The notes under the pieces: model-generated | What the model saw: the letters and a program-made list of their open reading frames with translations, nothing else | Told to the model about the DNA's origin: nothing | Database searches by the model: none | Source: Flavobacterium zepuense | GTDB taxonomy: Bacteria > Bacteroidota > Bacteroidia > Flavobacteriales > Flavobacteriaceae | Assembly: GCF_007097145.1 (NCBI RefSeq) | Contig: NZ_VJVZ01000011.1 | Location: forward strand, 1-64,000 | Length of the DNA stretch: 64,000 nucleotides | Reading direction: 5' to 3' | Position numbers and translations under genes: made by a program | Shown: positions 1 through 64,000 of the stretch, one piece after another | Position numbering within the stretch: the stretch's first letter is position 1 | How the letters are laid out: each line of letters starts with the position of its first letter

Positions 1-210
1 AATTTAGTTGTTTGATATTGAAAATGAGTAATGTATGTTTAATATTATAAAGTTATAGTTTCTAAAATATTCAAAATAGTAATATCCCATTCAAAAAAAC
101 AAAATACGGACTAAATATATAACGTTTTTATGATTTATTTAGGAAAATACATCAAAAAAATAAAAAAACAGTATAAAAATGAGATACTGCCCTTATCTAT
201 AAAAGTAAAA
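1..210. other. AT-rich non-coding stretch
   Basis: The first 210 bases are very AT-rich, with several poly-A runs. No open reading frame, RNA gene or clear promoter is visible. The stretch ends at the terminator of the large surface-protein gene that reads towards it. Confidence 0.6.
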
Positions 211-240
211 AAAACTCCCGCCCTAAATAGAACGGGAGAA
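211..240 (-). terminator. Rho-independent terminator of the 2304-aa surface protein gene
   Basis: On the minus strand a CTCCCG/CGGGAG stem is followed by an uninterrupted T tract. It lies just after the stop codon at 256. Confidence 0.75.
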
Positions 241-255
241 TTTTTACCAATTTAA

Positions 256-3200
256 TTAATCTTGTCTGTTAATGTAAATCCATCCGGTTTTAGTTTCACC
301 GTTGGCACGCTCAAACATAAAGAAGTATGTACCTGTTGGCAGTTCGTCACCACTATTGGTTTGTCCAAACCACTCGTCTTTGTACATATTTTTACTGTAT
401 ACCTCTTTACCATAACGGTTAAAGATCTCCAGTTTTTTAATATCAAAACCGCTAAGGTCAAAGTTGTCATTTTTACCATCGCCGTTAGGAGAGATACCTT
501 TTTGTACCAGGCAGCTTGCTGAGTCTACAAATGCTTCTGCATTTGCAGGGCAATCGCCGGCTAAAGGAGTTACTTTAACATAGTATGTTTCAGGCTCAGT
601 GTTTGTAACAACTAATGTTGAAGCATCTGTACCTACAACTGTACCGGCACTGTTTGTCCATTCAAACGATACATTATCTGCATTGTGCAGTAAATCCTGC
701 TCAAATGATACTGTTAGGGTATAATTGTTATCAATACATCCCTGAACTACAGATACCACAGGAAGTGCAGTTACTGTAACAGTAGTAGTAGCGGTTACCG
801 AAGGACAATCTGTTGTACCTGCAACAGTATTAGAAACTGTATACGTACCCGGTGTACTTGCAGCAAGGTTAATAACACCTGTTGCACCATCTATTACCAA
901 TCCTGCAGGCGAAGCGGTAAATGTACCGGCAACATCTGTTAATATTGGAGATGGGTTAGTTGTTTCATCCTGGCAGTATGCAGCTGATGCATAGCTAAAT
1001 GTTGGTACCGGGGCAGGAAGTATATTAACTGTAACACTTTCTGTTACCTCGCCACAACCGGCGGCTGCAGCAACAGTATTAGTTACAATATATGTACCTA
1101 CTGCGCTTGTGCCCGGAGTTATAGTTCCTGTTGCAGGATCTATAATAAGGCCTGGAACATCTACCGTAAATATGCCGGCAACGCCACCTGTATTAAGTAC
1201 CGCAGGAACGTTTTCTGCATTTTGGCAAACCGATGCAAATGCATAAGTAAAGCCAGCTACAGGTAGTGTGGTTATAACAACCTGTGTAGTAGCTATTACT
1301 TCCTCACATCCGCCTGCTGCTGCAACTGTATATGTTACAGTATAAGTACCGGCTGTACTTGCAGCAAGGTCTATATCTCCTGTAGTTGCATTGATAACAA
1401 CAGCACTATCGGCAGAATAAACACCACCTAAAGCGCCTGTTTGTGTAACAGTAGCTGTACCTGCATTAGAGCAGTATGGTGAGTTAGCATACGATATTGC
1501 AGCAACCGGTTGTGTTGTAATAACAACCTCTGTAGTTGCAGTAACTTCGGCACATGGGCCAGAAGCGGCTATGGTATAGGTTATAATATAAGTACCAGGA
1601 GTTGCTGTTGTAACATCAATTTCACCTGTTACAGGGTCTATAGCAAGGCCATTGTCTGCACTATAAGTTCCGCCTAAAGTACCGTTAACCGGTAGTGGCT
1701 CAACAGTTCCTGCGTTAGAGCAGAAAGTAGTGCTTGGAGTGGTACCATAACCTATTTCAGCTTGTGGCGCTTCTAAAATTTCAACTGTTGTAGTTGTTAC
1801 AAATGCAGGACATGAAGCTGTAGCTGCAAGAGTATACGTTACAGTGTAAGTACCTACAGTGCTATCGGCAAGGTTTATTGTACCTGTAGCAGCATCTATA
1901 GATAAGCCTGCGGTTGATGTATAAACACCACCTGCATTACCTGTTTGTGTAACAGTAGCATCTGTACCGTTAGAGCAGTAAGGGCCTGCATAAGCAATTG
2001 TAGCAGTAGGTGCCGGGGCAACGGTAATAACCCATTGTACTGTTTGCGTACAAGAAATTACATCGCTATCGGCAATAACTACATAAAGTGTTTGTGTAGA
2101 TGCTGTAAATACTGAACCATCTGCGATAGGGTTAGCGTTTACGTTTGCATCTGCCTGAGACGTGTAAACGCCTACAACCTCATATTGATTAGGATCAAGA
2201 TCACCTAAAAGTACATCGTAATCTACTGTTAAAGATGCAGTACCATTTGAGCCACAAAGTGTTACAGGATCTGGTGTTGGAGCAACAAATGTTGGGCTTA
2301 ACGCAACGGTAAACTGATCTGTAATTACTTCAGTTGTAGGCTGGTTAGGATATGTTACAACAACGCTGTATACGTGTGTACCAAGTTCTGTAACATGAAT
2401 AGTTTCAGAATCGTCATCTGATTCCACTACTTCAGGATCAGTAATTTCCTCACCATCCATAAACCACTGATAGCTAAAGCCTGAGAAATCTGTAGGGTTG
2501 CCAATAGTTGCTGTTATATCAGCTTCATCGGCAGCACATAATATCTGGTCTGCACCAAGTTCTACAGTAATATCACAGCTTGTAGCACCAGCGCCCGGAG
2601 CGTTGATGTTAGTTTGCGTAAGGGTTATATTACCGGCCTGGCCGTTAAAGTTTGTTAAAAGTAACGCATATACCTGGCCAGCCTGTGTATTAGCTAAAGA
2701 GAAAATCTCAGTTGCTGATGCAGAGTAGCTACATGCTACTATTAGCGGGTTAGCACCCGGTACAAGCTCTATCTGGCTACAAGCATCAAGTTGAGATGTA
2801 AACGGCCCAAAGGCTGCAAAGTCAACATCAATAGGCGTGCCTGCGTTGCTTACCTGTGTAAGGGTAAAGTTAAGATTACCAGGAGAGTCTACAGTGAGGT
2901 AATACCATATAGGGTTAGGCGTACTGCCTAAACAGCCAATAGAACCGTAACCTGTAACTCCTGTAGAGTTAACAACAGGTACACCGCTATCGCCTGCACA
3001 GAAAGGTTCTGCATCACCAGGGCCTACTGTAGGGGTTGTAAAGTTGGTTTGCACCCAGTCGCTAAAACCATTTACAGAAGGACATACCGCTCTAACATAT
3101 ACCGTATATTGAGTAGATACTGTTAATCCTTCCTGTATATATTCCGGAGAAGTAACCACAGTACCTGATGTAGGTGTCGGGGCACTTGCAGGTAATACAA

Positions 3201-6200
3201 CAACTTCCCATGAAGTTTCAGATCCATCAGGAGTCCATGAGAATGAAGCACCCGTACCTGATAAACATGTAACAGAAAGATCTAAAGGATCCGGGCATAA
3301 TGGGTCTGTTTCATGCTGGTAAGGGCCGGCCCATGTACTGTTGCTTGTAGTGCTACAAATTGTACGAACATAAATATCATATGCTGTACTTGCTGTAAGC
3401 TCATCTATAACAGCCTCCGGTGTAGTTGTGGCAATTACGTTTGTAGTTGGAGTTTCGCCCGGAGCATCGCCACCGGCTACAGTATAATACACTTCGTAAG
3501 TAGCACCTACAATTACAGATGGTGTCCACTCTACATCAATGGTAGTTGTAGTTTCATCCGTTATGGTAACACCTGCCGGAGGTAAACATGCAGGGAAAAG
3601 ACAATCTACTTCGCCTACAAAGAGCATAGAGTTTTGTGTGCCTGTACCCGCTGGTTTTGTATAAAGCGTTTGTGTGAATGGGTTTACAATTGATACACCT
3701 ACCTCGCCGGCAAAATTTCCGCCTGCGTTCCAGTATAATTCAAAAGGAACACCATTACATAAAGGAACCTGTACCGTTACAGGGCCAACGCCTGTTGTAA
3801 ATGTAGAACCTATAGTTGCAACAGGTATACCGTTTTGAGATACTGTCATGGTATTGCCATTCCAGCCATCGCCCCAAGAGTCTGTCATTACAAAGCTATA
3901 GTTACATTGTGTTGACGGGTCGCATATAGGAGTGTTAAATAATATTGGGCCAGACCATAAACTCTTATCGTCATCGGCACATACTGCCCTTACATAGTAA
4001 TTGTACTGTGTAGCGGCTGTAAGTGTGGTAATAGTATAAGGAGGAGCCGTAGTAACAGTAGTACCTACTGTAGAAGCCGTAGGAGCCGGTTGTGTACTTG
4101 GCACTACATAAACTTCCCATGCAGTTGCCGTACCCTGGTTAGTCCAGTTAAGAACTGCCTGAGTTTCTGTAATACCGGATACGGTTAACGCAGTTGGCTG
4201 CGGACATGTAATAATGCTAAAGTTAACATTATCTATAGCTGCTGGTGGCTGTGTACCTATAATTCCGTCGTTTCTCCACTCAAATACAAGTCGCATTGTG
4301 CTGTTTGCATAAGTAGATACGTTTTGTACAACGCTAACGTTTGTCCAGGCAGCACTGCCCACAAGGTTACCACCTATTTGTATACGGTTAGTGCCTGGAG
4401 CAATTTGTGTACCCGCAGTTGGGGTAAATGTTGTAGGAACAAGCCATACCCTAATGTAGTCAAAGTTGTTTTCGCCAACATTTTTCCATGAGAAAGCAAG
4501 GTTAGCATCTGTAGTACCGGCAGGAATAACTATATCCCTGTATGCCTGTACAACCGATGATGCATTTGTTGTATAAGCGTTACTTACACCATTATCATTC
4601 GTTACGTATAACGAGTGTGTAGGGCTAAGGCTTGTTGCCGTACCTATTGCCCATTTGTTGGTTTGTGTACCGTTGTTAAGTGTCCAGTTACCGTTATCTG
4701 TACCTTCAAAATCCTGAACATAATCAGTTACAGCAGGAATTTGCGGTGTTGTAAAGCTAACAGGGCCTGTCCATAAGCTTACTCCATCGTCTGTACCACA
4801 ATTACTTCTTACCCAGAAATAGTAAGTTGTAGATGGTGTAAGCGGAGTTTGTGTATAAGTGGTTGCGGTTACCGTTGTAACAGGAGTTGTGCTTGCAGTA
4901 GGAGCTGTATTGGTTGTAGACCAATATACATCATACGATTCTGCACCTCCCGAAGGGCCTGTCCATGTGTAAGTAGCAGCACTATCTGTAAGTGTACTGA
5001 TAGTTAAAGCTGTTGGCTGAGAACATGTAATAACACTAAGGTTAATGTTATCTATAGCGGCCGGTGGGTTACTACCGCCACTTGTATCATCCCTCCACTC
5101 AAAAACCAGCCTCATTGTGCCATTTATGTATGGGGTAGTTGTAAGAAGTGTGTTAACCGTTGTCCAGTTGCTGTTGCCAACAAGTGGGCCTGCCACCATT
5201 ATACGATCGGCAGCTGCAGTAATTTGCTGGCCTACTGTAGGGGCAAAACTTGCAGGAACCTGCCATACTCTAATATAATCCCATCCTGTTTCACCTAAAT
5301 TCTTCCAATCGAAAGAAAGGTTAGTCTGATCAGCCCCTGCAGGAACTGCGAAATCCCTGTAAGCATGAACCACAGATGCCTGAGTGTTGTTATAGGCATT
5401 TGTAACACCAGCGGTGTTAGATATATACAATGAGTGTGTACCGCCATTTGATGTTGCAGTACCTACATACCATTGGTTAGGCTGGTTACCATTGCTTAAA
5501 GACCATCCTGTAGGAGTGGTTTCAAAATCCTGTGTGTAGTTTAATGTTGCAGGAACCTGCGTTGTCATAAAACTATAAGGGCCTGCCCAGGCACTAAAAG
5601 TACCGTTGCCGCAATCGGCACGTACATAGTACTCATAAGCCGTAGCTTCTGTAAAAGCAACGCCACCTGGCGTAGTAGCAGATACAGGGTAGTTAGTATT
5701 TGTAGTTACTGTAGTACCTGCACCTGTAGGTATGCCAGATCCCGGGTTTTGTACCACAAGCTGCCATGATGTGGCGGTGCTTGGGTTAGACCACGATAAG
5801 TTTGCAGATGTTGCTGTTGCCCCTGTTGTAGGAAGCCCTACCGGTGGTGCACAGTTTACCTGCTGTATAGTTAGTGTATATGGGGTAGTTTGTGGCGTAG
5901 CCCATGTAGAGATAACTATATAATAAGTTGTATTTGCCGTTACTGATAACGATGGAATATTAAGGGGTACTGCCGCCGATGATGATGCACCGCCTACGCA
6001 GCTTACACCTACGTTTGCACAACTGTTGTATACAAACACACCTGTCCATGCACCGTTATTAGTTACATCTATACTAATTACACCTGTAGTAGTAGGGGTA
6101 TAAGCATAAAATACATCATTACCGTTTAGGTAAGGGCTTGTAGTACCACAGCCGGTTGCTCCCGGGCTGTTCTCTACAGTATCGCCATAGTTAGATGTGT

Positions 6201-7170
6201 TATCTGTAGTAGAGTAAGGTATGCTACCTACAACAATAGGCGAGCCACAGGCTTCTCCTACCGCAGTGGTACTAAAGTTAAAAGGGCCTACCCAGATACT
6301 TTCTCCACCGTCAGAACACAATGCCTTAACATAGTATTTATAATCAGTGTTCTCTGTAAGTGTTACACCGCTGCCTGCAGTTCCTGCAGGGAAAGGCAAT
6401 GTACCTGTATAAGTTACACCCACTCCTGTAGGTACGGCTGTTACTGGTAAAACCTCAATTTCCCAAGAGGTTGCGCCACTTGGGTTAGCCCAGCTAAGGT
6501 TAGCTGTAGTAGTTGTAATGCCAGTGGCTGTAAGTGCACTTGGATCCTGGCACTTAGCGGTTACTTTTACATTATCTATAGCCCATCGCTCTGCGTTATC
6601 TCCTTCCATTACAAAGGCAATATACCTAAATGAGCCGGCCATGGTAGCAGGCAGGTCTAACGTTTTTTCTGCCCAGGCCTGTTGCGTAGGGTTTATCTGA
6701 AGTTCTGTCCAGGTAACCTGCGGAGTGCCAAAGTTAGCCGTGTTGGTTTGGTTCGCCACGCTGTCGTCTGCCTCGGCAACGGGGTTAGATACGTATATTT
6801 TAAATGAAGATCCCTGATCGGCATTAAAAAATAAACGAGAATAAAAATGCAACTGAGGATTAGTTGGCATTTCAATAAGTGGCGTTATAAGCCAGTCTGT
6901 TGCAACAGTTGTAGGTGCAACGTTTTCACGGTCAAGAAACGCCGAGTGCGTTCCTTCAAATGCAGGCTGTGCAGCACCGCCATTGCCCTGAATCCACCAT
7001 ACGGTAGGGCCATTGGCCTCGCTTACTAAAGCCCATCCGGCGGGCCCGCCAGCCCCCGAACCTGTTTGTGTAGTCCACGTGCCTTCAAATCCCTCCTCGG
7101 GTAACCCGGGTTGTGCGTAAGCACAGAGTGAAAGACAAAACATGAAAAACAAAAGGGTAATTTTTTTCAT
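256..7170 (-). CDS. Giant secreted Fn3/adhesin-like protein, T9SS type B sorting domain
   Basis: A 2304-aa protein with a Sec signal peptide (about residues 1-19, cut before QPG). Next comes a choice-of-anchor/MAM-like domain (~25-205), then several fibronectin-III modules ending in FxT motifs and a pre-peptidase-C-like stretch (~305-440). Two more anchor-like domains follow (~540-710 and ~815-985; both contain 'AIDN(I/V)N' and 'RLVFEWR'). A DSWGDGWNG module sits near residue 1098, then more Fn3 and Ig-like regions. Five tandem ~80-residue repeats with paired cysteines cover about 1715-2135. The last ~85 residues (SPNGDGKNDNF, then GxELPTGTYFF) are the gliding-motility-associated CHU_C type B signal. 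By family knowledge the protein is exported by T9SS to the cell surface or medium; adhesion or polymer binding is inferred. No catalytic domain was recognised. The gene stands alone, with a terminator behind it. Confidence 0.9.
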   Translation of the reverse strand: MKKITLLFFMFCLSLCAYAQPGLPEEGFEGTWTTQTGSGAGGPAGWALVSEANGPTVWWIQGNGGAAQPAFEGTHSAFLDRENVAPTTVATDWLITPLIEMPTNPQLHFYSRLFFNADQGSSFKIYVSNPVAEADDSVANQTNTANFGTPQVTWTELQINPTQQAWAEKTLDLPATMAGSFRYIAFVMEGDNAERWAIDNVKVTAKCQDPSALTATGITTTTANLSWANPSGATSWEIEVLPVTAVPTGVGVTYTGTLPFPAGTAGSGVTLTENTDYKYYVKALCSDGGESIWVGPFNFSTTAVGEACGSPIVVGSIPYSTTDNTSNYGDTVENSPGATGCGTTSPYLNGNDVFYAYTPTTTGVISIDVTNNGAWTGVFVYNSCANVGVSCVGGASSSAAVPLNIPSLSVTANTTYYIVISTWATPQTTPYTLTIQQVNCAPPVGLPTTGATATSANLSWSNPSTATSWQLVVQNPGSGIPTGAGTTVTTNTNYPVSATTPGGVAFTEATAYEYYVRADCGNGTFSAWAGPYSFMTTQVPATLNYTQDFETTPTGWSLSNGNQPNQWYVGTATSNGGTHSLYISNTAGVTNAYNNTQASVVHAYRDFAVPAGADQTNLSFDWKNLGETGWDYIRVWQVPASFAPTVGQQITAAADRIMVAGPLVGNSNWTTVNTLLTTTPYINGTMRLVFEWRDDTSGGSNPPAAIDNINLSVITCSQPTALTISTLTDSAATYTWTGPSGGAESYDVYWSTTNTAPTASTTPVTTVTATTYTQTPLTPSTTYYFWVRSNCGTDDGVSLWTGPVSFTTPQIPAVTDYVQDFEGTDNGNWTLNNGTQTNKWAIGTATSLSPTHSLYVTNDNGVSNAYTTNASSVVQAYRDIVIPAGTTDANLAFSWKNVGENNFDYIRVWLVPTTFTPTAGTQIAPGTNRIQIGGNLVGSAAWTNVSVVQNVSTYANSTMRLVFEWRNDGIIGTQPPAAIDNVNFSIITCPQPTALTVSGITETQAVLNWTNQGTATAWEVYVVPSTQPAPTASTVGTTVTTAPPYTITTLTAATQYNYYVRAVCADDDKSLWSGPILFNTPICDPSTQCNYSFVMTDSWGDGWNGNTMTVSQNGIPVATIGSTFTTGVGPVTVQVPLCNGVPFELYWNAGGNFAGEVGVSIVNPFTQTLYTKPAGTGTQNSMLFVGEVDCLFPACLPPAGVTITDETTTTIDVEWTPSVIVGATYEVYYTVAGGDAPGETPTTNVIATTTPEAVIDELTASTAYDIYVRTICSTTSNSTWAGPYQHETDPLCPDPLDLSVTCLSGTGASFSWTPDGSETSWEVVVLPASAPTPTSGTVVTSPEYIQEGLTVSTQYTVYVRAVCPSVNGFSDWVQTNFTTPTVGPGDAEPFCAGDSGVPVVNSTGVTGYGSIGCLGSTPNPIWYYLTVDSPGNLNFTLTQVSNAGTPIDVDFAAFGPFTSQLDACSQIELVPGANPLIVACSYSASATEIFSLANTQAGQVYALLLTNFNGQAGNITLTQTNINAPGAGATSCDITVELGADQILCAADEADITATIGNPTDFSGFSYQWFMDGEEITDPEVVESDDDSETIHVTELGTHVYSVVVTYPNQPTTEVITDQFTVALSPTFVAPTPDPVTLCGSNGTASLTVDYDVLLGDLDPNQYEVVGVYTSQADANVNANPIADGSVFTASTQTLYVVIADSDVISCTQTVQWVITVAPAPTATIAYAGPYCSNGTDATVTQTGNAGGVYTSTAGLSIDAATGTINLADSTVGTYTVTYTLAATASCPAFVTTTTVEILEAPQAEIGYGTTPSTTFCSNAGTVEPLPVNGTLGGTYSADNGLAIDPVTGEIDVTTATPGTYIITYTIAASGPCAEVTATTEVVITTQPVAAISYANSPYCSNAGTATVTQTGALGGVYSADSAVVINATTGDIDLAASTAGTYTVTYTVAAAGGCEEVIATTQVVITTLPVAGFTYAFASVCQNAENVPAVLNTGGVAGIFTVDVPGLIIDPATGTITPGTSAVGTYIVTNTVAAAAGCGEVTESVTVNILPAPVPTFSYASAAYCQDETTNPSPILTDVAGTFTASPAGLVIDGATGVINLAASTPGTYTVSNTVAGTTDCPSVTATTTVTVTALPVVSVVQGCIDNNYTLTVSFEQDLLHNADNVSFEWTNSAGTVVGTDASTLVVTNTEPETYYVKVTPLAGDCPANAEAFVDSASCLVQKGISPNGDGKNDNFDLSGFDIKKLEIFNRYGKEVYSKNMYKDEWFGQTNSGDELPTGTYFFMFERANGETKTGWIYINRQD
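760..2022 (-). repeat. Five tandem ~245-bp repeats inside the giant surface protein
   Basis: Five consecutive units each encode about 80 residues of one pattern: an aromatic start (I/F-x-Y), a YC or VC cysteine, GG-x-(Y/F), G-x-I near the middle, GTY(T/I)VT and a second cysteine. The units are diverged at DNA level, which points to an old duplication. Confidence 0.7.
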
Positions 7171-7310
7171 AGTTTTTTAGGTTTAAGAAAATTTAATCTT
7201 CAAATTTATAAAAATATAACATATGGTTAACGTTATGTTGAATTTTAACAGAAAAATTTCTTTTTGCGCTTTTTTATAATAATGTAAAAATTAAATGGGC
7301 TTAATTTTTG

Positions 7311-7318
7311 TAAATTTG
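7311..7318 (+). promoter_or_regulatory. -7 element (TAAATTTG) for hflX
   Basis: Matches the Bacteroidetes TAnnTTTG -7 consensus 21 bases before the hflX ATG. No clear -33 TTG was seen at the expected distance. Confidence 0.45.
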
Positions 7319-7339
7319 TAAAACAATATAATGTGATAT

Positions 7340-8569
7340 ATGCTGGAGAAAGAAACTATTAGCTTTGAAAAAACAATACTTGCGGGTATTATTACAAAAG
7401 AGCAGAACGAAGAAAAATTAACAGAATACTTAGATGAATTAGAATTTTTAACCTATACCGCAGGCGGGCAGGTGGTTAAACGTTTTAATCAAAGGATGGA
7501 GCGCCCCAACCCAAAAACCTTTTTGGGGACCGGAAAAATTGAGGAAATACATCTTTACATTAAAGAACATGATATTAAGACTATTATTTTTGATGATGAG
7601 CTTTCGCCTGCGCAACAAAAGAACATTACCAAAATATTGGACATTAAAGTTTTAGACCGTACTAACCTTATCCTTGATATTTTTGCACAGCGTGCAGAAA
7701 CATCATACGCCCGCACACAGGTAGAGCTGGCACAGTGTATTTACCTGCTGCCACGCCTTAGCGGTATGTGGACCCACCTTGAGCGCCAGCGTGGTGGTAT
7801 AGGTATGCGTGGCCCCGGTGAGACTGAGATTGAGACCGACAGGCGTATTGTGCGCGACCGTATTGCTTTGTTAAAAGAAAAGATTAAAACCATAGACAAG
7901 CAAATGGGTGTGCAGCGCGGCAACCGTGGCGCCATGGTTAGGGTAGCCCTTGTAGGTTACACTAATGTGGGTAAAAGCACCCTTATGAATGTTATTAGTA
8001 AAAGCGAGGTATTTGTAGAGAATAAACTTTTTGCAACGCTTGATACTACCGTGCGTAAAGTGGTTATTAAAAACCTGCCGTTCCTGTTATCTGATACCGT
8101 TGGGTTCATCCGCAAACTGCCTACACAGCTTATCGACTCGTTTAAAAGTACGCTTGACGAGGTTCGTGAAGCCGACTTGCTGTTGCACGTGGTAGACATT
8201 AGCCACCCTGATTTTGAAGACCACATAGCATCTGTGAACCAGATATTGCAGGATATTAAGAGTAATGATAAGCCTACCATAATGGTTTTTAATAAAATAG
8301 ATGCCTATAAGCCGCTTACCATTGATGAAGATGATTTGATTACCGAGAAAACATCACGCCACTACTCGCTGGATGAATGGAAAGCCACATGGATGAGTAC
8401 CGTAGGGCAGGATAAAGCACTGTTTATTAGCGCTACCAACAAAGAGAATTTTGAAGACTTTAGGGAAAAGGTATACGAGGCGGTGCGTGCTATACACATT
8501 AGCCGCTTTCCTTACAACAACTTTTTATACCCTGATTATAAAGACAACCACGCCGAAGAGAAAGAATAA
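7340..8569 (+). CDS. hflX: GTPase HflX
   Basis: A 409-aa protein of usual length for HflX, a ribosome-associated GTPase (TRAFAC class, Obg-HflX group) that splits or rescues stalled ribosomes. The N-terminal HflX domain holds the PNPKTFLGTGKIEE segment. A glycine-rich linker (RGGIGMRGPGETEIE) comes before the G domain, which has G1 GYTNVGKST (~204-212), G3 DTVGF (~251) and G4 NKID (~317). The start follows a TAAATTTG promoter element. The stop codon overlaps the ATG of the next gene by one base (TAATG), so the two are probably translationally coupled. Confidence 0.95.
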   Translation: MLEKETISFEKTILAGIITKEQNEEKLTEYLDELEFLTYTAGGQVVKRFNQRMERPNPKTFLGTGKIEEIHLYIKEHDIKTIIFDDELSPAQQKNITKILDIKVLDRTNLILDIFAQRAETSYARTQVELAQCIYLLPRLSGMWTHLERQRGGIGMRGPGETEIETDRRIVRDRIALLKEKIKTIDKQMGVQRGNRGAMVRVALVGYTNVGKSTLMNVISKSEVFVENKLFATLDTTVRKVVIKNLPFLLSDTVGFIRKLPTQLIDSFKSTLDEVREADLLLHVVDISHPDFEDHIASVNQILQDIKSNDKPTIMVFNKIDAYKPLTIDEDDLITEKTSRHYSLDEWKATWMSTVGQDKALFISATNKENFEDFREKVYEAVRAIHISRFPYNNFLYPDYKDNHAEEKE

Positions 8570-8949
8570 TGGCGACCCTGTTACAAGGCAGTATATTCTG
8601 GAGCTATGATTTTGAGGTAGCCAACCGCAACAGATCTACAGATTTTGGGTATCAATTTAGCGGTACAGGCCCTTTTTATACGCATTGCGGTACTATTGTT
8701 TTGAAAGATGGAGCACTATCAATTTCGGGCGATGTTAATATAGATATGCCTTTAGGCGATATAATACAGCTGTATTTAGGGTTTGATGAAATTTACACGC
8801 CTCTTTTGGCAAAAAACTTCGGACTCTTTTGGAAACCGTTGCGTATAAAAACAAATTATAGCACCCTATACATTATTATAGATTATAATTTTCTTTTCAG
8901 TAAAAATAAAAAGTGGTACAACACGATTGTACAGCTTTTAAGCCCATAA
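8569..8949 (+). CDS. Small conserved-type hypothetical protein coupled to hflX
   Basis: A 126-aa protein that I do not recognise. It has no signal peptide or clear membrane helix, but is rich in aromatic and beta-prone segments (for example TLYIIIDYNF), which suggests a small globular beta-rich fold. Its ATG overlaps the hflX stop (TAATG), and a terminator follows directly, so it is the last gene of a two-gene transcript. The context gives no firm functional clue beyond co-expression with a ribosome-associated GTPase. Base composition matches the neighbours. Confidence 0.7.
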   Translation: MATLLQGSIFWSYDFEVANRNRSTDFGYQFSGTGPFYTHCGTIVLKDGALSISGDVNIDMPLGDIIQLYLGFDEIYTPLLAKNFGLFWKPLRIKTNYSTLYIIIDYNFLFSKNKKWYNTIVQLLSP

Positions 8950-8950
8950 A

Positions 8951-8982
8951 AAAAGCCGCATCCTATTAAGAATGCGGCTTTT
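8951..8982. terminator. Bidirectional terminator between hflX unit and hmu operon
   Basis: An AAAAGCCGCAT/ATGCGGCTTTT perfect 11-bp stem with a 10-base loop, with A and T runs on both sides. It lies between two convergent transcription units. Confidence 0.8.
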
Positions 8983-9001
8983 ACTATTAAAACGGATAAA
9001 A

Positions 9002-10039
9002 TTATAAAGAAGCAACCAGTTCTTTCCACTCCTGCAATTCAGGGATGCCCGGCTTACGCTTGCCAAAGAACTGAACGATAATTTCGCCAAGTTCATTAAA
9101 CACCTCAACAGCGGTAACTTCGCCATCTTCGGTTGGTTTGCGCACTATCCAAACCTGGGCAATTTTGCTCATATCCAGGTGAAGGTTAAAATCAGGGTCC
9201 ATTACATTAAACCACTCGTTGTGCCACATTGTTTTGCGCACGCGGCCGGTGTGTATTTGTATGTTACCCCTGTTGCCTACAAAGCACATAATAGGCAGTT
9301 TGCTTTCGGCAGCGCCTTCAAGCATTTTTACAACCACTTCTTTATCTACTTTTTTAGCAAGGTTTTCGTTTGGAGCAAGGCGAAGCGCCTGTGTACGGGT
9401 TACACCAAACCTTTTTAGCATACCAAAGAACGCGTGAGTATCTTTAAGAGTACTCCATGCAGCCTGAAAACCTTCAACATCAATATCGCTGTCCGGTTTT
9501 TCATCAATTACAAGCGGCACCTCAACCACAGTTTCTTCTGTAGTTTGGTTGTCTGATGTATATTTTGCTACCAAAACATCAAATGCAGCAGCATCGCTAT
9601 CGGCAGTAAGGTATATTTTATGGATGGCAAGGCCGTCTTTACCAAAAAACTGAAGGCTTTTACGGTCGCCGTGCTCGCCTGCTTCAGATACTGCATAAGC
9701 TTTATCCCAGTGTGAAAGGAAAATACGCATATCGATATCCTGGCCTACAAACAATCCTGCAAACGGAGAGCTAAAATCAGGGTTAAGGTAAACACCTTTG
9801 CGTTCGTGCACGCACTCATCGTTACGGGTAAGGCCCATAACTTTGCCAAGGGTCTCTACTTCAGATAAAATAGCGGCAAACTCCGGGCGAAGGCGCGTAA
9901 TGCTTTCTCCTGTTTGTGTGGCAAGAAGTTCTGCCTCGCTAACGCCAAGTTTCTCGGCTGCATTACGTATCCTTAAATGCGGGGTTTCTGCTTTAAGGGC
10001 GTCCCACTGTTGTTTTAATGAATTAACGATTGTACTCAT
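9002..10039 (-). CDS. hmuS: Hemin-degrading/transport factor HmuS (HemS/ChuS family)
   Basis: A 345-aa cytoplasmic protein of typical HemS/ChuS length, built of two related halves (about 20-170 and 190-340). It starts with the family pattern LRIRNAAEKLGVSEAEL. Members bind heme delivered by the inner-membrane importer and degrade it or pass it on. The W-F-N-V-MDPDFNLHL segment near residue 270 is characteristic of the second half. It is the last gene of the hmuTUVS operon, 11 bases after hmuV, and is closed by a bidirectional terminator. Iron control is likely for the family but was not proven from sequence. Confidence 0.9.
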   Translation of the reverse strand: MSTIVNSLKQQWDALKAETPHLRIRNAAEKLGVSEAELLATQTGESITRLRPEFAAILSEVETLGKVMGLTRNDECVHERKGVYLNPDFSSPFAGLFVGQDIDMRIFLSHWDKAYAVSEAGEHGDRKSLQFFGKDGLAIHKIYLTADSDAAAFDVLVAKYTSDNQTTEETVVEVPLVIDEKPDSDIDVEGFQAAWSTLKDTHAFFGMLKRFGVTRTQALRLAPNENLAKKVDKEVVVKMLEGAAESKLPIMCFVGNRGNIQIHTGRVRKTMWHNEWFNVMDPDFNLHLDMSKIAQVWIVRKPTEDGEVTAVEVFNELGEIIVQFFGKRKPGIPELQEWKELVASL

Positions 10040-10050
10040 ATGCTATAAAA

Positions 10051-10827
10051 TTAGGTTCCAAAAATTATTAAGGGGTTCTGATTAACAGGGTTGGGGCAAA
10101 TGGTGCACGGAAAATTGTAAACACTGCTGATGATCTCGCGGGTAAATACCTTATCGGGAACATCGTGCGCTACTATTTTGCCCTTTTTAAGCAGCATTAC
10201 CCTATCGGCAAACTGGGCAGCCAGGTTAAGGTCGTGCAGTACCATTACAGCCGTATTGCCACGCTTTGTAAAGTTTTTAATGGTGTGCAGTATGCGGTGC
10301 TGGTGCAGCACATCCAGGTTATTAAGGGGCTCATCTAAAAAAACAAGCTTTTGCACTATATCATTATCCAGTTGGGCCAGCACACGGGCAAGGTGCACAC
10401 GTTGTTTTTCGCCACCGGAAAGTGAATTGTACTCGCGGTTTGTAAGGTGCACCACATCGGTCTCTGCCATGGCTTTTTGTGCAGCCTCTTCATCGGTTTT
10501 ATGCGGAATGGAGCTGAAATACGGGTAGCGGCCCATCATAACCACATCTTTTACCGATAGCGGAATATCATGGCTGTTACTTTGTGAAAACTTGGCCTTG
10601 CTGTATGCCAGTTCCTTATTATCCCACTCTTTAAAGGTTTTCTTTTTAAAGAAGATAGGATCTTTGTGCTTATCCATCTCGTTGGACAGTAGGCTAAGCA
10701 GGGTGCTTTTACCTGCGCCGTTAGGGCCCACAATTACAAGAAGTTCACCGTGGTGTACAGACACATTTATGTTTTCGAGTATCGAAAACTTGCGGTGGGC
10801 GTAGGATACATTACTGGCTTCTAACAT
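10051..10827 (-). CDS. hmuV: Heme ABC transporter ATP-binding protein HmuV
   Basis: A 258-aa ABC ATPase with Walker A GPNGAGKST (~36-44), signature LSGGEKQR (~138), Walker B KLVFLDEP and a following H-loop (VLHDLNLAA). Length and motifs fit the FecE/HmuV family, which powers uptake of heme or siderophore through a FecCD-type permease. It starts 3 bases after the hmuU stop, so the genes are probably cotranslated. Assignment to heme rather than siderophore rests on the adjoining hmuS. Confidence 0.92.
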   Translation of the reverse strand: MLEASNVSYAHRKFSILENINVSVHHGELLVIVGPNGAGKSTLLSLLSNEMDKHKDPIFFKKKTFKEWDNKELAYSKAKFSQSNSHDIPLSVKDVVMMGRYPYFSSIPHKTDEEAAQKAMAETDVVHLTNREYNSLSGGEKQRVHLARVLAQLDNDIVQKLVFLDEPLNNLDVLHQHRILHTIKNFTKRGNTAVMVLHDLNLAAQFADRVMLLKKGKIVAHDVPDKVFTREIISSVYNFPCTICPNPVNQNPLIIFGT

Positions 10828-10830
10828 AAT

Positions 10831-11865
10831 TTACATTGTGTTCCTGTTGCGGATCAATATTATTATAAAAATAGGCGAACCCATAAAGGCGGTAAGCACA
10901 CCAATAGGTATTTCGCTTGGCGGGGCTATGGTACGGCTGATGGTATCGGCCAAAAGTAGCAACATGCTCCCAAAAACTGCCGATAAGGGCAATATTATAT
11001 GATAGTTACTCTTAAAAACAAGCCTTAAAATGTAAGGCACTATTAAGCCTACAAAGCCTATGGTACCTGCAAATGCAACGGTTGTACCTACAAGTAAAGC
11101 TGTTAAAATTACTATCTGCTTTTTTATACGTTCTACCGGTATGCCAAGGTGCTGTGCATCTTTTTCGCCCAGCATCATGGCATTAAGTGCCTTGCCTTTG
11201 TTAATAAGAAAGTAATATGACACCGCAACAACCGTTGCCAGTATGGTATTCTTCGTCCAAGTGGCACCGGCAAGGCTGCCAAGGTTCCAAAACGTAAGGT
11301 CGCGCAGCTGGTCGTCTTTACTAAAATAAATAAGCAAACCCATTACGGCAAAGCCCATAGCGGTTATGGCAACACCTGTTAAGAGCATCATAACCACATT
11401 GGTGCGGCCATTTTGGGTAGATATGCGGTACACCATAACCATAGTAATAAGCGAACCTACAAATGCCATTATGCTTAAAAGCGAATACTGCAAGAACTCC
11501 GGTATGTACGGGCGTATGTAACTGCCCAGCACAATGGTAACGGCTGCAAAGAGCGATGCTCCTGCGGTTATACCAATCAAATCAGGTGTGGCAAGCGGGT
11601 TGCGGAACATACCTTGCAAACACGTACCCGATACCGATAGTGCACTACCAATTAATATGGCCATTACAATACGCGGTAGGCGCAGCTGCATGAGCACAAA
11701 CTCATCGGCCGGGTCTATACTGCCGTCGTGATTTATAAGGCCTGTAAAAATTTCGTAAAACGAATGCTTCTCAAAAACATATACACCCATATATAGCGAA
11801 ACTACTGCCAGTGTAACCAGCAGTAGTAAGCTTACAATAAGGTATAATGGCAATTTATTTTGCAT
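10831..11865 (-). CDS. hmuU: Heme ABC transporter permease HmuU (FecCD family)
   Basis: A 344-aa integral inner-membrane protein with multiple hydrophobic helices and FecCD signatures: RLPRIVMAILIGSALSVSGT near the N-terminus and a GTIGFVGLIVPYILR segment around residue 270. The ATG at 11865 was chosen; a TTG three codons earlier is possible. The start overlaps the end of hmuT by 11 bases, typical of a tightly coupled binding protein-permease pair. It forms the channel for HmuV. Confidence 0.9.
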   Translation of the reverse strand: MQNKLPLYLIVSLLLLVTLAVVSLYMGVYVFEKHSFYEIFTGLINHDGSIDPADEFVLMQLRLPRIVMAILIGSALSVSGTCLQGMFRNPLATPDLIGITAGASLFAAVTIVLGSYIRPYIPEFLQYSLLSIMAFVGSLITMVMVYRISTQNGRTNVVMMLLTGVAITAMGFAVMGLLIYFSKDDQLRDLTFWNLGSLAGATWTKNTILATVVAVSYYFLINKGKALNAMMLGEKDAQHLGIPVERIKKQIVILTALLVGTTVAFAGTIGFVGLIVPYILRLVFKSNYHIILPLSAVFGSMLLLLADTISRTIAPPSEIPIGVLTAFMGSPIFIIILIRNRNTM

Positions 11866-12748
11866 CTGCGGCAAGCTTGCTGTTTAGCTGGGCAGCAGCC
11901 TCGCCTAAGCGTGGGCCAAAGCCACTAAGCAAACCTCCATCCATAGTAATGATCTTTTTATTTTTACCGGCGTTAGTTTTATCTACACCCGGAATTTTAA
12001 GTACGCCTGCATCGCCTTTAAGGCTTTCAACACCGCTGTCGAACATTAAAATAACATCCGGGTTGCCTTTAATAAGCGCTTCCGGGGTTAACGGTTTAAA
12101 GTCGGCAAACTCTGTAATGGCATTTTTACCGCCTGCAAGGGCAATAACCTGGTCTACCGGAGTTCCTGTACCGCTAACCATTAGCATGTTAGCGCCACGG
12201 GCATAAATAAATAATACTTTAGGGGCAGATGCAAGAGGCTTAACCGCTTTTAGGTCGGCATCTACTTTATCCTGTAGTGCTTTAAAATCTTTATGGCCTA
12301 AAACACCTGCCACATCGGCAATAAGTTTTTTGGTACCCTCCGGAGTAAACTCCTGTTTGATAATCTCATACTTAACACCTGATGCCTTAATCTTAGCGGA
12401 AAGGTCCGGTGTCAGATCTTTATCGGTAGCCAGTATAAGTGTTGGCTGTAATGCCATAATAGCTTCTATAGAAACACCGTGTGCAACGTGGCCGAGGTCT
12501 TTAGCTGTTTTTTTAACGCTTTCAGGGTACGTGCTGGTAACATCTACACCTACAATTTGAGCTTCATGGCCTAAGGCAGCTACAACCTCTGTAACCGCGC
12601 CGTTAAGCGAAACGATTTTAAAGGTTTCGATTTTAACAACCGTATCGGTAGCATTAGTGGTTGGCTCGGTAGTTTTTTCTTCTTTTTTACAAGAAACAGT
12701 AGCCAGCATAACAAGGGTTAATGCCAGTAAAGTATGTAATCTTTTCAT
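11855..12748 (-). CDS. hmuT: Heme-binding lipoprotein HmuT (ABC substrate-binding protein)
   Basis: A 297-aa lipoprotein: signal peptide ending in a lipobox (ATVSC, Cys20) and a Lys/Glu/Thr-rich linker. A type III periplasmic-binding domain follows, with typical segments SLNGAVTEVVAALG, VGVDVTSTYP and IPGVDKT. It captures heme and hands it to HmuUV. It is the first gene of the operon; a TAGATTTG element lies 43 bases upstream. No outer-membrane heme receptor gene is part of this operon. Confidence 0.9.
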   Translation of the reverse strand: MKRLHTLLALTLVMLATVSCKKEEKTTEPTTNATDTVVKIETFKIVSLNGAVTEVVAALGHEAQIVGVDVTSTYPESVKKTAKDLGHVAHGVSIEAIMALQPTLILATDKDLTPDLSAKIKASGVKYEIIKQEFTPEGTKKLIADVAGVLGHKDFKALQDKVDADLKAVKPLASAPKVLFIYARGANMLMVSGTGTPVDQVIALAGGKNAITEFADFKPLTPEALIKGNPDVILMFDSGVESLKGDAGVLKIPGVDKTNAGKNKKIITMDGGLLSGFGPRLGEAAAQLNSKLAADAK

Positions 12749-12790
12749 TTGGTTTACGGTTAATTTATTTTTATTAAATCTAAATTAGCG

Positions 12791-12798
12791 CAAATCTA
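12791..12798 (-). promoter_or_regulatory. -7 element (TAGATTTG) for the hmu operon
   Basis: A TAnnTTTG match on the minus strand 43 bases before the hmuT ATG. Directly upstream (12800-12832) is an AT-rich block with two ATTCT copies on the minus strand that could be a metal-regulator site. That second point is inference only. Confidence 0.45.
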
Positions 12799-12898
12799 TT
12801 GTTTTTATTTAGAATGAAAAAGAATAGGACAATAAAAAATAGTGAATTAATGGTAACCGCCTGTGGAATAACGCATGGATAGATAGTCAGATGTATTA

Positions 12899-13732
12899 TT
12901 AAAACCGGGGGGCGTTTAATTTAATGTCTTCTTTGGTACGGGCTATAAATTGATAATCATTACCATATTTTGTAAGGATACCCCTTATCTGTCCGCTACC
13001 GTTTGGTACGGCGTTGCCTGAAAACTCAGCCTGGGCAGTAGTCCTGAAAATCAGAGTATCGCCGGTAGCATCTTTAAGTAAATGATTGGTGGCACCGCCA
13101 ATATCGTTATTGCTTTCGTAATAGGTATGCCCAACCGATGTATCGGCAAACTGTACGTTGTCAATCTCGACTAACTTATTAAGGTAGCTGTCGTTTTTAA
13201 GTTGGGTAAGGGTTACATGCTGTACTAATGTTTCTTCCGGCACTACAGTGCACGAACGGTTAAGGTAAGTAAGATAATCGGCTTCCGGCAGGCGGCCTAT
13301 GGTTGCAAAACCGTTTATTAAATAAACGCCGCCCAGATTAAGCGACCCATTGTACAGTTGTGTGTAAAGGCCATTGAGTTTGATCAAAACCTTGCGGCCC
13401 GGCTCAAAGTTGATAAAGGTGGATGTAACATCTACATCTACACTAAACCCAAACGATGCATCTAAGGTTTGGAATGAAATCGTTTTATAAAAATTACCGC
13501 CTTTATCGCTGCTGGTAACGTAAGCTTCAATAATATCATCGCCCGAAATGGCTGTATTATCTGCATATAGCTGCACCTGAGATGTAGCCGGAATTGCCTG
13601 TGGTTCCATGTTCTTAACCAACGTAGTGCCATCACAATCCAGCACTGGGGTATTGTAATCATCATCGTTTACACAACCTGCCATAATTATAATCAGGCTT
13701 AGGGCGATGAGGTATTTATAAAGTGTTTTCAT
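12899..13732 (-). CDS. DUF5689-type surface lipoprotein next to TonB receptor
   Basis: A 277-aa lipoprotein with a lipobox at IIMAGC (Cys20). It resembles DUF5689 proteins of Flavobacteriia. The N-terminal half is beta-rich, and the C-terminal half ends in an OB-like pattern (QIRGILTKYG, then QFIARTKEDI). It starts 4 bases after the TonB receptor stop, so the two form one operon and probably one outer-membrane assembly. Function is unproven. An OB-like fold beside a secreted nuclease-like protein makes nucleic-acid or phosphoester binding a reasonable guess. Confidence 0.75.
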   Translation of the reverse strand: MKTLYKYLIALSLIIIMAGCVNDDDYNTPVLDCDGTTLVKNMEPQAIPATSQVQLYADNTAISGDDIIEAYVTSSDKGGNFYKTISFQTLDASFGFSVDVDVTSTFINFEPGRKVLIKLNGLYTQLYNGSLNLGGVYLINGFATIGRLPEADYLTYLNRSCTVVPEETLVQHVTLTQLKNDSYLNKLVEIDNVQFADTSVGHTYYESNNDIGGATNHLLKDATGDTLIFRTTAQAEFSGNAVPNGSGQIRGILTKYGNDYQFIARTKEDIKLNAPRF

Positions 13733-13735
13733 ATC

Positions 13736-16636
13736 TTAAAAGTTGAGATAGAGGTTTAAAAAATAAGTTCGGCCATAGCCGTAAAAATATTTGGCACCAA
13801 AGGCCGGCGTGCCGCTGATAACATCTTGATTGAGCTGGCGATAATTGGCATTGCGAGCCTGCTCAAAACCACCCGTTTTATAGGTAACATCAAACAGGTT
13901 ATTTACGCTTCCAAAAAAGCCCACGATGTATTTACCAAACTTCCACGATTTACCGCCCTGAAGGTTAACCAGGTAAAAAGCATCAAATTTTTCCTGTTTT
14001 AAAAGTTCGTGGGTTCGCTCGCTGCTTACTTCCGGGAACGGGAAACCGTTTACATCAGCCGGGTTCTTTAAAAAGTTAGTGGTGCGCAGCAATGCCGACA
14101 CGTCTAAATAATTGTTTGCCAAATAATTGACGTTGGTGCCTACCCACCAATAATCAGGGTCGCGGTATTCTATCCCTACGGCGTAGGCCTGTTGCGGCAT
14201 ACCGGGTAGTTTGTAGTTTTTCATGGTGGCAGCGCCAAAATTAGTAACCACCCCGTTAGGGTTTACCAAGCCCGTTTCCTGTTGCAGTGCAGCGAAAGCA
14301 TCGTTATTAAGTAAAACGTTAGGGTTATTATCATACGTATATTGCCCATAAGAAGCCGATGCTGTAAGCTTAACGGTTGCCGTAAGTTTGTATTCAAGGC
14401 CAACTTCTAACCCCATCATTTTCTTGTCGATGTTCGTTACGGTTTCCGCTACAAAAGCATTCGAGTCGGCCGACTCAATACCTTCGAAAACACCTTCGGC
14501 AAAAAAGAAAGAGGTTTCTGCGGCATCTTTTATTTTGGAAAAATAACCCGTTATCCTTGCCTTTAAAAGTGGCGTACGCAGCAGGTAGCTAACATCGGCA
14601 CCCGCAATGTTTTCGCTCTGTGGGTTTTCCCACACGCTGTTATTTAAGCGTGCATTAGGAAAGGTATTTCTTAAAGAGGGTGCTTTGGTCATGTAAACCC
14701 CGTTAAAAATAAACAGGTTACGGCCATTTAGCTTGTAAGTCACGCCACCTTTAAACCCAAAATTATCAAAGCTTATTTTTTGGCTTTTGCCGAAAGAATT
14801 ATCGGCATAAATACCATTGCGGTACAAGCCATCGCGCTGATAGTCGGATCGTGAATAGGTTTGCGCCAAATAAAAATCAAAGATCTTATAGGTAAATTTA
14901 AACTGTGTAAAAGCGTTGTAGCTGTTTGCAGTAAGATTGTAATTATAGCCGAAAGTATCGCCAACGCCTACCTGCCGGTTAGGATTATTTAAATCAGCCT
15001 GTCCCTGGCTGCCGCGGTAAAATGGGTCGATATCGCTATAATAAGTCCCGCCAAGCAGGTCGAGCAAATTTTGGTAATTGTGCGATTTTAATTTGGTAAA
15101 CGTAGCCCCTGCATTTAGGACTATGTGATTAGTAACCTGAGAGCGCAAAAGGGTAGTGGCGGTAAGGGTTTTGTCATCAGTACGGTCTTCGTATAAAACG
15201 TAACGACTTTGCGATGGTGCACGGTTAATTTCGGTGCCATTGCCATCAGTAACTGCTGTTGTATTGGCAAAATACATATTGTTCCAGTTAAGCTGTGGGT
15301 TAGCCGTAAAATTGCTCTGTGCCTGTTGGGCAAGTGCTATGTTTTGAGCGCTGTTCCCGGTAAATGTTCCGCCCAAGCCGCCAGGCTGGTAAGCCTGAGG
15401 CGCTACGCCAACCGAATTTTCGTACTGTGAGGTATAATAACTGGGCAGGTTTTGGTAAAAAGTAGGGTCGGGGTTGGTAACGTTCTGGAAATCGATACGG
15501 CTGTTGCCGATCTTACCAAACTGGTAGGCAATATTGGTATTTAAAGATGTATTGTTGCTTAGTTTCCAAAAGTGGCTTAGCATCAGTATTGGCTCTTCCA
15601 CATCTTTATCGCGGCTGTTGCGCTTTTTGCCATCCTGCCAGCCCCAATAGGAATTATATTCCTTACCCATAAGCTGGGTAACTTCTGTAGTATTGGGCGA
15701 ACTTTTACCACGGCTGTTTTGCGCATAAATACCGGTAAAGTTAAGGCTGTGCACATCGTTAAGCTTTTTCTCTACGCTTATAAAAGCCGAGTTGGCATCA
15801 TAATCCGTCCCATCAAAATGGCCTTCTTGCGCCCATCTGCGCGAAGCAGAAACTACATACCCCCAGCCCTTGCGGTTCATGCCCGACGCATAGGTTGCCA
15901 TAGCGCGCCAGCTGTAATTGGTATTAGCTGCTGCATACGATAGACGCGTTCCCGGCCTGAAGAGCGATGCCCTTGTATTAATTTCCTGCGTGCCCAGAAT
16001 GTTGCCAAAAGTATAGTCAGACGGGGCAGAGCCCATAGTAAATTCCTGGTTGCGGGTAGCATCATTAAGGCCGCCCCAGTTGCTCCATTGTGGCCTGCCG
16101 TCGTATAGCTTGTTCATGCTTACACCATTTATCATGGTGGTGCCGTACGGGTTATCAAGCCCACGAATTTTAAACCGCGCCTGCCCCCAGTTAAACGCAG
16201 CCGCCTGCTGAAATACATCACGTGAAGCCTGTAAAAGTCCTGCCGTGTTTTCAGACCCGCTATTGTCATCGCCCAAATCGGCATCGGTAATGGCAATCAG
16301 GCTTTGCTGCTGCTCTGTATAGGTGTTTTCTTCAAGGAGTATTACACCCAGGTCTAACGGCCTTGCGGCAGATGCCTCAATACTAAACAGCTGGGTAACG
16401 TAGCCGCTGCTGCCCACGCTGATAACATGGCTGCCGGCGGCAATGGGGTTAAACATAAACGCTCCGTTGGCATTGGTTAACACCGCCTGGCCTGTTGCCT
16501 GTATGGCAGCCACCACGTTTTCCAGCGGTTGTTGCGTTTTGGCATCCAGCACCCGGCCCTGTACCGCTGTTGTTTTTTGCGCCCAGACCTGTGTCGAAAA
16601 AAAGAGTAATAAAAAACCGGGGAGTAGTTTTTTCAT
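13736..16636 (-). CDS. TonB-dependent outer-membrane receptor with carboxypeptidase-like N-domain
   Basis: A 966-aa protein: signal peptide (residues 1-20, ending in VWA|Q), CarboxypepD_reg-like beta-sandwich (~22-105), plug domain with KIRGLDNPYGTTMINGV (~165) and a long beta-barrel with many aromatic strands, ending in an aromatic residue (YLNLYLNF). It imports a large substrate using TonB energy. The ATG at 16636 was chosen over a TTG one codon upstream. A TACATTTG promoter element lies 40 bases before it. Operon: receptor, then DUF5689 lipoprotein. It could serve the heme operon downstream, but the promoter before hmuT and the divergent nuclease-like gene argue for a separate substrate. 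Confidence 0.9.
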   Translation of the reverse strand: MKKLLPGFLLLFFSTQVWAQKTTAVQGRVLDAKTQQPLENVVAAIQATGQAVLTNANGAFMFNPIAAGSHVISVGSSGYVTQLFSIEASAARPLDLGVILLEENTYTEQQQSLIAITDADLGDDNSGSENTAGLLQASRDVFQQAAAFNWGQARFKIRGLDNPYGTTMINGVSMNKLYDGRPQWSNWGGLNDATRNQEFTMGSAPSDYTFGNILGTQEINTRASLFRPGTRLSYAAANTNYSWRAMATYASGMNRKGWGYVVSASRRWAQEGHFDGTDYDANSAFISVEKKLNDVHSLNFTGIYAQNSRGKSSPNTTEVTQLMGKEYNSYWGWQDGKKRNSRDKDVEEPILMLSHFWKLSNNTSLNTNIAYQFGKIGNSRIDFQNVTNPDPTFYQNLPSYYTSQYENSVGVAPQAYQPGGLGGTFTGNSAQNIALAQQAQSNFTANPQLNWNNMYFANTTAVTDGNGTEINRAPSQSRYVLYEDRTDDKTLTATTLLRSQVTNHIVLNAGATFTKLKSHNYQNLLDLLGGTYYSDIDPFYRGSQGQADLNNPNRQVGVGDTFGYNYNLTANSYNAFTQFKFTYKIFDFYLAQTYSRSDYQRDGLYRNGIYADNSFGKSQKISFDNFGFKGGVTYKLNGRNLFIFNGVYMTKAPSLRNTFPNARLNNSVWENPQSENIAGADVSYLLRTPLLKARITGYFSKIKDAAETSFFFAEGVFEGIESADSNAFVAETVTNIDKKMMGLEVGLEYKLTATVKLTASASYGQYTYDNNPNVLLNNDAFAALQQETGLVNPNGVVTNFGAATMKNYKLPGMPQQAYAVGIEYRDPDYWWVGTNVNYLANNYLDVSALLRTTNFLKNPADVNGFPFPEVSSERTHELLKQEKFDAFYLVNLQGGKSWKFGKYIVGFFGSVNNLFDVTYKTGGFEQARNANYRQLNQDVISGTPAFGAKYFYGYGRTYFLNLYLNF

Positions 16637-16675
16637 CAATACGTTTAAATTATTTCATTTCTTTGTATCAGGGCG

Positions 16676-16683
16676 CAAATGTA
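16676..16683 (-). promoter_or_regulatory. -7 element (TACATTTG) for the TonB receptor operon
   Basis: A TAnnTTTG match on the minus strand 40 bases before the ATG. It is overlapped by the inverted repeat at 16678-16698. Confidence 0.5.
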
Positions 16684-16698
16684 CATTATGAGTACATT
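16678..16698. promoter_or_regulatory. Operator-like inverted repeat in a divergent promoter region
   Basis: AATGTAC, 7 bases, GTACATT: a perfect 7-bp inverted repeat that overlaps the -7 element of the TonB receptor and lies just upstream of that of the divergent nuclease-like gene. Its placement suits a shared regulator; no family is assigned. Confidence 0.4.
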
Positions 16699-16715
16699 GA
16701 ATGCCATATACAGTT

Positions 16716-16723
16716 TACTTTTG
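16716..16723 (+). promoter_or_regulatory. -7 element (TACTTTTG) for the secreted EEP-family gene
   Basis: A TAnnTTTG match only 8 bases before the ATG at 16732. A TTG at 16697-16699 is a possible -33 element. The closeness implies a very short or absent 5' leader. Confidence 0.45.
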
Positions 16724-16731
16724 TTTGTACA

Positions 16732-17829
16732 ATGATAAAACAATTTTACTTTGCCGTGTTTATGGTAATCCTCATTTTTGGGGTAAATGTTTGCGCGCAG
16801 GATAAAAAGTATAAGGTGCAAACTATTGCTTTTTATAATGTTGAGAACTTATACGATACTATTAACGACACTAAGGTTAACGATGAAGAGTTTACACCCA
16901 ATGGCAAACAGTATTGGACGGCTGCTAAATATCAAAAAAAACTTGCTAACCTTGCCCACGTTATTGCCGGTATCGGATCGGGCGACAACCCCAATAATTC
17001 GCCGGTAATTATTGGCCTTGCCGAGGTAGAGAACCGTGGTGTATTGGAAGATCTTATAAAACAGCAATTACTGATTGAGAAAGACTACGGTATTGTGCAT
17101 TTTGACTCGCCCGATCGCAGGGGTAGTGATGTTGCGTTGCTGTATCAAAAAAAATTGTTTAAACCCATAAGCTACAAAAATGTTGGCCTGTATAAAACCA
17201 CTACCGCTGTTGCGGAAGAGGAAACTGACGAAACTACCGAAGACAAACCCGACACTTACAAAGGCCGCCTTTTTACCCGCGACCAACTACTGGTTACCGG
17301 TATGCTGGATGGGGAGGAGGTAAGCTTTATTGTAAACCACTGGCCGTCGCGGTCGGGTGGGGAGAAAAAGAGCAGTCCCGGCCGTGAAGCTGCGGCAGTA
17401 CTTAACAGAAAGATAATCGACTCACTATACTACATTAACCCGCTGGCCAAGATTGTAAACATGGGCGATTTTAATGATGGCCCTTACAACAATACCCTAA
17501 AAAAAACACTTGGTACAAAAGGCTATAAAGACGATGTTAAGCCCGGCGGGCTCTTTAACCCTATGGAAAAAATGAGCAAAGAGGGCGATGGCACACTTGC
17601 CTATTACGATTCCTGGGATATTTTTGATCAGATAATAATTTCGCAACCGTTGTTGGGTAAAGATTACAGTTCGTACCATTACTGGAAAGCGGGTATTTAT
17701 AACCCTGTTTTTATAAAGCAAGGCAGTGGCAAATACAGTGAGTACCCGTTGCGTACCGCTAACGGTGAAGTGGGTTTTAGCGATCATTTCCCGGTGTATA
17801 TTTATTTAATTAAAGAGGGGAAGAAGTAG
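16732..17829 (+). CDS. Secreted endonuclease/exonuclease/phosphatase family protein
   Basis: A 365-aa protein. The reading frame is open further upstream, but the signal peptide starts at 16732 (MIKQFYFAVF, cut near VCA|QDK), so that ATG is used. Motifs of the DNase I/EEP fold are in order: FYNVENLYD, GLAEVENRG (metal-binding Glu), GSDVALLY, NHWPSRSGGE (catalytic His), MGDFND and the final SDHFPV. It should hydrolyse phosphodiester or phosphomonoester bonds outside the cytoplasm. It is divergent from the TonB receptor/DUF5689 operon with overlapping regulatory DNA, suggesting joint scavenging of nucleic acids or organic phosphate. Confidence 0.88.
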   Translation: MIKQFYFAVFMVILIFGVNVCAQDKKYKVQTIAFYNVENLYDTINDTKVNDEEFTPNGKQYWTAAKYQKKLANLAHVIAGIGSGDNPNNSPVIIGLAEVENRGVLEDLIKQQLLIEKDYGIVHFDSPDRRGSDVALLYQKKLFKPISYKNVGLYKTTTAVAEEETDETTEDKPDTYKGRLFTRDQLLVTGMLDGEEVSFIVNHWPSRSGGEKKSSPGREAAAVLNRKIIDSLYYINPLAKIVNMGDFNDGPYNNTLKKTLGTKGYKDDVKPGGLFNPMEKMSKEGDGTLAYYDSWDIFDQIIISQPLLGKDYSSYHYWKAGIYNPVFIKQGSGKYSEYPLRTANGEVGFSDHFPVYIYLIKEGKK

Positions 17830-17880
17830 TTTTTAGGTTAAGAGTTGCGGGTTTCGGGTTGCGTGATGAGCAAGAGTAAG

Positions 17881-18063
17881 AGCATCTGAGTGAAGCTAAG
17901 GCCTTGAACTTCGTTGCGTTAAGCAAAATAAAAGTTGAGGCGTTAAGAATCATTTGCTGTTTGAGCGTAAGCGAGTTCAAATGATTTAGCCGAAGCTTAT
18001 ATTTTGTAGCAAAAGAAGTTAGAGCCTTGAATTTTTGTTTCTTTTGTTTCAAGACAAAAGAAA
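17881..18063. repeat. Dispersed ~180-bp repeat, copy 1 (inverted relative to copy 2)
   Basis: The reverse complement of this stretch matches 57420-57600 almost throughout, with a few substitutions and short indels. Shared landmarks are 'tcttttgtcttgaaa', 'atttgaactcgc', 'gattcttaacgcctcaac' and 'aaggccttagct'. It fills the gap between the EEP gene and the 3-HAO gene. An 85-codon open frame over it on the minus strand looks spurious. Confidence 0.8.
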
Positions 18064-18102
18064 ACAATCCTTATCTTTAATTGAACTTAAAAACTACACA
18101 CC

Positions 18103-18642
18103 ATGGCACTTCAAAAGCCTTTTAACCTTAATAAATGGATCGAAGAAAACCGTCATTTACTTAAACCTCCTGTTGGTAATAAAAATATCTATCCACTGTC
18201 TGACGATTATATTGTAATGGTGGTTGCGGGCCCTAATGCCCGTAAAGATTACCATTATAACGAGACCGAAGAACTATTTTACCAGTTGGAAGGCAGTATT
18301 AAGGTTGTTGTTCAGGACGAAGGCGAGCGTAAGGAGATGGAGCTTAATGCCGGCGATATGTACCTGCATCCGGGTAAAGTGCCGCACTCACCCGTTAGGG
18401 GAGAAAATTCTATTGGGCTTGTGGTAGAACGTGTTAGGGCAGGCCGCGGTTTTACCGATGGGCTGCTATGGTTTTGCGAAAATTGCAACCATAAACTATA
18501 TGAGGTTTTCTTTGAGCTCCATAACATAGAAAAAGATTTTTTACCCCACTTTAAGCATTTTTATAATAGTGAAGAGTTGCGCACGTGTGATAAATGCGGC
18601 ACGGTTTTACCTGCCGATGCCCGTTATGTAGATTATGATTAG
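18103..18642 (+). CDS. 3-hydroxyanthranilate 3,4-dioxygenase
   Basis: A 179-aa cupin of the usual bacterial length. It opens the ring of 3-hydroxyanthranilate with Fe(II) and O2 in the kynurenine route from tryptophan to quinolinate/NAD. Metal ligands fit His and Glu in DYHYNETEELFYQ (~46-58) and His in the HPGKVPHSP stretch (~88-96). The C-terminal rubredoxin-like iron site is complete: CENC (~126) and CDKC (~166). No other kynurenine gene is visible in the window. The dispersed repeat lies directly upstream. Confidence 0.92.
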   Translation: MALQKPFNLNKWIEENRHLLKPPVGNKNIYPLSDDYIVMVVAGPNARKDYHYNETEELFYQLEGSIKVVVQDEGERKEMELNAGDMYLHPGKVPHSPVRGENSIGLVVERVRAGRGFTDGLLWFCENCNHKLYEVFFELHNIEKDFLPHFKHFYNSEELRTCDKCGTVLPADARYVDYD

Positions 18643-18684
18643 CATTTAAGTATCCATATAATTTCTTCTGGCACCGTTTTTGGT

Positions 18685-18692
18685 TACCTTTG
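18685..18692 (+). promoter_or_regulatory. -7 element (TACCTTTG) of corA
   Basis: A TAnnTTTG match 43 bases after the preceding stop codon. Transcription would start near 18698, leaving a leader of about 108 bases before the corA ATG. Confidence 0.5.
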
Positions 18693-18716
18693 CAAAAATT
18701 CTATTTTATTTCAAAA

Positions 18717-18755
18717 ATGGACGAAGACGATCATCAGAAGAAACTAATCACGTAG
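18717..18755 (+). CDS. Possible 12-aa acidic leader peptide upstream of corA
   Basis: ATG at 18717 opens a 12-codon frame encoding MDEDDHQKKLIT and ending in TAG. It begins about 18 bases after the predicted transcription start, with an A-rich start context. Four acidic residues directly follow the initiator Met. The stop codon abuts a hairpin (18756-18780), and the corA ATG follows 26 bases later. The layout resembles Mg-sensing leader peptides known upstream of enterobacterial mgtA and corA, but a 12-codon frame can arise by chance. Confidence 0.35.
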   Translation: MDEDDHQKKLIT

Positions 18756-18780
18756 CAGGAAAAGCCATTGCTTTTTCCTG
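18756..18780 (+). promoter_or_regulatory. Hairpin in corA leader (attenuator-like)
   Basis: CAGGAAAAGC pairs with GCTTTTTCCTG (10 bp, one bulged T) around a 4-base loop. The left arm starts right after the TAG of the short leader ORF, so a ribosome at that stop would cover it. No T tract follows, so a simple intrinsic terminator is less likely. Confidence 0.5.
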
Positions 18781-18806
18781 TTGCCTAACTATGGGAAATT
18801 GCAATT

Positions 18807-19733
18807 ATGGTAACCTTTTACAAAAAAAGCAATGGGCTGGCTATAGCCCAAAGCATTACAGATGCCGCGTGGATTAGCTTGGTAAACCCTACACCTGCGG
18901 AGACTGCATTTTTACTCAACGAGCTAAAAATACCCGAAGCCTTTTATAACGATATTGAAGACGTAGATGAGCGCCCCCGTATGGAACGCGAAAACGGATG
19001 GCAGCTGGTTATTGTGCGCATTCCGCTTAAGAATGACAGCGAACGCCTGCCGTACACTACCACACCATTGGGCTTTATTTTTAAGGATGACATTTGCATA
19101 AGCATCTGCTTTACCCAAAATGAGGTTATAGACGATTTTATTGCCTACACACAGCGCAAAAACATTACGCCTCAGGATAATTTTACACTGGTGCTGCGCA
19201 TTTTAGTTTCGAGCAGTATCTGGTTCCAAAAATACCTCAAGCAGGTTAACCAGCGTATTAAGGTAGCTGAGAACAATCTGGAGAAATCCATCCGCAACGA
19301 AGACTTGCAGGAACTTTTGCAGATAGAAAAATGCCTGGTGTTCTTTATTACCTCGCTTAAAGGCAACGAAATGCTGTTTTACAGGCTGCGTAACCTAAAA
19401 ACCCACAAAGAGACCTTTGACCCGGAACTTATTGAAGACGTAGAGATAGAACTCCGCCAGGCACAGGATACCACTAATATTTACAGCGATATCCTTACCG
19501 GCACTATGGATGCCTATGCATCGGTAATATCCAACAACCTTAACGTTATTATGAAACGGTTAACCTCAATTTCCATTATACTTATGATACCTACATTGGT
19601 AGCCAGCTTTTATGGTATGAACGTACCCAACAGCCTGCAGGATAACCATTACGGGTTTTATATCGTGGCGTTGGTGTCTTTCCTGATTAGTATAGTAGGT
19701 GTGGTAATGTTTAAGAAAAAGAATTTGTTTTAA
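18807..19733 (+). CDS. corA: CorA-family magnesium/divalent cation transporter
   Basis: A 308-aa member of the CorA/MIT family. The long cytoplasmic funnel domain contains alpha-helical runs (~120-240). Two C-terminal membrane helices flank the selectivity motif YGMN (~268-272) and the protein ends in a basic tail (KKKN). It forms pentameric channels for Mg2+ (also Co2+ or Ni2+). The ATG at 18807 was chosen because the upstream sequence in this frame has no suitable start. The gene has its own promoter and a structured leader with a short acidic ORF and a hairpin. Confidence 0.9.
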   Translation: MVTFYKKSNGLAIAQSITDAAWISLVNPTPAETAFLLNELKIPEAFYNDIEDVDERPRMERENGWQLVIVRIPLKNDSERLPYTTTPLGFIFKDDICISICFTQNEVIDDFIAYTQRKNITPQDNFTLVLRILVSSSIWFQKYLKQVNQRIKVAENNLEKSIRNEDLQELLQIEKCLVFFITSLKGNEMLFYRLRNLKTHKETFDPELIEDVEIELRQAQDTTNIYSDILTGTMDAYASVISNNLNVIMKRLTSISIILMIPTLVASFYGMNVPNSLQDNHYGFYIVALVSFLISIVGVVMFKKKNLF

Positions 19734-19756
19734 GTCAACTTTGTATATAGATAAGC

Positions 19757-19850
19757 ATTCCCCTCCTTTGGAGGGGTGCCCGTAGGGTGGGGTGGTTTAT
19801 TCATTTTAAAGAACCACCCCGGCTTTCAGCCACCCCTTCAAGGGAGGGGG
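19757..19850. repeat. Palindromic REP-like element, copy a
   Basis: A long imperfect palindrome: cccctcctttggaggggtg at the left pairs with caccccttcaagggaggggg at the right, and GGGGTGGTT pairs with AACCACCCC inside. The same element lies at 46247-46346, and its right half at 47790-47832. Confidence 0.8.
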
Positions 19851-19886
19851 AAAACCACGATTGCTACTATGATAACGATAAATTTA

Positions 19887-19922
19887 AAAGCCGTGATTTA
19901 CACATTGTAAATCACGGCTTTT
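19887..19922. terminator. Bidirectional terminator between corA and metB-like gene
   Basis: A 16-bp perfect stem (AAAAGCCGTGATTTAC and its complement) with a 4-base loop, with A/T tracts on both sides, between convergent genes. Confidence 0.8.
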
Positions 19923-19997
19923 AATATACAAATATATGTATCGGGTTATCAGCTAAAACCTCGTACTCGAAACTCTCAACCCGAAACTCTCAACGGC

Positions 19998-21140
19998 TTA
20001 CGCCAGCGCCTGCTCAATATCCGCAATAAGGTCTTCAGCATCTTCTACACCTACGCTAAGGCGCACAAGATCATCGGTAATGCCAATTTCTTTACGTTTA
20101 GGTTCAGGTATGCTGGCGTGTGTCATAAGTGCCGGGTGGTTGGCCAGCGACTCTACACCGCCAAGCGATTCGGCCAGTGTAAACACCTTTAGGTTTTCAA
20201 GGAATTTTATAGCTTCTGCCTTATCTCCCGATGTGAAGGTAAACGACACCATTCCGCCAAAGCCGCCTATCATTTGTTTTTTGGCAATATTGTACTGCGG
20301 ATGTTTCTCCAAGCCGGGGTAGTATACTGTTTTAATTTTAGGGTGGCTCTCTAAATATTCGGCCACTTTAGCTCCGTTTTCGCAATGGCGCTGCATGCGC
20401 AGGTGCAGGGTTTTAATTCCTCTAAGCACTAAATACGAATCCTGCGGACCCAATGTACCACCCGTTGCAAATTGTGCAAAGTGAAGTTTTTCGCCAAGTT
20501 CCTTGTCTTTTACAATAAGTGCACCGGCAATAACATCGCTGTGGCCGCCCAGGTATTTGGTAGCACTGTGCATTACAATATCAGCTCCCAGGTCTAATGG
20601 ACGCTGTAAATAAGGCGTTGCAAAAGTATTATCTACCGCAAACAGCACATTTTTTTCTTTGGTGATTTTAGCGATAGCTTCAATATCGGCCAACTTCATT
20701 AAAGGGTTGGTAGGGGTTTCTACCCAAACCAGTTTTGTTTTATCGTTAATAAGCGACTTAAATTTTTCTACATCGTTCATATCCACAAAATGGAAAACAA
20801 TGCCGTAATCCTGGTAAATGCGGGTAAACATACGGTAGGTGCCGCCATAAAGGTCATCCATAGCAATTACCTCGTCGCCAGGCTTAAGCAGTTTCATAAC
20901 GCAGTCGGTTGCTGCAAGGCCCGATGAAAATGCGAGTCCGCGCTCGCCGTTCTCAATGCTCGCAAGCGAATCTTCCAGCGCAGTACGTGTTGGGTTAGCC
21001 GCACGGCTGTATTCGTACCCGCCGTGTACGCCCGGGCTCTTTTGTGCAAAGGTACTTGTTTGGTAAACCGGCACCATTACGGCTCCGGTTGAAGGGTCGT
21101 GATGCTGACCCCCGTGTATGGTTTTTGTGTTAAATTTCAT
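19998..21140 (-). CDS. Cystathionine gamma-synthase/lyase (PLP-dependent trans-sulfuration enzyme)
   Basis: A 380-aa member of the Cys/Met-metabolism PLP family. The PLP lysine is in HSATKYLGGHSDV (~200), AVDNTFATPYLQRPL precedes it, and SLGGVESLANHPALMTH is near residue 330. It makes cystathionine from an activated homoserine, or cleaves cystathionine; sequence alone does not separate the two activities. The ATG at 21140 was chosen over a TTG five codons upstream. A TAAATTTG -7 element lies at 21173-21180. Monocistronic, with a terminator downstream. Confidence 0.88.
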   Translation of the reverse strand: MKFNTKTIHGGQHHDPSTGAVMVPVYQTSTFAQKSPGVHGGYEYSRAANPTRTALEDSLASIENGERGLAFSSGLAATDCVMKLLKPGDEVIAMDDLYGGTYRMFTRIYQDYGIVFHFVDMNDVEKFKSLINDKTKLVWVETPTNPLMKLADIEAIAKITKEKNVLFAVDNTFATPYLQRPLDLGADIVMHSATKYLGGHSDVIAGALIVKDKELGEKLHFAQFATGGTLGPQDSYLVLRGIKTLHLRMQRHCENGAKVAEYLESHPKIKTVYYPGLEKHPQYNIAKKQMIGGFGGMVSFTFTSGDKAEAIKFLENLKVFTLAESLGGVESLANHPALMTHASIPEPKRKEIGITDDLVRLSVGVEDAEDLIADIEQALA

Positions 21141-21172
21141 ATAAAGAAGGTTCAATGTCTATAAAAATTAGG

Positions 21173-21180
21173 CAAATTTA
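21173..21180 (-). promoter_or_regulatory. -7 element (TAAATTTG) for the trans-sulfuration gene
   Basis: An exact TAnnTTTG match on the minus strand, 32 bases before the ATG. Confidence 0.45.
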
Positions 21181-21245
21181 CTGTAATTTGGTTACACCTG
21201 TAACACCCTTATTAACCTTTTGCAAAACAATAACACACTTACTGT

Positions 21246-22040
21246 ATGAAATATTATGTATCGTTTTTTGCTGCCGTGCTATTATTGGCGAGCTGCAAAA
21301 ATGAAAAAGAAGAAACCGTAACCGAAGAAACCACTGTTGAAAAGCCTGTTGCACTGTCTTTTGAGAATAAAGAGTACGAGCAAAAAACTACGTTGCCGGG
21401 CAAAGACCCTAAAACCTATGTAAGCATAAGTGTGCCGGATGCGGTTGGTGGATCTTCCGTTGTGGCCGATACCATTAACAACAAAATATTTCATGTAGTA
21501 CGCAGTATTGTATATTTTGGCGAAAAGCCAACCGATGCTAAAAGCTACAAGGAATTAATGGCATCTTTTATAGGGTCGTATGATGAGCTTGCTAAAAAAT
21601 ACCCGGATGATCCCATGAGTTGGGAAGCCAAGATCAAAGCAACGGTTGATTACAAAACCGATAGCATTATCAATATAAAACTGCATAACTATATGTTTAC
21701 AGGCGGCGCGCATGGTTATGAAGGCGACAGGTCGCTTTTATTTAACGCACGTACCGGGAGGTCGTTAGTATACTCGGATATTTTTAAAGATGAGAAAGCC
21801 TTTACCGCTTTTGCCGAAAAGAAATTCAGGGCCAAGTATAAAATTCCGGCAGGCAAGCCCATTAACGCAACCGGACTAATGTTTGAAGGCGAAAAGTTTG
21901 CGCTTCCGCAGAATATTTTCTTTAAAGAAAACGGCATCCTGCTGTACTACAACGCTTATGAAGTTGCTGCCTATGCCGAACAGCAAAAAGAGGTAATGAT
22001 ACCGTATAGCGAAGCGGATGCCTTTTTGAAAATGAAATAG
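21246..22040 (+). CDS. DUF3298/DUF4163 (RsiV-like) lipoprotein
   Basis: A 264-aa lipoprotein with lipobox LLASC (Cys17). A Glu/Thr-rich linker precedes a DUF4163-like segment and a C-terminal DUF3298-type domain (NYMFTGGAHGYEG, ending in MIPYSEADAFLKMK). Related domains occur in the RsiV anti-sigma factor, which binds lysozyme, but most Bacteroidetes members have no known role. Divergent from the trans-sulfuration gene and convergent with nadD. Confidence 0.82.
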   Translation: MKYYVSFFAAVLLLASCKNEKEETVTEETTVEKPVALSFENKEYEQKTTLPGKDPKTYVSISVPDAVGGSSVVADTINNKIFHVVRSIVYFGEKPTDAKSYKELMASFIGSYDELAKKYPDDPMSWEAKIKATVDYKTDSIINIKLHNYMFTGGAHGYEGDRSLLFNARTGRSLVYSDIFKDEKAFTAFAEKKFRAKYKIPAGKPINATGLMFEGEKFALPQNIFFKENGILLYYNAYEVAAYAEQQKEVMIPYSEADAFLKMK

Positions 22041-22075
22041 TAAATGGCTTTAAAATGCGCTATTATATCTGACTA

Positions 22076-22660
22076 TTATCGCCTGTAAAACAAATTATGC
22101 TCTACATAGTCCCACACTTTTGCGGGCAGGAGCGGGCGCACATTTTTACTTTGCTTTATGCTGTTACGAATAAAAGTAGAGGAAATTTCTATTACCGGTG
22201 CATCTACACAGTTTATGCGTGCGTTAGTGGCAACATTTGGGTGAATTTCATCCGGGTTGTTAATGCGCGGATATACATAAATGTCGTGGTTTTGAAGGAT
22301 AACTTCATAATTTTTCCACTTGTGGAGCGAATTGAGGTTGTCTTCCCCCATTAAAAGGGAAAACTCATGTGTAGGGAACTTCTCCCGCAAATGCGCCAGC
22401 GTATGCACGGTATAATTAGGCTGTGGCAGGCGGAACTCTATATCACTTGGCTTTAGTTTAGGGTAATCTTCGGTAGCAAGAAAAACCATTTGCAGCCTGT
22501 GATGGTCGTCTAGCAGGGTACTTTTCTTTTTAAGCGGGTTATGCGGCGTTACCACTAACCATACCTGATCGAGCCCGGTATATTCGGCCATATGGTTGGC
22601 AATTATAAGATGCCCTGCATGTATGGGGTTAAATGTACCAAAGTAAAGGCCTACTTTCAT
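22076..22660 (-). CDS. nadD: Nicotinate-nucleotide adenylyltransferase NadD
   Basis: A 194-aa nucleotidyltransferase: GTFNPIHAGHLIIA (~8-21) holds the HxGH motif, and the C-terminal ISSTFIR is the second nucleotide-binding motif. It converts nicotinate mononucleotide and ATP to deamido-NAD. Last gene of the yicC-gmk-nadD unit; the gap to gmk holds a dispersed repeat. Confidence 0.94.
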   Translation of the reverse strand: MKVGLYFGTFNPIHAGHLIIANHMAEYTGLDQVWLVVTPHNPLKKKSTLLDDHHRLQMVFLATEDYPKLKPSDIEFRLPQPNYTVHTLAHLREKFPTHEFSLLMGEDNLNSLHKWKNYEVILQNHDIYVYPRINNPDEIHPNVATNARINCVDAPVIEISSTFIRNSIKQSKNVRPLLPAKVWDYVEHNLFYRR

Positions 22661-22710
22661 TTTTTGTTGTTTTACCGAGGTCGTTGGTAGAAATTATAAC
22701 ATACTCATGT

Positions 22711-22822
22711 TCATTGCGAGCGTAATGCAATGAAGCGCGGCACCCGAGGGCTTCGCCCGAACTGACGAAGTAATCTCATTCATTATGTTTCAGATTGCCG
22801 CGTTCGTGCATCCGCAATGACA
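22711..22822. repeat. Dispersed inverted-repeat element between gmk and nadD
   Basis: Starts with tcattgcgagcg and ends with its approximate complement (cgcaatgacaatg), with GGGCTTCGCCC inside. It resembles the widespread 'cattgcgag...agattgc...cgcaatga' intergenic repeats of Bacteroidetes. It lies within an apparent operon. Confidence 0.6.
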
Positions 22823-22865
22823 ATGCCTGCTGAAAAAACTGCAACCTCGACTGAAAACTTTCTTC

Positions 22866-23438
22866 TTAATCAGCCAAAAACTGTTTTACCAGCTCATAAG
22901 CTTCAGCCTTAGCCGTATCAAGGTCGTAATTTTTTATTATGGTATCAAACTGCGGGGCCGTTGCTAACTCTACCGATGCCTTGGCTATGCGCATGTTTAT
23001 CTTGTCTTCGCTCTCTGTGCTGCGCTTTTTAAGGCGTATTTTAAGCTCATCGATGCTTGGCGGCTTAACAAAAACGGCAAGGGTTTCGTTAGGGAATTTA
23101 CTTTTAATGCGCAGGCCACCGGCCACATCAATATCAAAAATAACGTTTTTGCCTTCTGCCCAAAGGCGTTCCACCTCGCTTTTAAGCGTGCCGTAAAAGT
23201 TATCACGGTATACCTCTTCCCACTCAATAAAATCGTCGGCTTTAATGTGTTTTTTAAAGTCCTCCAAGCTTATAAAATGGTAATGCTCGCCGTGTACCTC
23301 ATCTGCCCTGGCATCGCGTGTGGCAGCCGATACCGAGAATGCAAGGTTAAGCTCGGGGTGTGCCAGTAAATGTTTAACTATAGTGGTTTTACCCGACCCG
23401 GAAGGCGCCGAGAATACCAGTAATTTTCCGTTCTTCAT
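22866..23438 (-). CDS. gmk: Guanylate kinase
   Basis: A 190-aa P-loop kinase: Walker A SAPSGSGKTT (~10-19), SVSAATRDARADEVHG guanine-binding region, DIDVAGG and the lid region RLKKRSTESEDKINMR. It phosphorylates GMP to GDP. Lies downstream of the yicC gene, as commonly seen in Flavobacteriia. Confidence 0.95.
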   Translation of the reverse strand: MKNGKLLVFSAPSGSGKTTIVKHLLAHPELNLAFSVSAATRDARADEVHGEHYHFISLEDFKKHIKADDFIEWEEVYRDNFYGTLKSEVERLWAEGKNVIFDIDVAGGLRIKSKFPNETLAVFVKPPSIDELKIRLKKRSTESEDKINMRIAKASVELATAPQFDTIIKNYDLDTAKAEAYELVKQFLAD

Positions 23439-23536
23439 TAAAAATAGTTTGGAGTTTATCGTTTAGGGTTTAGAGTTCAGAGTTAACGCCACGCAGGCAC
23501 TCAAAACTACAAACTCTAAACCCGAAACAATAAAAC

Positions 23537-24394
23537 TTATAATACGTTAAGTACCTGTTCTTTAATTTTTTCCAGTTCGTCTTTCATCTGCACTACCAGT
23601 TTTTGCATTTTTGCATGGTTAGATTTAGAGCCCATGGTATTTATTTCACGACCCATTTCCTGGGTTATAAAGCCAAGCTTGCGCCCGTTTGCTTCGCTGC
23701 CCGCAATGGTTTCTATAAAATAATTAAGGTGGTTTTCCAAGCGCACTTTCTCTTCTGTTATGTCCATTTTCTCAAGGTAGAAAATAAGCTCCTGTTCAAA
23801 GCGGTTCTCGTCTACCGTTACCTTAAGCTCATCTATAGAGGTGCGAAGCCTGTCTTTAACCGTTTGAAGGCGCTCACCATCCAGGGCAACCGTTTCGTTC
23901 ATCAGGCTTAAGATGTTGCCTATCCTTATCAAAAATTCTTTTTCTAACGATGTTCCTTCCGATATCCTGAAGTTGCCGATATTCTCTAATGCCTCGGTAA
24001 TTACACCATCAATAGTAGCCCAGTCGTTCTCGTCTATCTCTTCACGCTCGGTTTTAAGGGCATCAGGCATGCGCACTGCCATTTTAAGCAGTTCGGTCTC
24101 ATCGCCATCTACCACTTCCTTCATTTGCTTAATGTAGGCCTTAACAATGGGCACATTAATTTTAGACGATGTCTCCTCACCGGTAACCTCAACAAAAAGG
24201 GAGAAATCTATCTTACCGCGCTCCAGCTTTTGGGCTATCTTGTTACGAAGGCCAAGCTCCATTTCGCGAAAAACCGAAGGCATCCTAACGTTAAGGTCGA
24301 GGCCCTTGCTGTTAAGCGATTTAATTTCTACAGTAATTTTTTTGTTGGGCATTTGCAGGGATGCTTTCCCAAAGCCGGTCATCGATTGTATCAT
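23537..24394 (-). CDS. YicC/YloC family endoribonuclease
   Basis: A 285-aa protein starting with MIQSMTGFGKA and with the C-terminal DUF1732 signature (FITQEMGREINTMGSKSNH). The family acts as a cytoplasmic endoribonuclease in bacteria studied. First gene of yicC-gmk-nadD; a TATCTTTG element lies 19 bases upstream of the ATG. Confidence 0.93.
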   Translation of the reverse strand: MIQSMTGFGKASLQMPNKKITVEIKSLNSKGLDLNVRMPSVFREMELGLRNKIAQKLERGKIDFSLFVEVTGEETSSKINVPIVKAYIKQMKEVVDGDETELLKMAVRMPDALKTEREEIDENDWATIDGVITEALENIGNFRISEGTSLEKEFLIRIGNILSLMNETVALDGERLQTVKDRLRTSIDELKVTVDENRFEQELIFYLEKMDITEEKVRLENHLNYFIETIAGSEANGRKLGFITQEMGREINTMGSKSNHAKMQKLVVQMKDELEKIKEQVLNVL

Positions 24395-24412
24395 TCAGAA
24401 TGTTATATTAAA

Positions 24413-24420
24413 CAAAGATA
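24413..24420 (-). promoter_or_regulatory. -7 element (TATCTTTG) for yicC-gmk-nadD
   Basis: An exact TAnnTTTG match on the minus strand, 19 bases before the yicC ATG. Confidence 0.45.
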
Positions 24421-24488
24421 ATAAAAATAAGCGAGTGGCTTTAAAGAGTTAAGTTTTCAGTCGCAGTCTCAGTTTGCAGCGGTCATCA

Positions 24489-24842
24489 TCACTTAGAAAG
24501 ATGCTCTGTAGCGGCCTGTACGTTTTTAGGGCTATTACCCACAAACACGTGGTCGCCGGCTACAATAACCGGACGGCTCAGGAACGTGTAATGCTCCATG
24601 ATGAGGTTCTTGTAATCGTCTTCGGTAAGTTGTTTGTCTTTAAGGCCGCGCTCTTTATAAAGCGTAGCCTTGCGACTAAAGAGCGCCTCATAACTGCCCG
24701 CCAGGCTTTTAAGGTGGTCTACCTCGGCCTCGGTCATGGGTTGTTTTTTAATATCGTGTAGTTCAAAACGTTCGGTATTGGGCAATGCTTTTATAATTTT
24801 GCGGCAGGTATCGCAGGTGCCTAGGTGGTATATTTTGTTCAT
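24489..24842 (-). CDS. ArsC/Spx-family reductase
   Basis: A 117-aa thioredoxin-fold protein with the redox motif CDTC at residues 9-12, and FLSRPVIV plus VGNSPKNV near the C-terminus as in ArsC/Spx proteins. Either a glutaredoxin-type arsenate reductase or a regulator-like relative; no ars operon surrounds it. The ATG at 24842 was preferred over a TTG two codons upstream. Confidence 0.82.
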   Translation of the reverse strand: MNKIYHLGTCDTCRKIIKALPNTERFELHDIKKQPMTEAEVDHLKSLAGSYEALFSRKATLYKERGLKDKQLTEDDYKNLIMEHYTFLSRPVIVAGDHVFVGNSPKNVQAATEHLSK

Positions 24843-24860
24843 TATCAACCATCTGTAAGG

Positions 24861-25268
24861 TTACTCAATCATTATCCCATCTTTCCATATAACGGGAATT
24901 TCGGCAACATCGGCTTCGTTTATGGCACCTGATTTAAACACAAAATTCTTGTCATACAGCGTATTACCTATAAAGTACGACAGCATAAACGAGTTATCCA
25001 GTACCAGTACGCTGTCTTCAATCATTTCAATTTTTACGGCACTAACGGGCGGCACCTCAACAAAGGCATGGCGCAGCATCGATGTTTTACGCTCCTCACC
25101 TTCAATAATGCCGGTGGCGGTGCTTACAACAATAACATTCTCCAGGGCAAAATCGCTGTCGTTTACCAGGTAGGCATACCAGGTTTTGGCCATAAAATCG
25201 TCGTTCCATTCCTGCACGGCGGCTACGTATACATTCTCTACTTTAGGTATTATAATATCTTTTTTCAT
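24861..25268 (-). CDS. Conserved-type small protein of unknown function
   Basis: A 135-aa soluble protein that I recognise only as a type common in Flavobacteriaceae. It starts at MKKDIIIPKVENVYVAA (25268); 16 more codons upstream are open but unlikely. The middle is beta-rich and contains the conserved-looking patterns VQEWNDDFMAKTWYAYL and FVFKSGAI. No signal peptide or membrane segment. It precedes the ArsC-like gene by 18 bases, so the two may be cotranscribed. Confidence 0.7.
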   Translation of the reverse strand: MKKDIIIPKVENVYVAAVQEWNDDFMAKTWYAYLVNDSDFALENVIVVSTATGIIEGEERKTSMLRHAFVEVPPVSAVKIEMIEDSVLVLDNSFMLSYFIGNTLYDKNFVFKSGAINEADVAEIPVIWKDGIMIE

Positions 25269-25385
25269 GTTTAATTTTTCACTTTTGGATTTTGTTTTAA
25301 AGTTTTTTACTGCCAACCTTAAGACTTCTTTATGAACCTGCGCTTTAATTTTTAAGTACCTTTAAAAATACAAAGTTATAGTATT

Positions 25386-25862
25386 ATGAAAACATTACAA
25401 ATTATATGCTTGTTTGTGCTGATAGGTTTTGGTACAAGCTGCAAAAAAGAAGCGGAAACTCCCTCTGTACAACAACAGGAACAGGGCACATTGCCTGATT
25501 CTCCCGTAGATACCGTTGCGCCACCTGTTACCGATACCCTTAATAGCTCTCAAACGCCTTGAACTGGTAGGTATTCCGGTACACTGCCCTGCGGCGACTG
25601 TAGCGGAATTAAAACCGAACTGGCTATTAATGCCGATAAATCCTACTCGCTTTCCTCCCAATACCTGGGTAGGGAGGCAAAACCCCATGCGTATAAGGGT
25701 ACCTTTTACCATGATGAGGTCACTGGGATTATTACCCTTGATGCCGAGGGCGACCACCTGAAGTTTAAGCTACAGGACGGCAGCCTTAAAAAACTCGATA
25801 AGTTTGGGGATGATGAGCAGGGAGCGCCTGCAGAGCAGTATATCCTTAAAAAGGTGGACTAA
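25386..25862 (+). pseudogene. NlpE-like copper-resistance lipoprotein with in-frame TGA
   Basis: ATG at 25386 opens a lipoprotein frame (lipobox GTSC, then an acidic/Pro-rich linker) that stops at TGA 25560-25562 after 58 codons. The same frame then continues without interruption to TAA at 25860-25862. The continuation encodes TGRYSGTLPCGDCSGIKT, the hallmark CxxC region of NlpE N-terminal domains, and a full beta-barrel. The TGA sits where NlpE proteins commonly have Trp (WxGxY), so a single TGG to TGA change restores a 158-aa protein. Options are a true nonsense mutation, a sequencing error or readthrough. No good restart codon follows the TGA. Confidence 0.8.
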
Positions 25863-26007
25863 CCGTGTTACGGTTTTCGGGATGTAACTATTTAAACAAA
25901 TATGCCTTCCCATATTTAAACCTCTTAATCAAATACTAAAATTGCTTTACTGTAACGCATTGTAGCTTCTGATTTGTATTTTTACAGATTAACACGTTAC
26001 AAAATCT

Positions 26008-28062
26008 ATGAAGTTCAGGAAAACGAAAGCCTTAATTACCCTGCCGGAATTCTTCAAAATTAATTTTGATGATAACAACCTATGGGAATATAAGGCCAAT
26101 GAGGTAGATCTTTTGGCAGAGCTGGTAGATATCATTCGGCCCAAACACCCCGAAACCGCCCTGCCTACCAATTTAGAAGAATTATTATCACTGCTAAAAA
26201 ACAACGAACGCTACCGTAACGGGCTGTCGTTCTATATAAAAGGCCTTTTAAGCAATAAAAAATTCAGTAAAATACTAACCGATGCCGGTATACTTGCCGA
26301 TGCCGATTTCTTTTTTGAGGTGCGCAAACGCATGCTTGCCAAAATATTACCCGACCAGCCGCTGCAAGACACGCTGGAATATGTGCTCAACCAGGTGTTC
26401 TTTAAAAAATCAGACCCCATATGGCTTAACACCATACCAATGTACCAACTGGAAGAGCTTTTTGTGGCATTACAGTTTCGGTCGCTATATGATTCAGGGG
26501 AGAATAACAGCCCTCTTGCCGAACTGATCTTTGCTATGGAAGTGCTTATTCACCGTTTTGCAGGCCGCGCCCTTGAGACTGATGTGATACAAATGGTACC
26601 TGAGTATGAAAACCGTGAAAGCCCGTTCCTGGCGATACAAAAGGAATTCGCCCTGCTTACAGAAAGGCTTATGGAGGAGCGCCTTAACTATGTTTCGCCC
26701 GATGATCTTGGCTACCGCCAGCTTTTGGTACTACAGCACCAGTGTATCGACTACGTAAAGGCTGCTTTTAAGAACAGTGAGAAGTTTGGGATATCGCTTA
26801 GGGTTAACCAAAACCTGCTGCGCATACAGCAACAGTTAGAGCGCCTTGGGGTTTTGCTGCCCCTGCTTGCCGTTGCCGATACCGGCGAAGCACACCGCGA
26901 CACCATTCGCCTGTCGCTTAGCCTTATTACCTACAATTGCGATAAAAATAATGTGCGCAAGCTTATTAACGAGAGCACGCAGCTACTATCGTATGAGGTT
27001 ACCCAGCACACCGCCAATACCGGCGAGCATTATATTACCAAAGACCGCTGGGAGTATTTCCGGATGTTTTGGAATGCCAGTGGCGGCGGAATTATAGTGG
27101 GCATATTGTGTATTATAAAGGTGTTTTTAGGTAGGATTGATACCAGCGCCTTTGGGCATGCCTTTTTTTACAGCATGAACTATTCGCTGGGCTTTATTGC
27201 TATTTATGTTATGGGTTTTACGCTGGCTACCAAACAGCCCGCCATGACCGCCGCCGCATTGGTACGCGCCCTGGAAGCCGACCGTAAAAAACAGGATGTA
27301 CAGGCTGCCGAAAAACATATGGCTTTCGCCGAATTTTTTGCGAGGGTTTTCAGGTCGCAGTTTATTGCCTTTGTGGGTAATGTTATAGTGGCGTTTCCCG
27401 TGGCGTGGCTGGGAATCTGGCTTATAGACATTATTTTTAAATACAACCTGGCGCTTACCAAGTGGTACCATTTAGTGACCGATTTAAGCCCTATACATTC
27501 GCCTGCCATATTGCACGCGGCTATTGCGGGTGTTTTCCTGTTTCTATCCGGTATTATTGCCGGTAGCGTTGCCAACCGCGACAAATACCGCCATGTATAT
27601 TACCGCATTCAGGAACATCCGCTGATTAAAAAGAGCTTCGGGCGCATACGTGCCCAAAAGTTGGCCAAACTCTACGAAAAAAAGTGGGCGGGTATTATCT
27701 CTAACTTTTGGTTTGGGGTATTTATGGGCAGTACAGCCTCTATAGGTATCTTTTTAGGCCTGGATATCGATATCCGCCACATCACCTTTGCCAGTGGTAA
27801 CCTTGCCCTTGCCCTTTACGGTGCCAACTACAATATTTCTACCGAGCTTTTGGTTTGGGGTGTTGTGGGTATAGGTGTAATTGGGCTGGTAAACTTTTTG
27901 GTAAGTTTTGGGCTGTCCATGGGGCTGGCGTTCCGTTCGCGTAACATTCCGTTTTATGAGCTTGGGCCGATTGCAAAAGCAATATGGAAACACTTTAAGC
28001 GCAAGCCGGGCTCGTTTTTCTTTCCCAGTTTTAGGAAGGCATCAAGTGCTGTGGAAGAGTAG
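26008..28062 (+). CDS. Gcr-family ('site-specific recombinase') multi-pass membrane protein
   Basis: A 684-aa protein of the family named after gonococcal Gcr (SpecificRecomb). The N-terminal half (~1-350) is soluble and helical. The C-terminal half carries about six hydrophobic helices (from ~355 to ~660; for example GGGIIVGILCIIKVF and LGFIAIYVMGFTLA). No Ser or Tyr recombinase catalytic motif is visible, so the historical name is doubtful; the sequence reads as a membrane protein. Stand-alone gene just after the broken NlpE-like gene. Confidence 0.8.
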   Translation: MKFRKTKALITLPEFFKINFDDNNLWEYKANEVDLLAELVDIIRPKHPETALPTNLEELLSLLKNNERYRNGLSFYIKGLLSNKKFSKILTDAGILADADFFFEVRKRMLAKILPDQPLQDTLEYVLNQVFFKKSDPIWLNTIPMYQLEELFVALQFRSLYDSGENNSPLAELIFAMEVLIHRFAGRALETDVIQMVPEYENRESPFLAIQKEFALLTERLMEERLNYVSPDDLGYRQLLVLQHQCIDYVKAAFKNSEKFGISLRVNQNLLRIQQQLERLGVLLPLLAVADTGEAHRDTIRLSLSLITYNCDKNNVRKLINESTQLLSYEVTQHTANTGEHYITKDRWEYFRMFWNASGGGIIVGILCIIKVFLGRIDTSAFGHAFFYSMNYSLGFIAIYVMGFTLATKQPAMTAAALVRALEADRKKQDVQAAEKHMAFAEFFARVFRSQFIAFVGNVIVAFPVAWLGIWLIDIIFKYNLALTKWYHLVTDLSPIHSPAILHAAIAGVFLFLSGIIAGSVANRDKYRHVYYRIQEHPLIKKSFGRIRAQKLAKLYEKKWAGIISNFWFGVFMGSTASIGIFLGLDIDIRHITFASGNLALALYGANYNISTELLVWGVVGIGVIGLVNFLVSFGLSMGLAFRSRNIPFYELGPIAKAIWKHFKRKPGSFFFPSFRKASSAVEE

Positions 28063-28100
28063 GAGGGCTGGCAATACTAAAACGTAGCCTTTACCATCTA

Positions 28101-28877
28101 TCATTCACATCCTTTATTAAAAGTATCCCAGTCAAATGCTACACCTTCAGGATATTTCTTTTTAAGGCGGGTTGCTATGCTATCTTCCACTACTTTAAAA
28201 TCAAAGCCGTAAATCTCCCTAAATTTAGCGTAGCCACCTATCCATAAATGCTTAAATTTTTCCATACCATAGGTTTCCATGAGGTAGCTAACAAGGTAGG
28301 CGCTTTGGGTATACGTAATCATATCGTTATAGCCACCGCTCCAAAAATTGTTGGCTAAGTCGGCAGCAGGTATCAATTTACCGCTTTGCATGTAATAACG
28401 GTAAATTTGCTCTAAACTGTAAGGGCTGCACGTGCCGCCGGCATAGGTGGCAAGGCCTTCATTGAGCCACGGTTCGGCATTATGTCCCCACTTTTGCATG
28501 GCAATCATGTGCATCATTTCATGCTTTACAGGCGAGTTTTTTAACTTTAGCACCGAGTAAAATTTAGGCAACGGGTACATAGCCATTCCCTGTGCTGCCA
28601 TACCGGTAAGTTTAAGCATCTCATCGCGCGAGCTTAAAAATTCGATATCCATCTTATATTCAAAATCCTTTTCGCGTATAAGTTCAAGGTTTTCTTTAAC
28701 CGAATCGCGGCATAATTTTATGTAGGCTTCCCTTTCGGTTAACGATATACTCTCCGGGAAATAATAGGTAATGTTATCTATAGTAGTAACGTTGCGGATG
28801 TTTTGGCTCCATCCCTGGGCATAAAGGTTTAGGCAAAATAACAGCGATGTAAAAACAAGGAGCGTAGTTTTTTTCAT
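28101..28877 (-). CDS. Secreted gluzincin-like metallopeptidase (peptidase MA-like)
   Basis: A 258-aa protein starting at MKKTTLLVFTSL (28877); the 14 codons upstream are ignored because the signal peptide begins here (cut near LYA|QGW). HEMMH (~120) with WLNEGLATY about 20 residues later forms the HExxH plus Glu zinc site of gluzincins. Likely acts outside the cytoplasm on an unknown peptide substrate. Confidence 0.75.
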   Translation of the reverse strand: MKKTTLLVFTSLLFCLNLYAQGWSQNIRNVTTIDNITYYFPESISLTEREAYIKLCRDSVKENLELIREKDFEYKMDIEFLSSRDEMLKLTGMAAQGMAMYPLPKFYSVLKLKNSPVKHEMMHMIAMQKWGHNAEPWLNEGLATYAGGTCSPYSLEQIYRYYMQSGKLIPAADLANNFWSGGYNDMITYTQSAYLVSYLMETYGMEKFKHLWIGGYAKFREIYGFDFKVVEDSIATRLKKKYPEGVAFDWDTFNKGCE

Positions 28878-28975
28878 GGTATAATTGTGGTTTATACTAT
28901 AACTACATATTATAAACAATTAGTATTTGCTGCACGGATAATTTTACGTTACCGCAAACTGCGACTGATCACTAA

Positions 28976-29965
28976 TTACTTTCCACCATCCTTAGCAGGA
29001 AACATAAACGATACCACAACCGCGCCTAATAAGATACCGCCTACCACTGCTAAAGACATTGGCGACGAGATATGCACAAACGGACTTATAAGCATCTTAA
29101 TGCCTATAAATGCCAGTATTAGCGCCAGCCCGTAATGCAGCTTGCTGAACATGTACATAAAGTTGGCAAGCAAAAAGTACAGCGCCCTAAGCCCAAGTAT
29201 GGCAAAAATGTTTGAGGTGTAAAGAATAAACGGATCGTTTGGTGCAATGGCAAAAATAGCGGGGATAGAATCTACCGCAAAAATAAGGTCGGTAAATTCT
29301 ATAACGGCAACCACAACTAATAGGGGAGTGGCAAGGCGTATGCCGTTTTCCTTGATAAAAAAGCGATCGCCTTCAAAGTTTTTGGTCACTTTAAAAAAGC
29401 GGTAAATGATCTTTGCGCCGGGGCTTTTAGAAAAGTCTTTGTTCTCGTCTTCATCTTCGTGAGATGACCATGACTTAATCCCTGCAAAAATTAAAAAGAA
29501 GCCAAATAAGGAGAGTATTACGTTGATGCGTACGTTTTGCCCCAAGATGTTTATTTCGGGCAGATACGTAAGGTTTATAAGCTCTACGCCGGTAAATATA
29601 AAGATGGCCCTAAAAACCAGTGCCCCAATAATACCCCAAAACAATACCTTATGGTGCAGGTGTTTGGGTACATTAAAAAACCCAAAGACCATAATGAATA
29701 CAAAAAGGTTATCTACCGATAGGGCTTTTTCTATCCAGTAGGCGCTTTGGAATTTTGCAAAGGCATCAAAATCCATCACAAAATAAATAACGCCACTAAA
29801 TATCATGGACAAACTTATCCATACAACCGACCATGTTAAGGCTTCTTTATTGCTAACCACATGGCTGTTTTTATTAAACACCCCAAGGTCCAGCAAAAGC
29901 ATTATTACCACCGTTACACCAAATATGGCCAGTACAGCGGGATGGTTTATAAGATGGTCATGCAT
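28976..29965 (-). CDS. TerC/Alx family membrane protein
   Basis: A 329-aa multi-pass inner-membrane protein with TerC-family signatures: FWIEKALSVDNLFVF-type segment (here AYWIEKALSVDNLFVFIM, ~77-94), WGIIGALVFRAIFI and EFTDLIFAVDSIPAIFAI (~215-232), with acidic residues in helices. Members export Mn2+ in bacteria studied; 'tellurium resistance' is historical. It starts 12 bases after gpsA and is probably cotranscribed. Confidence 0.88.
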   Translation of the reverse strand: MHDHLINHPAVLAIFGVTVVIMLLLDLGVFNKNSHVVSNKEALTWSVVWISLSMIFSGVIYFVMDFDAFAKFQSAYWIEKALSVDNLFVFIMVFGFFNVPKHLHHKVLFWGIIGALVFRAIFIFTGVELINLTYLPEINILGQNVRINVILSLFGFFLIFAGIKSWSSHEDEDENKDFSKSPGAKIIYRFFKVTKNFEGDRFFIKENGIRLATPLLVVVAVIEFTDLIFAVDSIPAIFAIAPNDPFILYTSNIFAILGLRALYFLLANFMYMFSKLHYGLALILAFIGIKMLISPFVHISSPMSLAVVGGILLGAVVVSFMFPAKDGGK

Positions 29966-29977
29966 AAGTATAGCTTG

Positions 29978-30973
29978 TTAATCCAGTTTTTCGGTCAGTT
30001 TTTTAAATACCTGCTTGGCGTCGCCACCTTCGTATAAAATATTGTGTACGGCATTAATAATTGGGGTTTTGGCACCGTACTCCTGGTTGAGTTCCCAAGC
30101 GCTTTTAGCGGCATAATACCCTTCGGCCACCATGCTCATTTCCATCATGGCGCTTTTAACGGTGTAGCCCTTGCCTATCATGTTGCCAAACATACGATTA
30201 CGCGAAAATATAGAATATCCCGTAACCAGCAGGTCGCCCAGGTAGGCCGAATCGTTTATGTTACGCTTCATTTTATGCACCTTGCGGATGAATTTTTTCA
30301 TTTCGCGTACGGCGTTACTCATAAGTAGCGCCTGAAAGTTGTCGCCATAACCCAGGCCATGCGCCATACCCGCAGCAATAGCGTAAATGTTTTTAAGCAT
30401 CGCGGCATACTCGGTACCAATAATATCGTCGGATATTTTGGTTTTTATGTAATGGCTGTTGAGGTTTTTAGCCATAATGCCCGCTTTCTTTTCACTGCCG
30501 CAGGCAATGGTAAGGTATGAAAGGCGTTCTAGGGCAACCTCTTCGGCGTGGCATGGGCCTGTAATAACGCCTATATTATCATAATCTACGTTATACTTTT
30601 CATGAAAGTGTTCGCCTACAATAAGGCTCGTTTCGGGCACGATGCCTTTAATGGCCGAAAAGATAACTTTATCCTCTAGGCTTACCGTTAGTTTTTCCAG
30701 CTCGGTGCTTAAAAACGCCGATGGTATGGCAAAAATAACGTAATCGGCATAAGCTACAGCCTCGTTAATATCGTTAGTTAAGATAAGTTTTTTAGTATCA
30801 AACTCAACAGAGCTAAGGTAGTTGGGGTTGTGTTTCTGGAGTTTTAAATGTTCTATAGCATACGTGTTGCGCATGTACCAGGCTATTTGGTTTACGTTTA
30901 CGCAGAGCATTTTAGCTATTGCCGTTGCCCAGCTTCCGCCGCCTATAACTGCGAACTTAGGTGTATTACTCAT
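29978..30973 (-). CDS. gpsA: NAD(P)H-dependent glycerol-3-phosphate dehydrogenase
   Basis: A 331-aa protein: Rossmann motif VIGGGSWATAIAKML (~8-22), SAIKGI (substrate region), GPCHAEEVAL and the catalytic Lys region AAMLKNIYAIAAGMAHGLGYGDN. It makes sn-glycerol-3-phosphate for phospholipids. The start at 30973 was chosen, because the longer frame would contain the promoter element TACTTTTG (31013-31020). Confidence 0.93.
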   Translation of the reverse strand: MSNTPKFAVIGGGSWATAIAKMLCVNVNQIAWYMRNTYAIEHLKLQKHNPNYLSSVEFDTKKLILTNDINEAVAYADYVIFAIPSAFLSTELEKLTVSLEDKVIFSAIKGIVPETSLIVGEHFHEKYNVDYDNIGVITGPCHAEEVALERLSYLTIACGSEKKAGIMAKNLNSHYIKTKISDDIIGTEYAAMLKNIYAIAAGMAHGLGYGDNFQALLMSNAVREMKKFIRKVHKMKRNINDSAYLGDLLVTGYSIFSRNRMFGNMIGKGYTVKSAMMEMSMVAEGYYAAKSAWELNQEYGAKTPIINAVHNILYEGGDAKQVFKKLTEKLD

Positions 30974-31012
30974 CTTTAGTTTAGTAGTTTGTTTTCCATT
31001 GCCAAAAGTACT

Positions 31013-31020
31013 TAAAATTG
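31013..31020 (-). promoter_or_regulatory. -7 element (TACTTTTG) for gpsA-terC
   Basis: An exact TAnnTTTG match on the minus strand, 39 bases before the gpsA ATG. Confidence 0.45.
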
Positions 31021-31377
31021 ACATACTTTCTAATAAACCTATCTAATTGTAAGTTAACGCCTTAAATAACATTAACATTTTTTTATGATAGTTTATACAA
31101 TGATGTATGCCTCCTGCCGTTATTCTATTGAATTTTGTTTATAATTCTCAGGATTATTACAAGGTTAGTTAAATTTTTTGTTTTTGGTGTTTTAAAAGGC
31201 ATTCATGTTTTACGTGGATGCCTTTTATAGTTTAATAAAGTTACTAAAAACGATGTAGTGGTTGTATAAAGTAATGTTAAGTGTGATTTATGTGCAGAAT
31301 AACAAAAATGTATTTGCCTGTAAAATATGCTTAAAAAGCTAAAACATTTTCTTTTGTCTCAAAATAAAGAGATTTTA
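31021..31377. other. Non-coding gap with one hairpin
   Basis: An AT-rich gap between two minus-strand genes. The only clear structure is AAAAGGCAT...ATGCCTTTT (31197-31225 region), a perfect 9-bp stem followed on the plus strand by tatagttt. No recognisable gene was found; a 19-codon frame near 31085 is not supported. Confidence 0.5.
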
Positions 31378-31833
31378 CTAAACCAATTTCCTCAACTGCA
31401 ACATAATCCCTAAATGTATTGCTTCGTGGTAGTTGTTAAATGCAATAGCATCTTCTATAGTTAAAAGATCAAATCCCAGTTCGCTTTTACGCGCGTTATA
31501 AGACGTAAAAAGTCCGCTGCGGTAATCTTGCTCAGTTTTTTCCAGCGGAGCGAATAGCAGGCTTCTTATCTCCTCTGCTTCGGCTTGGGTAGCATCGCGT
31601 TCTGGTTTAGTGCCGCGCATGTAGCGTGCAATAAGTTCTTCGCTCACATTTGGCTGCTGATTGGCGCCTTTATATACTAATGCCTGCTGCGACACAATAA
31701 TATGCCCAATATGCCATATCAGGTTATTATTATGCCCTTGCGGAATTTTGTTGAGCTGTTCCAGCGTATAATTTTCAAAATACTGGTTAAATATTTCGCG
31801 GCTCTTGCGTGTAATTTTAAATTCGGTTTCCAT
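31378..31833 (-). CDS. DinB-family protein
   Basis: A 151-aa four-helix protein of the DinB_2 superfamily. Candidate metal-binding histidines lie in WHIGHIIVSQQALVY (~41-55) and NYHEAIHLGIMLQLRKL near the C-terminus. Many relatives are thiol-transferases or of unknown function. Separated from batE by a strong hairpin repeat. Confidence 0.8.
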   Translation of the reverse strand: METEFKITRKSREIFNQYFENYTLEQLNKIPQGHNNNLIWHIGHIIVSQQALVYKGANQQPNVSEELIARYMRGTKPERDATQAEAEEIRSLLFAPLEKTEQDYRSGLFTSYNARKSELGFDLLTIEDAIAFNNYHEAIHLGIMLQLRKLV

Positions 31834-31863
31834 TGATCGGTTTATGGTAGTTTAGATTATGGA

Positions 31864-31917
31864 TTACGGGTTTTGAGTTGCGGGTTGAACTCGAAACCCG
31901 CAACTCAAAACCCGTAA
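31864..31917. repeat. Near-perfect 23-bp stem hairpin (gcgggttttgag family)
   Basis: Left arm 31864-31886 and right arm 31895-31917 are exact complements around a short loop. Shorter related sequences (agttgcgggttt...) occur near 17838, 19965-19994, 23465-23526 and 46209. It lies downstream of batE and could also act as a terminator-like barrier. Confidence 0.7.
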
Positions 31918-31925
31918 CCGGTAAC

Positions 31926-32666
31926 TTATTTAAGCTCTTTAATAGCGCCGGCATCAATCCAGCCTACACTGTCATCGGCCAGTACGATCTTTTTCCAGTT
32001 ATCTACAGTTTCGGTCACATTTACTTTAGTGCCTTCGTGCAGAATAAAAGCATCCTGCGATTTAGCATTGGGTTCGCCCTTAACCGAAACCACCTCGGCA
32101 AACACAATAGCGGGGTTTTGGCGGCTGTCATGCGATTTTACATATACTGCCGCGATAATGTTTAGCACAATGCCCAACAATACAACAAACATCCCCACAA
32201 AAAAAATACGCTTAAGCAATGTAGTACCTGCAAGATAGTACCCTAAAAACAGCGCAAGGAAAAATGCAGAGAACGACACCGCTATCCACGCCCAGGTGTC
32301 GTAATGATAGCTGCCCGTAAGGTTATGCACTATTTTACCGAAGCCCACTTTAGGCGTGGCTTTAATATCATCTATCACCATTTTATTGGCAAAAGTAAGG
32401 TTAACCTCGGCATCTTTATAACCGGGGTTAAGCAGCAGTGCTTTTTCAAAATTATAAATGGAAGGGGCTACTTTATCCAGTTTATAATAAGCGTTGCCGA
32501 GGTTAAAATATACCTCAGCCGATTCTTTACCCTGTTTCAAGATACCCTCATACTCCTGTGATGCACCGTTGTAATCGGCTTTGCGGTACAGGGCGTTGCC
32601 TTTATCAAAAGACTGCGCGGCAAGCAGCTGCGTTAAAAATAATAGTATGTATGCTAAATTTTTCAT
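31926..32666 (-). CDS. batE: BatE: TPR plus SH3-like membrane protein
   Basis: A 246-aa protein: signal peptide (~1-18), two or three TPR units (AEVYFNLGNAYYKL, YKDAEVNLTFAN), two membrane helices (~125-145 and ~150-170) and a C-terminal SH3-like domain ending in DDSVGWIDAGAIKEL. Last gene of the Bat aerotolerance set. Its ATG overlaps the stop of the GxxExxY gene (ATGA), an unusual upstream partner. Confidence 0.88.
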   Translation of the reverse strand: MKNLAYILLFLTQLLAAQSFDKGNALYRKADYNGASQEYEGILKQGKESAEVYFNLGNAYYKLDKVAPSIYNFEKALLLNPGYKDAEVNLTFANKMVIDDIKATPKVGFGKIVHNLTGSYHYDTWAWIAVSFSAFFLALFLGYYLAGTTLLKRIFFVGMFVVLLGIVLNIIAAVYVKSHDSRQNPAIVFAEVVSVKGEPNAKSQDAFILHEGTKVNVTETVDNWKKIVLADDSVGWIDAGAIKELK

Positions 32667-33046
32667 TGTAATGTTCCGTTTATAACCCTTTTTATTCCAT
32701 CCTTAATGAGGCGGACATTAAAATTTATTAAATAACCCAATTTACAATCTGATAATTTAAGGTAGGTAAGAAGCTGGGCCAAATGGATATCTTTCAGCTC
32801 TTCTACTGTTTTGATCTCAATTATAAATTTATGTTCAACCATTATATCTATACGATAGCCAAGTTCTAATTTAACTTCGTCATAATATAGTGGCATTGCT
32901 TTTTCTTTTTCTACAAAGAGTCCTTTATTATGTAATTCGTAACATAAACATTCGCAATAGGCACTTTCTAATAATCCCGGACCTAACTTTTGATGTACCT
33001 TTAAAGCGCTTTCAAACACTATTTTTGCAATTTCGTTTTCTGTCAC
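32663..33046 (-). CDS. GxxExxY protein (PD-(D/E)xK-like) inserted in the bat operon
   Basis: A 127-aa protein with the family motif GPGLLESAYCECL (~22-34) and a nuclease-like core: Asp in YRIDIMVEHKFIIEIKTVEE with EIK at the end, as in PD-(D/E)xK enzymes. Biochemical role unknown. The start is GTG at 33046. Its stop overlaps the batE ATG by four bases (ATGA). Directly upstream lie about 480 bases of repeats that extend to the end of batD. The gene and repeats look like an insertion into a normally continuous batD-batE pair. Confidence 0.85.
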   Translation of the reverse strand: MTENEIAKIVFESALKVHQKLGPGLLESAYCECLCYELHNKGLFVEKEKAMPLYYDEVKLELGYRIDIMVEHKFIIEIKTVEELKDIHLAQLLTYLKLSDCKLGYLINFNVRLIKDGIKRVINGTLQ

Positions 33047-33077
33047 TTTTCTATAATTTTTTTACCACAGTGTGATT

Positions 33078-33553
33078 TTTTACCACAAAGACACAAAGGT
33101 TTTTCACTAAGATCACAAAGTTATTTTTGAACACACAACGGACAACCTTGTTGTCTACAAAGAACACAAAGCTGTCCGGCAAAGCCTTGTGTTCTTCAGG
33201 TTGTTTACAACCTGTAATCTTAGTGCCTATACAGCTTTGTACTTCTTTGTGTAAACATTGTGTCGCGTAGCGCTTGTGGTTAAATTTTACCACAAAGGCA
33301 CAAAGCTTTTACGAACAGCTTAGTTTTCTTCAGGTTGTAAAACAGCCTGTCTTCTTTAGTGTCTACACAGCCTTGTGCTTCTTCATTTAAACCTTGTATC
33401 GCGTAGCGCTTGTGGTTGAATTTTACCACAAAGACACAAAGGTTTTTCACTAAGATCACAAAGTTATTTTTGAGCACACAACGGACAACTTTGTTGTCTA
33501 CAAAGAACACAAAGCTGTTCGGCAAAGCCTTGTGTTCTTCAGGTTGTTTACAA
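33078..33553. repeat. Three repeat units of the 'cacaaagacacaaag' family
   Basis: Unit 1 is 33078-33284, unit 2 (diverged, shorter) 33285-33420 and unit 3 (partial) 33421-33553. The first 133 bases of unit 1 match unit 3 with about three differences, at a spacing of 343. Unit 3 covers the stop codon of batD. Two open frames here (33051-33293 and 33280-33525, minus) encode repetitive 'LCVFVVK' peptides and are judged spurious. A related copy lies at 46376-46538. Confidence 0.85.
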
Positions 33554-35359
33554 TCTAATCTGCTTTTCTAAAGCAGTAATAACACTCACAGCACTGTCAT
33601 AATCCTGTTGCATGGCCGTGCCGCTCGAAGGCGCATATCGTGCAAACTCGCAATTATCCATAATAAGGCTAAAGTTATTTACAGTATCCGGATCGGCCTT
33701 ACGAGATAACAATAGCTCGCGGATGTTCTCACGGCTCAGTTCAGATGTTTCAATATTCAGTTTGGCCTTAAGGAAATTGTGCAGCGCTTTTTCCAGTGCC
33801 AGGTAAAACGGCTCTTTGCTGCCCAGTTGTTTTTTGGCTTCGCCTAAGAACTTACGCGCCAGTTTGTTATTCTGGCGGATCTTGTTACCTGTAACATCGC
33901 TGTCGTAGGCCTCTTTCTTCTTTTTAAGAAGCACGATAACAGGGATTAAAAGGAACGGAATGAACAACAGTGCATAAAACAACGTTGACCCAAAGAAATC
34001 GTCCCTGCCCGTAGCTTTAAGCGAAGTTCCCAGGTTTATGAACCTGAAGGTTTCACCCGGCTCCGGTTTTTTCTTAGCCGACTGCGGCTGGTTAGCAGCT
34101 ACAGAGCCTTCCGGCATGGTGGTAACGTTTATCATTACCTCGTCGCTGACGGCGGTTTTATATTTTTTGGCAATAGGGTCAAACCACGAGAATTCCATGG
34201 CCTTAATAGGGTACTTGCCCTTGTTGTTGGGCACTATGGTGTACACATCGCTTATGCTGCCGTTCATGCCGGTAAGCGGTGTTTTTACGTCTTCTTTATG
34301 CTCCGGGTCGTACATCTCTAATGCAGCAGGTACAACCGGTTTAGGCAGTGTAAACAGCTTAAGGTTACCTTTGCCCGATACACTAACCGTTAGCTGTGTG
34401 CTCTCGCCACCTTTAAGCGTGGTTTTGCCCGGTGTAACTTTAAAATCAAAATTACCCACGGCACCTCTAAAGCTTTCCGGTTTACCGGCTTCCGGCAATG
34501 CTTTTACATTAATATATTTTTTACCGGTTGTAACCGACATTTTCTTTGTAGTGGTAAACGATCGGCCAAAGATGTCCCTGCGGCCGGTAGGCACCTCAAC
34601 ATTCAGTTCTATCACTAAAGGCTCAAGTTCCAGCCTGCCGTCTTTTTGCGGGTACAGCACTGCTTTGCGCAATAATACATAACGATAGGGCTGACCTTTA
34701 TAGGTGCCTTGTTGTACCTTCATTTGCTTGCCGTCTACAATTTCTATCTGGCTCCAAAAGTCGTTGTACTTGGGGCTTTCTTTTTCAAAAAAGCTGGAAA
34801 CACTGGTGGTATTACTTACATACAACTTATACACCACATTAACCGGCTGGTTAACATAGGGGTTGTTGTTGCTAACCTCAGCAACAATGTGTATACCGTC
34901 CTGCGGATCGGTTTCCGGTTCGGGCTCCTGCTGTTGTTGCTGGCCATATGGGCTGTACGGATTGTAAGGCCGTGTTTGCGGCTGCGGGTTAGGGTTTGCC
35001 ACGGCATCGCCTACCGTTATTTTAAACGGCGATGTTTTATAGGTAACACCACCAATTTCTATTGTGGCCTGGCCCACGGTAAACGTACCCTTAGCTTTTG
35101 GCTGAAGCACATACGTATAGCTTTTGCTAAAGCTGCGCTTGCCGTTAACCCAGGAGTTGCTTATCATCTGGCCGGGGCCCGATGCTGCAAAGCCTGCAAA
35201 AGTGGGCGGACTAAAATTATCCCCGTCTTCATTCATGCTAAATTCTACGCGCAGCCTCTCATTAATGCCCACCTTGGTGCGGCTGGGCGTTGCCTTAAAT
35301 TCTACCTGGGCATAAAGGCCCTGCAGCGATAGTAATAATAGTAAGATGTACTTTCTCAT
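33548..35359 (-). CDS. batD: BatD: oxygen-tolerance membrane protein
   Basis: A 603-aa protein: signal peptide (LYA|QVE), several beta-sandwich domains (~20-430) including NPYVNQPVNVVYKLYVSN (~170), a Pro/Gln-rich linker (~128-150), a membrane helix (~458-478) and a helical cytoplasmic C-terminal part. Part of the Bacteroides-aerotolerance operon, whose molecular role is unclear. The last codon and stop lie inside repeat unit 3, so the C-terminus may have been altered by the repeat insertion. Confidence 0.92.
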   Translation of the reverse strand: MRKYILLLLLSLQGLYAQVEFKATPSRTKVGINERLRVEFSMNEDGDNFSPPTFAGFAASGPGQMISNSWVNGKRSFSKSYTYVLQPKAKGTFTVGQATIEIGGVTYKTSPFKITVGDAVANPNPQPQTRPYNPYSPYGQQQQQEPEPETDPQDGIHIVAEVSNNNPYVNQPVNVVYKLYVSNTTSVSSFFEKESPKYNDFWSQIEIVDGKQMKVQQGTYKGQPYRYVLLRKAVLYPQKDGRLELEPLVIELNVEVPTGRRDIFGRSFTTTKKMSVTTGKKYINVKALPEAGKPESFRGAVGNFDFKVTPGKTTLKGGESTQLTVSVSGKGNLKLFTLPKPVVPAALEMYDPEHKEDVKTPLTGMNGSISDVYTIVPNNKGKYPIKAMEFSWFDPIAKKYKTAVSDEVMINVTTMPEGSVAANQPQSAKKKPEPGETFRFINLGTSLKATGRDDFFGSTLFYALLFIPFLLIPVIVLLKKKKEAYDSDVTGNKIRQNNKLARKFLGEAKKQLGSKEPFYLALEKALHNFLKAKLNIETSELSRENIRELLLSRKADPDTVNNFSLIMDNCEFARYAPSSGTAMQQDYDSAVSVITALEKQIRL

Positions 35360-35425
35360 TGTATCGTTTCCTTAATCTGGAAAATAATTACATTTTTCAA
35401 ATTAGTAGTTGTACCGGTGTTTATG

Positions 35426-36265
35426 TTACCAGTCTTTTTCCTGTCGTTTAGGCTGCCCTTTAACACGCTTGGCGTTAAGCTTATCCTGTACTTTTTTCTC
35501 TTCGTTGTTCATGGCATCAAGCATATTTTTCATTTGCTCTTTGCTTGGGCTGGCATCGCTTGGGTTAGCATCGGCTTTTTTATCCTGGTCTTTGCCATTG
35601 CCGTTGTCTTTATCCTTTTGATCGCCTTTGTCCTTGTTCTTATCTTTCTGGTCGCCCTTATCTTTATTATCCTGGTCTTTATCCTTGCCTTTGTCGCCCT
35701 TGTCCTTATCGTCGCCTTTATTTTTATCCTTTTTGTTGTCCTCAGGTTTTTGGCTCTTATTATCATCCTTGCCCTTAGGCGGGTCTTTCTTATCATCTTT
35801 AGGCGGTGGGTTCTTTTTAAGCATGTCCTTTGCCAACGCAAAATTATAACGGGTTTCGTTATCGTTGGGGTTATTGCGCAGCGCATTTTTATAAGCCTCT
35901 ACCGCAGCCTGGTAATTTTTTTGTTCCATAAGCACGTTACCCATGTTATGGTAGGCCATGTGCTTTTGCTTTTTGTCTTTAGCGTTCTCTGCGGCTTTGG
36001 CGTAAGCATACAGCGCTTCTCCGGGCTTTTTTTGCTTGTAAATGGCGTTGCCAAGGTTATACGATGCTATGGCCTTTGTAGGTGCTTTTGAGTTCGACAT
36101 ACGGTACTCTGCCTCAGCATCAACGTAATCTTTGTTCTCAAAATCCTCATTGCCTTTCGGCAGATTGTTGTCCACCGGTTCTTTAACCGCGGCCTCTTTT
36201 TTCTTTTCCTGCGAAAAAGCCAGTAGGGCACACAGCAGGAAGCTATATGTAAGTACTTTTTTCAT
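35426..36265 (-). CDS. batC: BatC: TPR protein with highly charged low-complexity tail
   Basis: A 279-aa protein: signal peptide (~1-18), TPR units around residues 40-150 (ASYNLGNAIYKQKKPGEAL, AYHNMGNVLMEQKNYQAAV), then a Lys/Asp-rich low-complexity stretch of about 75 residues (KDKGDKGKDKDQDNKDK pattern), and a conserved end (EQMKNMLDAMNNEEKKVQ). The ATG overlaps the batB stop (TAATG). Confidence 0.88.
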   Translation of the reverse strand: MKKVLTYSFLLCALLAFSQEKKKEAAVKEPVDNNLPKGNEDFENKDYVDAEAEYRMSNSKAPTKAIASYNLGNAIYKQKKPGEALYAYAKAAENAKDKKQKHMAYHNMGNVLMEQKNYQAAVEAYKNALRNNPNDNETRYNFALAKDMLKKNPPPKDDKKDPPKGKDDNKSQKPEDNKKDKNKGDDKDKGDKGKDKDQDNKDKGDQKDKNKDKGDQKDKDNGNGKDQDKKADANPSDASPSKEQMKNMLDAMNNEEKKVQDKLNAKRVKGQPKRQEKDW

Positions 36266-37299
36266 TATTCTTTTTCGTTAAACAGGTTAAGTTTGGTTAT
36301 CCAGTTTGTTTTGCGCTCCAGGAAGAAAATATCCAGGAACAGCAATAAGAACGCCGCGGCTAAAAACCACTGGTATTGCGACTCATACAAAGCCACTTCT
36401 TTACTTTCAAACTCTGATTTTTCGATATTCTGCAATGCATTCTTAACATAATCAGTCACTTCGCGGCTGCTGCCGCCATAAATGTAACCGCCTTTAGTGC
36501 GCTCTGCAATGGTTTTAAGGGCATCGGGATACAGTTTTGTAATAACCGTTTCGCCCTGGCCGTCTTTTTTATAACCCTCAATGCGCCCGTTTACCTTTAG
36601 CGGAATAGGCCCGCCTTTCTCGGTACCCATACCTATGGTAATAAGCTTTATGCCTTTTTTTTGCGCCTCGGCGGCTGCCTCTTCGCTGCCTTCGCCGTGG
36701 TCCTCACCATCCGATAGCAAGATAACCAATTTACTGGTTTGCGCATCATCAAAAAATGTACCTGCCAGGTTAATGGCGTCGCTAATGGCCGTGCCCTGCG
36801 ATGATACCATATCGGTATTCATGTTCTGGAGGAACATCTTGGCAACACTATAATCGGTAGTAATAGGTAGCACGGGGTAAGCGCTGCCGGCATAGCCGAT
36901 GATGCCTATCCTGTCGGATCCCAGGCTATTGATAATCTGAGATACGATTTGCTTGCTTTTTTCGAGCCTGCTTGGGGCAACGTCTTCGGCAAGCATACTT
37001 TTAGAAACGTCTATGGCAAAAACAATATCAATGCCCTCGCGTTTAACCGTCTCTGTACGGGTGCCTATTTTAGGGTTAACCAATGCGATAACAATGGTGG
37101 TAAGCGCCAGCAATACCACGGTTAGCTTTAGGGCGGATTTAAACACCGACCGTTGCGGACTCAGTTTTTTTACCAGTTCCGGGTTACCAAACTCGCGCTG
37201 CTTTTTGCGTTTCCAGTATAAATTATACAGGAAAATAAGCACCAGCACGGGGATGATGCCCAATAAATACAAATATTTTGATTCGTCTAACTCGTACAT
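36265..37299 (-). CDS. batB: BatB: von Willebrand A membrane protein
   Basis: A 344-aa protein with two N-terminal membrane helices (~9-25 and ~55-75), a VWA domain with a complete MIDAS (DVSKSMLAEDVAPSR, ~95) and a C-terminal helix (WFLAAAFLLLFLDIFFL). Three bases separate it from batA. The pair is thought to form periplasm-facing membrane complexes. Confidence 0.92.
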   Translation of the reverse strand: MYELDESKYLYLLGIIPVLVLIFLYNLYWKRKKQREFGNPELVKKLSPQRSVFKSALKLTVVLLALTTIVIALVNPKIGTRTETVKREGIDIVFAIDVSKSMLAEDVAPSRLEKSKQIVSQIINSLGSDRIGIIGYAGSAYPVLPITTDYSVAKMFLQNMNTDMVSSQGTAISDAINLAGTFFDDAQTSKLVILLSDGEDHGEGSEEAAAEAQKKGIKLITIGMGTEKGGPIPLKVNGRIEGYKKDGQGETVITKLYPDALKTIAERTKGGYIYGGSSREVTDYVKNALQNIEKSEFESKEVALYESQYQWFLAAAFLLLFLDIFFLERKTNWITKLNLFNEKE

Positions 37300-37301
37300 A
37301 C

Positions 37302-38306
37302 CTATATAAAGCTTCTGTAAAGGGTTTTACGTGCAACCGCCTCAGCCATCAGCAGCCCAAAGGCCGCCCATACCCATGGTCGGAATTTTTCGTCGTAATT
37401 ATAAAACTTTTGTTCCTCTATCTCGGTGGTTTCCAATTTATTTATCTCGTCGTAAATGGCTTTCAGCTTGCTGTTGCTGGTAGCCCTAAAATACGTACCA
37501 TCGGTTTTTTTGGCAATTTCTTTCATAAGTGCCTCATCTATCTGCACGGGCATCATCTGGTATACAAAGCTGCCATCGGGCCTTTTAGCATACGGAAACA
37601 TGGCATTACCGTTAGTACCAATACCAATGGTATACACCTTAATACCATATTCTTTAGCCATATCTGCCGCCATACGCGGGTCTATAAAGCCCGAGTTGTT
37701 TACACCATCGGTAAGTAAAATAATAACCCGGCTTTTGGCCTTGCTTTCTTTAAGGCGGTTAATGGCAGTGGCAAGGCCTACGCCAATACCCGTACCGTCC
37801 TGCAGCACCATATCATCATACTTAACCGATTTTATAGCCTCTTTAATAAGAGCCTTATCGCTGGTTACAGGCGTTTTAGTATAGCTTTCGCCGGCATATA
37901 CCACAAGGCCTATCCTGTCGTTAGGGCGGGCGTCTACAAAGTCTTCGGCTACGTCTTTAAGGGCTTCCAGGCGGTTGGGCTTAAGGTCTTTTGCAAGCAT
38001 AGAGCCCGATACGTCCATAGCCATTACAATATCTATACCGCGTGTGGTGCGTATTTTGTTGTTGATATCTACACTCCTGGGCCTGGCAAGGCCTACAATG
38101 ACAAAGCTTAGTGCCAATAGCCTGAAGGCAAACAATACCGGTTTTAGCTTAGCAAGGATAGAAGGCGCTGCCTTAAACCCGTTAAGCGAGCTTATGCTTA
38201 ATGTTGGCGTTTGCTGCCTGCGTTTCCAGATGTACCAGCCAATAGCCAGCGGAAGCAGTGCAAACAGCCAGAAGAAACCGGGATTTAAAAAAGTTACGTC
38301 TTTCAT
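37302..38306 (-). CDS. batA: BatA: von Willebrand A membrane protein
   Basis: A 334-aa paralogue of BatB: N-terminal membrane helices, VWA domain with MIDAS DVSGSMLAKDLKPNR (~93) and ending TDGVNNSG (~190), then a C-terminal helix. It starts 1 base after the preceding gene; all genes here are tightly packed and in one direction. Confidence 0.92.
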   Translation of the reverse strand: MKDVTFLNPGFFWLFALLPLAIGWYIWKRRQQTPTLSISSLNGFKAAPSILAKLKPVLFAFRLLALSFVIVGLARPRSVDINNKIRTTRGIDIVMAMDVSGSMLAKDLKPNRLEALKDVAEDFVDARPNDRIGLVVYAGESYTKTPVTSDKALIKEAIKSVKYDDMVLQDGTGIGVGLATAINRLKESKAKSRVIILLTDGVNNSGFIDPRMAADMAKEYGIKVYTIGIGTNGNAMFPYAKRPDGSFVYQMMPVQIDEALMKEIAKKTDGTYFRATSNSKLKAIYDEINKLETTEIEEQKFYNYDEKFRPWVWAAFGLLMAEAVARKTLYRSFI

Positions 38307-38307
38307 A

Positions 38308-39933
38308 TTATTGGTTCTGGTTTCTCAGTTCGATAGAATTTTTAATACGCTCCAAAATTTGTGGTGCATATTCGTCGCCATCCTTATACAATACAAGTAC
38401 CTGCTGCAGGCCTTGCTGCTGTTTAAACAAGTACATTTCATAATATGCCCTTACCGGTTTTTTAGTTATAGCATGCTGCATAGTCATGGTGCCAAACGAG
38501 CGTATGCCCTGTATACCGCCATGGGTAGAGAACTCCTCGGTTTTAAGCAGGATGTTTCGTGCGCCCTGGGTTTCCCAAGTTTTAGATAAACCTTCTACTA
38601 TAAGATTAAGATCTATATCTTTTGGCTCTTTAAATATTGTTGTACCTACTGTAATATATATATCGCCAAACAGCTCTCCATATACAAAAGAATTAATGTC
38701 TTTTATAAAGGCCATAGCATCTTTTGGGGTAGTCTTTTCGGCATCGGCACGTTTAAGTACTTTAGGCGTTTCTATAATAATACCCGGGTTGCCGTATTCG
38801 CTCTTAACCCATTCGCCTTCTAAAAGTTCTTTAGTAGGGGTGCCAAAAATACCGCTATCGTTCATAATGGCATCTACAACCAGCCAACCCACTATAAAAC
38901 TAATGACAAAGGCTACTGCACCAATTATCTGGTTCCTGCGTTTTTTCTCTTTCTTTTTGCGCTGCGCCTCTTCCCACATTTTGGTGTGAATTTCGTCGTC
39001 TTCCTTTTCAACAGGAATGCTGCGGTCTATCACCACAATGGTTTTTTCTATACGGCTGCGGTCTTCGGCAATTTCAAATTCCATAGGCCGGCTCTTGGCA
39101 AATTTTACAAGGTCGGCGTTGCGCAATACCTGCTCTAATTGCTCAAAAGTTTCGGGGCGAAGGCTCATTTTACGGCGCTGTGTAGCGCGCCGCATGGCCT
39201 CTATAAGTTCGCCGGTGGTGCTTTCCATTGCCGGAATGTGAATAGCCTCTTCTATATACGTACGGGCAATATCTGCCAGTTCGCTGTAGTATTCTTTAAC
39301 CTCGCCTCTTTGCAGTAGTTCTTTCTTTTCAAGATCCTGCAATTGCGATGTTGCTTTCTCTATAGGGGTTTTAATAACCGCTTTTTCTTTTTTGATTGGC
39401 TTTTTCCTGTTTTTGAGGTAGTACCAAACGCCAAAGGCAATGGCGGCAGCCACTAAAATACCAATTAAGATATATACCCAAATACCAACGGTAGAATCTG
39501 CCTTAGCAATAGGTTTAATGTCAAACATTTTTTGTTGAAGGGTGTCTACCTTAATGTTGGCTATTTCCAGCACGAGTGAATCGGACTGGACGGTTTTGTT
39601 GTTGATAACCACCGGCAGGCGCGGGATAACAAAACGGCCGCTGTCAAATTGGGTAAGGCCATATTTTTTAACCAACTCATAAATAGCACCTTTGCGCAGG
39701 GTATCTATCGGATACGACTCTATAACCTCCAACTGGCCAAAGGTCTTGCCTTCCGGAAAGCTTACCGTAGCGCCGGTATCTACCGTGGCTTTAAGGGTAA
39801 GGTTAGCCTGCGAGCCTATTTTTATTTTAGCAGAATCTATACTGGTTTGCAGCGGCTTTTGCTGCGCAAATGCGGCAACGGCCAAAAAGAAAAAAAGTAT
39901 AGCAAATATCTTTTTAATACTCATTGTTTTCAT
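38308..39933 (-). CDS. BatD-like membrane protein of the MoxR/Bat operon
   Basis: A 541-aa protein: signal peptide (FAQ|QKP), a beta-sandwich BatD-like domain (~20-140), a membrane helix (VYILIGILVAAAIAFGVWYY), a cytoplasmic helical domain (DUF4381-like, LADIARTYIEEAIHIPAMES), a second membrane helix (~345-365) and a C-terminal globular domain. Start at 39933 (or three codons later). The position between the DUF58 gene and batA suits a scaffold for the MoxR/VWA complex. Confidence 0.78.
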   Translation of the reverse strand: MKTMSIKKIFAILFFFLAVAAFAQQKPLQTSIDSAKIKIGSQANLTLKATVDTGATVSFPEGKTFGQLEVIESYPIDTLRKGAIYELVKKYGLTQFDSGRFVIPRLPVVINNKTVQSDSLVLEIANIKVDTLQQKMFDIKPIAKADSTVGIWVYILIGILVAAAIAFGVWYYLKNRKKPIKKEKAVIKTPIEKATSQLQDLEKKELLQRGEVKEYYSELADIARTYIEEAIHIPAMESTTGELIEAMRRATQRRKMSLRPETFEQLEQVLRNADLVKFAKSRPMEFEIAEDRSRIEKTIVVIDRSIPVEKEDDEIHTKMWEEAQRKKKEKKRRNQIIGAVAFVISFIVGWLVVDAIMNDSGIFGTPTKELLEGEWVKSEYGNPGIIIETPKVLKRADAEKTTPKDAMAFIKDINSFVYGELFGDIYITVGTTIFKEPKDIDLNLIVEGLSKTWETQGARNILLKTEEFSTHGGIQGIRSFGTMTMQHAITKKPVRAYYEMYLFKQQQGLQQVLVLYKDGDEYAPQILERIKNSIELRNQNQ

Positions 39934-39946
39934 GTTATAAACCCAC

Positions 39947-40813
39947 TTAGGCACGGGCCTTAAAATAGCCCAGCAGCTTGGTTACGTAAGATTCGTCGGT
40001 CCTGGTGTTTACAGCACCGGCGCCACAGCGGCTAAAGGTTTCTTTAAAATACTTAACGCGCTCCTGGTAATACTTTTCATATTGTAGGCGTACCGATTTA
40101 GACCCCGTATTTACCAGCAGCGTTTCGCCGGTTTCGGCATCGGCCATATTAACCAGCCCTATATTAGGCATTTGTTCCTCACGCACATCATATACGCGTA
40201 CCCCGGTAATATCGTGCCTTTTGGCCGCTATTTTAAGCGTATGCTCAAAGTCGCCGCTCATAAAATCGGATATCAAAAACACGATAGCCCTTTTTTTAAG
40301 CACACCCGACAGGAACTTAAGCGCCTGCGAAACATCGGTCTTTTTGCTTTTAGGGGTAAACTCTATAAGCTCGCGGATGATGCGCAGCACGTGGCTCTTG
40401 CCTTTTTTAGGCGGAATGAAAAGCTCTACCTGGTCCGAAAATAATATCAGCCCTATCTTATCGTTGTTTTGCGTTGCCGAAAAAGCCATGGTAGCGGCTA
40501 TCTCTGTAACAATATCCTTTTTAAAAGAATTTTGCGTACCAAAGCTTTCAGAACCCGAAACATCTACCAAAAGCATCATGGTAAGTTCGCGCTCCTCTTC
40601 AAAAACCTTAATATAAGGCTCGTTGTAGCGGGCGGTAACATTCCAGTCTATGGCACGCACATCATCGCCAAACTGGTACTGGCGCACCTCGCTAAAGGTC
40701 ATACCACGCCCTTTAAAAGACGAGTGGTATTCTCCCGAAAAGATGTGGTTGCTAAGCCGCTTGGTCTTTATCTCTATTTTACGAACCTTCTTTAATATAT
40801 CTTTTGTATCCAT
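39947..40813 (-). CDS. DUF58 domain protein of the MoxR/Bat operon
   Basis: A 288-aa protein with the DUF58 pattern FKGRGMTFSEVRQYQFGDDVRAIDWNVTAR split around residue 45-75 and a VWA-like fold after it (LLVDVSGSESFGT, then FLISDFMSGDFE). Always a partner of MoxR ATPases. The start at MDTKDILKK (40813) was chosen; upstream codons lack support. Confidence 0.9.
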   Translation of the reverse strand: MDTKDILKKVRKIEIKTKRLSNHIFSGEYHSSFKGRGMTFSEVRQYQFGDDVRAIDWNVTARYNEPYIKVFEEERELTMMLLVDVSGSESFGTQNSFKKDIVTEIAATMAFSATQNNDKIGLILFSDQVELFIPPKKGKSHVLRIIRELIEFTPKSKKTDVSQALKFLSGVLKKRAIVFLISDFMSGDFEHTLKIAAKRHDITGVRVYDVREEQMPNIGLVNMADAETGETLLVNTGSKSVRLQYEKYYQERVKYFKETFSRCGAGAVNTRTDESYVTKLLGYFKARA

Positions 40814-40965
40814 TTTATTATAGTCTAAAGTCAAAGGTCTTAAAGTTATAAAGCAGCCAGGGTGTTACAATGGCTATGCTTGTTACTTACTACCAAATTT
40901 AATTTAAGGCCATAAAGGGAATAGGTACGGGACTTTCGACTTTATGGCATTCGACTTTACGACGA

Positions 40966-41970
40966 TTAAGGAACTTCAATCTCGTTTACTATTTTGTTGA
41001 TGATATCCATAGAGGTAACGTTCTCGGCTTCGGCCTCATAGGTAATGCCTATACGGTGGCGTAATACATCATGCACTACGGCGCGAACGTCTTCCGGTAT
41101 TACATAACCCCTGCGCTTGATGAATGCGTAGCATTTTGCAGCAGTGGCAAGGTTAATACTACCCCTTGGCGATGAACCAAAGCTTATAAGTGGCTTAAGC
41201 TTTTCTAATTTATATTTTTCGGGGTAACGGGTAGCAAAGATGATATCAAGAATATATTTTTCTATCTTCTCATCCATATACACTTCACGAACCGCCTCCT
41301 GGGCACGTAATATCTGCTCTACCGACACTACCTGGTTAACTTTCTCAAAAGCACCTTTAAGGTTGGCACGCACTACAAGGCGCTCATCTTCCATCTTAGG
41401 GTAATCTATAACCGCTTTAAGCATAAAACGGTCTACCTGGGCTTCCGGTAACGGATACGTACCTTCCTGTTCTACAGGGTTCATGGTAGCCATTACCAGG
41501 AAAGGTTTTTGCAGTTTAAAGGTTTCTTCGCCTATGGTAACCTGCTTTTCCTGCATGGCCTCAAGCAGGGCAGATTGCACCTTTGCAGGAGCCCTGTTAA
41601 TCTCATCGGCTAATACAAAGTTAGCAAAGATGGGCCCTTTTTTTATGGTAAACTCGTTTTGTTTAATGTTGTAAATCATCGTACCAACAACATCGGCAGG
41701 TAACAGGTCGGGTGTAAACTGTATACGGCTAAAGCTACCGTGAACCGCTTGCGATAAGGTATTAATGGCAAGCGTTTTTGCAAGCCCCGGTACACCCTCC
41801 AGCAGTATGTGCCCCTGGCCCAAAAGGCCTATAAGCAAACGCTCTATCATGTATTTTTGGCCTACAATAACTTTGTTCATTTCCATGACCAAAAGGTCTA
41901 TAAAGGCGCTTTCCCTCTCTATTTTTTCGTTAATTGCCCTAATGTCTACAGTGGCAGTGTTTTCTTCCAT
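40966..41970 (-). CDS. MoxR-family AAA+ ATPase
   Basis: A 334-aa ATPase: Walker A region GVPGLAKT (~59), Walker B VLADEINRAP (~123), sensor MATMNPVEQEGTYPLPEAQ (~165) and the C-terminal lid domain with GSSPRGSINLA. Acts as a chaperone-like ATPase on the VWA partners encoded downstream. First gene of the operon; a weak -7 look-alike (TGAATTTG) lies about 50 bases upstream. Confidence 0.93.
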   Translation of the reverse strand: MEENTATVDIRAINEKIERESAFIDLLVMEMNKVIVGQKYMIERLLIGLLGQGHILLEGVPGLAKTLAINTLSQAVHGSFSRIQFTPDLLPADVVGTMIYNIKQNEFTIKKGPIFANFVLADEINRAPAKVQSALLEAMQEKQVTIGEETFKLQKPFLVMATMNPVEQEGTYPLPEAQVDRFMLKAVIDYPKMEDERLVVRANLKGAFEKVNQVVSVEQILRAQEAVREVYMDEKIEKYILDIIFATRYPEKYKLEKLKPLISFGSSPRGSINLATAAKCYAFIKRRGYVIPEDVRAVVHDVLRHRIGITYEAEAENVTSMDIINKIVNEIEVP

Positions 41971-42276
41971 AATCTTAGTATTGTTTTGGAGTGTGAATTT
42001 AATAAGCTTTTTTTACATTGCAAATTCATTGCCGAATTTATTGCCTTTACCTTAAACAGAGTGTTAACGCGTTGTTAACGGTATGTAAGGCTTGTAAAAA
42101 ACTACATAGTTGGGTTTTAATTATTTCCCTGCAATTTAAAACTAAAAAAGCGTTGCCCGGCAACGGCAGCTTGTACAACGAAAATATTTGCGTAAAAGTA
42201 TGCAAATGTTAAATTTTTTATGCTGTTGGTTGCAATTATTTAAAGTAAACTACTAACAATAAGGTTGTTTTTGCTA
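41971..42276. other. Divergent intergenic region without a gene
   Basis: AT-rich. It contains a short perfect palindrome (CGTTGCCCGGCAACG, about 42151-42165) and the promoters of both flanking genes. No RNA gene or ORF is supported. Confidence 0.45.
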
Positions 42277-42284
42277 TACTTTTG
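42277..42284 (+). promoter_or_regulatory. -7 element (TACTTTTG) for the M43 protease
   Basis: An exact TAnnTTTG match, 19 bases before the ATG at 42304. It lies inside the longer open frame and so supports the shorter start. Confidence 0.5.
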
Positions 42285-42303
42285 CGCGCAAATAGATAAT
42301 TTA

Positions 42304-44328
42304 ATGAAACAATTTTTACTCTCCCTTTCTTTTTTAGGCAGCCTTATGGTAGCACAGGCACAGGAAACGCATCAATGTGGTGCTGACGGACTGCACAACC
42401 ACAAGATGGCAACCGATGCCGGTTATGCAAAACGCATGCACGATTTTGACGCACGCTATTCCAATGGCAGCGTTAAAAAAGGCCCTCAAACTGTAGGTAA
42501 TTATGTTATACCGGTAGTAGTACACGTTATGCACAAAGGCGAAGCTCTTGGCACAGGAACCAATATTACCGACGAACAAATTAAGGCGCAAATTAAAGCG
42601 TTAAACGAAGATTACCGTAAACTATCTGGCGAGGCAGGTAGTGGAATTGGCATAGATACCGGGATTGAATTTGCGTTGGCCGTACGCGACCCGCAAGGTA
42701 ACTGTACTAACGGCATCACCAGGACCGACATGACAGGAGTAGCGCTTTATATGAATAGTGGCGTTGCTTATGATACACAAAACGGTTTATCTGACACAGC
42801 TCTTAAAGCTCTTGATTATTGGAATTCAAATCAATACTACAACATTTGGATTGTATCTGAATTCGATAACGATGAATCTCCTTGGTCAGGCTATGCCTAT
42901 TTTTCCGCTGCGCATGGGCAGGCTTATGACGGTGCGGTAATACTGGCAGAATATTTTGGTACAGGCAACAGTACAACAACGCACGAGCTTGGCCACGCCC
43001 TTAACCTTTACCACACTTTTGAAGGTGACAGCGCCGGTACAGCCTGTCCCCCTGCTGCTAACGGATGTGGCAGCGGACAGGGAGACTGCATAACTGATAT
43101 AGCAGCGCATAAAAGGACAGATAACTGCCTTACTACTACTAATGGCTGTTTCCCTACTGACACAAACCTTGATTACAGGTATAATTACATGAATTATACC
43201 AGTTGTAAAAATATGTTTACACAAGGGCAAAAAGACAGAATGATAGATGCTTTAACAACTATAAGAGCATCTTTGCTTGCGGCCAATGGCAATATGAGCC
43301 TTGTACCGCCGGCATTATCATCTGTGGCATTTGATATATCGGGAAATGTTGTTTGCGCCGGCAGCACCATTAAACTTACAGATGCAAGCACCTGCGTACC
43401 TAAAACGTATCTTGACGAATCAGACTGGGATGGGCTTACTTTTAACTGGACACTTACCAATGGTACTGATACTTACAATTACAATACACAAAATGTAAAT
43501 TTTACTCCAACTGAAACAGGAACTTATGATGTTACCCTGAATATAACACAAGGTAATTTTAATGTTTCTAATACTGCTACGGGAGCTATTGTGGTAACAG
43601 ATCCTTCTGAAATTGCAGAGTCATGCACGCCTTCGCCCGGGCAGGTAGGTAATTTTGGTTATACTATTTATAATGTTGGATTTAATACTATAAATAACAG
43701 TACATCTACATATACAGGTGGGTATAATGACTATAAATGTACTACATCTACGATAGTGTATCCGGGAAATAGTTATCCCTTATCTATTGCTATAAACAGC
43801 ATGAATCAGTACATAGAGCATTACAGGGTTTATATAGATTATAATGGCAATGGCCTTTTTGAAAGTGATGAGATGGTTGCAGATGGCATGATAGTAGACT
43901 TAACTAATGATGTTTTTACTACAAGTGTAACAATACCTCAGGATGCAGTACAAGGGCAGCTTTTAACCATGAGGGTTGTTGGTAATGCTGGTGTAGTAAC
44001 CGATGCGCACGTATCATGTACAAATAGTTTTTTTGTAGGCGATATAGAAGATTATGGTGTGTACATTACAGCGCCACTAAGCACGCCGGATTTTGCTGCT
44101 AAAACCATTACTATGGTACCTAACCCAGCTAACAGTACAGTTACTTTATCCGCGCAAAGCGATATAGAATATGTTGTGTTTTATAATATGCTGGGACAGG
44201 TGGTATTGCAAAAAGACCTTAATGCAGCACAATCGGTATTAGATGTTGCTAACTTAAGCGCAGGTACGTATATAGTACATGCAACATCACAAGGCAAAAC
44301 GGCAACCTTAAAGCTGGTTAAGCAATAA
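42304..44328 (+). CDS. T9SS-exported M43 (pappalysin-like) zinc metalloprotease
   Basis: A 674-aa protein: signal peptide (AQA|QETHQ), propeptide-like start, catalytic domain with HELGHALNLYH (His227, Glu228, His231, His237) and Met-turn YNYMNY, PKD/Ig-like domain (~345-440), a GEVAT-like beta domain (~450-590) and a type A sorting domain at the end (VPNPANSTVTLSA, then LSAGTYIVHA). The start at 42304 fits the signal peptide and promoter. Released or anchored outside the cell by T9SS; protein digestion is the likely role. A terminator follows. Confidence 0.92.
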   Translation: MKQFLLSLSFLGSLMVAQAQETHQCGADGLHNHKMATDAGYAKRMHDFDARYSNGSVKKGPQTVGNYVIPVVVHVMHKGEALGTGTNITDEQIKAQIKALNEDYRKLSGEAGSGIGIDTGIEFALAVRDPQGNCTNGITRTDMTGVALYMNSGVAYDTQNGLSDTALKALDYWNSNQYYNIWIVSEFDNDESPWSGYAYFSAAHGQAYDGAVILAEYFGTGNSTTTHELGHALNLYHTFEGDSAGTACPPAANGCGSGQGDCITDIAAHKRTDNCLTTTNGCFPTDTNLDYRYNYMNYTSCKNMFTQGQKDRMIDALTTIRASLLAANGNMSLVPPALSSVAFDISGNVVCAGSTIKLTDASTCVPKTYLDESDWDGLTFNWTLTNGTDTYNYNTQNVNFTPTETGTYDVTLNITQGNFNVSNTATGAIVVTDPSEIAESCTPSPGQVGNFGYTIYNVGFNTINNSTSTYTGGYNDYKCTTSTIVYPGNSYPLSIAINSMNQYIEHYRVYIDYNGNGLFESDEMVADGMIVDLTNDVFTTSVTIPQDAVQGQLLTMRVVGNAGVVTDAHVSCTNSFFVGDIEDYGVYITAPLSTPDFAAKTITMVPNPANSTVTLSAQSDIEYVVFYNMLGQVVLQKDLNAAQSVLDVANLSAGTYIVHATSQGKTATLKLVKQ

Positions 44329-44354
44329 TATACCTTTACAGGAACAATTTAAAG

Positions 44355-44394
44355 GCCTGTTTGCTGCTCATTTTGCAGTAAACAGGCTTTTGTT
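44355..44394 (+). terminator. Terminator of the M43 protease gene
   Basis: GCCTGTTTGCTGC pairs with GCAGTAAACAGGC (one mismatch) around a 7-base loop and is followed by a T-rich tract. Confidence 0.75.
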
Positions 44395-44475
44395 GTTTTT
44401 TTAAACTGCTATGTAGCTGTAAGAAAAAATCATTTGATTATTTTTATGCACAAATACATAACTACAAGATTAAGA

Positions 44476-45345
44476 ATGAGTGTACACCTTTCGCCCGTAA
44501 TCGCGGGCACTATGAACTGGGGCGAGTGGCGGGCTAAGTTTAACCCTACGCAAATGGCTTCTATTATAAACGATTGCATTAGCTACGGAATAACTACTTT
44601 TGACCATGCCGATATTTACGGCGGCTATACTACCGAGGCTGATTTTGGCCTGGGCTTTGCGCAAAGCGGCGTGAGGCGCGAGGATGTTCAGTTTATAACT
44701 AAGTGTGGTATACAGCACACCGTAGGCAACCGCCCTACAAAAGTAAAACACTACGATTACAGCAAAGACTATATAATTTGGAGTGCCGAGAACTCGCTTA
44801 AATTTTTAAAGACCGATTATCTTGATGTACTCCTGCTGCACCGCCCAAGCCCGCTTATGCACCCCGGCGAAATTGCCGAGGCCATACACCAGCTTAAAGG
44901 ACAGGGCAAGATACGGGAGTTTGGGCTTTCTAATTTTACAAACAGCCAGACCGACCTTATAAAATCGCTATTGCATGTATACTGCAACCAAATAGAGTTT
45001 TCGGCAACGGCTTTTCAGCCCATGTTAGATGGCAGCCTTGATTATATGCAGCTGCATAATATAAAGCCAATGGCGTGGAGCCCTATAGGCTCCGTATTTA
45101 AAAACGAAAGCGAGCAAAGCCAGCGCCTGCAAACCCTTCTTTTAGAGTTTGTAGAAAAATATGAGGTTACGGAGGATGTTATATTGCTTGCATGGATAAT
45201 GCAGCACCCGGCAGGTATTGTACCTGTATCGGGCTCGTGTGATACGGACAGGCTTAAAAACCAGGTTAAGGCCGCTAATGTAAAGCTGGAACTTGAAGAC
45301 TGGTTTGCTATATGGACGGAGAGTATGGGGCATAAAGTGCCATAA
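44476..45345 (+). CDS. Aldo/keto reductase
   Basis: A 289-aa (alpha/beta)8-barrel oxidoreductase with the full catalytic tetrad Asp43, Tyr48 (HADIYGG), Lys76 (ITKCG) and His122 (LLLHRPSPL). NADPH-dependent reduction of an aldehyde or ketone; substrate unknown. Resembles the YdhF-like subgroup. The start at 44476 (MSVHLSPVIAGTMNWG) is preferred over 14 codons further up. Confidence 0.88.
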   Translation: MSVHLSPVIAGTMNWGEWRAKFNPTQMASIINDCISYGITTFDHADIYGGYTTEADFGLGFAQSGVRREDVQFITKCGIQHTVGNRPTKVKHYDYSKDYIIWSAENSLKFLKTDYLDVLLLHRPSPLMHPGEIAEAIHQLKGQGKIREFGLSNFTNSQTDLIKSLLHVYCNQIEFSATAFQPMLDGSLDYMQLHNIKPMAWSPIGSVFKNESEQSQRLQTLLLEFVEKYEVTEDVILLAWIMQHPAGIVPVSGSCDTDRLKNQVKAANVKLELEDWFAIWTESMGHKVP

Positions 45346-45354
45346 TTGTTTTAA

Positions 45355-45445
45355 AGTTAAAAGTTAGAATGTTGTAAAGTTGTTACATTCTAACGTATAA
45401 CATTCAAACCGGAACATTAAACATTACAACATTTTAACTTTCAAC
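45355..45445. repeat. Imperfect inverted repeat upstream of the SDR gene
   Basis: Left arm aagttaaaagttagaatgtt... and right arm ...acaacattttaactttcaa are near complements (about 20 bp) around an inner smaller hairpin (gttacattctaac). It fills the gap between the AKR and SDR genes and resembles dispersed intergenic repeats. Confidence 0.55.
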
Positions 45446-45451
45446 AATACT

Positions 45452-46204
45452 ATGAAGACAGCATTAATAACAGGGGCAACAAGCGGTATAGGCAGGGCTA
45501 CGGCGCGCTTTCTGGCAAAAAATAAGTTCAGGTTAATAATATGCGGCCGCCGCGAAGACCGCCTTGCCGAGCTGCAGGACGAGTTTAGCGCCCTAACCGA
45601 TGTGCATACCCTAAATTTCGACGTTCGTAAAAAAAAGGATGTAGCCAAGGCTATTGCCTCTATCCCGGCTGATTTTATGAATATTGATGTGCTGATTAAT
45701 AATGCGGGCAACGCCCACGGACTGGACCCGATTGAAAACGGCGATGAGGAAGACTGGGATGCCATGATAGATATCAACATCAAGGGCTTGCTATATGTTA
45801 GCAAAGAAATAATACCCGGCATGGTAGAGCGCCGCAGTGGGCATATCATCAACATAGGGTCTATAGCCGGAAAAGAGGTGTATACTAACGGTAACGTATA
45901 CTGCGCCACCAAACATGCGGTTGACGCGCTTAACATTGGTATGCGTATGGACCTTAACCAATATGGCATTCGTGTAGGGGCTATTAACCCTGGTATGGTT
46001 GACACCGAATTTAGCGAGGTGCGCTTTAAAGGCGATACTGAACGCGCTGCACAGGTGTACAAAGGCCTTGACCCGCTTTTAGCGGAAGACATTGCCGATA
46101 TCATCCACTTTGTAGTTACGCGTCCGTACCACGTAAATATTGCCGACTTAACCGTATTGCCAACTGCCCAGGCGAGTGCAACTATTGTGAATAAGAAATT
46201 GTAG
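45452..46204 (+). CDS. Short-chain dehydrogenase/reductase (YdfG-like)
   Basis: A 250-aa classical SDR: cofactor motif TGATSGIG (~8-15), NNAG (~88), a Ser in NIGSIAG and the Tyr150-x3-Lys154 pair (YCATK). NADP-dependent oxidation or reduction of a hydroxy compound; resembles serine/3-hydroxy acid dehydrogenases such as YdfG. The long antisense frame over it is a shadow. Confidence 0.88.
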   Translation: MKTALITGATSGIGRATARFLAKNKFRLIICGRREDRLAELQDEFSALTDVHTLNFDVRKKKDVAKAIASIPADFMNIDVLINNAGNAHGLDPIENGDEEDWDAMIDINIKGLLYVSKEIIPGMVERRSGHIINIGSIAGKEVYTNGNVYCATKHAVDALNIGMRMDLNQYGIRVGAINPGMVDTEFSEVRFKGDTERAAQVYKGLDPLLAEDIADIIHFVVTRPYHVNIADLTVLPTAQASATIVNKKL

Positions 46205-46246
46205 CTGAGGTTTAGAGTTGCGGGTTGCGAGTGAGAACAATCGTGG

Positions 46247-46346
46247 CATTCCCCTCCTTTGGAGGGGTGCCCATAGGGCGGGGTGGTTAACTGAACCAAA
46301 ATTAACCACCCCGGCTTTCAGCCACCCCTCCAAAGGAGGGGAATGC
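46247..46346. repeat. Palindromic REP-like element, copy b
   Basis: Same element as 19757-19850: cccctcctttggaggggtg ... aaccaccccggctttcagcc ... ctccaaaggagggg. Its right half (46304-46346) recurs as a 43-base direct repeat with two mismatches at 47790-47832. Confidence 0.85.
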
Positions 46347-46375
46347 TTACTCCTAACGAAAAAACACGTATAAAT

Positions 46376-46538
46376 TAACCACAAGCGCTTTGCGCCACAA
46401 GTATTTTTCGCAAAGAAACACAAGGCATAGCACAAGAGATTACAGGCTGCTTTGCAACCTGAAGAGCACAAAGCTGCATCTTAGTTATGCCGTAAAGCTT
46501 TGTGTTCTTAGTGAAAGCTTTGTGTCTTTGTGGTAAAA
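46376..46538. repeat. 'cacaaag' family repeat, inverted copy upstream of AlbA_2 gene
   Basis: Begins taaccacaagcgc and ends ctttgtgtctttgtggtaa; it matches the reverse complement of the 33078-33553 family in its main blocks (accacaaagacacaaag, caggttg, agcgcttgtggtt). It ends about 35 bases before the next ATG. Confidence 0.7.
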
Positions 46539-46572
46539 AATAGGCCATCTAAAAATCTAACAATCTAAAGAG

Positions 46573-47721
46573 ATGATTAACAAGCGCCTCCTTATAAAAA
46601 ACCTGCTTGCTCACAACGATGAGAGCAGTTTTTATGATAAAAAGCGCCAGTTAAACCTGCATACTAAAGAGGGTAAAGCCAAGTTTGTTAAGCATATTTG
46701 TGCGCTATCTAATTCTAATCCCGCCAACAACTCTTACATAGTGGTTGGGGTAGAAGACGGTGACAACGAGATTACGGGAACCGACTTTTATGATGACAGC
46801 CGCATCCAGAACCTCGTTAACGCATTCCTAATCCACCCGCCGCGCATTCAGTATGAAAATGTGCCTTTTCCGCACCTGGGTAAAGACAGGGTAGTGGGAC
46901 TGGTAACCATAAGCCCTAACGGACGCACATCCTACTTTAAAAAGAACATTTACACCATACCTGCGGGCATGGCTTTTTTGCGCCGGGGCAGCAACTCTAC
47001 CCCTGTAGAGGTAAGCCAGGTTAACCTTGGCAATACACAAAATATTCAGGCGGTTGCCGATATAGAGAACGGGTCGCGCAACAGCATTGAGCATACGCTG
47101 GAAGGGGTAATCGATTTTATAAACAACCGCCACCGCGACATGCCTGCTAAATACAAGGTGTTTAAAGAGCTGTTTGTGGTATGCTGGGCCGGTAATAAAA
47201 AGGTGGTTAAGGGAAAAACCTATTTTTCGCGGGTGGATATTGAGCTGATAAACGAGCAGGTAAAACTGTTTTATTCGGCGTTGGATGAAGTTAGCATCGA
47301 GTTTGACAACGACACCTTTTGGATAACCGAATATGTGGCGTTAGGATTAAATGATAAGACCAGTTACTATCCGCTGGAACAGGTAAGCATACGTTTTCAG
47401 GAAAACGGTAATTATAAAATTGAGTCGGATTTATTGTTCGACCCACCGCAGTACAACCGCAAGATGATGTACCATATTTATAATGCCAACCTATCGTTAT
47501 TAGGCAAGCTGCAAAAGGGAGTGCCCTTATTAAACAGGGAACAAAAAGACCTGGAAAACCTGCCCAGTACCCTTATGATATGCTATCTCAACGGCTTTGA
47601 CGATGCCAAGCAAAAACTGGCTGATGCCAAATCGTTGCTAAAAGCGTATAGCAACCCATCAGTATATATATCTTTTAAAGAAGCCATGCGTGTATTGCGT
47701 AAAATGAAATATGCGGAGTAG
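46573..47721 (+). CDS. AlbA_2 (Schlafen-like) putative DNA-binding/ATP-binding protein
   Basis: A 382-aa protein with an N-terminal AlbA_2 domain (~15-145): FVKHICALSNSN, SYIVVGVEDGDNEITG and the LRRGSNSTPVEVS end, as in 'ATP-binding/helix-turn-helix' AlbA_2 proteins. The C-terminal ~230 residues are not recognised. Related domains occur in regulators and in some defence proteins; no role is assigned here. The gene lies between dispersed repeats on both sides and may be a mobile or recently gained cassette. Confidence 0.75.
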   Translation: MINKRLLIKNLLAHNDESSFYDKKRQLNLHTKEGKAKFVKHICALSNSNPANNSYIVVGVEDGDNEITGTDFYDDSRIQNLVNAFLIHPPRIQYENVPFPHLGKDRVVGLVTISPNGRTSYFKKNIYTIPAGMAFLRRGSNSTPVEVSQVNLGNTQNIQAVADIENGSRNSIEHTLEGVIDFINNRHRDMPAKYKVFKELFVVCWAGNKKVVKGKTYFSRVDIELINEQVKLFYSALDEVSIEFDNDTFWITEYVALGLNDKTSYYPLEQVSIRFQENGNYKIESDLLFDPPQYNRKMMYHIYNANLSLLGKLQKGVPLLNREQKDLENLPSTLMICYLNGFDDAKQKLADAKSLLKAYSNPSVYISFKEAMRVLRKMKYAE

Positions 47722-47789
47722 TTGTACCACAGAGCGTATTTCTTTGATTTGGAAAATGCCCATATTGTGAAGTCATTATAACATTCAAT

Positions 47790-47832
47790 AACCACCCCGG
47801 CTTTTAGCCACCCCTCCAAAGGAAGGGAATGC
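47790..47832. repeat. REP-like element, half copy c
   Basis: Identical at 41 of 43 positions to 46304-46346, in the same orientation, so the AlbA_2 gene is flanked by direct repeats about 1.5 kb apart. Confidence 0.85.
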
Positions 47833-47852
47833 CAAACATATCCCATAAAAAA

Positions 47853-47911
47853 GACACGAATTTCACTAATTTCCACAAATTAAATTCGGGTAGATTAGTG
47901 AAATTCGTGTC
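47853..47911. repeat. 18-bp stem hairpin (gacacgaatttcactaat)
   Basis: Left arm 47853-47870 is perfectly complementary to 47894-47911. It lies between convergent genes and may double as a terminator. Part of the motif recurs at 55834-55864. Confidence 0.75.
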
Positions 47912-47934
47912 AGAAAAATTTGCGGTGTAAATCC

Positions 47935-49449
47935 TTATTCCTTAATAACTTTCTTTACTTCTACGCCATTGGCGGTAGTAACCCTTACAAAGTAAATACC
48001 TGTGGTAAGAGCATGCATATCAATACTATTAGTGTTGCCAACTGATAAGCACTGCCTGCCGTTAACATCAAACACGATTATGTTTTCTACGGCAACATTT
48101 TGCGTTTGTACGGTAAGTACATTTTTAACCGGGTTAGGGTACAATGTTACATTATTTAATACAGTATCCTTAAGTCCGGTCGTAGGGATTGGCTCGAGGC
48201 AAAAGCTAAGTACGTAAACCATATTTTCCTCGGTAAAATCTAACGTAATAGTTTCAGCTTCAGCGGTCTCATAACCTTCCGGTGCTATGGGCTGCAGTGT
48301 AAAGGTACCCTCGCCTTCCGGTAAATTGTCAAAAGAAACTGATGCATTTTCGCCGGTAAATAAAGATGGTATTGCAGTCCCGTTTAAAGTAGCTAAGACC
48401 TCTATACCTGTTATAATGGTATCAAGATCATTACAAACGCCGTCGCCGTTAGTATCTGCCATAACTATAGCGCTTACACTATACCCTGTGTAGGTGTCAA
48501 AGCTAAAACCTTCCGACCAGTCACTAAAAAACATCCCGAAGCAGTTTTGTTTCACGTAAATAACATATTCGGTGTTAGGTGCGGTAGTTATGTTAAAAGG
48601 ATTTGTGGTAACCGTGCCTGTAGGTGTTGTGGCCGATGTAGGTTCAGGATCTGTTGGCGATGCTAAATAATAAACCCAACTGCCCGTTGCAACGTCTGCC
48701 CAGCTAACCGTGGTTGTAGTGCCGCTTGTAGTGGCTGTAACGTTATACGGAGCATAGCATCCATCGGCTACACATTGTGCAAGGCCATCAAATAATAAAC
48801 TATTTGGCGAACCAGTACCTGCAGGTTTGGTAAATAAGGTTTGGCTCATAGCGTTTTGTATGGATACTCCAATTTCTGTGGGTGCCGTGCCACCGTTATT
48901 CCATAGTAACTGAAACGGAACGTTATCGCACAACGAAACTGTTACCGTTTGCGCGCCACCGGCGGCAAGTTGCAATAAAGCTACGTTAACTCCATTTTGC
49001 ACCACGCTCATGGTACTGCCATTCCAGCCGTTGCTACCGCTATCGGTTAACATAAAACTGTAATTGCATTGTTCTTCAACAGGGCAGGTAGTGTTCCCAG
49101 TGCAACCTGTAGTAAAATACATAGGTCCTGTCCAAGTACTGCTAACGCCTTCACTGCAAATTGATCTTACATAGTATTTATATTCAGTGCATACCAATAA
49201 GTCGCTCACAACATAAGGATTTGTGGTTGTTACTATACCAATCCCGGTTGGTACTGCGGTTGCAGGTAAAAGTTCTACCTCCCAGGATGTTGCGCCCGAA
49301 GGATTTGTCCAGCTCAGCGTTGCCGATGTTGTTGTTATGTTAGTAACAGCAAGGTTGGCTGTAGGTTCGCAGGGATCCTGAAAAGCTACCGTAGTCTGGT
49401 AGCTCAAAATAGTTAAAAACAATAATAAAAAGGGTAATTTTTTTTTCAT
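47935..49449 (-). CDS. Secreted Fn3 protein with T9SS type A sorting domain
   Basis: A 504-aa protein: signal peptide (~1-22), Fn3 domain (~28-115), a module with CNYSFMLTDSGSNGWNG (~130-230) also found in the 2304-aa protein, a second Fn3-like domain (~235-325), a SdrD-B-like segment with DTNGDGVCNDLDT (~335-425) and a type A sorting domain (~430-504: LYPNPVKNVLTVQ, LTTGIYFVRV). Exported to the surface; probable adhesion or matrix role, inferred. Confidence 0.88.
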   Translation of the reverse strand: MKKKLPFLLLFLTILSYQTTVAFQDPCEPTANLAVTNITTTSATLSWTNPSGATSWEVELLPATAVPTGIGIVTTTNPYVVSDLLVCTEYKYYVRSICSEGVSSTWTGPMYFTTGCTGNTTCPVEEQCNYSFMLTDSGSNGWNGSTMSVVQNGVNVALLQLAAGGAQTVTVSLCDNVPFQLLWNNGGTAPTEIGVSIQNAMSQTLFTKPAGTGSPNSLLFDGLAQCVADGCYAPYNVTATTSGTTTTVSWADVATGSWVYYLASPTDPEPTSATTPTGTVTTNPFNITTAPNTEYVIYVKQNCFGMFFSDWSEGFSFDTYTGYSVSAIVMADTNGDGVCNDLDTIITGIEVLATLNGTAIPSLFTGENASVSFDNLPEGEGTFTLQPIAPEGYETAEAETITLDFTEENMVYVLSFCLEPIPTTGLKDTVLNNVTLYPNPVKNVLTVQTQNVAVENIIVFDVNGRQCLSVGNTNSIDMHALTTGIYFVRVTTANGVEVKKVIKE

Positions 49450-49548
49450 AGCAAGGTGGTTTTTAAATGTTAGTAGTTAATGTTTAATTAATTTAAAAAA
49501 ATGTAAACCGTAACTTACTGCAAAATAGTAAATTTACACTTACATTTT

Positions 49549-49556
49549 TATTTTTG
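49549..49556 (+). promoter_or_regulatory. -7 element (TATTTTTG) for the metallophosphoesterase
   Basis: An exact TAnnTTTG match, 16 bases before the ATG. Confidence 0.4.
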
Positions 49557-49572
49557 AGTTAATTTATTTAGA

Positions 49573-50301
49573 ATGAGCAAAACCCTTGTTATTGGCGATA
49601 TACATGGTGCATACAAAGCACTCCTGCAAATACTTGAACGCGCAAACATAACCCCAAACGACCGCCTGATATTTCTTGGCGATTTTGTAGACGGGTGGGG
49701 GCAAAGCCCCGAAGTTATAGACCATCTTATAAGACTTAAAAGCACCCACAATTGTGTTTTTATAAGGGGTAACCACGATGATTTGCTATTGGGCTGGTTA
49801 AAAACAGGCCAGTACAGCGAGGAGTGGTTTAACCACGGCGGGCGCAGCACAATGGACCGTTACAATGCTATGGACGACGATAAAAAGCAAATACACATAC
49901 TGTTTTTAGAGAGCCTGGCCGATTATTACCTTGATGATGATAACCGCCTTTTTGTACACGCAGGCTTTACTAACCTTAACGGGGTAAGGCATGAGTATTT
50001 TAGCCGTATGTTTTACTGGGACCGCACCCTTTGGGAAACGGCACTGTCGCTTAACCCCGAATTATCTGTAGAAGACCCTTTGTACCCCAAGCGTTTTACA
50101 CATTATAAAGAAGTGTTTATAGGCCATACACCTGTTACCCGAATTGGGCTAACCGTGCCTGTGCAAAAAGCAAACATCTGGAATGTAGATACCGGCGCTG
50201 CCTTTAAAGGCCCGCTTACCATTATGGATGCTGATACTAAGGAATACTGGCAAAGCGAACCCGCACATGAGTTGTACCCTGAAGAGATTGGGAGGAATTA
50301 A
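49573..50301 (+). CDS. Metallophosphoesterase (PPP-type phosphatase-like)
   Basis: A 242-aa calcineurin-like phosphoesterase with the full metal-binding series: GDIHG (~8), GDFVDG (~36), GNHDD (~72), a His in FVHAGF and GHTPVT (~181). Resembles bacterial serine/threonine phosphatases or diadenosine tetraphosphatases. Cytoplasmic; substrate unknown. Single gene. Confidence 0.88.
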   Translation: MSKTLVIGDIHGAYKALLQILERANITPNDRLIFLGDFVDGWGQSPEVIDHLIRLKSTHNCVFIRGNHDDLLLGWLKTGQYSEEWFNHGGRSTMDRYNAMDDDKKQIHILFLESLADYYLDDDNRLFVHAGFTNLNGVRHEYFSRMFYWDRTLWETALSLNPELSVEDPLYPKRFTHYKEVFIGHTPVTRIGLTVPVQKANIWNVDTGAAFKGPLTIMDADTKEYWQSEPAHELYPEEIGRN

Positions 50302-50344
50302 GGGTTATATTTTAGCAGTGACTGCATGTTTAACCTTATGTAAA

Positions 50345-50403
50345 CATGTTAAAAAATCTGTGCATATCCGCGATTGCCTGCATCCGCGTCATCTGTGTTC
50401 CAT
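50345..50403. repeat. Short 'aaaatctgtgcat...gtcatctgtgttccat' repeat-like stretch
   Basis: Sequence of the kind found as dispersed intergenic repeats in Bacteroidetes, with two ATCTGTG cores. Only one copy was seen in the window, so the call is tentative. Confidence 0.35.
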
Positions 50404-50408
50404 AAAAC

Positions 50409-50915
50409 CTAAACCTTATCCCTGTATTCTTTAAACCAGTCTTCAAATACCGGGAAGATAATTTTAGAAACGCTCATTATGGGGTAAAAGAAAGTTGATT
50501 TTTCTAAGGTTTCCTGTTTGGCAAAAGTATGATTGCTGTTAATTTTGGTGAAGAAATTAAGCAGCACGCTAAGTATAAGTATAGTACGTATTAGCCCGAA
50601 CAAAGCGCCCAGTAGGCGGTTAAGTATACCAAGGCCGGTAAAGTCGGCCACCTTTGTAAATACTTTTGCCAATAGCGTAATGCCCACTACTACGGCAATA
50701 AAGGTTATTATAAAAGCTACAATAGCTGCGTGTTTTGGGTTATCGGGCAGGTGGCCATCAAAAAAAGTGCCTACATAGCCGGAGAATTTGGTTGCCAGGT
50801 AAATGCCCAGCACTAACGATACTAACGATGCCAGCTCTACAAAAAGCCCGGCGCGATAGCCATTTACAATGCCTATTACTAATATAGTGCCCAGTATTAT
50901 GTCTGTAAGTTCCAT
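50409..50915 (-). CDS. CvpA family membrane protein
   Basis: A 168-aa protein with four hydrophobic helices (about 5-20, 28-48, 65-90 and 100-122) and the CvpA pattern GYRAGLFVELASLVSLVLGIY near the N-terminus. Relatives are linked to colicin V production and envelope homeostasis. Divergent from the following small gene. Confidence 0.88.
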   Translation of the reverse strand: MELTDIILGTILVIGIVNGYRAGLFVELASLVSLVLGIYLATKFSGYVGTFFDGHLPDNPKHAAIVAFIITFIAVVVGITLLAKVFTKVADFTGLGILNRLLGALFGLIRTILILSVLLNFFTKINSNHTFAKQETLEKSTFFYPIMSVSKIIFPVFEDWFKEYRDKV

Positions 50916-50986
50916 TAGTGCAAAGTTAGCATTATGGGGTTATAATGCAAATAGTGGTGTTAAAACCACATTAAATTTAGAGTTAC

Positions 50987-50994
50987 TATCTTTG
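50987..50994 (+). promoter_or_regulatory. -7 element (TATCTTTG)
   Basis: An exact TAnnTTTG match, 19 bases before the ATG at 51013. It lies inside the longer open frame and so supports the shorter start. Confidence 0.45.
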
Positions 50995-51012
50995 CGCAAT
51001 ATAAAAATAAAA

Positions 51013-51369
51013 ATGTCCAGAGACGAACAATTAAAAGAACGCTGGCAACAGCTTGTAACCATACTATCTGACCGTTTTGCCGACGGCGATACCTTAGACC
51101 TTGATGCTATTATTTATTTAATAGGAGTGCAGGAACTGGGGCAGTTTAATAAAAAATTTAAAAAAGACGAAAAGGTAAACCTTATGCACATTGCCATTTG
51201 CCGCCTTTTAGAGCCTTACGGCTACTATGAGTTTGAGCGCTTTGATGAAGATGGCTGGCCGCACTACACCGTAAAAGAGATACTGCCGCCCCTTAAGGCC
51301 GGTGAGCAAAGCATACTTATGAAGGGTGCTATTGTAGATTACTTTTTAGAAAAAGGGCTTATTAAATAA
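51013..51369 (+). CDS. Small conserved-type cytoplasmic protein of unknown function
   Basis: A 118-aa acidic, helical protein starting MSRDEQLKERWQQL. It holds LDLDAIIYLIGVQELG (~28-43) and HIAICRLLEPYGYYEFERFD (~60-79). It looks like a family seen in Flavobacteriaceae, but I can assign no function. The start at 51013 follows a TATCTTTG promoter element. Followed by its own terminator, so a single-gene unit upstream of pheS. Confidence 0.75.
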   Translation: MSRDEQLKERWQQLVTILSDRFADGDTLDLDAIIYLIGVQELGQFNKKFKKDEKVNLMHIAICRLLEPYGYYEFERFDEDGWPHYTVKEILPPLKAGEQSILMKGAIVDYFLEKGLIK

Positions 51370-51392
51370 GTTGGTTTACGTAAAATTTAAAG

Positions 51393-51432
51393 CTCCGGAT
51401 GGGTGGTTACAACCGCTTTTCCGGAGTTTTTG
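51393..51432 (+). terminator. Terminator after the 118-aa gene
   Basis: CTCCGGA/TCCGGAG stem followed by TTTTTG. Confidence 0.7.
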
Positions 51433-51560
51433 TTTAGGTAGCCGGCATACTTCGGTCGTGTTACTTAAACATCGTCTTTGGCTCATCATTTAAGACAGCT
51501 TATAAGTTAAAATGCAAAATTATACAAGGGCAATAGGTGGTATAGCAAATTTAAAATGCC

Positions 51561-51568
51561 TAAATTTG
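51561..51568 (+). promoter_or_regulatory. -7 element (TAAATTTG) for pheS
   Basis: An exact TAnnTTTG match, 20 bases before the ATG at 51589. It excludes the longer frame that begins at 51556. Confidence 0.5.
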
Positions 51569-51588
51569 CACACTTTTATGGCAGAAAG

Positions 51589-52608
51589 ATGATAGATAAG
51601 ATAAAGGATTACATAGCCGAAGCGGAAGCTTTTAAGGCGCATACTAAAGAAGAGCTTGAGGCTTTCAGGATTAAATTTTTAGGTAAGAAAGGTGTTTTAA
51701 ACGACTTTTTTGCCGAGTTTAAGAACGTTGCCGTAGAGCACAAAAAGGAGTTTGGACAGGTTATTAATAACCTTAAAAAAGCTGCAGAAGGTAAAGTTGC
51801 AGAAATTCAGGATGCGTTAGAGAGCAAAGAAGACACCAGTGGTGCCTACGGCGACCTTACGCGCCCCGGAGAACCCTTTACCGTGGGTTCGCGCCACCCA
51901 ATATCTATTGTAAAGAACCAGATAATTGATATTTTTTCTACCATTGGCTTTAACGTAAGCGAGGGTCCGGAAATTGAAGACGACTGGCATAACTTTACCG
52001 CGCTTAACCTGCCGGAATACCACCCGGCACGCGATATGCAGGATACCTTTTTTATACAAACCAACCCCGATGTGCTGCTAAGAACACACACTTCATCGGT
52101 ACAGGTGCGCTATATGGAAGAGAACAAGCCGCCTATACGTACCATTTCTCCGGGAAGGGTTTTTCGTAATGAGGCCATTTCGGCGCGTTCGCACTGTATT
52201 TTCCACCAGATTGAGGGCTTGTATATTGATAAGGATGTATCGTTTGCCGACCTGAAACAAACGCTTTTGTATTTTACAAAAGAGATGTTCGGCAAGAGTA
52301 AGATACGACTTCGCCCGTCGTACTTTCCGTTTACCGAGCCAAGTGCCGAGATAGACATTTACTGGGGCCTTAAAACAGAAACCGATTACCGTATTACTAA
52401 AGGTACCGGATGGCTGGAAATTGGCGGCTGCGGTATGGTAGACCCTAATGTACTTAAAAACTGCGGCATAGACCCGGTTAAGTATAACGGTTTTGCCTTT
52501 GGTATGGGTGTAGAGCGTATTGCTATGCTTTTATACGGTATAGGCGATATACGTATGTTTTACGAAAACGATGTGCGCTTCCTTGAGCAATTTAAGGCAA
52601 GCATATAA
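51589..52608 (+). CDS. pheS: Phenylalanine-tRNA ligase alpha subunit
   Basis: A 339-aa class II aminoacyl-tRNA synthetase subunit of standard length. An N-terminal coiled coil (~1-85) binds tRNA. Catalytic motifs: HTSSVQVR (~165), [19 protein letters not shown] (~188-206) and [10 protein letters not shown] (~305). Charges tRNA-Phe together with PheT, whose gene is not in the window. Own promoter and terminator. Confidence 0.96.
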
Positions 52609-52615
52609 ATATAAG

Positions 52616-52640
52616 ATCCCGCCACTGGCGGGATTTTTTA
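52616..52640 (+). terminator. Terminator of pheS
   Basis: ATCCCGCC/GGCGGGAT perfect 8-bp stem with a 3-base loop followed by TTTTTT. Confidence 0.85.
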
Positions 52641-52701
52641 TGCATTCCCATGGGAGGTAGTTAATTAGTGGATTTTGTGTCGAGCGAAATTATCTCATTT
52701 A

Positions 52702-53943
52702 TTATTTACTTTCAAACCTGACATTCTGCGATAAAGGCTCACAGAGTGATTTGTTTACGATTTTTTCACGCATCATTTCCTTTTTATTGAAATGCCGAGA
52801 GATGTTTTGTACTATGTCAGTATAGTTATCAGTCCTTCCGTCTGCTTTTGGTTTTGTAAATTGATGATAAAATACCTTGATTGATAAGCAATTGTTGTGC
52901 TCGAAAATCTTGTTTAACAATATTCTGTCTGATAATCCACATGAATGTCCCATTATGTAAACTTGAAATTCTTCGGTCTCAATAAAGCTCAGCATTTTCT
53001 TATAGTTGGAATTTTGCAAGTATAGGAATGATTTTATATTTCTCAAATACTCGTTATCGTCCTTCTTTTCAATTGTTTTATAATCATCATCCATTTCATC
53101 ACCAAATCCAAAATTAATGGGATTGTCTTTATCATTCAACTTTCCATGAATTTGAATTACTTCATTTTCACCATAAATATTACTATCTGGATCATTCATT
53201 ATCAGAGCATAGTTGTCTACCGTAGGTGTGTAATTAAAATTTAAAAACAAATTCCTAACTTTATAATTATCGCTGGTTTTTAGTCCGGTTCGCTCTATTT
53301 TTTTATATTCATCAATCCAATCATTTACAAAAGCATAATCCTTGTCTCCAAATTCTGCTAAATACTTTTTACGTTGTTTTCTATAATTCAAATTAAAAAT
53401 ATCAATTGTGTTTTGATATTCAGTATGTCTCTCAAAATCGTAGAGGTTAGCCACATTTTCATGTAAATATTTTTCAAGTAAACTTTTTACTTGTTCAAAT
53501 TCCTCATGCAATTTTTTTACCTGATGATTGCTGTTGTTTTCCTTTAGACAATCCCTCAAAAGTTTGTAATATTCATTTTCAATATCAACCCAATTTTGAA
53601 CTGACTTTCTGTTGTTAATTATTTGAAAAAAACTATTATAGTAGGTGAAAGAATGGTTTTCATCATTGTAATAATTGTTTTCTTGAATGGTTACTAGGAA
53701 TTTTTCGAAAGCTGTATAAGAATTAATAGCTTTAAAGCTATTAACAATGCTTAAAGAGTAAATCCCAAATAAATTCAAATCAAACCGTAATAAATTATCT
53801 TCATAATATATACTATCGTTTGTGTTTTGTGAATGCAATTTTTTAAAAACCTTTTCCCAATACCAATCAATAAAGTGCCCATAACTCGTCGGCAGCCCAT
53901 GCGCCAAATCAAAACCATTTCCAATAATAACCAGTCTGTTCAT
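52702..53943 (-). CDS. AbiH-family abortive-infection protein
   Basis: A 413-aa protein with the AbiH start pattern MNRLVIIGNGFDLAHGLPT and a Rossmann-like N-terminus, SFLYLQNSNYKKMLSF in the C-terminal half and VYIMGHSCGLSD (~345-356), both typical of the family. AbiH acts in phage defence by abortive infection, mechanism unknown. The ATG at 53943 is preceded by AAGGAG (53950-53955) at 6 bases, a strong Shine-Dalgarno sequence that the neighbouring genes lack. The gene is visibly more AT-rich than its neighbours and sits alone between pheS and a hydrolase. Horizontal acquisition is likely. Confidence 0.88.
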   Translation of the reverse strand: MNRLVIIGNGFDLAHGLPTSYGHFIDWYWEKVFKKLHSQNTNDSIYYEDNLLRFDLNLFGIYSLSIVNSFKAINSYTAFEKFLVTIQENNYYNDENHSFTYYNSFFQIINNRKSVQNWVDIENEYYKLLRDCLKENNSNHQVKKLHEEFEQVKSLLEKYLHENVANLYDFERHTEYQNTIDIFNLNYRKQRKKYLAEFGDKDYAFVNDWIDEYKKIERTGLKTSDNYKVRNLFLNFNYTPTVDNYALIMNDPDSNIYGENEVIQIHGKLNDKDNPINFGFGDEMDDDYKTIEKKDDNEYLRNIKSFLYLQNSNYKKMLSFIETEEFQVYIMGHSCGLSDRILLNKIFEHNNCLSIKVFYHQFTKPKADGRTDNYTDIVQNISRHFNKKEMMREKIVNKSLCEPLSQNVRFESK

Positions 53944-53949
53944 TTCTAT

Positions 53950-53955
53950 CTCCTT
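53950..53955 (-). promoter_or_regulatory. Unusual Shine-Dalgarno sequence of the AbiH gene
   Basis: AAGGAG on the minus strand, 6 bases before the ATG. It fixes the start and contrasts with the A-rich, SD-less starts elsewhere in the window. Confidence 0.7.
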
Positions 53956-53991
53956 GAAAGTCAAATATAGATTATTTAACGAAACATTACG

Positions 53992-54022
53992 TTGCTGTAT
54001 TTGTAAGGATAGTATATTTTTG
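53992..54022 (+). promoter_or_regulatory. Promoter: TTG, 20 bases, TATTTTTG
   Basis: The best full match in the window to the Bacteroidetes -33/-7 pair, with TTG at 53992-53994 and the -7 element at 54015-54022, in front of the hydrolase gene. Confidence 0.5.
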
Positions 54023-54067
54023 TAGCTCGCGTTACAAACTTTTCGACTTTAAGACTTTCGGCTCATT

Positions 54068-54847
54068 TTGAAACTACAGTACAAAAATATCGACATCAAC
54101 TACACCGAAACCGGCAAAGGCACGGCCCTTGTACTGCTGCATGGTTTTTTAGAGAACAGTACCATGTGGGACTTTTTTGTGCAGGAGTATTCTAAAAAGT
54201 ATCGTGTAATTACGGTAGATCTTTTAGGACATGGCGATACCGGCTGCCTGGGCTACGTACACAGTATGGAAGATATGGCCGATGCAGTTAATGCCGTACT
54301 GGGCGAACTCCGCATTCGCAAGGCTATACTAATGGGGCACTCTATGGGTGGGTATGTGGCTTTGGCTTTTGCCGAATTATACCCCGATATGGTTAAGGGC
54401 ATTGTATTGCAAAACAGTAGCGCCCTTGCCGATAGCGATGAGCGTAAAGCCAACCGCGACCGTGCTATTAAAGCCGTAAAGCAAAACTATACTGCTTTTG
54501 TGCGCATGAGCATTGCCAACCTTTTTAGCGAGGACAACCGCGAAAAATTTGCTCCTGAGATTGAAGACCTGCGCGACCAGGCTGTAAAAACGCCGCTACA
54601 GGGCATTATAGCGGCGCTTGAAGGCATGAAAGTACGCAAAGACCGCGAAGTACTGCTGCATTTTTCTCCCTACCCTATACTGCTTGTATTGGGCGAAAAA
54701 GACCAAAGCCTTGTATATACCGAACACGCCCCACAGGTAGAAGGCACCGCTGTAAAGCTAATTACCTACCCGCACGGGCACATGAGCCATATAGAAAGCC
54801 GTGATGCCTTGCTAAAAGAAACACTGGAGTTTTTTAAGGGCTGCTAA
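54068..54847 (+). CDS. Alpha/beta hydrolase
   Basis: A 259-aa hydrolase: oxyanion motif LLHGF (~23-27), nucleophile GHSMGG (Ser ~93), acid in the LVLGEKDQ stretch and catalytic His in GHMSHIE. Substrate unknown. The start appears to be TTG at 54068. A stop codon lies in frame at 54050, no ATG occurs between it and the conserved N-terminus, and a promoter ends about 45 bases upstream. Confidence 0.85.
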   Translation: MKLQYKNIDINYTETGKGTALVLLHGFLENSTMWDFFVQEYSKKYRVITVDLLGHGDTGCLGYVHSMEDMADAVNAVLGELRIRKAILMGHSMGGYVALAFAELYPDMVKGIVLQNSSALADSDERKANRDRAIKAVKQNYTAFVRMSIANLFSEDNREKFAPEIEDLRDQAVKTPLQGIIAALEGMKVRKDREVLLHFSPYPILLVLGEKDQSLVYTEHAPQVEGTAVKLITYPHGHMSHIESRDALLKETLEFFKGC

Positions 54848-54881
54848 AAACAGTTTTAAGTCGCAGTTTTCAGTAATCAGC

Positions 54882-55733
54882 CTAATATGTCTTGGTCATA
54901 TCCTCATCAACCACAATGATAAAGTCGGCCTGCTTAAGGTGCTCAGCTTCCAGTTTATTGATATCTTTTTGAGATACGGCTGCAATGGTTAGTATTTTAA
55001 CCGATGATTTTTCTTTCTTTAAATACCAGTTAATACCCTCAAAATTATCGCTGTGGTAGCTGCCGTTGTAGTGTACAAAAATAGTTCCCTCTTTTAGGTT
55101 TTGCGCTATGTTGTGCCCCATGGTAGCATCTTTTACCGCCTGTGCTTTAGGCAGGTTATCACCACCGTGACCGCCGCTCATTTCCAGCATTTTTACATAA
55201 CCGCGCAGGGTAGCATCATAGGCAATAGGCAGGGGCGCAATCCAGGCTTTTTCTTCTGGGGTAAGGGAGTTTAAAGATTCCAACCCTTTCTTGTACACCT
55301 GGCTGGCATAGCGGCGCGGTATGTTGGTTGCAATAAAAGGGAAGCGCTTTTCTTTAGCCAAGTCAACCAATGGTTTATAGTCGGTTTTGTGGTTTTTCCA
55401 AAGGCGGGCCAAGCTGTCAAACACCTGTTGGTCTATTGCGCCTGCAAGGTATTGGTTAAGCTGTTGCTGGTTGTCGGCCTCTATCATTTCTGCGCCGAGC
55501 ACAAGGGGCTTGGTGGAAGCAAGGTCTTTTGTGAATTCAAGCTGAAGCCAGTGCACCATAGCATTGTCATGCTCTTCGCCAAAAAGCACCACCTGCGCAT
55601 CAGCGGCGGCCTTTAGCAACTTTTTATAGGTAGTTTGCTTGCCGTCTTTAGTGTATAATTGGTAACCCTGTTTGTCCTGCGCTGTAGCGGTAAACCCAAT
55701 GACCAATACAATAAGTATAGCGTATAATTTCAT
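54882..55733 (-). CDS. ChaN-family heme-binding-type protein
   Basis: A 283-aa protein with a signal peptide (~1-18, cut near TATA|QDK) and the ChaN pattern VVLFGEEHDNAMVHWLQLEF (~49-68), plus FVHYNGSYHSDNFEGI (~225). ChaN proteins are iron-regulated and bind heme in Campylobacter. Here no lipobox is seen, so it is probably periplasmic. A functional tie to the hmu operon at 9-12.7 kb is possible but inferred. Confidence 0.82.
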   Translation of the reverse strand: MKLYAILIVLVIGFTATAQDKQGYQLYTKDGKQTTYKKLLKAAADAQVVLFGEEHDNAMVHWLQLEFTKDLASTKPLVLGAEMIEADNQQQLNQYLAGAIDQQVFDSLARLWKNHKTDYKPLVDLAKEKRFPFIATNIPRRYASQVYKKGLESLNSLTPEEKAWIAPLPIAYDATLRGYVKMLEMSGGHGGDNLPKAQAVKDATMGHNIAQNLKEGTIFVHYNGSYHSDNFEGINWYLKKEKSSVKILTIAAVSQKDINKLEAEHLKQADFIIVVDEDMTKTY

Positions 55734-56023
55734 GCTTTATTTATAAAGAGTATGAATAATGCTGCTAAAGTACATGTTTGGGCTGAAATACACTAAATAA
55801 AAACGATTTAGCTGAATTTAAGAAATTAGTGCTAATTCGTGTCTAAAAAGATCTGACACGAATTCCACAAATTTTCACCAATAAAAAAAGGATGTTTAAA
55901 AAAATATTCAGTGTAGGTTTGTATAAAATATCAATCTTTTAAAAATTAGTGCCATTTGTGTAATTCGAGGCAAAAAGCAGCACGTGGCGGGCAAACATTG
56001 GCAGGCTGTGGTATATTAATCCG
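55734..56023. repeat. Repeat-rich gap with gacacgaatt hairpin
   Basis: AATTCGTGTC (55834-55843) pairs perfectly with GACACGAATT (55855-55864). The core matches the hairpin at 47853-47911. A degenerate copy (aaaaattagtgccatttgtgtaattcg) lies near 55940-55970. No gene is visible. Confidence 0.6.
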
Positions 56024-56031
56024 TAAATTTG
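56024..56031 (+). promoter_or_regulatory. -7 element (TAAATTTG) for HMG-CoA synthase
   Basis: An exact TAnnTTTG match, 21 bases before the ATG at 56053; TTG at 55998-56000 may be the -33 element. Confidence 0.5.
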
Positions 56032-56052
56032 TGTTTCTTCAAAACTAAAACA

Positions 56053-57414
56053 ATGACCACCGGAATAGACGCTATTGCCTTTGATATTGCTAAAATACAC
56101 CTCCCTGTAAAAACCCTTGCCGGGGCGCGTAACATAGACCCTGATAAGCTCGAAAAAGGGCTTGGCCTTATAAAAATGACGTTGCCCGATGCACACCAGG
56201 ATGCGGTGGTGTTTGGTGCCAATGCCCTTACCCGCCTTATTACTGATAATACTATTAACCCCGCCGAAATTGCCCGTATTTATGTGGGTACCGAGAGCGG
56301 GATTGACAGCTCTAAGCCCATAGGATCCTTTTTAGTAAGCCTCATGGAGCAGAAATTTGGGCATAACACGTTTGCCGGATGCGATACGGTAGATTTTACC
56401 TTTGCCTGCATAGGCGCAGTAGATGCCCTGCACAACTGCCTCGATTTTATAAGGCTTAACCCCGGTAAAAAAGCTATTGTGGTGGCTACCGACATTGCCA
56501 AATACGACCTTGAAAGTACCGGCGAATATACCCAGGGTGCAGGCGCCATAGCTATGTTGGTAACCGAGAGCCCCCGCATTATTGCTTTCGACAATAACTG
56601 GGCGGTAAGTACTAAAGGGGTGTTCGACTTTTTTAAACCGTACCGAGCGCTGACCAAACAGCAAATTACAAATATTGAGGCTAACGAGCCGTGGTTTGAC
56701 AACTTGGAGCGCGTTATAGAAATTCATAAAGACCAGCCGGTGTTCGACGGCCAGTACAGCAACGTTTGCTATACCGACCGTACCCGCGAGGCCTACAACA
56801 GCTTTAAAAAACTTACCAATACAACAGGATCGTTATACAATACGTGGGAGGGCATTATGATGCACTTGCCGTATGCCTACCAGGGCCGCCGCATGTTCGC
56901 CGAGCTTTTTGCGCTCGACGCGGATACCCCGCTGTTAACGGGCAACGAAGACCCTGCTGATTACCAAAACCGTGTGAGGGAAATTAGCAAAAGTGATGAT
57001 TATAAGGCGTTTGTTGCCCAAAAGCTGCAACCTGCCGAAGAGGCTTCATCGTTAATAGGCAACCTGTATACCGGGTCGGTTTTTATGGGGTTCCTTTCGG
57101 CTATAGCCCGATATGCGGAAACGGGGAGAGATGCTACCGGCAAAACCATAGGCTTTTTGGCGTATGGCAGCGGCTCTAAAAGCAAGGTATTTCAGGGTAC
57201 GTTACAACAAGGCTGGAAGGCCGCAGCACAAAATGCCCGCCTGTTTGAAAACCTTGCGCAAAGCTACGCCATAGATTTTGAAGCCTACCAAAAACTGCAC
57301 AAAAAAGAGCAGGACTTCAGCATCCTAGCCCCGGTAAACGAATGGGTTTTAGATACCATAGAAGATACGCTGCCTAACCTTATTGGCGCACGCTATTATA
57401 AATGGGTAGAGTAG
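56053..57414 (+). CDS. Hydroxymethylglutaryl-CoA synthase
   Basis: A 453-aa thiolase-fold enzyme of HMG-CoA synthase type: active Cys119 in DFTFACIGAVDAL, GEYTQGAGAIAML (~158-170) and the C-terminal AYGSGSKSKVFQG (~373). It condenses acetyl-CoA with acetoacetyl-CoA for the mevalonate route to isoprenoids, which many Flavobacteriaceae use. The start at MTTGIDAIAFD (56053) fits the promoter. Single gene. Confidence 0.9.
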   Translation: MTTGIDAIAFDIAKIHLPVKTLAGARNIDPDKLEKGLGLIKMTLPDAHQDAVVFGANALTRLITDNTINPAEIARIYVGTESGIDSSKPIGSFLVSLMEQKFGHNTFAGCDTVDFTFACIGAVDALHNCLDFIRLNPGKKAIVVATDIAKYDLESTGEYTQGAGAIAMLVTESPRIIAFDNNWAVSTKGVFDFFKPYRALTKQQITNIEANEPWFDNLERVIEIHKDQPVFDGQYSNVCYTDRTREAYNSFKKLTNTTGSLYNTWEGIMMHLPYAYQGRRMFAELFALDADTPLLTGNEDPADYQNRVREISKSDDYKAFVAQKLQPAEEASSLIGNLYTGSVFMGFLSAIARYAETGRDATGKTIGFLAYGSGSKSKVFQGTLQQGWKAAAQNARLFENLAQSYAIDFEAYQKLHKKEQDFSILAPVNEWVLDTIEDTLPNLIGARYYKWVE

Positions 57415-57419
57415 TTGTA

Positions 57420-57600
57420 TTCTTTTGTCTTGAAATAAAAGAATCAAAAATTCAAGCTCTAACTTCTTATGCTACAAAATATAAGTTTCGGCTAAATCAT
57501 TTGAACTCGCTACGCTCAGACAGCAAATGATTCTTAACGCCTCAACTTTTATTTTGTTTACGCAACGAAGTTTAAGGCCTTAGCTACACTCATACGCTCG
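57420..57600. repeat. Dispersed ~180-bp repeat, copy 2
   Basis: Inverted counterpart of 17881-18063; see that entry. It lies just after the HMG-CoA synthase stop. The rest of the gap up to 57711 holds no gene. Confidence 0.8.
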
Positions 57601-57711
57601 TTTGGTTACTGATATAAGTAAAAATAGTGTCGCACGGGCTTGCCGTAGTGTGGCGCTATCTTTATTAAGATGAGTGCTCAGATAAAAAAAGAAGCATGGG
57701 TATCAACAATA

Positions 57712-60612
57712 TTAATGCGCCTCAACATCAGCATCCCTGGCAACAGCTTCTAAGAACGCGGCAAAATTATCTTCACCCGCTACATTGAGCTTTTTACGGA
57801 TGCGGTAACGGGCATTCTCAATACCCCTAAGGGAAATACCCAGCAGCGGGGATATCTCTTTATTGCTCAGGTTCATTTTTACAAAGGCACACAGGCGCAG
57901 CTCGCGCTTGGTAAGCGTGGGATTTAACTCTTTCAGGCGCTCAAAAAAATTGTGGTGCACTTTTTCGAAATTCACGTCGAATACCTCCATGTATTCTTCG
58001 CCAATTTTGTGCTGATTCAATTTCTGGAAAATTTGCAGCAGCTTCTTGCGCGACTCTTCATTTTTAACATAGTCCTTAAGTTCTTTAAGGTCAGATGTCA
58101 GCTCGCTAAAAATATCTTTCTTCTGTACCAAGAGCAGTGTGTAGTTGGCCAGTTCCTTGCTCTTGTTTATAACATCTTCTTCCAGCGTAAGCTTATCTTT
58201 CCTGATTGCCTCCTTATCGCGTTGCAGTTTTAGCTGCTCTACTTCCAGCTCCAGGAGTTTTTTGCTTTGCTCGGCTTCACGGCGGGTTTTGTTGCGCTCG
58301 TGGCGGATGCGTTTTTTAACCAGTGCACGTATGCCCAGTACAATTAAGATACCTACTACGGCATACAGCAAATATGCCAGTATCGTTTGGTACCATTTAG
58401 GCACAATGGTAAAAGTGTACTGGGTTTCGGAGCCAGGCAGCCCCGCAGTGTTACGGCTCTTTACCTTAAAGGTGTAGGTGCCGGGGCGCAGGTGGGTATA
58501 TTCTTTATACGCAATGTTTTGCCAAGCGCTCCAAACCTGATCTACATTATCTAATATATAGCTATATTGTATTTGCGTGCCGTGTGTCATTTTTGGGGCA
58601 GCAAAATCAAAGCGGAGGATGTCGGTCTGATTGGGCAATACCTGTGGCTCACCGTTGCGGCTAAAAAGGGGCAGGAGTTCCTGCTTTTGGTTTTTAGAAT
58701 ACGACACCTGGGTAATTACCGTAGCGATACCGGGGTTTGCATTGGGGTTATCAACAGTATACAAAAATAAGCCATTGGTGGTGCCAAAAAGCATCCTGCC
58801 GTTAGCCAGCGACACAAGGCATTCCATCCCCCTGTTAAAGCTGCCTTTAAGGTTAAGGAACAGGTCTTTGTGCAGTTCGGGGCTCTTTTCGGCAGTGTAA
58901 AAGTAACCGGCCTCGTCATCCTGTACAAACCAGGTGCGGTTGCCCGATTGCACCAGCTTGCGGGTATTTTTTGCAGGGTCTAATATGGCATTAAGCCGTG
59001 CGTGCGGTACAAATCGGTTTTGTTGCTGGTTAAAGGTATAAATACCGGTATTGGTAGTAAAAACAATATCGTTTTGCCAACGGAATACATTAACGTTAAA
59101 CGAATTCTTTAACCCGTTCTTAGTGGTAAAATGGTCAACTGAATTTACACGCGAATACGACGGGTCGATACGAATGCGGAATACCCCCTGGTAGCCGTGG
59201 CACACCCAGTAGGTGCCTGGTTCGCTGGTAGGCATAATATCGCGCGCCGAAACATTAAAGCCTGCGATCTTGGGGTGCATTACCCATTCATTGCCTTTTT
59301 TTTCTAAAAGATACAATCCGTTATAGTGCGATGCCAGGTAGAAGCCGGGCTTTTCGGCAATGGGGGTAACCTTCCATAAATCGGCATTGGTGCCTATGCG
59401 GGCTGCTGTGCCGTTATCAATTTTAAAAAGGCCATTGTCATGGGATGCTATAACATCGCCGTCCAGCAATTGTACCGACCACGTTTGGCCCTGCAGGCCT
59501 GCTATTTTTTTAAAGTCTGACGGTGATGCCGGTGCTTCCTCATTAAAAGGGGCATAATACACACCCTCTGTTGTGGCGAGGTACAGGGTGCCGTTAGCAG
59601 AAAGCGCATCATAAACAGATGCTTTATTAAAAAGTGATGTATAAGGCGACTTAAAGTCGATGTACGCAAGGCCGTTATTTTGCAGCACCCAGATATTATT
59701 GTCTTTAGCGCGGTAAAGGCCGTGTATGGCACTCTCCTGCAACGAACGGAATATAGTAGGTTTGTGTATAACCTCTCCGTTTTGCATCACTAAAATGATC
59801 TTGGAACCTACGGTGCCAATAAACAGCGTGCCGTTGCTGTAGGTTACAGCGCCCGAAACCTCATCGCGCTCGCCCTGCGCAAATACATTGGTAAGCAACT
59901 CCATTTTCCCGGTAGCCACAACCCCTTTATAAACCGACCCCTGCACCGTAACCGCTATAAGCTGGCCGTGGGCATTGCCGGGAAGCAGCGACACAATATC
60001 TTCGTTATTATATTCGGATGGGTTAAAGGCTACGGTAAGCTGCCTTTTGGCAGTGTCGAGCTTAAGCAGCCCGTGGTTAGTTTCCTGCACAAGGTAATCG
60101 CCGCCTACAAGTGCGCTGTAAGTAAAAGAACTGCTTGTGGGTATATGTGTGGCGGTTTTGCCCTGGGTAATGATAACCTCATTAAAAGCACGGTACAGTA
60201 GCATATTGTCCAGGCTTTGTATGTCCCAGATGTTCTCTATGTTACGGCCCTCAAGCTGTAGGTCGGCCACTATGGAAGTGTAACTGTACCGTCCGCTTTT
60301 ATCTTTGGTAATGGTGCCAGCCTCGTTGTAGCCACCGGCATATATCTTTCTGTTCTTACCGGCGGCAAGGCTGCGTACCGATGAGTTATTGGGCAATATC
60401 ACCTTTTGCCAGTGCTCGCCATCAAAAATTACCACACCATCGTTATTGCCAAAAAACAGCGTACCCGATGCATCTTCGCAGGCAGTCCAAAACTGGGTAT
60501 CTGCATTAAAGTCGGCGCGGGTGTACTGGCGTATCTTTACATTATTGCTCTGTGCCCATACTGTAAGGTTACAAAATAATACCGATAGGAATATAAAAAT
60601 GGTTTTACTCAT
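57712..60612 (-). CDS. Triple-tyrosine propeller/LuxR-type transcriptional regulator
   Basis: A 966-aa one-component regulator: signal peptide (~1-20), a periplasmic beta-propeller of two-component-regulator repeats (~25-680), a Y_Y_Y domain (YKEYTHLRPGTYTFKVKSRN, ~715), one membrane helix (~750-770), a coiled coil (~775-850) and a C-terminal LuxR/GerE-type helix-turn-helix (LTKRELRLCAFVKMNLSNKE, ~900). No histidine kinase domain is present. It should sense a periplasmic ligand, probably a glycan, and act directly on DNA. Divergent from the GH30-GH3 genes, which are the likely targets. Confidence 0.88.
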   Translation of the reverse strand: MSKTIFIFLSVLFCNLTVWAQSNNVKIRQYTRADFNADTQFWTACEDASGTLFFGNNDGVVIFDGEHWQKVILPNNSSVRSLAAGKNRKIYAGGYNEAGTITKDKSGRYSYTSIVADLQLEGRNIENIWDIQSLDNMLLYRAFNEVIITQGKTATHIPTSSSFTYSALVGGDYLVQETNHGLLKLDTAKRQLTVAFNPSEYNNEDIVSLLPGNAHGQLIAVTVQGSVYKGVVATGKMELLTNVFAQGERDEVSGAVTYSNGTLFIGTVGSKIILVMQNGEVIHKPTIFRSLQESAIHGLYRAKDNNIWVLQNNGLAYIDFKSPYTSLFNKASVYDALSANGTLYLATTEGVYYAPFNEEAPASPSDFKKIAGLQGQTWSVQLLDGDVIASHDNGLFKIDNGTAARIGTNADLWKVTPIAEKPGFYLASHYNGLYLLEKKGNEWVMHPKIAGFNVSARDIMPTSEPGTYWVCHGYQGVFRIRIDPSYSRVNSVDHFTTKNGLKNSFNVNVFRWQNDIVFTTNTGIYTFNQQQNRFVPHARLNAILDPAKNTRKLVQSGNRTWFVQDDEAGYFYTAEKSPELHKDLFLNLKGSFNRGMECLVSLANGRMLFGTTNGLFLYTVDNPNANPGIATVITQVSYSKNQKQELLPLFSRNGEPQVLPNQTDILRFDFAAPKMTHGTQIQYSYILDNVDQVWSAWQNIAYKEYTHLRPGTYTFKVKSRNTAGLPGSETQYTFTIVPKWYQTILAYLLYAVVGILIVLGIRALVKKRIRHERNKTRREAEQSKKLLELEVEQLKLQRDKEAIRKDKLTLEEDVINKSKELANYTLLLVQKKDIFSELTSDLKELKDYVKNEESRKKLLQIFQKLNQHKIGEEYMEVFDVNFEKVHHNFFERLKELNPTLTKRELRLCAFVKMNLSNKEISPLLGISLRGIENARYRIRKKLNVAGEDNFAAFLEAVARDADVEAH

Positions 60613-60661
60613 AGATTATAAGGCTTGTGCTGCGCCCGAAAACGATGTAAAATTAGCGGAT

Positions 60662-60684
60662 TTTACCGTAATTTTTACGGTAAA
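60662..60684. promoter_or_regulatory. 10-3-10 palindrome between regulator and glycosidase genes
   Basis: TTTACCGTAA, 3 bases, TTACGGTAAA: a perfect inverted repeat 50 bases before the regulator ATG and about 210 before the GH30 ATG. Its form suits a dimeric operator; it could also fold in the regulator's mRNA leader. Confidence 0.55.
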
Positions 60685-60895
60685 TTTATAAAAAAGTGTA
60701 TAAAAATAGTTGTTATACTTTTTTGTACTTCAATATCTTATAAAAAAAAGGTAGTATTTTGAGTAGGGGTGTTGAGTATTGGCGTAAACAAAGTGTACCG
60801 CTATTTTTTAAATGCAAATTATATAACACTAATTTAGCATTGCTAAAAACCCGGTGTAGGGTTGCCGCACTACTGTTATAAAACTACAATAATAC

Positions 60896-62311
60896 ATGCA
60901 CACACGCACTATTACAAAAAGCTTTGGCCTGGCTGTTGCCCTTACGGGGATAGCATTGCTTACAGGTTGCAGCTCAGCTTCTAAAAAATCCGCAGGCGCA
61001 CAGCTGTGGGTTACCATGCCAGACAAAACGTTACTGCTACAAGAGCAGCCCTTTTCCAATAACCCATCCACAAACAATGTTAAGTTAAACATTAACACCG
61101 CCACAACCTACCAGACAATGGATGGTTTTGGCTTTACGCTAACCGGGGGCAGCGTGCTGCACATCAGCAAAATGTCTGCCCCGGCACGCGCTAAACTCTT
61201 ACAGGAAATTTTCGGCACCGGAAAGAACGACATCGGCAGCAGCTACATACGCATAAGCGTAGGCGCGAGTGACCTTGATGAGAAAGTATTTTCTTATGAT
61301 GACCTTTCCGAAGGTGAAACCGACCTGAACCTTACTAAATTCGATCTTGGTTACGATAAAAAATACCTTATCCCGGTACTAAAGCAAGTACTGGCCATTA
61401 ACCCTGATATAAAGATACTGGGGTCGCCGTGGTCGCCACCCGTGTGGATGAAAACCAACGGAGACAGCCGTGGGGGCAGCCTTAAACCAGAATATTACGG
61501 TGTGTATGCCAATTACCTGGTTAAGTACATACAGGAAATGAAAAAGAATGGCATTACGATAGATGCACTTACCGTACAAAACGAACCGCTGCACCCGGGC
61601 AATACCCCAAGCCTTTTAATGGTAGCCGATGACCAAAAGGTTTTTGTACGTGACCATTTAGGGCCTGCGTTCGAGAAGAACAGCATCAAAACCAAAATTA
61701 TTATTTACGATCATAATGCCGATAAGCCCGAGTATCCCATCTCTATTTTAGACGACCCTAAGGCAGCGAAGTATATTGATGGGTCGGCGTTTCACCTGTA
61801 TGGCGGTACCGTAGATGCTATTAGTAAAGTACACGAGGCACACCCCACCAAGAACCTGTATTTTACAGAGCAGTGGGTTGGCGCACCGGGCAACTTTAAA
61901 AAAGAGCTGGACTGGCATATAGAAAACCTTATTATTGGCGCGCCCCGCAACTGGTGTAAAACCGTACTGGAGTGGAACCTTGCCGCCGATGAGAACCAGG
62001 ACCCGCATACCGACAGGGGTGGCTGCGACCGTTGCCTTGGCGCTGTGACTATTACCGGCGACAATGTTATAAGAGAACCTGCTTATTATATTATTGCGCA
62101 CGCCTCTAAATTTGTAAGGCCGGGATCTGTACGTGTAGAATCTAATCTGCCGGAAGGCCTGCCTAATGTGGCATATACAACACCGGGCGGCAACGTGGTG
62201 GCTATTATTCAAAACACCTCTACAGAAGAAAAAACCATAGATGTTGCTGAGGGCAGCAAAACAAAAACAATTACATTAAAAGCGGGTGCCGTGGCAACCC
62301 TTGTACTATAA
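60896..62311 (+). CDS. Glycoside hydrolase family 30 lipoprotein
   Basis: A 471-aa lipoprotein (lipobox LLTGC, Cys ~23) with a GH30 (alpha/beta)8 domain and beta-sandwich end. YQTMDGFGFTLTGGS marks the start of the domain. The acid/base is Glu230 (QNEPLHP) and the nucleophile Glu325 (YFTEQW). GH30 enzymes of this type cleave beta-1,6- or beta-1,3-glucans or glucosylceramide-like bonds; a beta-glucan target is inferred from the neighbouring GH3. Two bases before the GH3 gene. Confidence 0.9.
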   Translation: MHTRTITKSFGLAVALTGIALLTGCSSASKKSAGAQLWVTMPDKTLLLQEQPFSNNPSTNNVKLNINTATTYQTMDGFGFTLTGGSVLHISKMSAPARAKLLQEIFGTGKNDIGSSYIRISVGASDLDEKVFSYDDLSEGETDLNLTKFDLGYDKKYLIPVLKQVLAINPDIKILGSPWSPPVWMKTNGDSRGGSLKPEYYGVYANYLVKYIQEMKKNGITIDALTVQNEPLHPGNTPSLLMVADDQKVFVRDHLGPAFEKNSIKTKIIIYDHNADKPEYPISILDDPKAAKYIDGSAFHLYGGTVDAISKVHEAHPTKNLYFTEQWVGAPGNFKKELDWHIENLIIGAPRNWCKTVLEWNLAADENQDPHTDRGGCDRCLGAVTITGDNVIREPAYYIIAHASKFVRPGSVRVESNLPEGLPNVAYTTPGGNVVAIIQNTSTEEKTIDVAEGSKTKTITLKAGAVATLVL

Positions 62312-62313
62312 AA

Positions 62314-64000
62314 ATGAAGATACGTTTTAAAAATTTAGCACTTTTTACCCTGCTTATGGCAGGAGCGCTGGCAAATGCCCAGCAAAAACAACAGGACATC
62401 GACAAAAAAGTGGAGGCCCTTATTGCAAAAATGACCCTTGAGGAAAAAGTAGGCCAAATGGCTCAAATAACACTTGATGTTATTGGCAAAGGCGAAAACC
62501 GCTTTAGCAGTACTTATCCGCTTGCGTTAGACCAGGCCGAAATGAAAAAGGTGTTTGGCAAGTACCATATTGGGTCGGTATTAAATACGGCCAGTGGCCA
62601 TGCGCTAACTCCGCAAAAATGGTACGAGATAATAAGCGAGATTCAAAAAACTGCACTTAAAGAAGATACCAACAAAATACCGGTACTGTACGGTGTAGAT
62701 GAAATTCACGGTGCCACGTATACCGATGGTGCTACCATGTTTCCTCAGCAAATTGCCCAGGCAGCAGCACGCAACCCGGTTATGACCGAGCGTGGGGCAG
62801 CCATTACCGCTTACGAAACCCGCGCAAGCAACATTCCGTGGAACTTTTCTCCGGTGTTAGACCTTGGTGGCGACCCGCGCTTCAGCCGTATGTGGGAGTC
62901 TTTCGGCGAAGACCCGTACCTGTGCTCTGTTCTTGGCGTTGCCATGATAGACGGTTACGAGGGCAAAGACAACAACATTGCCAACCCTGAGAAGGTTGCC
63001 AGCAGCCTGAAACACTTTTTAGGCTACCATGCAACCGTATCGGGCAAAGACCGTACACCGGCCTACATAAGCGAGGAAGCTTTGCGCGAATACCACCTGC
63101 CATCGTTTAAGGCAGCGGTAGATGCAGGCGCGCACACTATAATGGTTAATTCGGGCATTATCAACGGGGTTCCGGTGCATGCTAATTATAACATCCTTAC
63201 CAAACTTTTAAAAGAAGAACTGGGCTTTAAAGGCCTTATTGTTACCGACTGGGCAGATATTGAAAACCTGCACAGGAGAGACAGGCTTGCCGCTTCGCCT
63301 AAAGAGGCCATTATGCTGGGCATTAATGCCGGTATAGACATGAGCATGATACCTTACCAGTACGAGGTTTTTTGTGATAATTTAATAGAACTGGTTAAGG
63401 AAGGCAAGGTAAAGCAGGACAGGATAGACGATGCCGTTCGCAGGATACTCAAAGTAAAGTATGCACTGAACCTGTTTGATAAACCGAACACCAACCCTAA
63501 GGATTACCCTAAATTTGGCAGTAAGGAGCACGAAAAAGCATCGTATGATATGGCTGCCGAGGCTATTACCCTGCTTAAGAACGAAAGCAATGTGCTTCCG
63601 CTTAAAAAGACTGCCAAGGTTTTAATTACAGGCCCTAATGCCAACAATATGCGTACCCTTAACGGTGCGTGGACGTACAGCTGGCAAGGCGACCGTACCG
63701 AGCTTCATGCCCAACAATACAACACTATTGTTGAGGCCGTTACTAACGAGGTAGGTAAGGCTAATGTTACCTACATTCCGGGTGTGAGCTATAAAGAAGG
63801 CGGCCATTATTATGATGAGCTTGCCGATAAAATGGACGAAGCTGTTGCTGCCGCTAAAGACGCCGATGTTATTTTACTTTGCCTTGGCGAGAACAGCTAT
63901 ACCGAGAAACCGGGCGACATGAACGACCTGTACATGAGCGACCTGCAAACCGAGCTTGCCCAAAAAATTACGGCTGCCGGCAAAACAGTTATACTAATAT
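62314..64000 (+). CDS. Glycoside hydrolase family 3 beta-glucosidase (partial, runs off the window)
   Basis: ATG at 62314; 562 codons are visible and the end is missing. Signal peptide (ANA|QQK), then KVEALIAKMTLEEKVGQMAQ (GH3 N-domain), GVDEIHGA, SSLKHFLGY, and the catalytic Asp312 in VTDWAD. The C-terminal GH3 domain begins near residue 405 (EAITLLKNE). It should release glucose from the oligosaccharides made by the GH30 partner. Resembles BglX-type periplasmic enzymes. Confidence 0.93.
   Translation, partial: MKIRFKNLALFTLLMAGALANAQQKQQDIDKKVEALIAKMTLEEKVGQMAQITLDVIGKGENRFSSTYPLALDQAEMKKVFGKYHIGSVLNTASGHALTPQKWYEIISEIQKTALKEDTNKIPVLYGVDEIHGATYTDGATMFPQQIAQAAARNPVMTERGAAITAYETRASNIPWNFSPVLDLGGDPRFSRMWESFGEDPYLCSVLGVAMIDGYEGKDNNIANPEKVASSLKHFLGYHATVSGKDRTPAYISEEALREYHLPSFKAAVDAGAHTIMVNSGIINGVPVHANYNILTKLLKEELGFKGLIVTDWADIENLHRRDRLAASPKEAIMLGINAGIDMSMIPYQYEVFCDNLIELVKEGKVKQDRIDDAVRRILKVKYALNLFDKPNTNPKDYPKFGSKEHEKASYDMAAEAITLLKNESNVLPLKKTAKVLITGPNANNMRTLNGAWTYSWQGDRTELHAQQYNTIVEAVTNEVGKANVTYIPGVSYKEGGHYYDELADKMDEAVAAAKDADVILLCLGENSYTEKPGDMNDLYMSDLQTELAQKITAAGKTVILI

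Follow-up and report, generated by a model that had tools for sequence, protein, structure and literature searches.

What does a 12-codon open reading frame do immediately upstream of corA in Flavobacterium zepuense? The window, that is, the whole stretch of 64,000 nucleotides analysed (contig NZ_VJVZ01000011.1, positions 1 to 64,000), had been the subject of a preliminary description, in which a TAnnTTTG promoter, a 12-codon frame, a 10-bp hairpin after its stop codon and corA 26 bases further on were proposed to form a Mg2+-sensing leader. The coordinates of all these elements were confirmed. The function of the leader was approached by comparing corA leaders, by modelling their folds and by relating them to known Mg2+-responsive leaders.

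The corA leader in the window

The features of the locus are as follows.

18685..18692, + strand: promoter -7 element (TAnnTTTG), TACCTTTG, placed by the position of the motif across leaders
18717..18755, + strand: upstream open reading frame (uORF) of 12 codons, MDEDDHQKKLIT, ATG to TAG, with the stop codon TAG at 18753-18755
18752..18765, + strand: segment 1, the 5' arm of the 1:2 hairpin, overlapping the uORF stop codon
18767..18784, + strand: segment 2, pairing with segment 1 via 18770-18784
18767-18771 and 18774-18781, + strand: segment 2 in its alternative pairing with segment 3
18791..18806, + strand: segment 3, adjoining the corA start codon; 18791-18798 and 18801-18805 pair with segment 2
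18807..19733, + strand: corA, 308 aa, CorA-family Mg2+/Co2+ channel, from matches to PF01544 and to solved chains

The product of corA matches Pfam family PF01544 with E = 1.9e-52 and solved CorA chains with a best E of 1.2e-18. Judging from the promoter-like motif, transcription probably starts a few bases 3' of TACCTTTG, about 20 nt upstream of the uORF. The hairpin arms, CAGGAAAAGC (18756-18765) and GCTTTTTCCTG (18770-18780), form 10 bp with one bulged T and a CATT loop, and 26 bases separate this stem from the corA start at 18807. RNAfold lengthens the stem to 14 bp (18752-18765/18770-18784). The hairpin downstream of the uORF is present as first described, but a second structure competes with it. 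Segment 3 had been missed, and therefore also the likely output of the leader, which is access to the corA start.

A 3-hydroxyanthranilate dioxygenase-like gene (18103-18642, PF06052) lies upstream of the leader, and a similar gene end apparently precedes several other corA leaders, not all, as seen by eye. Also by eye, the stretch between corA and the next gene was found to be GC-rich with inverted repeats cccctcctttggagggg ... ccaccccttcaagggaggggg at 19760-19850, and to contain at 19886-19922 a palindrome, aaaagccgtgatttacacattgtaaatcacggctttt, resembling a bidirectional terminator.

A short acidic uORF is conserved upstream of corA

Close leaders were collected from two partly overlapping sources, namely 391 confirmed relatives of corA, of which the best 80 were kept, and 17 strong-match loci of a genome search; the set is without the weak CorA matches L018-L030. 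Removal of L015 and L017, in which the match start has no ATG nearby, and of 8 duplicates from these 97 loci left 87 distinct leaders. A uORF starting with Met-Asp or Met-Glu is present 81-98 nt upstream of the corA ATG in 86 of them, the exception being L092. As leaders had to carry GA in codon 2 to pass the filter, this count is not unbiased for that codon, a bias that affects one leader. The conservation of a short frame with an acidic start, which had been suggested as a check, is thereby borne out. Peptide length is 8-14 residues in all but one of the 86 leaders, the exception being L045, where the stop codon has been lost and the peptide has 24. The commonest start is MDDYYS (57/86); the leader of F. 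johnsoniae CI04 (L088), for instance, encodes MDDYYSLVFN. The four acidic residues that had been pointed out after Met do occur in the uORF of the window (DEDD), but they are not general: the usual core is Met-Asp-Asp, in which Asp3 is not universal, since MDS, MDT and MEG are seen. A start of the form M[DE][DE] is found in one of the 50 ATG-started frames of at least 150 codons in the window. The uORF of L015 is MDDYHPKRNYQLL. In genome G019 (L181/L017), corA contains internal stops; the leader is retained and the uORF ATG is lost.

The TAnnTTTG motif ends 19-30 nt 5' of the uORF ATG in 78 of the 86 leaders. Among the remaining eight, seven have TAnnTTCG at this place and L016 has neither; TAnnTTTG was located between the uORF and corA in two leaders of 86. 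Relative to the hairpin, the uORF stop codon falls between -12 and +4 nt in 85/86, so that the stop-to-hairpin spacing, whose conservation had been suggested as a check, is kept.

Codon changes were counted along a tree built from 93 CorA proteins. None was found in uORF codon 1, and the six in codon 2 all fall on the third base (0, 0, 6), at least four being silent and two replacing Asp by Glu. The number of changes per base is 3/3/4 in codon 3, 4/5/5 in codon 4, 8-13 in codon 5 and 6-12 in codon 6, and each of the 15 bases upstream of the uORF has undergone 10-29 changes. Because changes are few at codons 1-4 and more numerous at codons 5-6 and upstream, constraint bears on Met-Asp-Asp-Tyr/Ser and weakens along the peptide; thus the peptide seems to be kept, and not the RNA alone.

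This pattern bears on amino-acid attenuation, in which uncharged tRNA would cause stalling at Tyr, His or Asp codons. Many members indeed carry YY, HH or YH at uORF codons 4-6. However, Asp2 alone is near-universal, codons 5 and 6 vary freely and codon 4 varies in part (MDDSST, MDDDRK, MDSSLR, MEGSHR), and a cation channel would be an odd target. Attenuation by Tyr or His was rejected on the ground that codons 4-6 are not kept like Asp2, and we regard amino-acid attenuation in any form as highly improbable. The other early concern was that a 12-codon frame, by itself unremarkable, could have arisen by chance, together with a chance hairpin. This is excluded by the presence of the uORF in 86/87 leaders and in genomes of six other families, and by the single significant place found in the own genome with the leader model R1 described below; on the leader comparison, the probability left to coincidence is negligible.

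Two pairings compete in the leader

In most leaders, among those listed, the hairpin's 3' arm has a second possible partner in the bases just 5' of the corA ATG. The two pairings were evaluated within and across species, segments being mixed only between species with unlike segments. The pairing energy of 1:2 is -11.9 kcal/mol within versus -6.1 across species, that of 2:3 is -11.5 versus -5.7, and the control pair 1:3 shows no gain, with -3.3 versus -3.5 kcal/mol (n = 86 throughout). The own pairing tops every foreign one in 16/86 leaders for 1:2 and in 36/86 for 2:3, and it ranks within the top 5% in 54/86 and 63/86, respectively. When compared with shuffled segment 3, 2:3 reaches z < -2 in 81/86 leaders.

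With the 43-row alignment, RNAalifold returned just a 5-pair hairpin, because MAFFT leaves the segments of the clades, including those of the window, out of register. The pairing test within and across species was therefore used, together with a 19-row subset, A2, from which the leader of the window is absent. On A2, 16 cells of 2:3 are changed on both sides, which was equalled in 0/500 shuffles, slid versions of the helix giving 1 to 6. Five pairs are changed on both sides (23/500 shuffles as high), and the number of pair types is no higher than in shuffles (218/500). The result is moderate for 1:2, with three pairs (131/500 shuffles as high) and 6 cells changed on both sides (17/500, one slid version giving 7). 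Together with the better pairing of 1:2 within species, the latter are the compensatory stem changes for which the preliminary description had called.

In nine wider leaders, eight from outside the genus and one from inside, z is about -2 or lower for the hairpin region in eight and for 2:3 in seven; L134 and L139 have no 2:3 pairing above chance. The predicted 2:3 helix reaches the corA ATG and in some leaders extends into it. The co-evolution of both pairings argues that the leader has two mutually exclusive folds, as also predicted by modelling. From the comparison of leaders, it is near certain that corA is preceded by a conserved uORF and by RNA that can pair in two ways.

An additional pairing between the uORF start and segment 1 is possible at z < -2 in 13/86 leaders, e.g. 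L040, L043, L048, L050, L069 and L080. The leader of the window is outside this group, and a four-segment build with its first segment in the uORF was not found there. The idea that the uORF start is kept for this pairing was set aside: it could apply to these 13/86 leaders, but covariation on the 19 rows of A2 lends it no support.

A stable hairpin at the uORF stop codon could also be an intrinsic transcription terminator or could stabilise the mRNA. No T run follows it: the next 9 nt hold a mean of 1.9 T, and at least six in 2/86 leaders. An intrinsic terminator was rejected for this reason, and neither function accounts for 2:3 co-evolving as far as the corA start, so that we consider this reading improbable. 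Two alternative folds in front of a gene for a metal transporter would equally be expected of a metal-binding riboswitch, the uORF then being incidental. However, the invariant columns of the 43-row alignment, which is poor across clades, lie in the promoter and the uORF start, with a single T in the hairpin arm, and no long ligand-binding core is visible in it. Codons 1-4 of the uORF are strongly kept, and Rfam gave no match at the gathering score in the window, the best weak match of the leader (E = 3.5) being unrelated. A riboswitch is thus slightly less probable still than a terminator or a stability element.

In Bacteroidota, translation mostly starts without Shine-Dalgarno sequences, according to the sections of PMC6847099 cited here. 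GGAGG/GGAGA-like sequences of this type, unusual for the phylum, were noticed in segment 3 of L135, L136, L138 and L139; in L135, the sequence lies within the predicted 2:3 helix.

A predicted switch at the corA start codon

The footprint of the ribosome was modelled with its edge set 15 nt beyond the first base of the P site. A ribosome that has reached the uORF stop codon would cover a mean of 83% of segment 1 and touch the 3' arm in 3/85 leaders, whereas one whose P site holds codon 3 would leave segment 1 wholly uncovered. The stop position correlates with the start of the hairpin (Spearman 0.68 over 85 leaders, uncorrected for kinship).

The following mechanism is proposed. Upon full translation of the uORF, the ribosome at the stop codon would hide segment 1, 2:3 would form and the corA start would be closed (OFF). 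Should the ribosome pause or drop off on the early acidic codons, segment 1 would be free and 1:2 would form first during transcription, so that the corA start would remain open (ON). As low Mg2+ would weaken ribosomes carrying acidic nascent chains, a shortage of Mg2+ would raise the amount of CorA. The sensor would be the Mg2+ dependence of the ribosome itself and the device a translational attenuator.

At equilibrium, the folding calculations did not separate the two states, the corA start being unpaired at 0.38 versus 0.35 between ribosome positions. Per leader, 75/86 were within 0.2, nine differed as predicted and two in the opposite direction. A switch would therefore have to depend on 1:2 forming first. 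When 1:2 was kept, the corA start was unpaired at 0.55 versus 0.34 with the ribosome at the stop codon (86 leaders; the mask for L045, which has lost its stop, was set by hand). The value was higher by more than 0.2 in 38/86 leaders and lower by more than 0.2 in none; the leader of the window itself showed little difference (0.61 versus 0.57). The helices are of similar strength, with means of -11.0 for 1:2 and -10.2 for 2:3 and 1:2 stronger in 52/86, which is what a kinetic switch would show. In F. johnsoniae, structure near the start is associated with lower translation, an effect called subtle in the cited part of PMC6847099, and closing the corA start should therefore matter. The uORF and the leader are likely to constitute a translational attenuator of corA.

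The signal

The anatomy of the leader indicates a sensor of ribosome position, which does not fix the signal. Low Mg2+ is inferred to be the likeliest one, by analogy with mgtQ, mgtL and corL of Salmonella. As reported in the relevant parts of PMC11282234, acidic pairs within the first 30 residues cause ribosome pausing or dissociation in E. coli, and MgtL does so at low Mg2+. Near the start, most of the uORFs described here encode two acidic residues and lack proline, and the destabilisation of the ribosome may therefore be mild. The same attenuator could respond to another signal, such as elongation or initiation capacity, polyamines, or a factor of the ABC-F or EF-P type acting on the early acidic residues; EttA of E. 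coli indeed acts on early acidic residues, according to the same portion of PMC11282234. Against this, the device was found before corA only, as far as seen, which fits feedback by the transporter's own ion. Another signal is thus a less likely option, although one with a sizeable share. Taken as a whole, the reading of the leader as an attenuator that would receive a Mg2+ signal through the acidic nascent chain is the best single one, with a probability of about 0.6, the Mg2+ part resting on analogy.

Distribution and specificity of the device

In a sample of 295 genomes of the class, corA was detected at E <= 1e-40 in 43, the own genome included, and the upstream DNA was read in all 43. The canonical uORF is present in 12/43 (own genome included), from six families (f1, f68, f83, f71, f47 and f76), and a seventh family, f9, was added by a separate genome search (L015 and L016). 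Eight genomes at the class level and outside the genus have an M-D/E uORF; the wider peptides comprise MDDYHPEID, MDDSIPRETKTVSNK, MDDSNPRPYSKSIN, MDDYHAENMNL and MDDYPADGNQRVKP.

A different arrangement, an acidic frame overlapping the corA start out of frame, was found in 10/43 genomes, eight of f18 (L150-L153, L158, L160, L161 and L199) and two of f32 (L167 and L168), all 10 genomes read there having it. It is opened by ATGGACG, ATGAACG or ATGGAAG immediately 5' of the corA ATG; the frames start with MDDD, MNDD or MEDDPD and have 21-51 codons in the nine measured. The remaining 21/43 genomes carrying corA have neither the canonical uORF nor the overlapping frame. They include L144, where an MDT-starting frame, MDTNRTSLLMPY, lies at -82 inside a longer upstream frame. 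No acidic uORF was found upstream of corA in L146 and L141; absence of the device in L159, L162-L166 and L200 was judged from the upstream DNA and a motif search. In a sample of 299 genomes of the family, corA was detected at E <= 1e-40 in the own genome and one other (L128), the latter lacking this uORF.

A covariance model of the leader, R1, was built from 43 leaders. Its single significant match in the own genome was the corA leader (E = 6e-9, the next match being at 0.2). In 40 relatives, 13 matches at E <= 3.4e-6 were all at corA, 12 intact and one the broken corA of G019. Several of these 13 leaders were part of R1, and the informative part is therefore the genomes without this corA: the 27 relatives of this kind gave no match below E = 5.6e-4. 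The match at this value, L182, falls on the beginning of an unrelated coding frame and was taken as chance. Weak matches up to E = 0.1 raise the number of relatives with some match to 24/40; in another search seven more were at E = 0.0026-0.0075, and those in the own genome were at E >= 0.2. No such uORF was seen in the 160 nt upstream of mgtE and of the second corA of the own genome, the first ATG of each frame being assumed to be the start.

Relation to known leaders

Translational attenuators of the erm type have a leader peptide, exclusive hairpins and a hidden start, and respond to a drug-stalled ribosome. The corA leader would share the leader peptide, the exclusive hairpins and the hidden start, and the signal of erm is different.

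In Salmonella, mgtQ is flanked by two genes within a single operon under PhoP control, and MgtB differs from CorA in transporter type. Unlike the intra-operon mgtQ, the corA leader is situated between its own promoter-like element and corA. A segment order like that of mgtQ is possible in 13/86 leaders, whereas the corA leader is usually three-segmented. According to the cited sections of PMC8092293, two acidic residues of the 8-aa peptide MgtQ, Asp2 and Glu5, stimulate the translation of mgtB by way of alternative stem-loops. In both systems the uORF is very short and its second residue is Asp; translational control by alternative stem-loops that open or close the start of a Mg2+ transporter, as in mgtQ (PMC8092293, same sections), is predicted for corA. 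One predicted fold of the corA leader covers the transporter start, as in an attenuator of the mgtQ type.

Control of Mg2+ transporters of Salmonella and E. coli by acidic uORFs, on which the first proposal had drawn, is supported by the portions of PMC11282234, PMC8092293 and PMC11552253 cited here. The Enterobacteriaceae pairs mgtL-mgtA and corL-corA share with the present leader a uORF before a Mg2+ importer gene, acidic in MgtL (Glu2, Asp4), two exclusive leader folds, and low transporter expression when the uORF is efficiently translated (PMC11552253 and PMC11282234, in the parts cited), the last two being predictions for the present leader. The translation of corL is inversely related to the expression of corA in E. 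coli, according to the cited part of PMC11552253. In mgtL and corL the output is mainly Rho-dependent transcription termination, and those leaders are longer, with a three-way junction, whereas the fold described here reaches the start codon (same parts of PMC11552253 and PMC11282234). From its sequence, the short early-acidic uORF upstream of a Mg2+ transporter gene appears to be of the mgtL/corL/mgtQ kind. The corA RNA motif is likewise a leader of corA genes, but it is described from Gamma-proteobacteria and metagenomes only in the cited part of PMC6429828.

Among the matches listed from openly licensed papers, no such corA device is reported in Bacteroidota. The suggestion that a comparable device would be new there may hold for corA, but not for leader attenuators in general, Bacteroid-trp (RF01692) being listed in Bacteroidetes in the pertinent part of PMC2864571. 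Short frames in long 5' UTRs are described in the transcriptome of B. thetaiotaomicron, corA not being mentioned in the cited portion of PMC7366714.

Significance

To our knowledge, there is little work on the control of Mg2+ in Bacteroidota. Tentatively, and at somewhat less than even odds, ribosome instability on an acidic nascent chain may serve generally to gauge Mg2+, having evolved independently in Gammaproteobacteria and in Bacteroidota. The latter would then have two builds, the three-segment attenuator and a minimal version, the out-of-frame frame over the corA start in f18 and f32, in which drop-off itself would free the start. A uORF switch kept over several families would offer a ready test of whether destabilisation of the ribosome by acidic peptides widely reads intracellular Mg2+, and its natural variants MDDYY, MDSSL, MEGSH and MEDDPD would reveal which residues matter.
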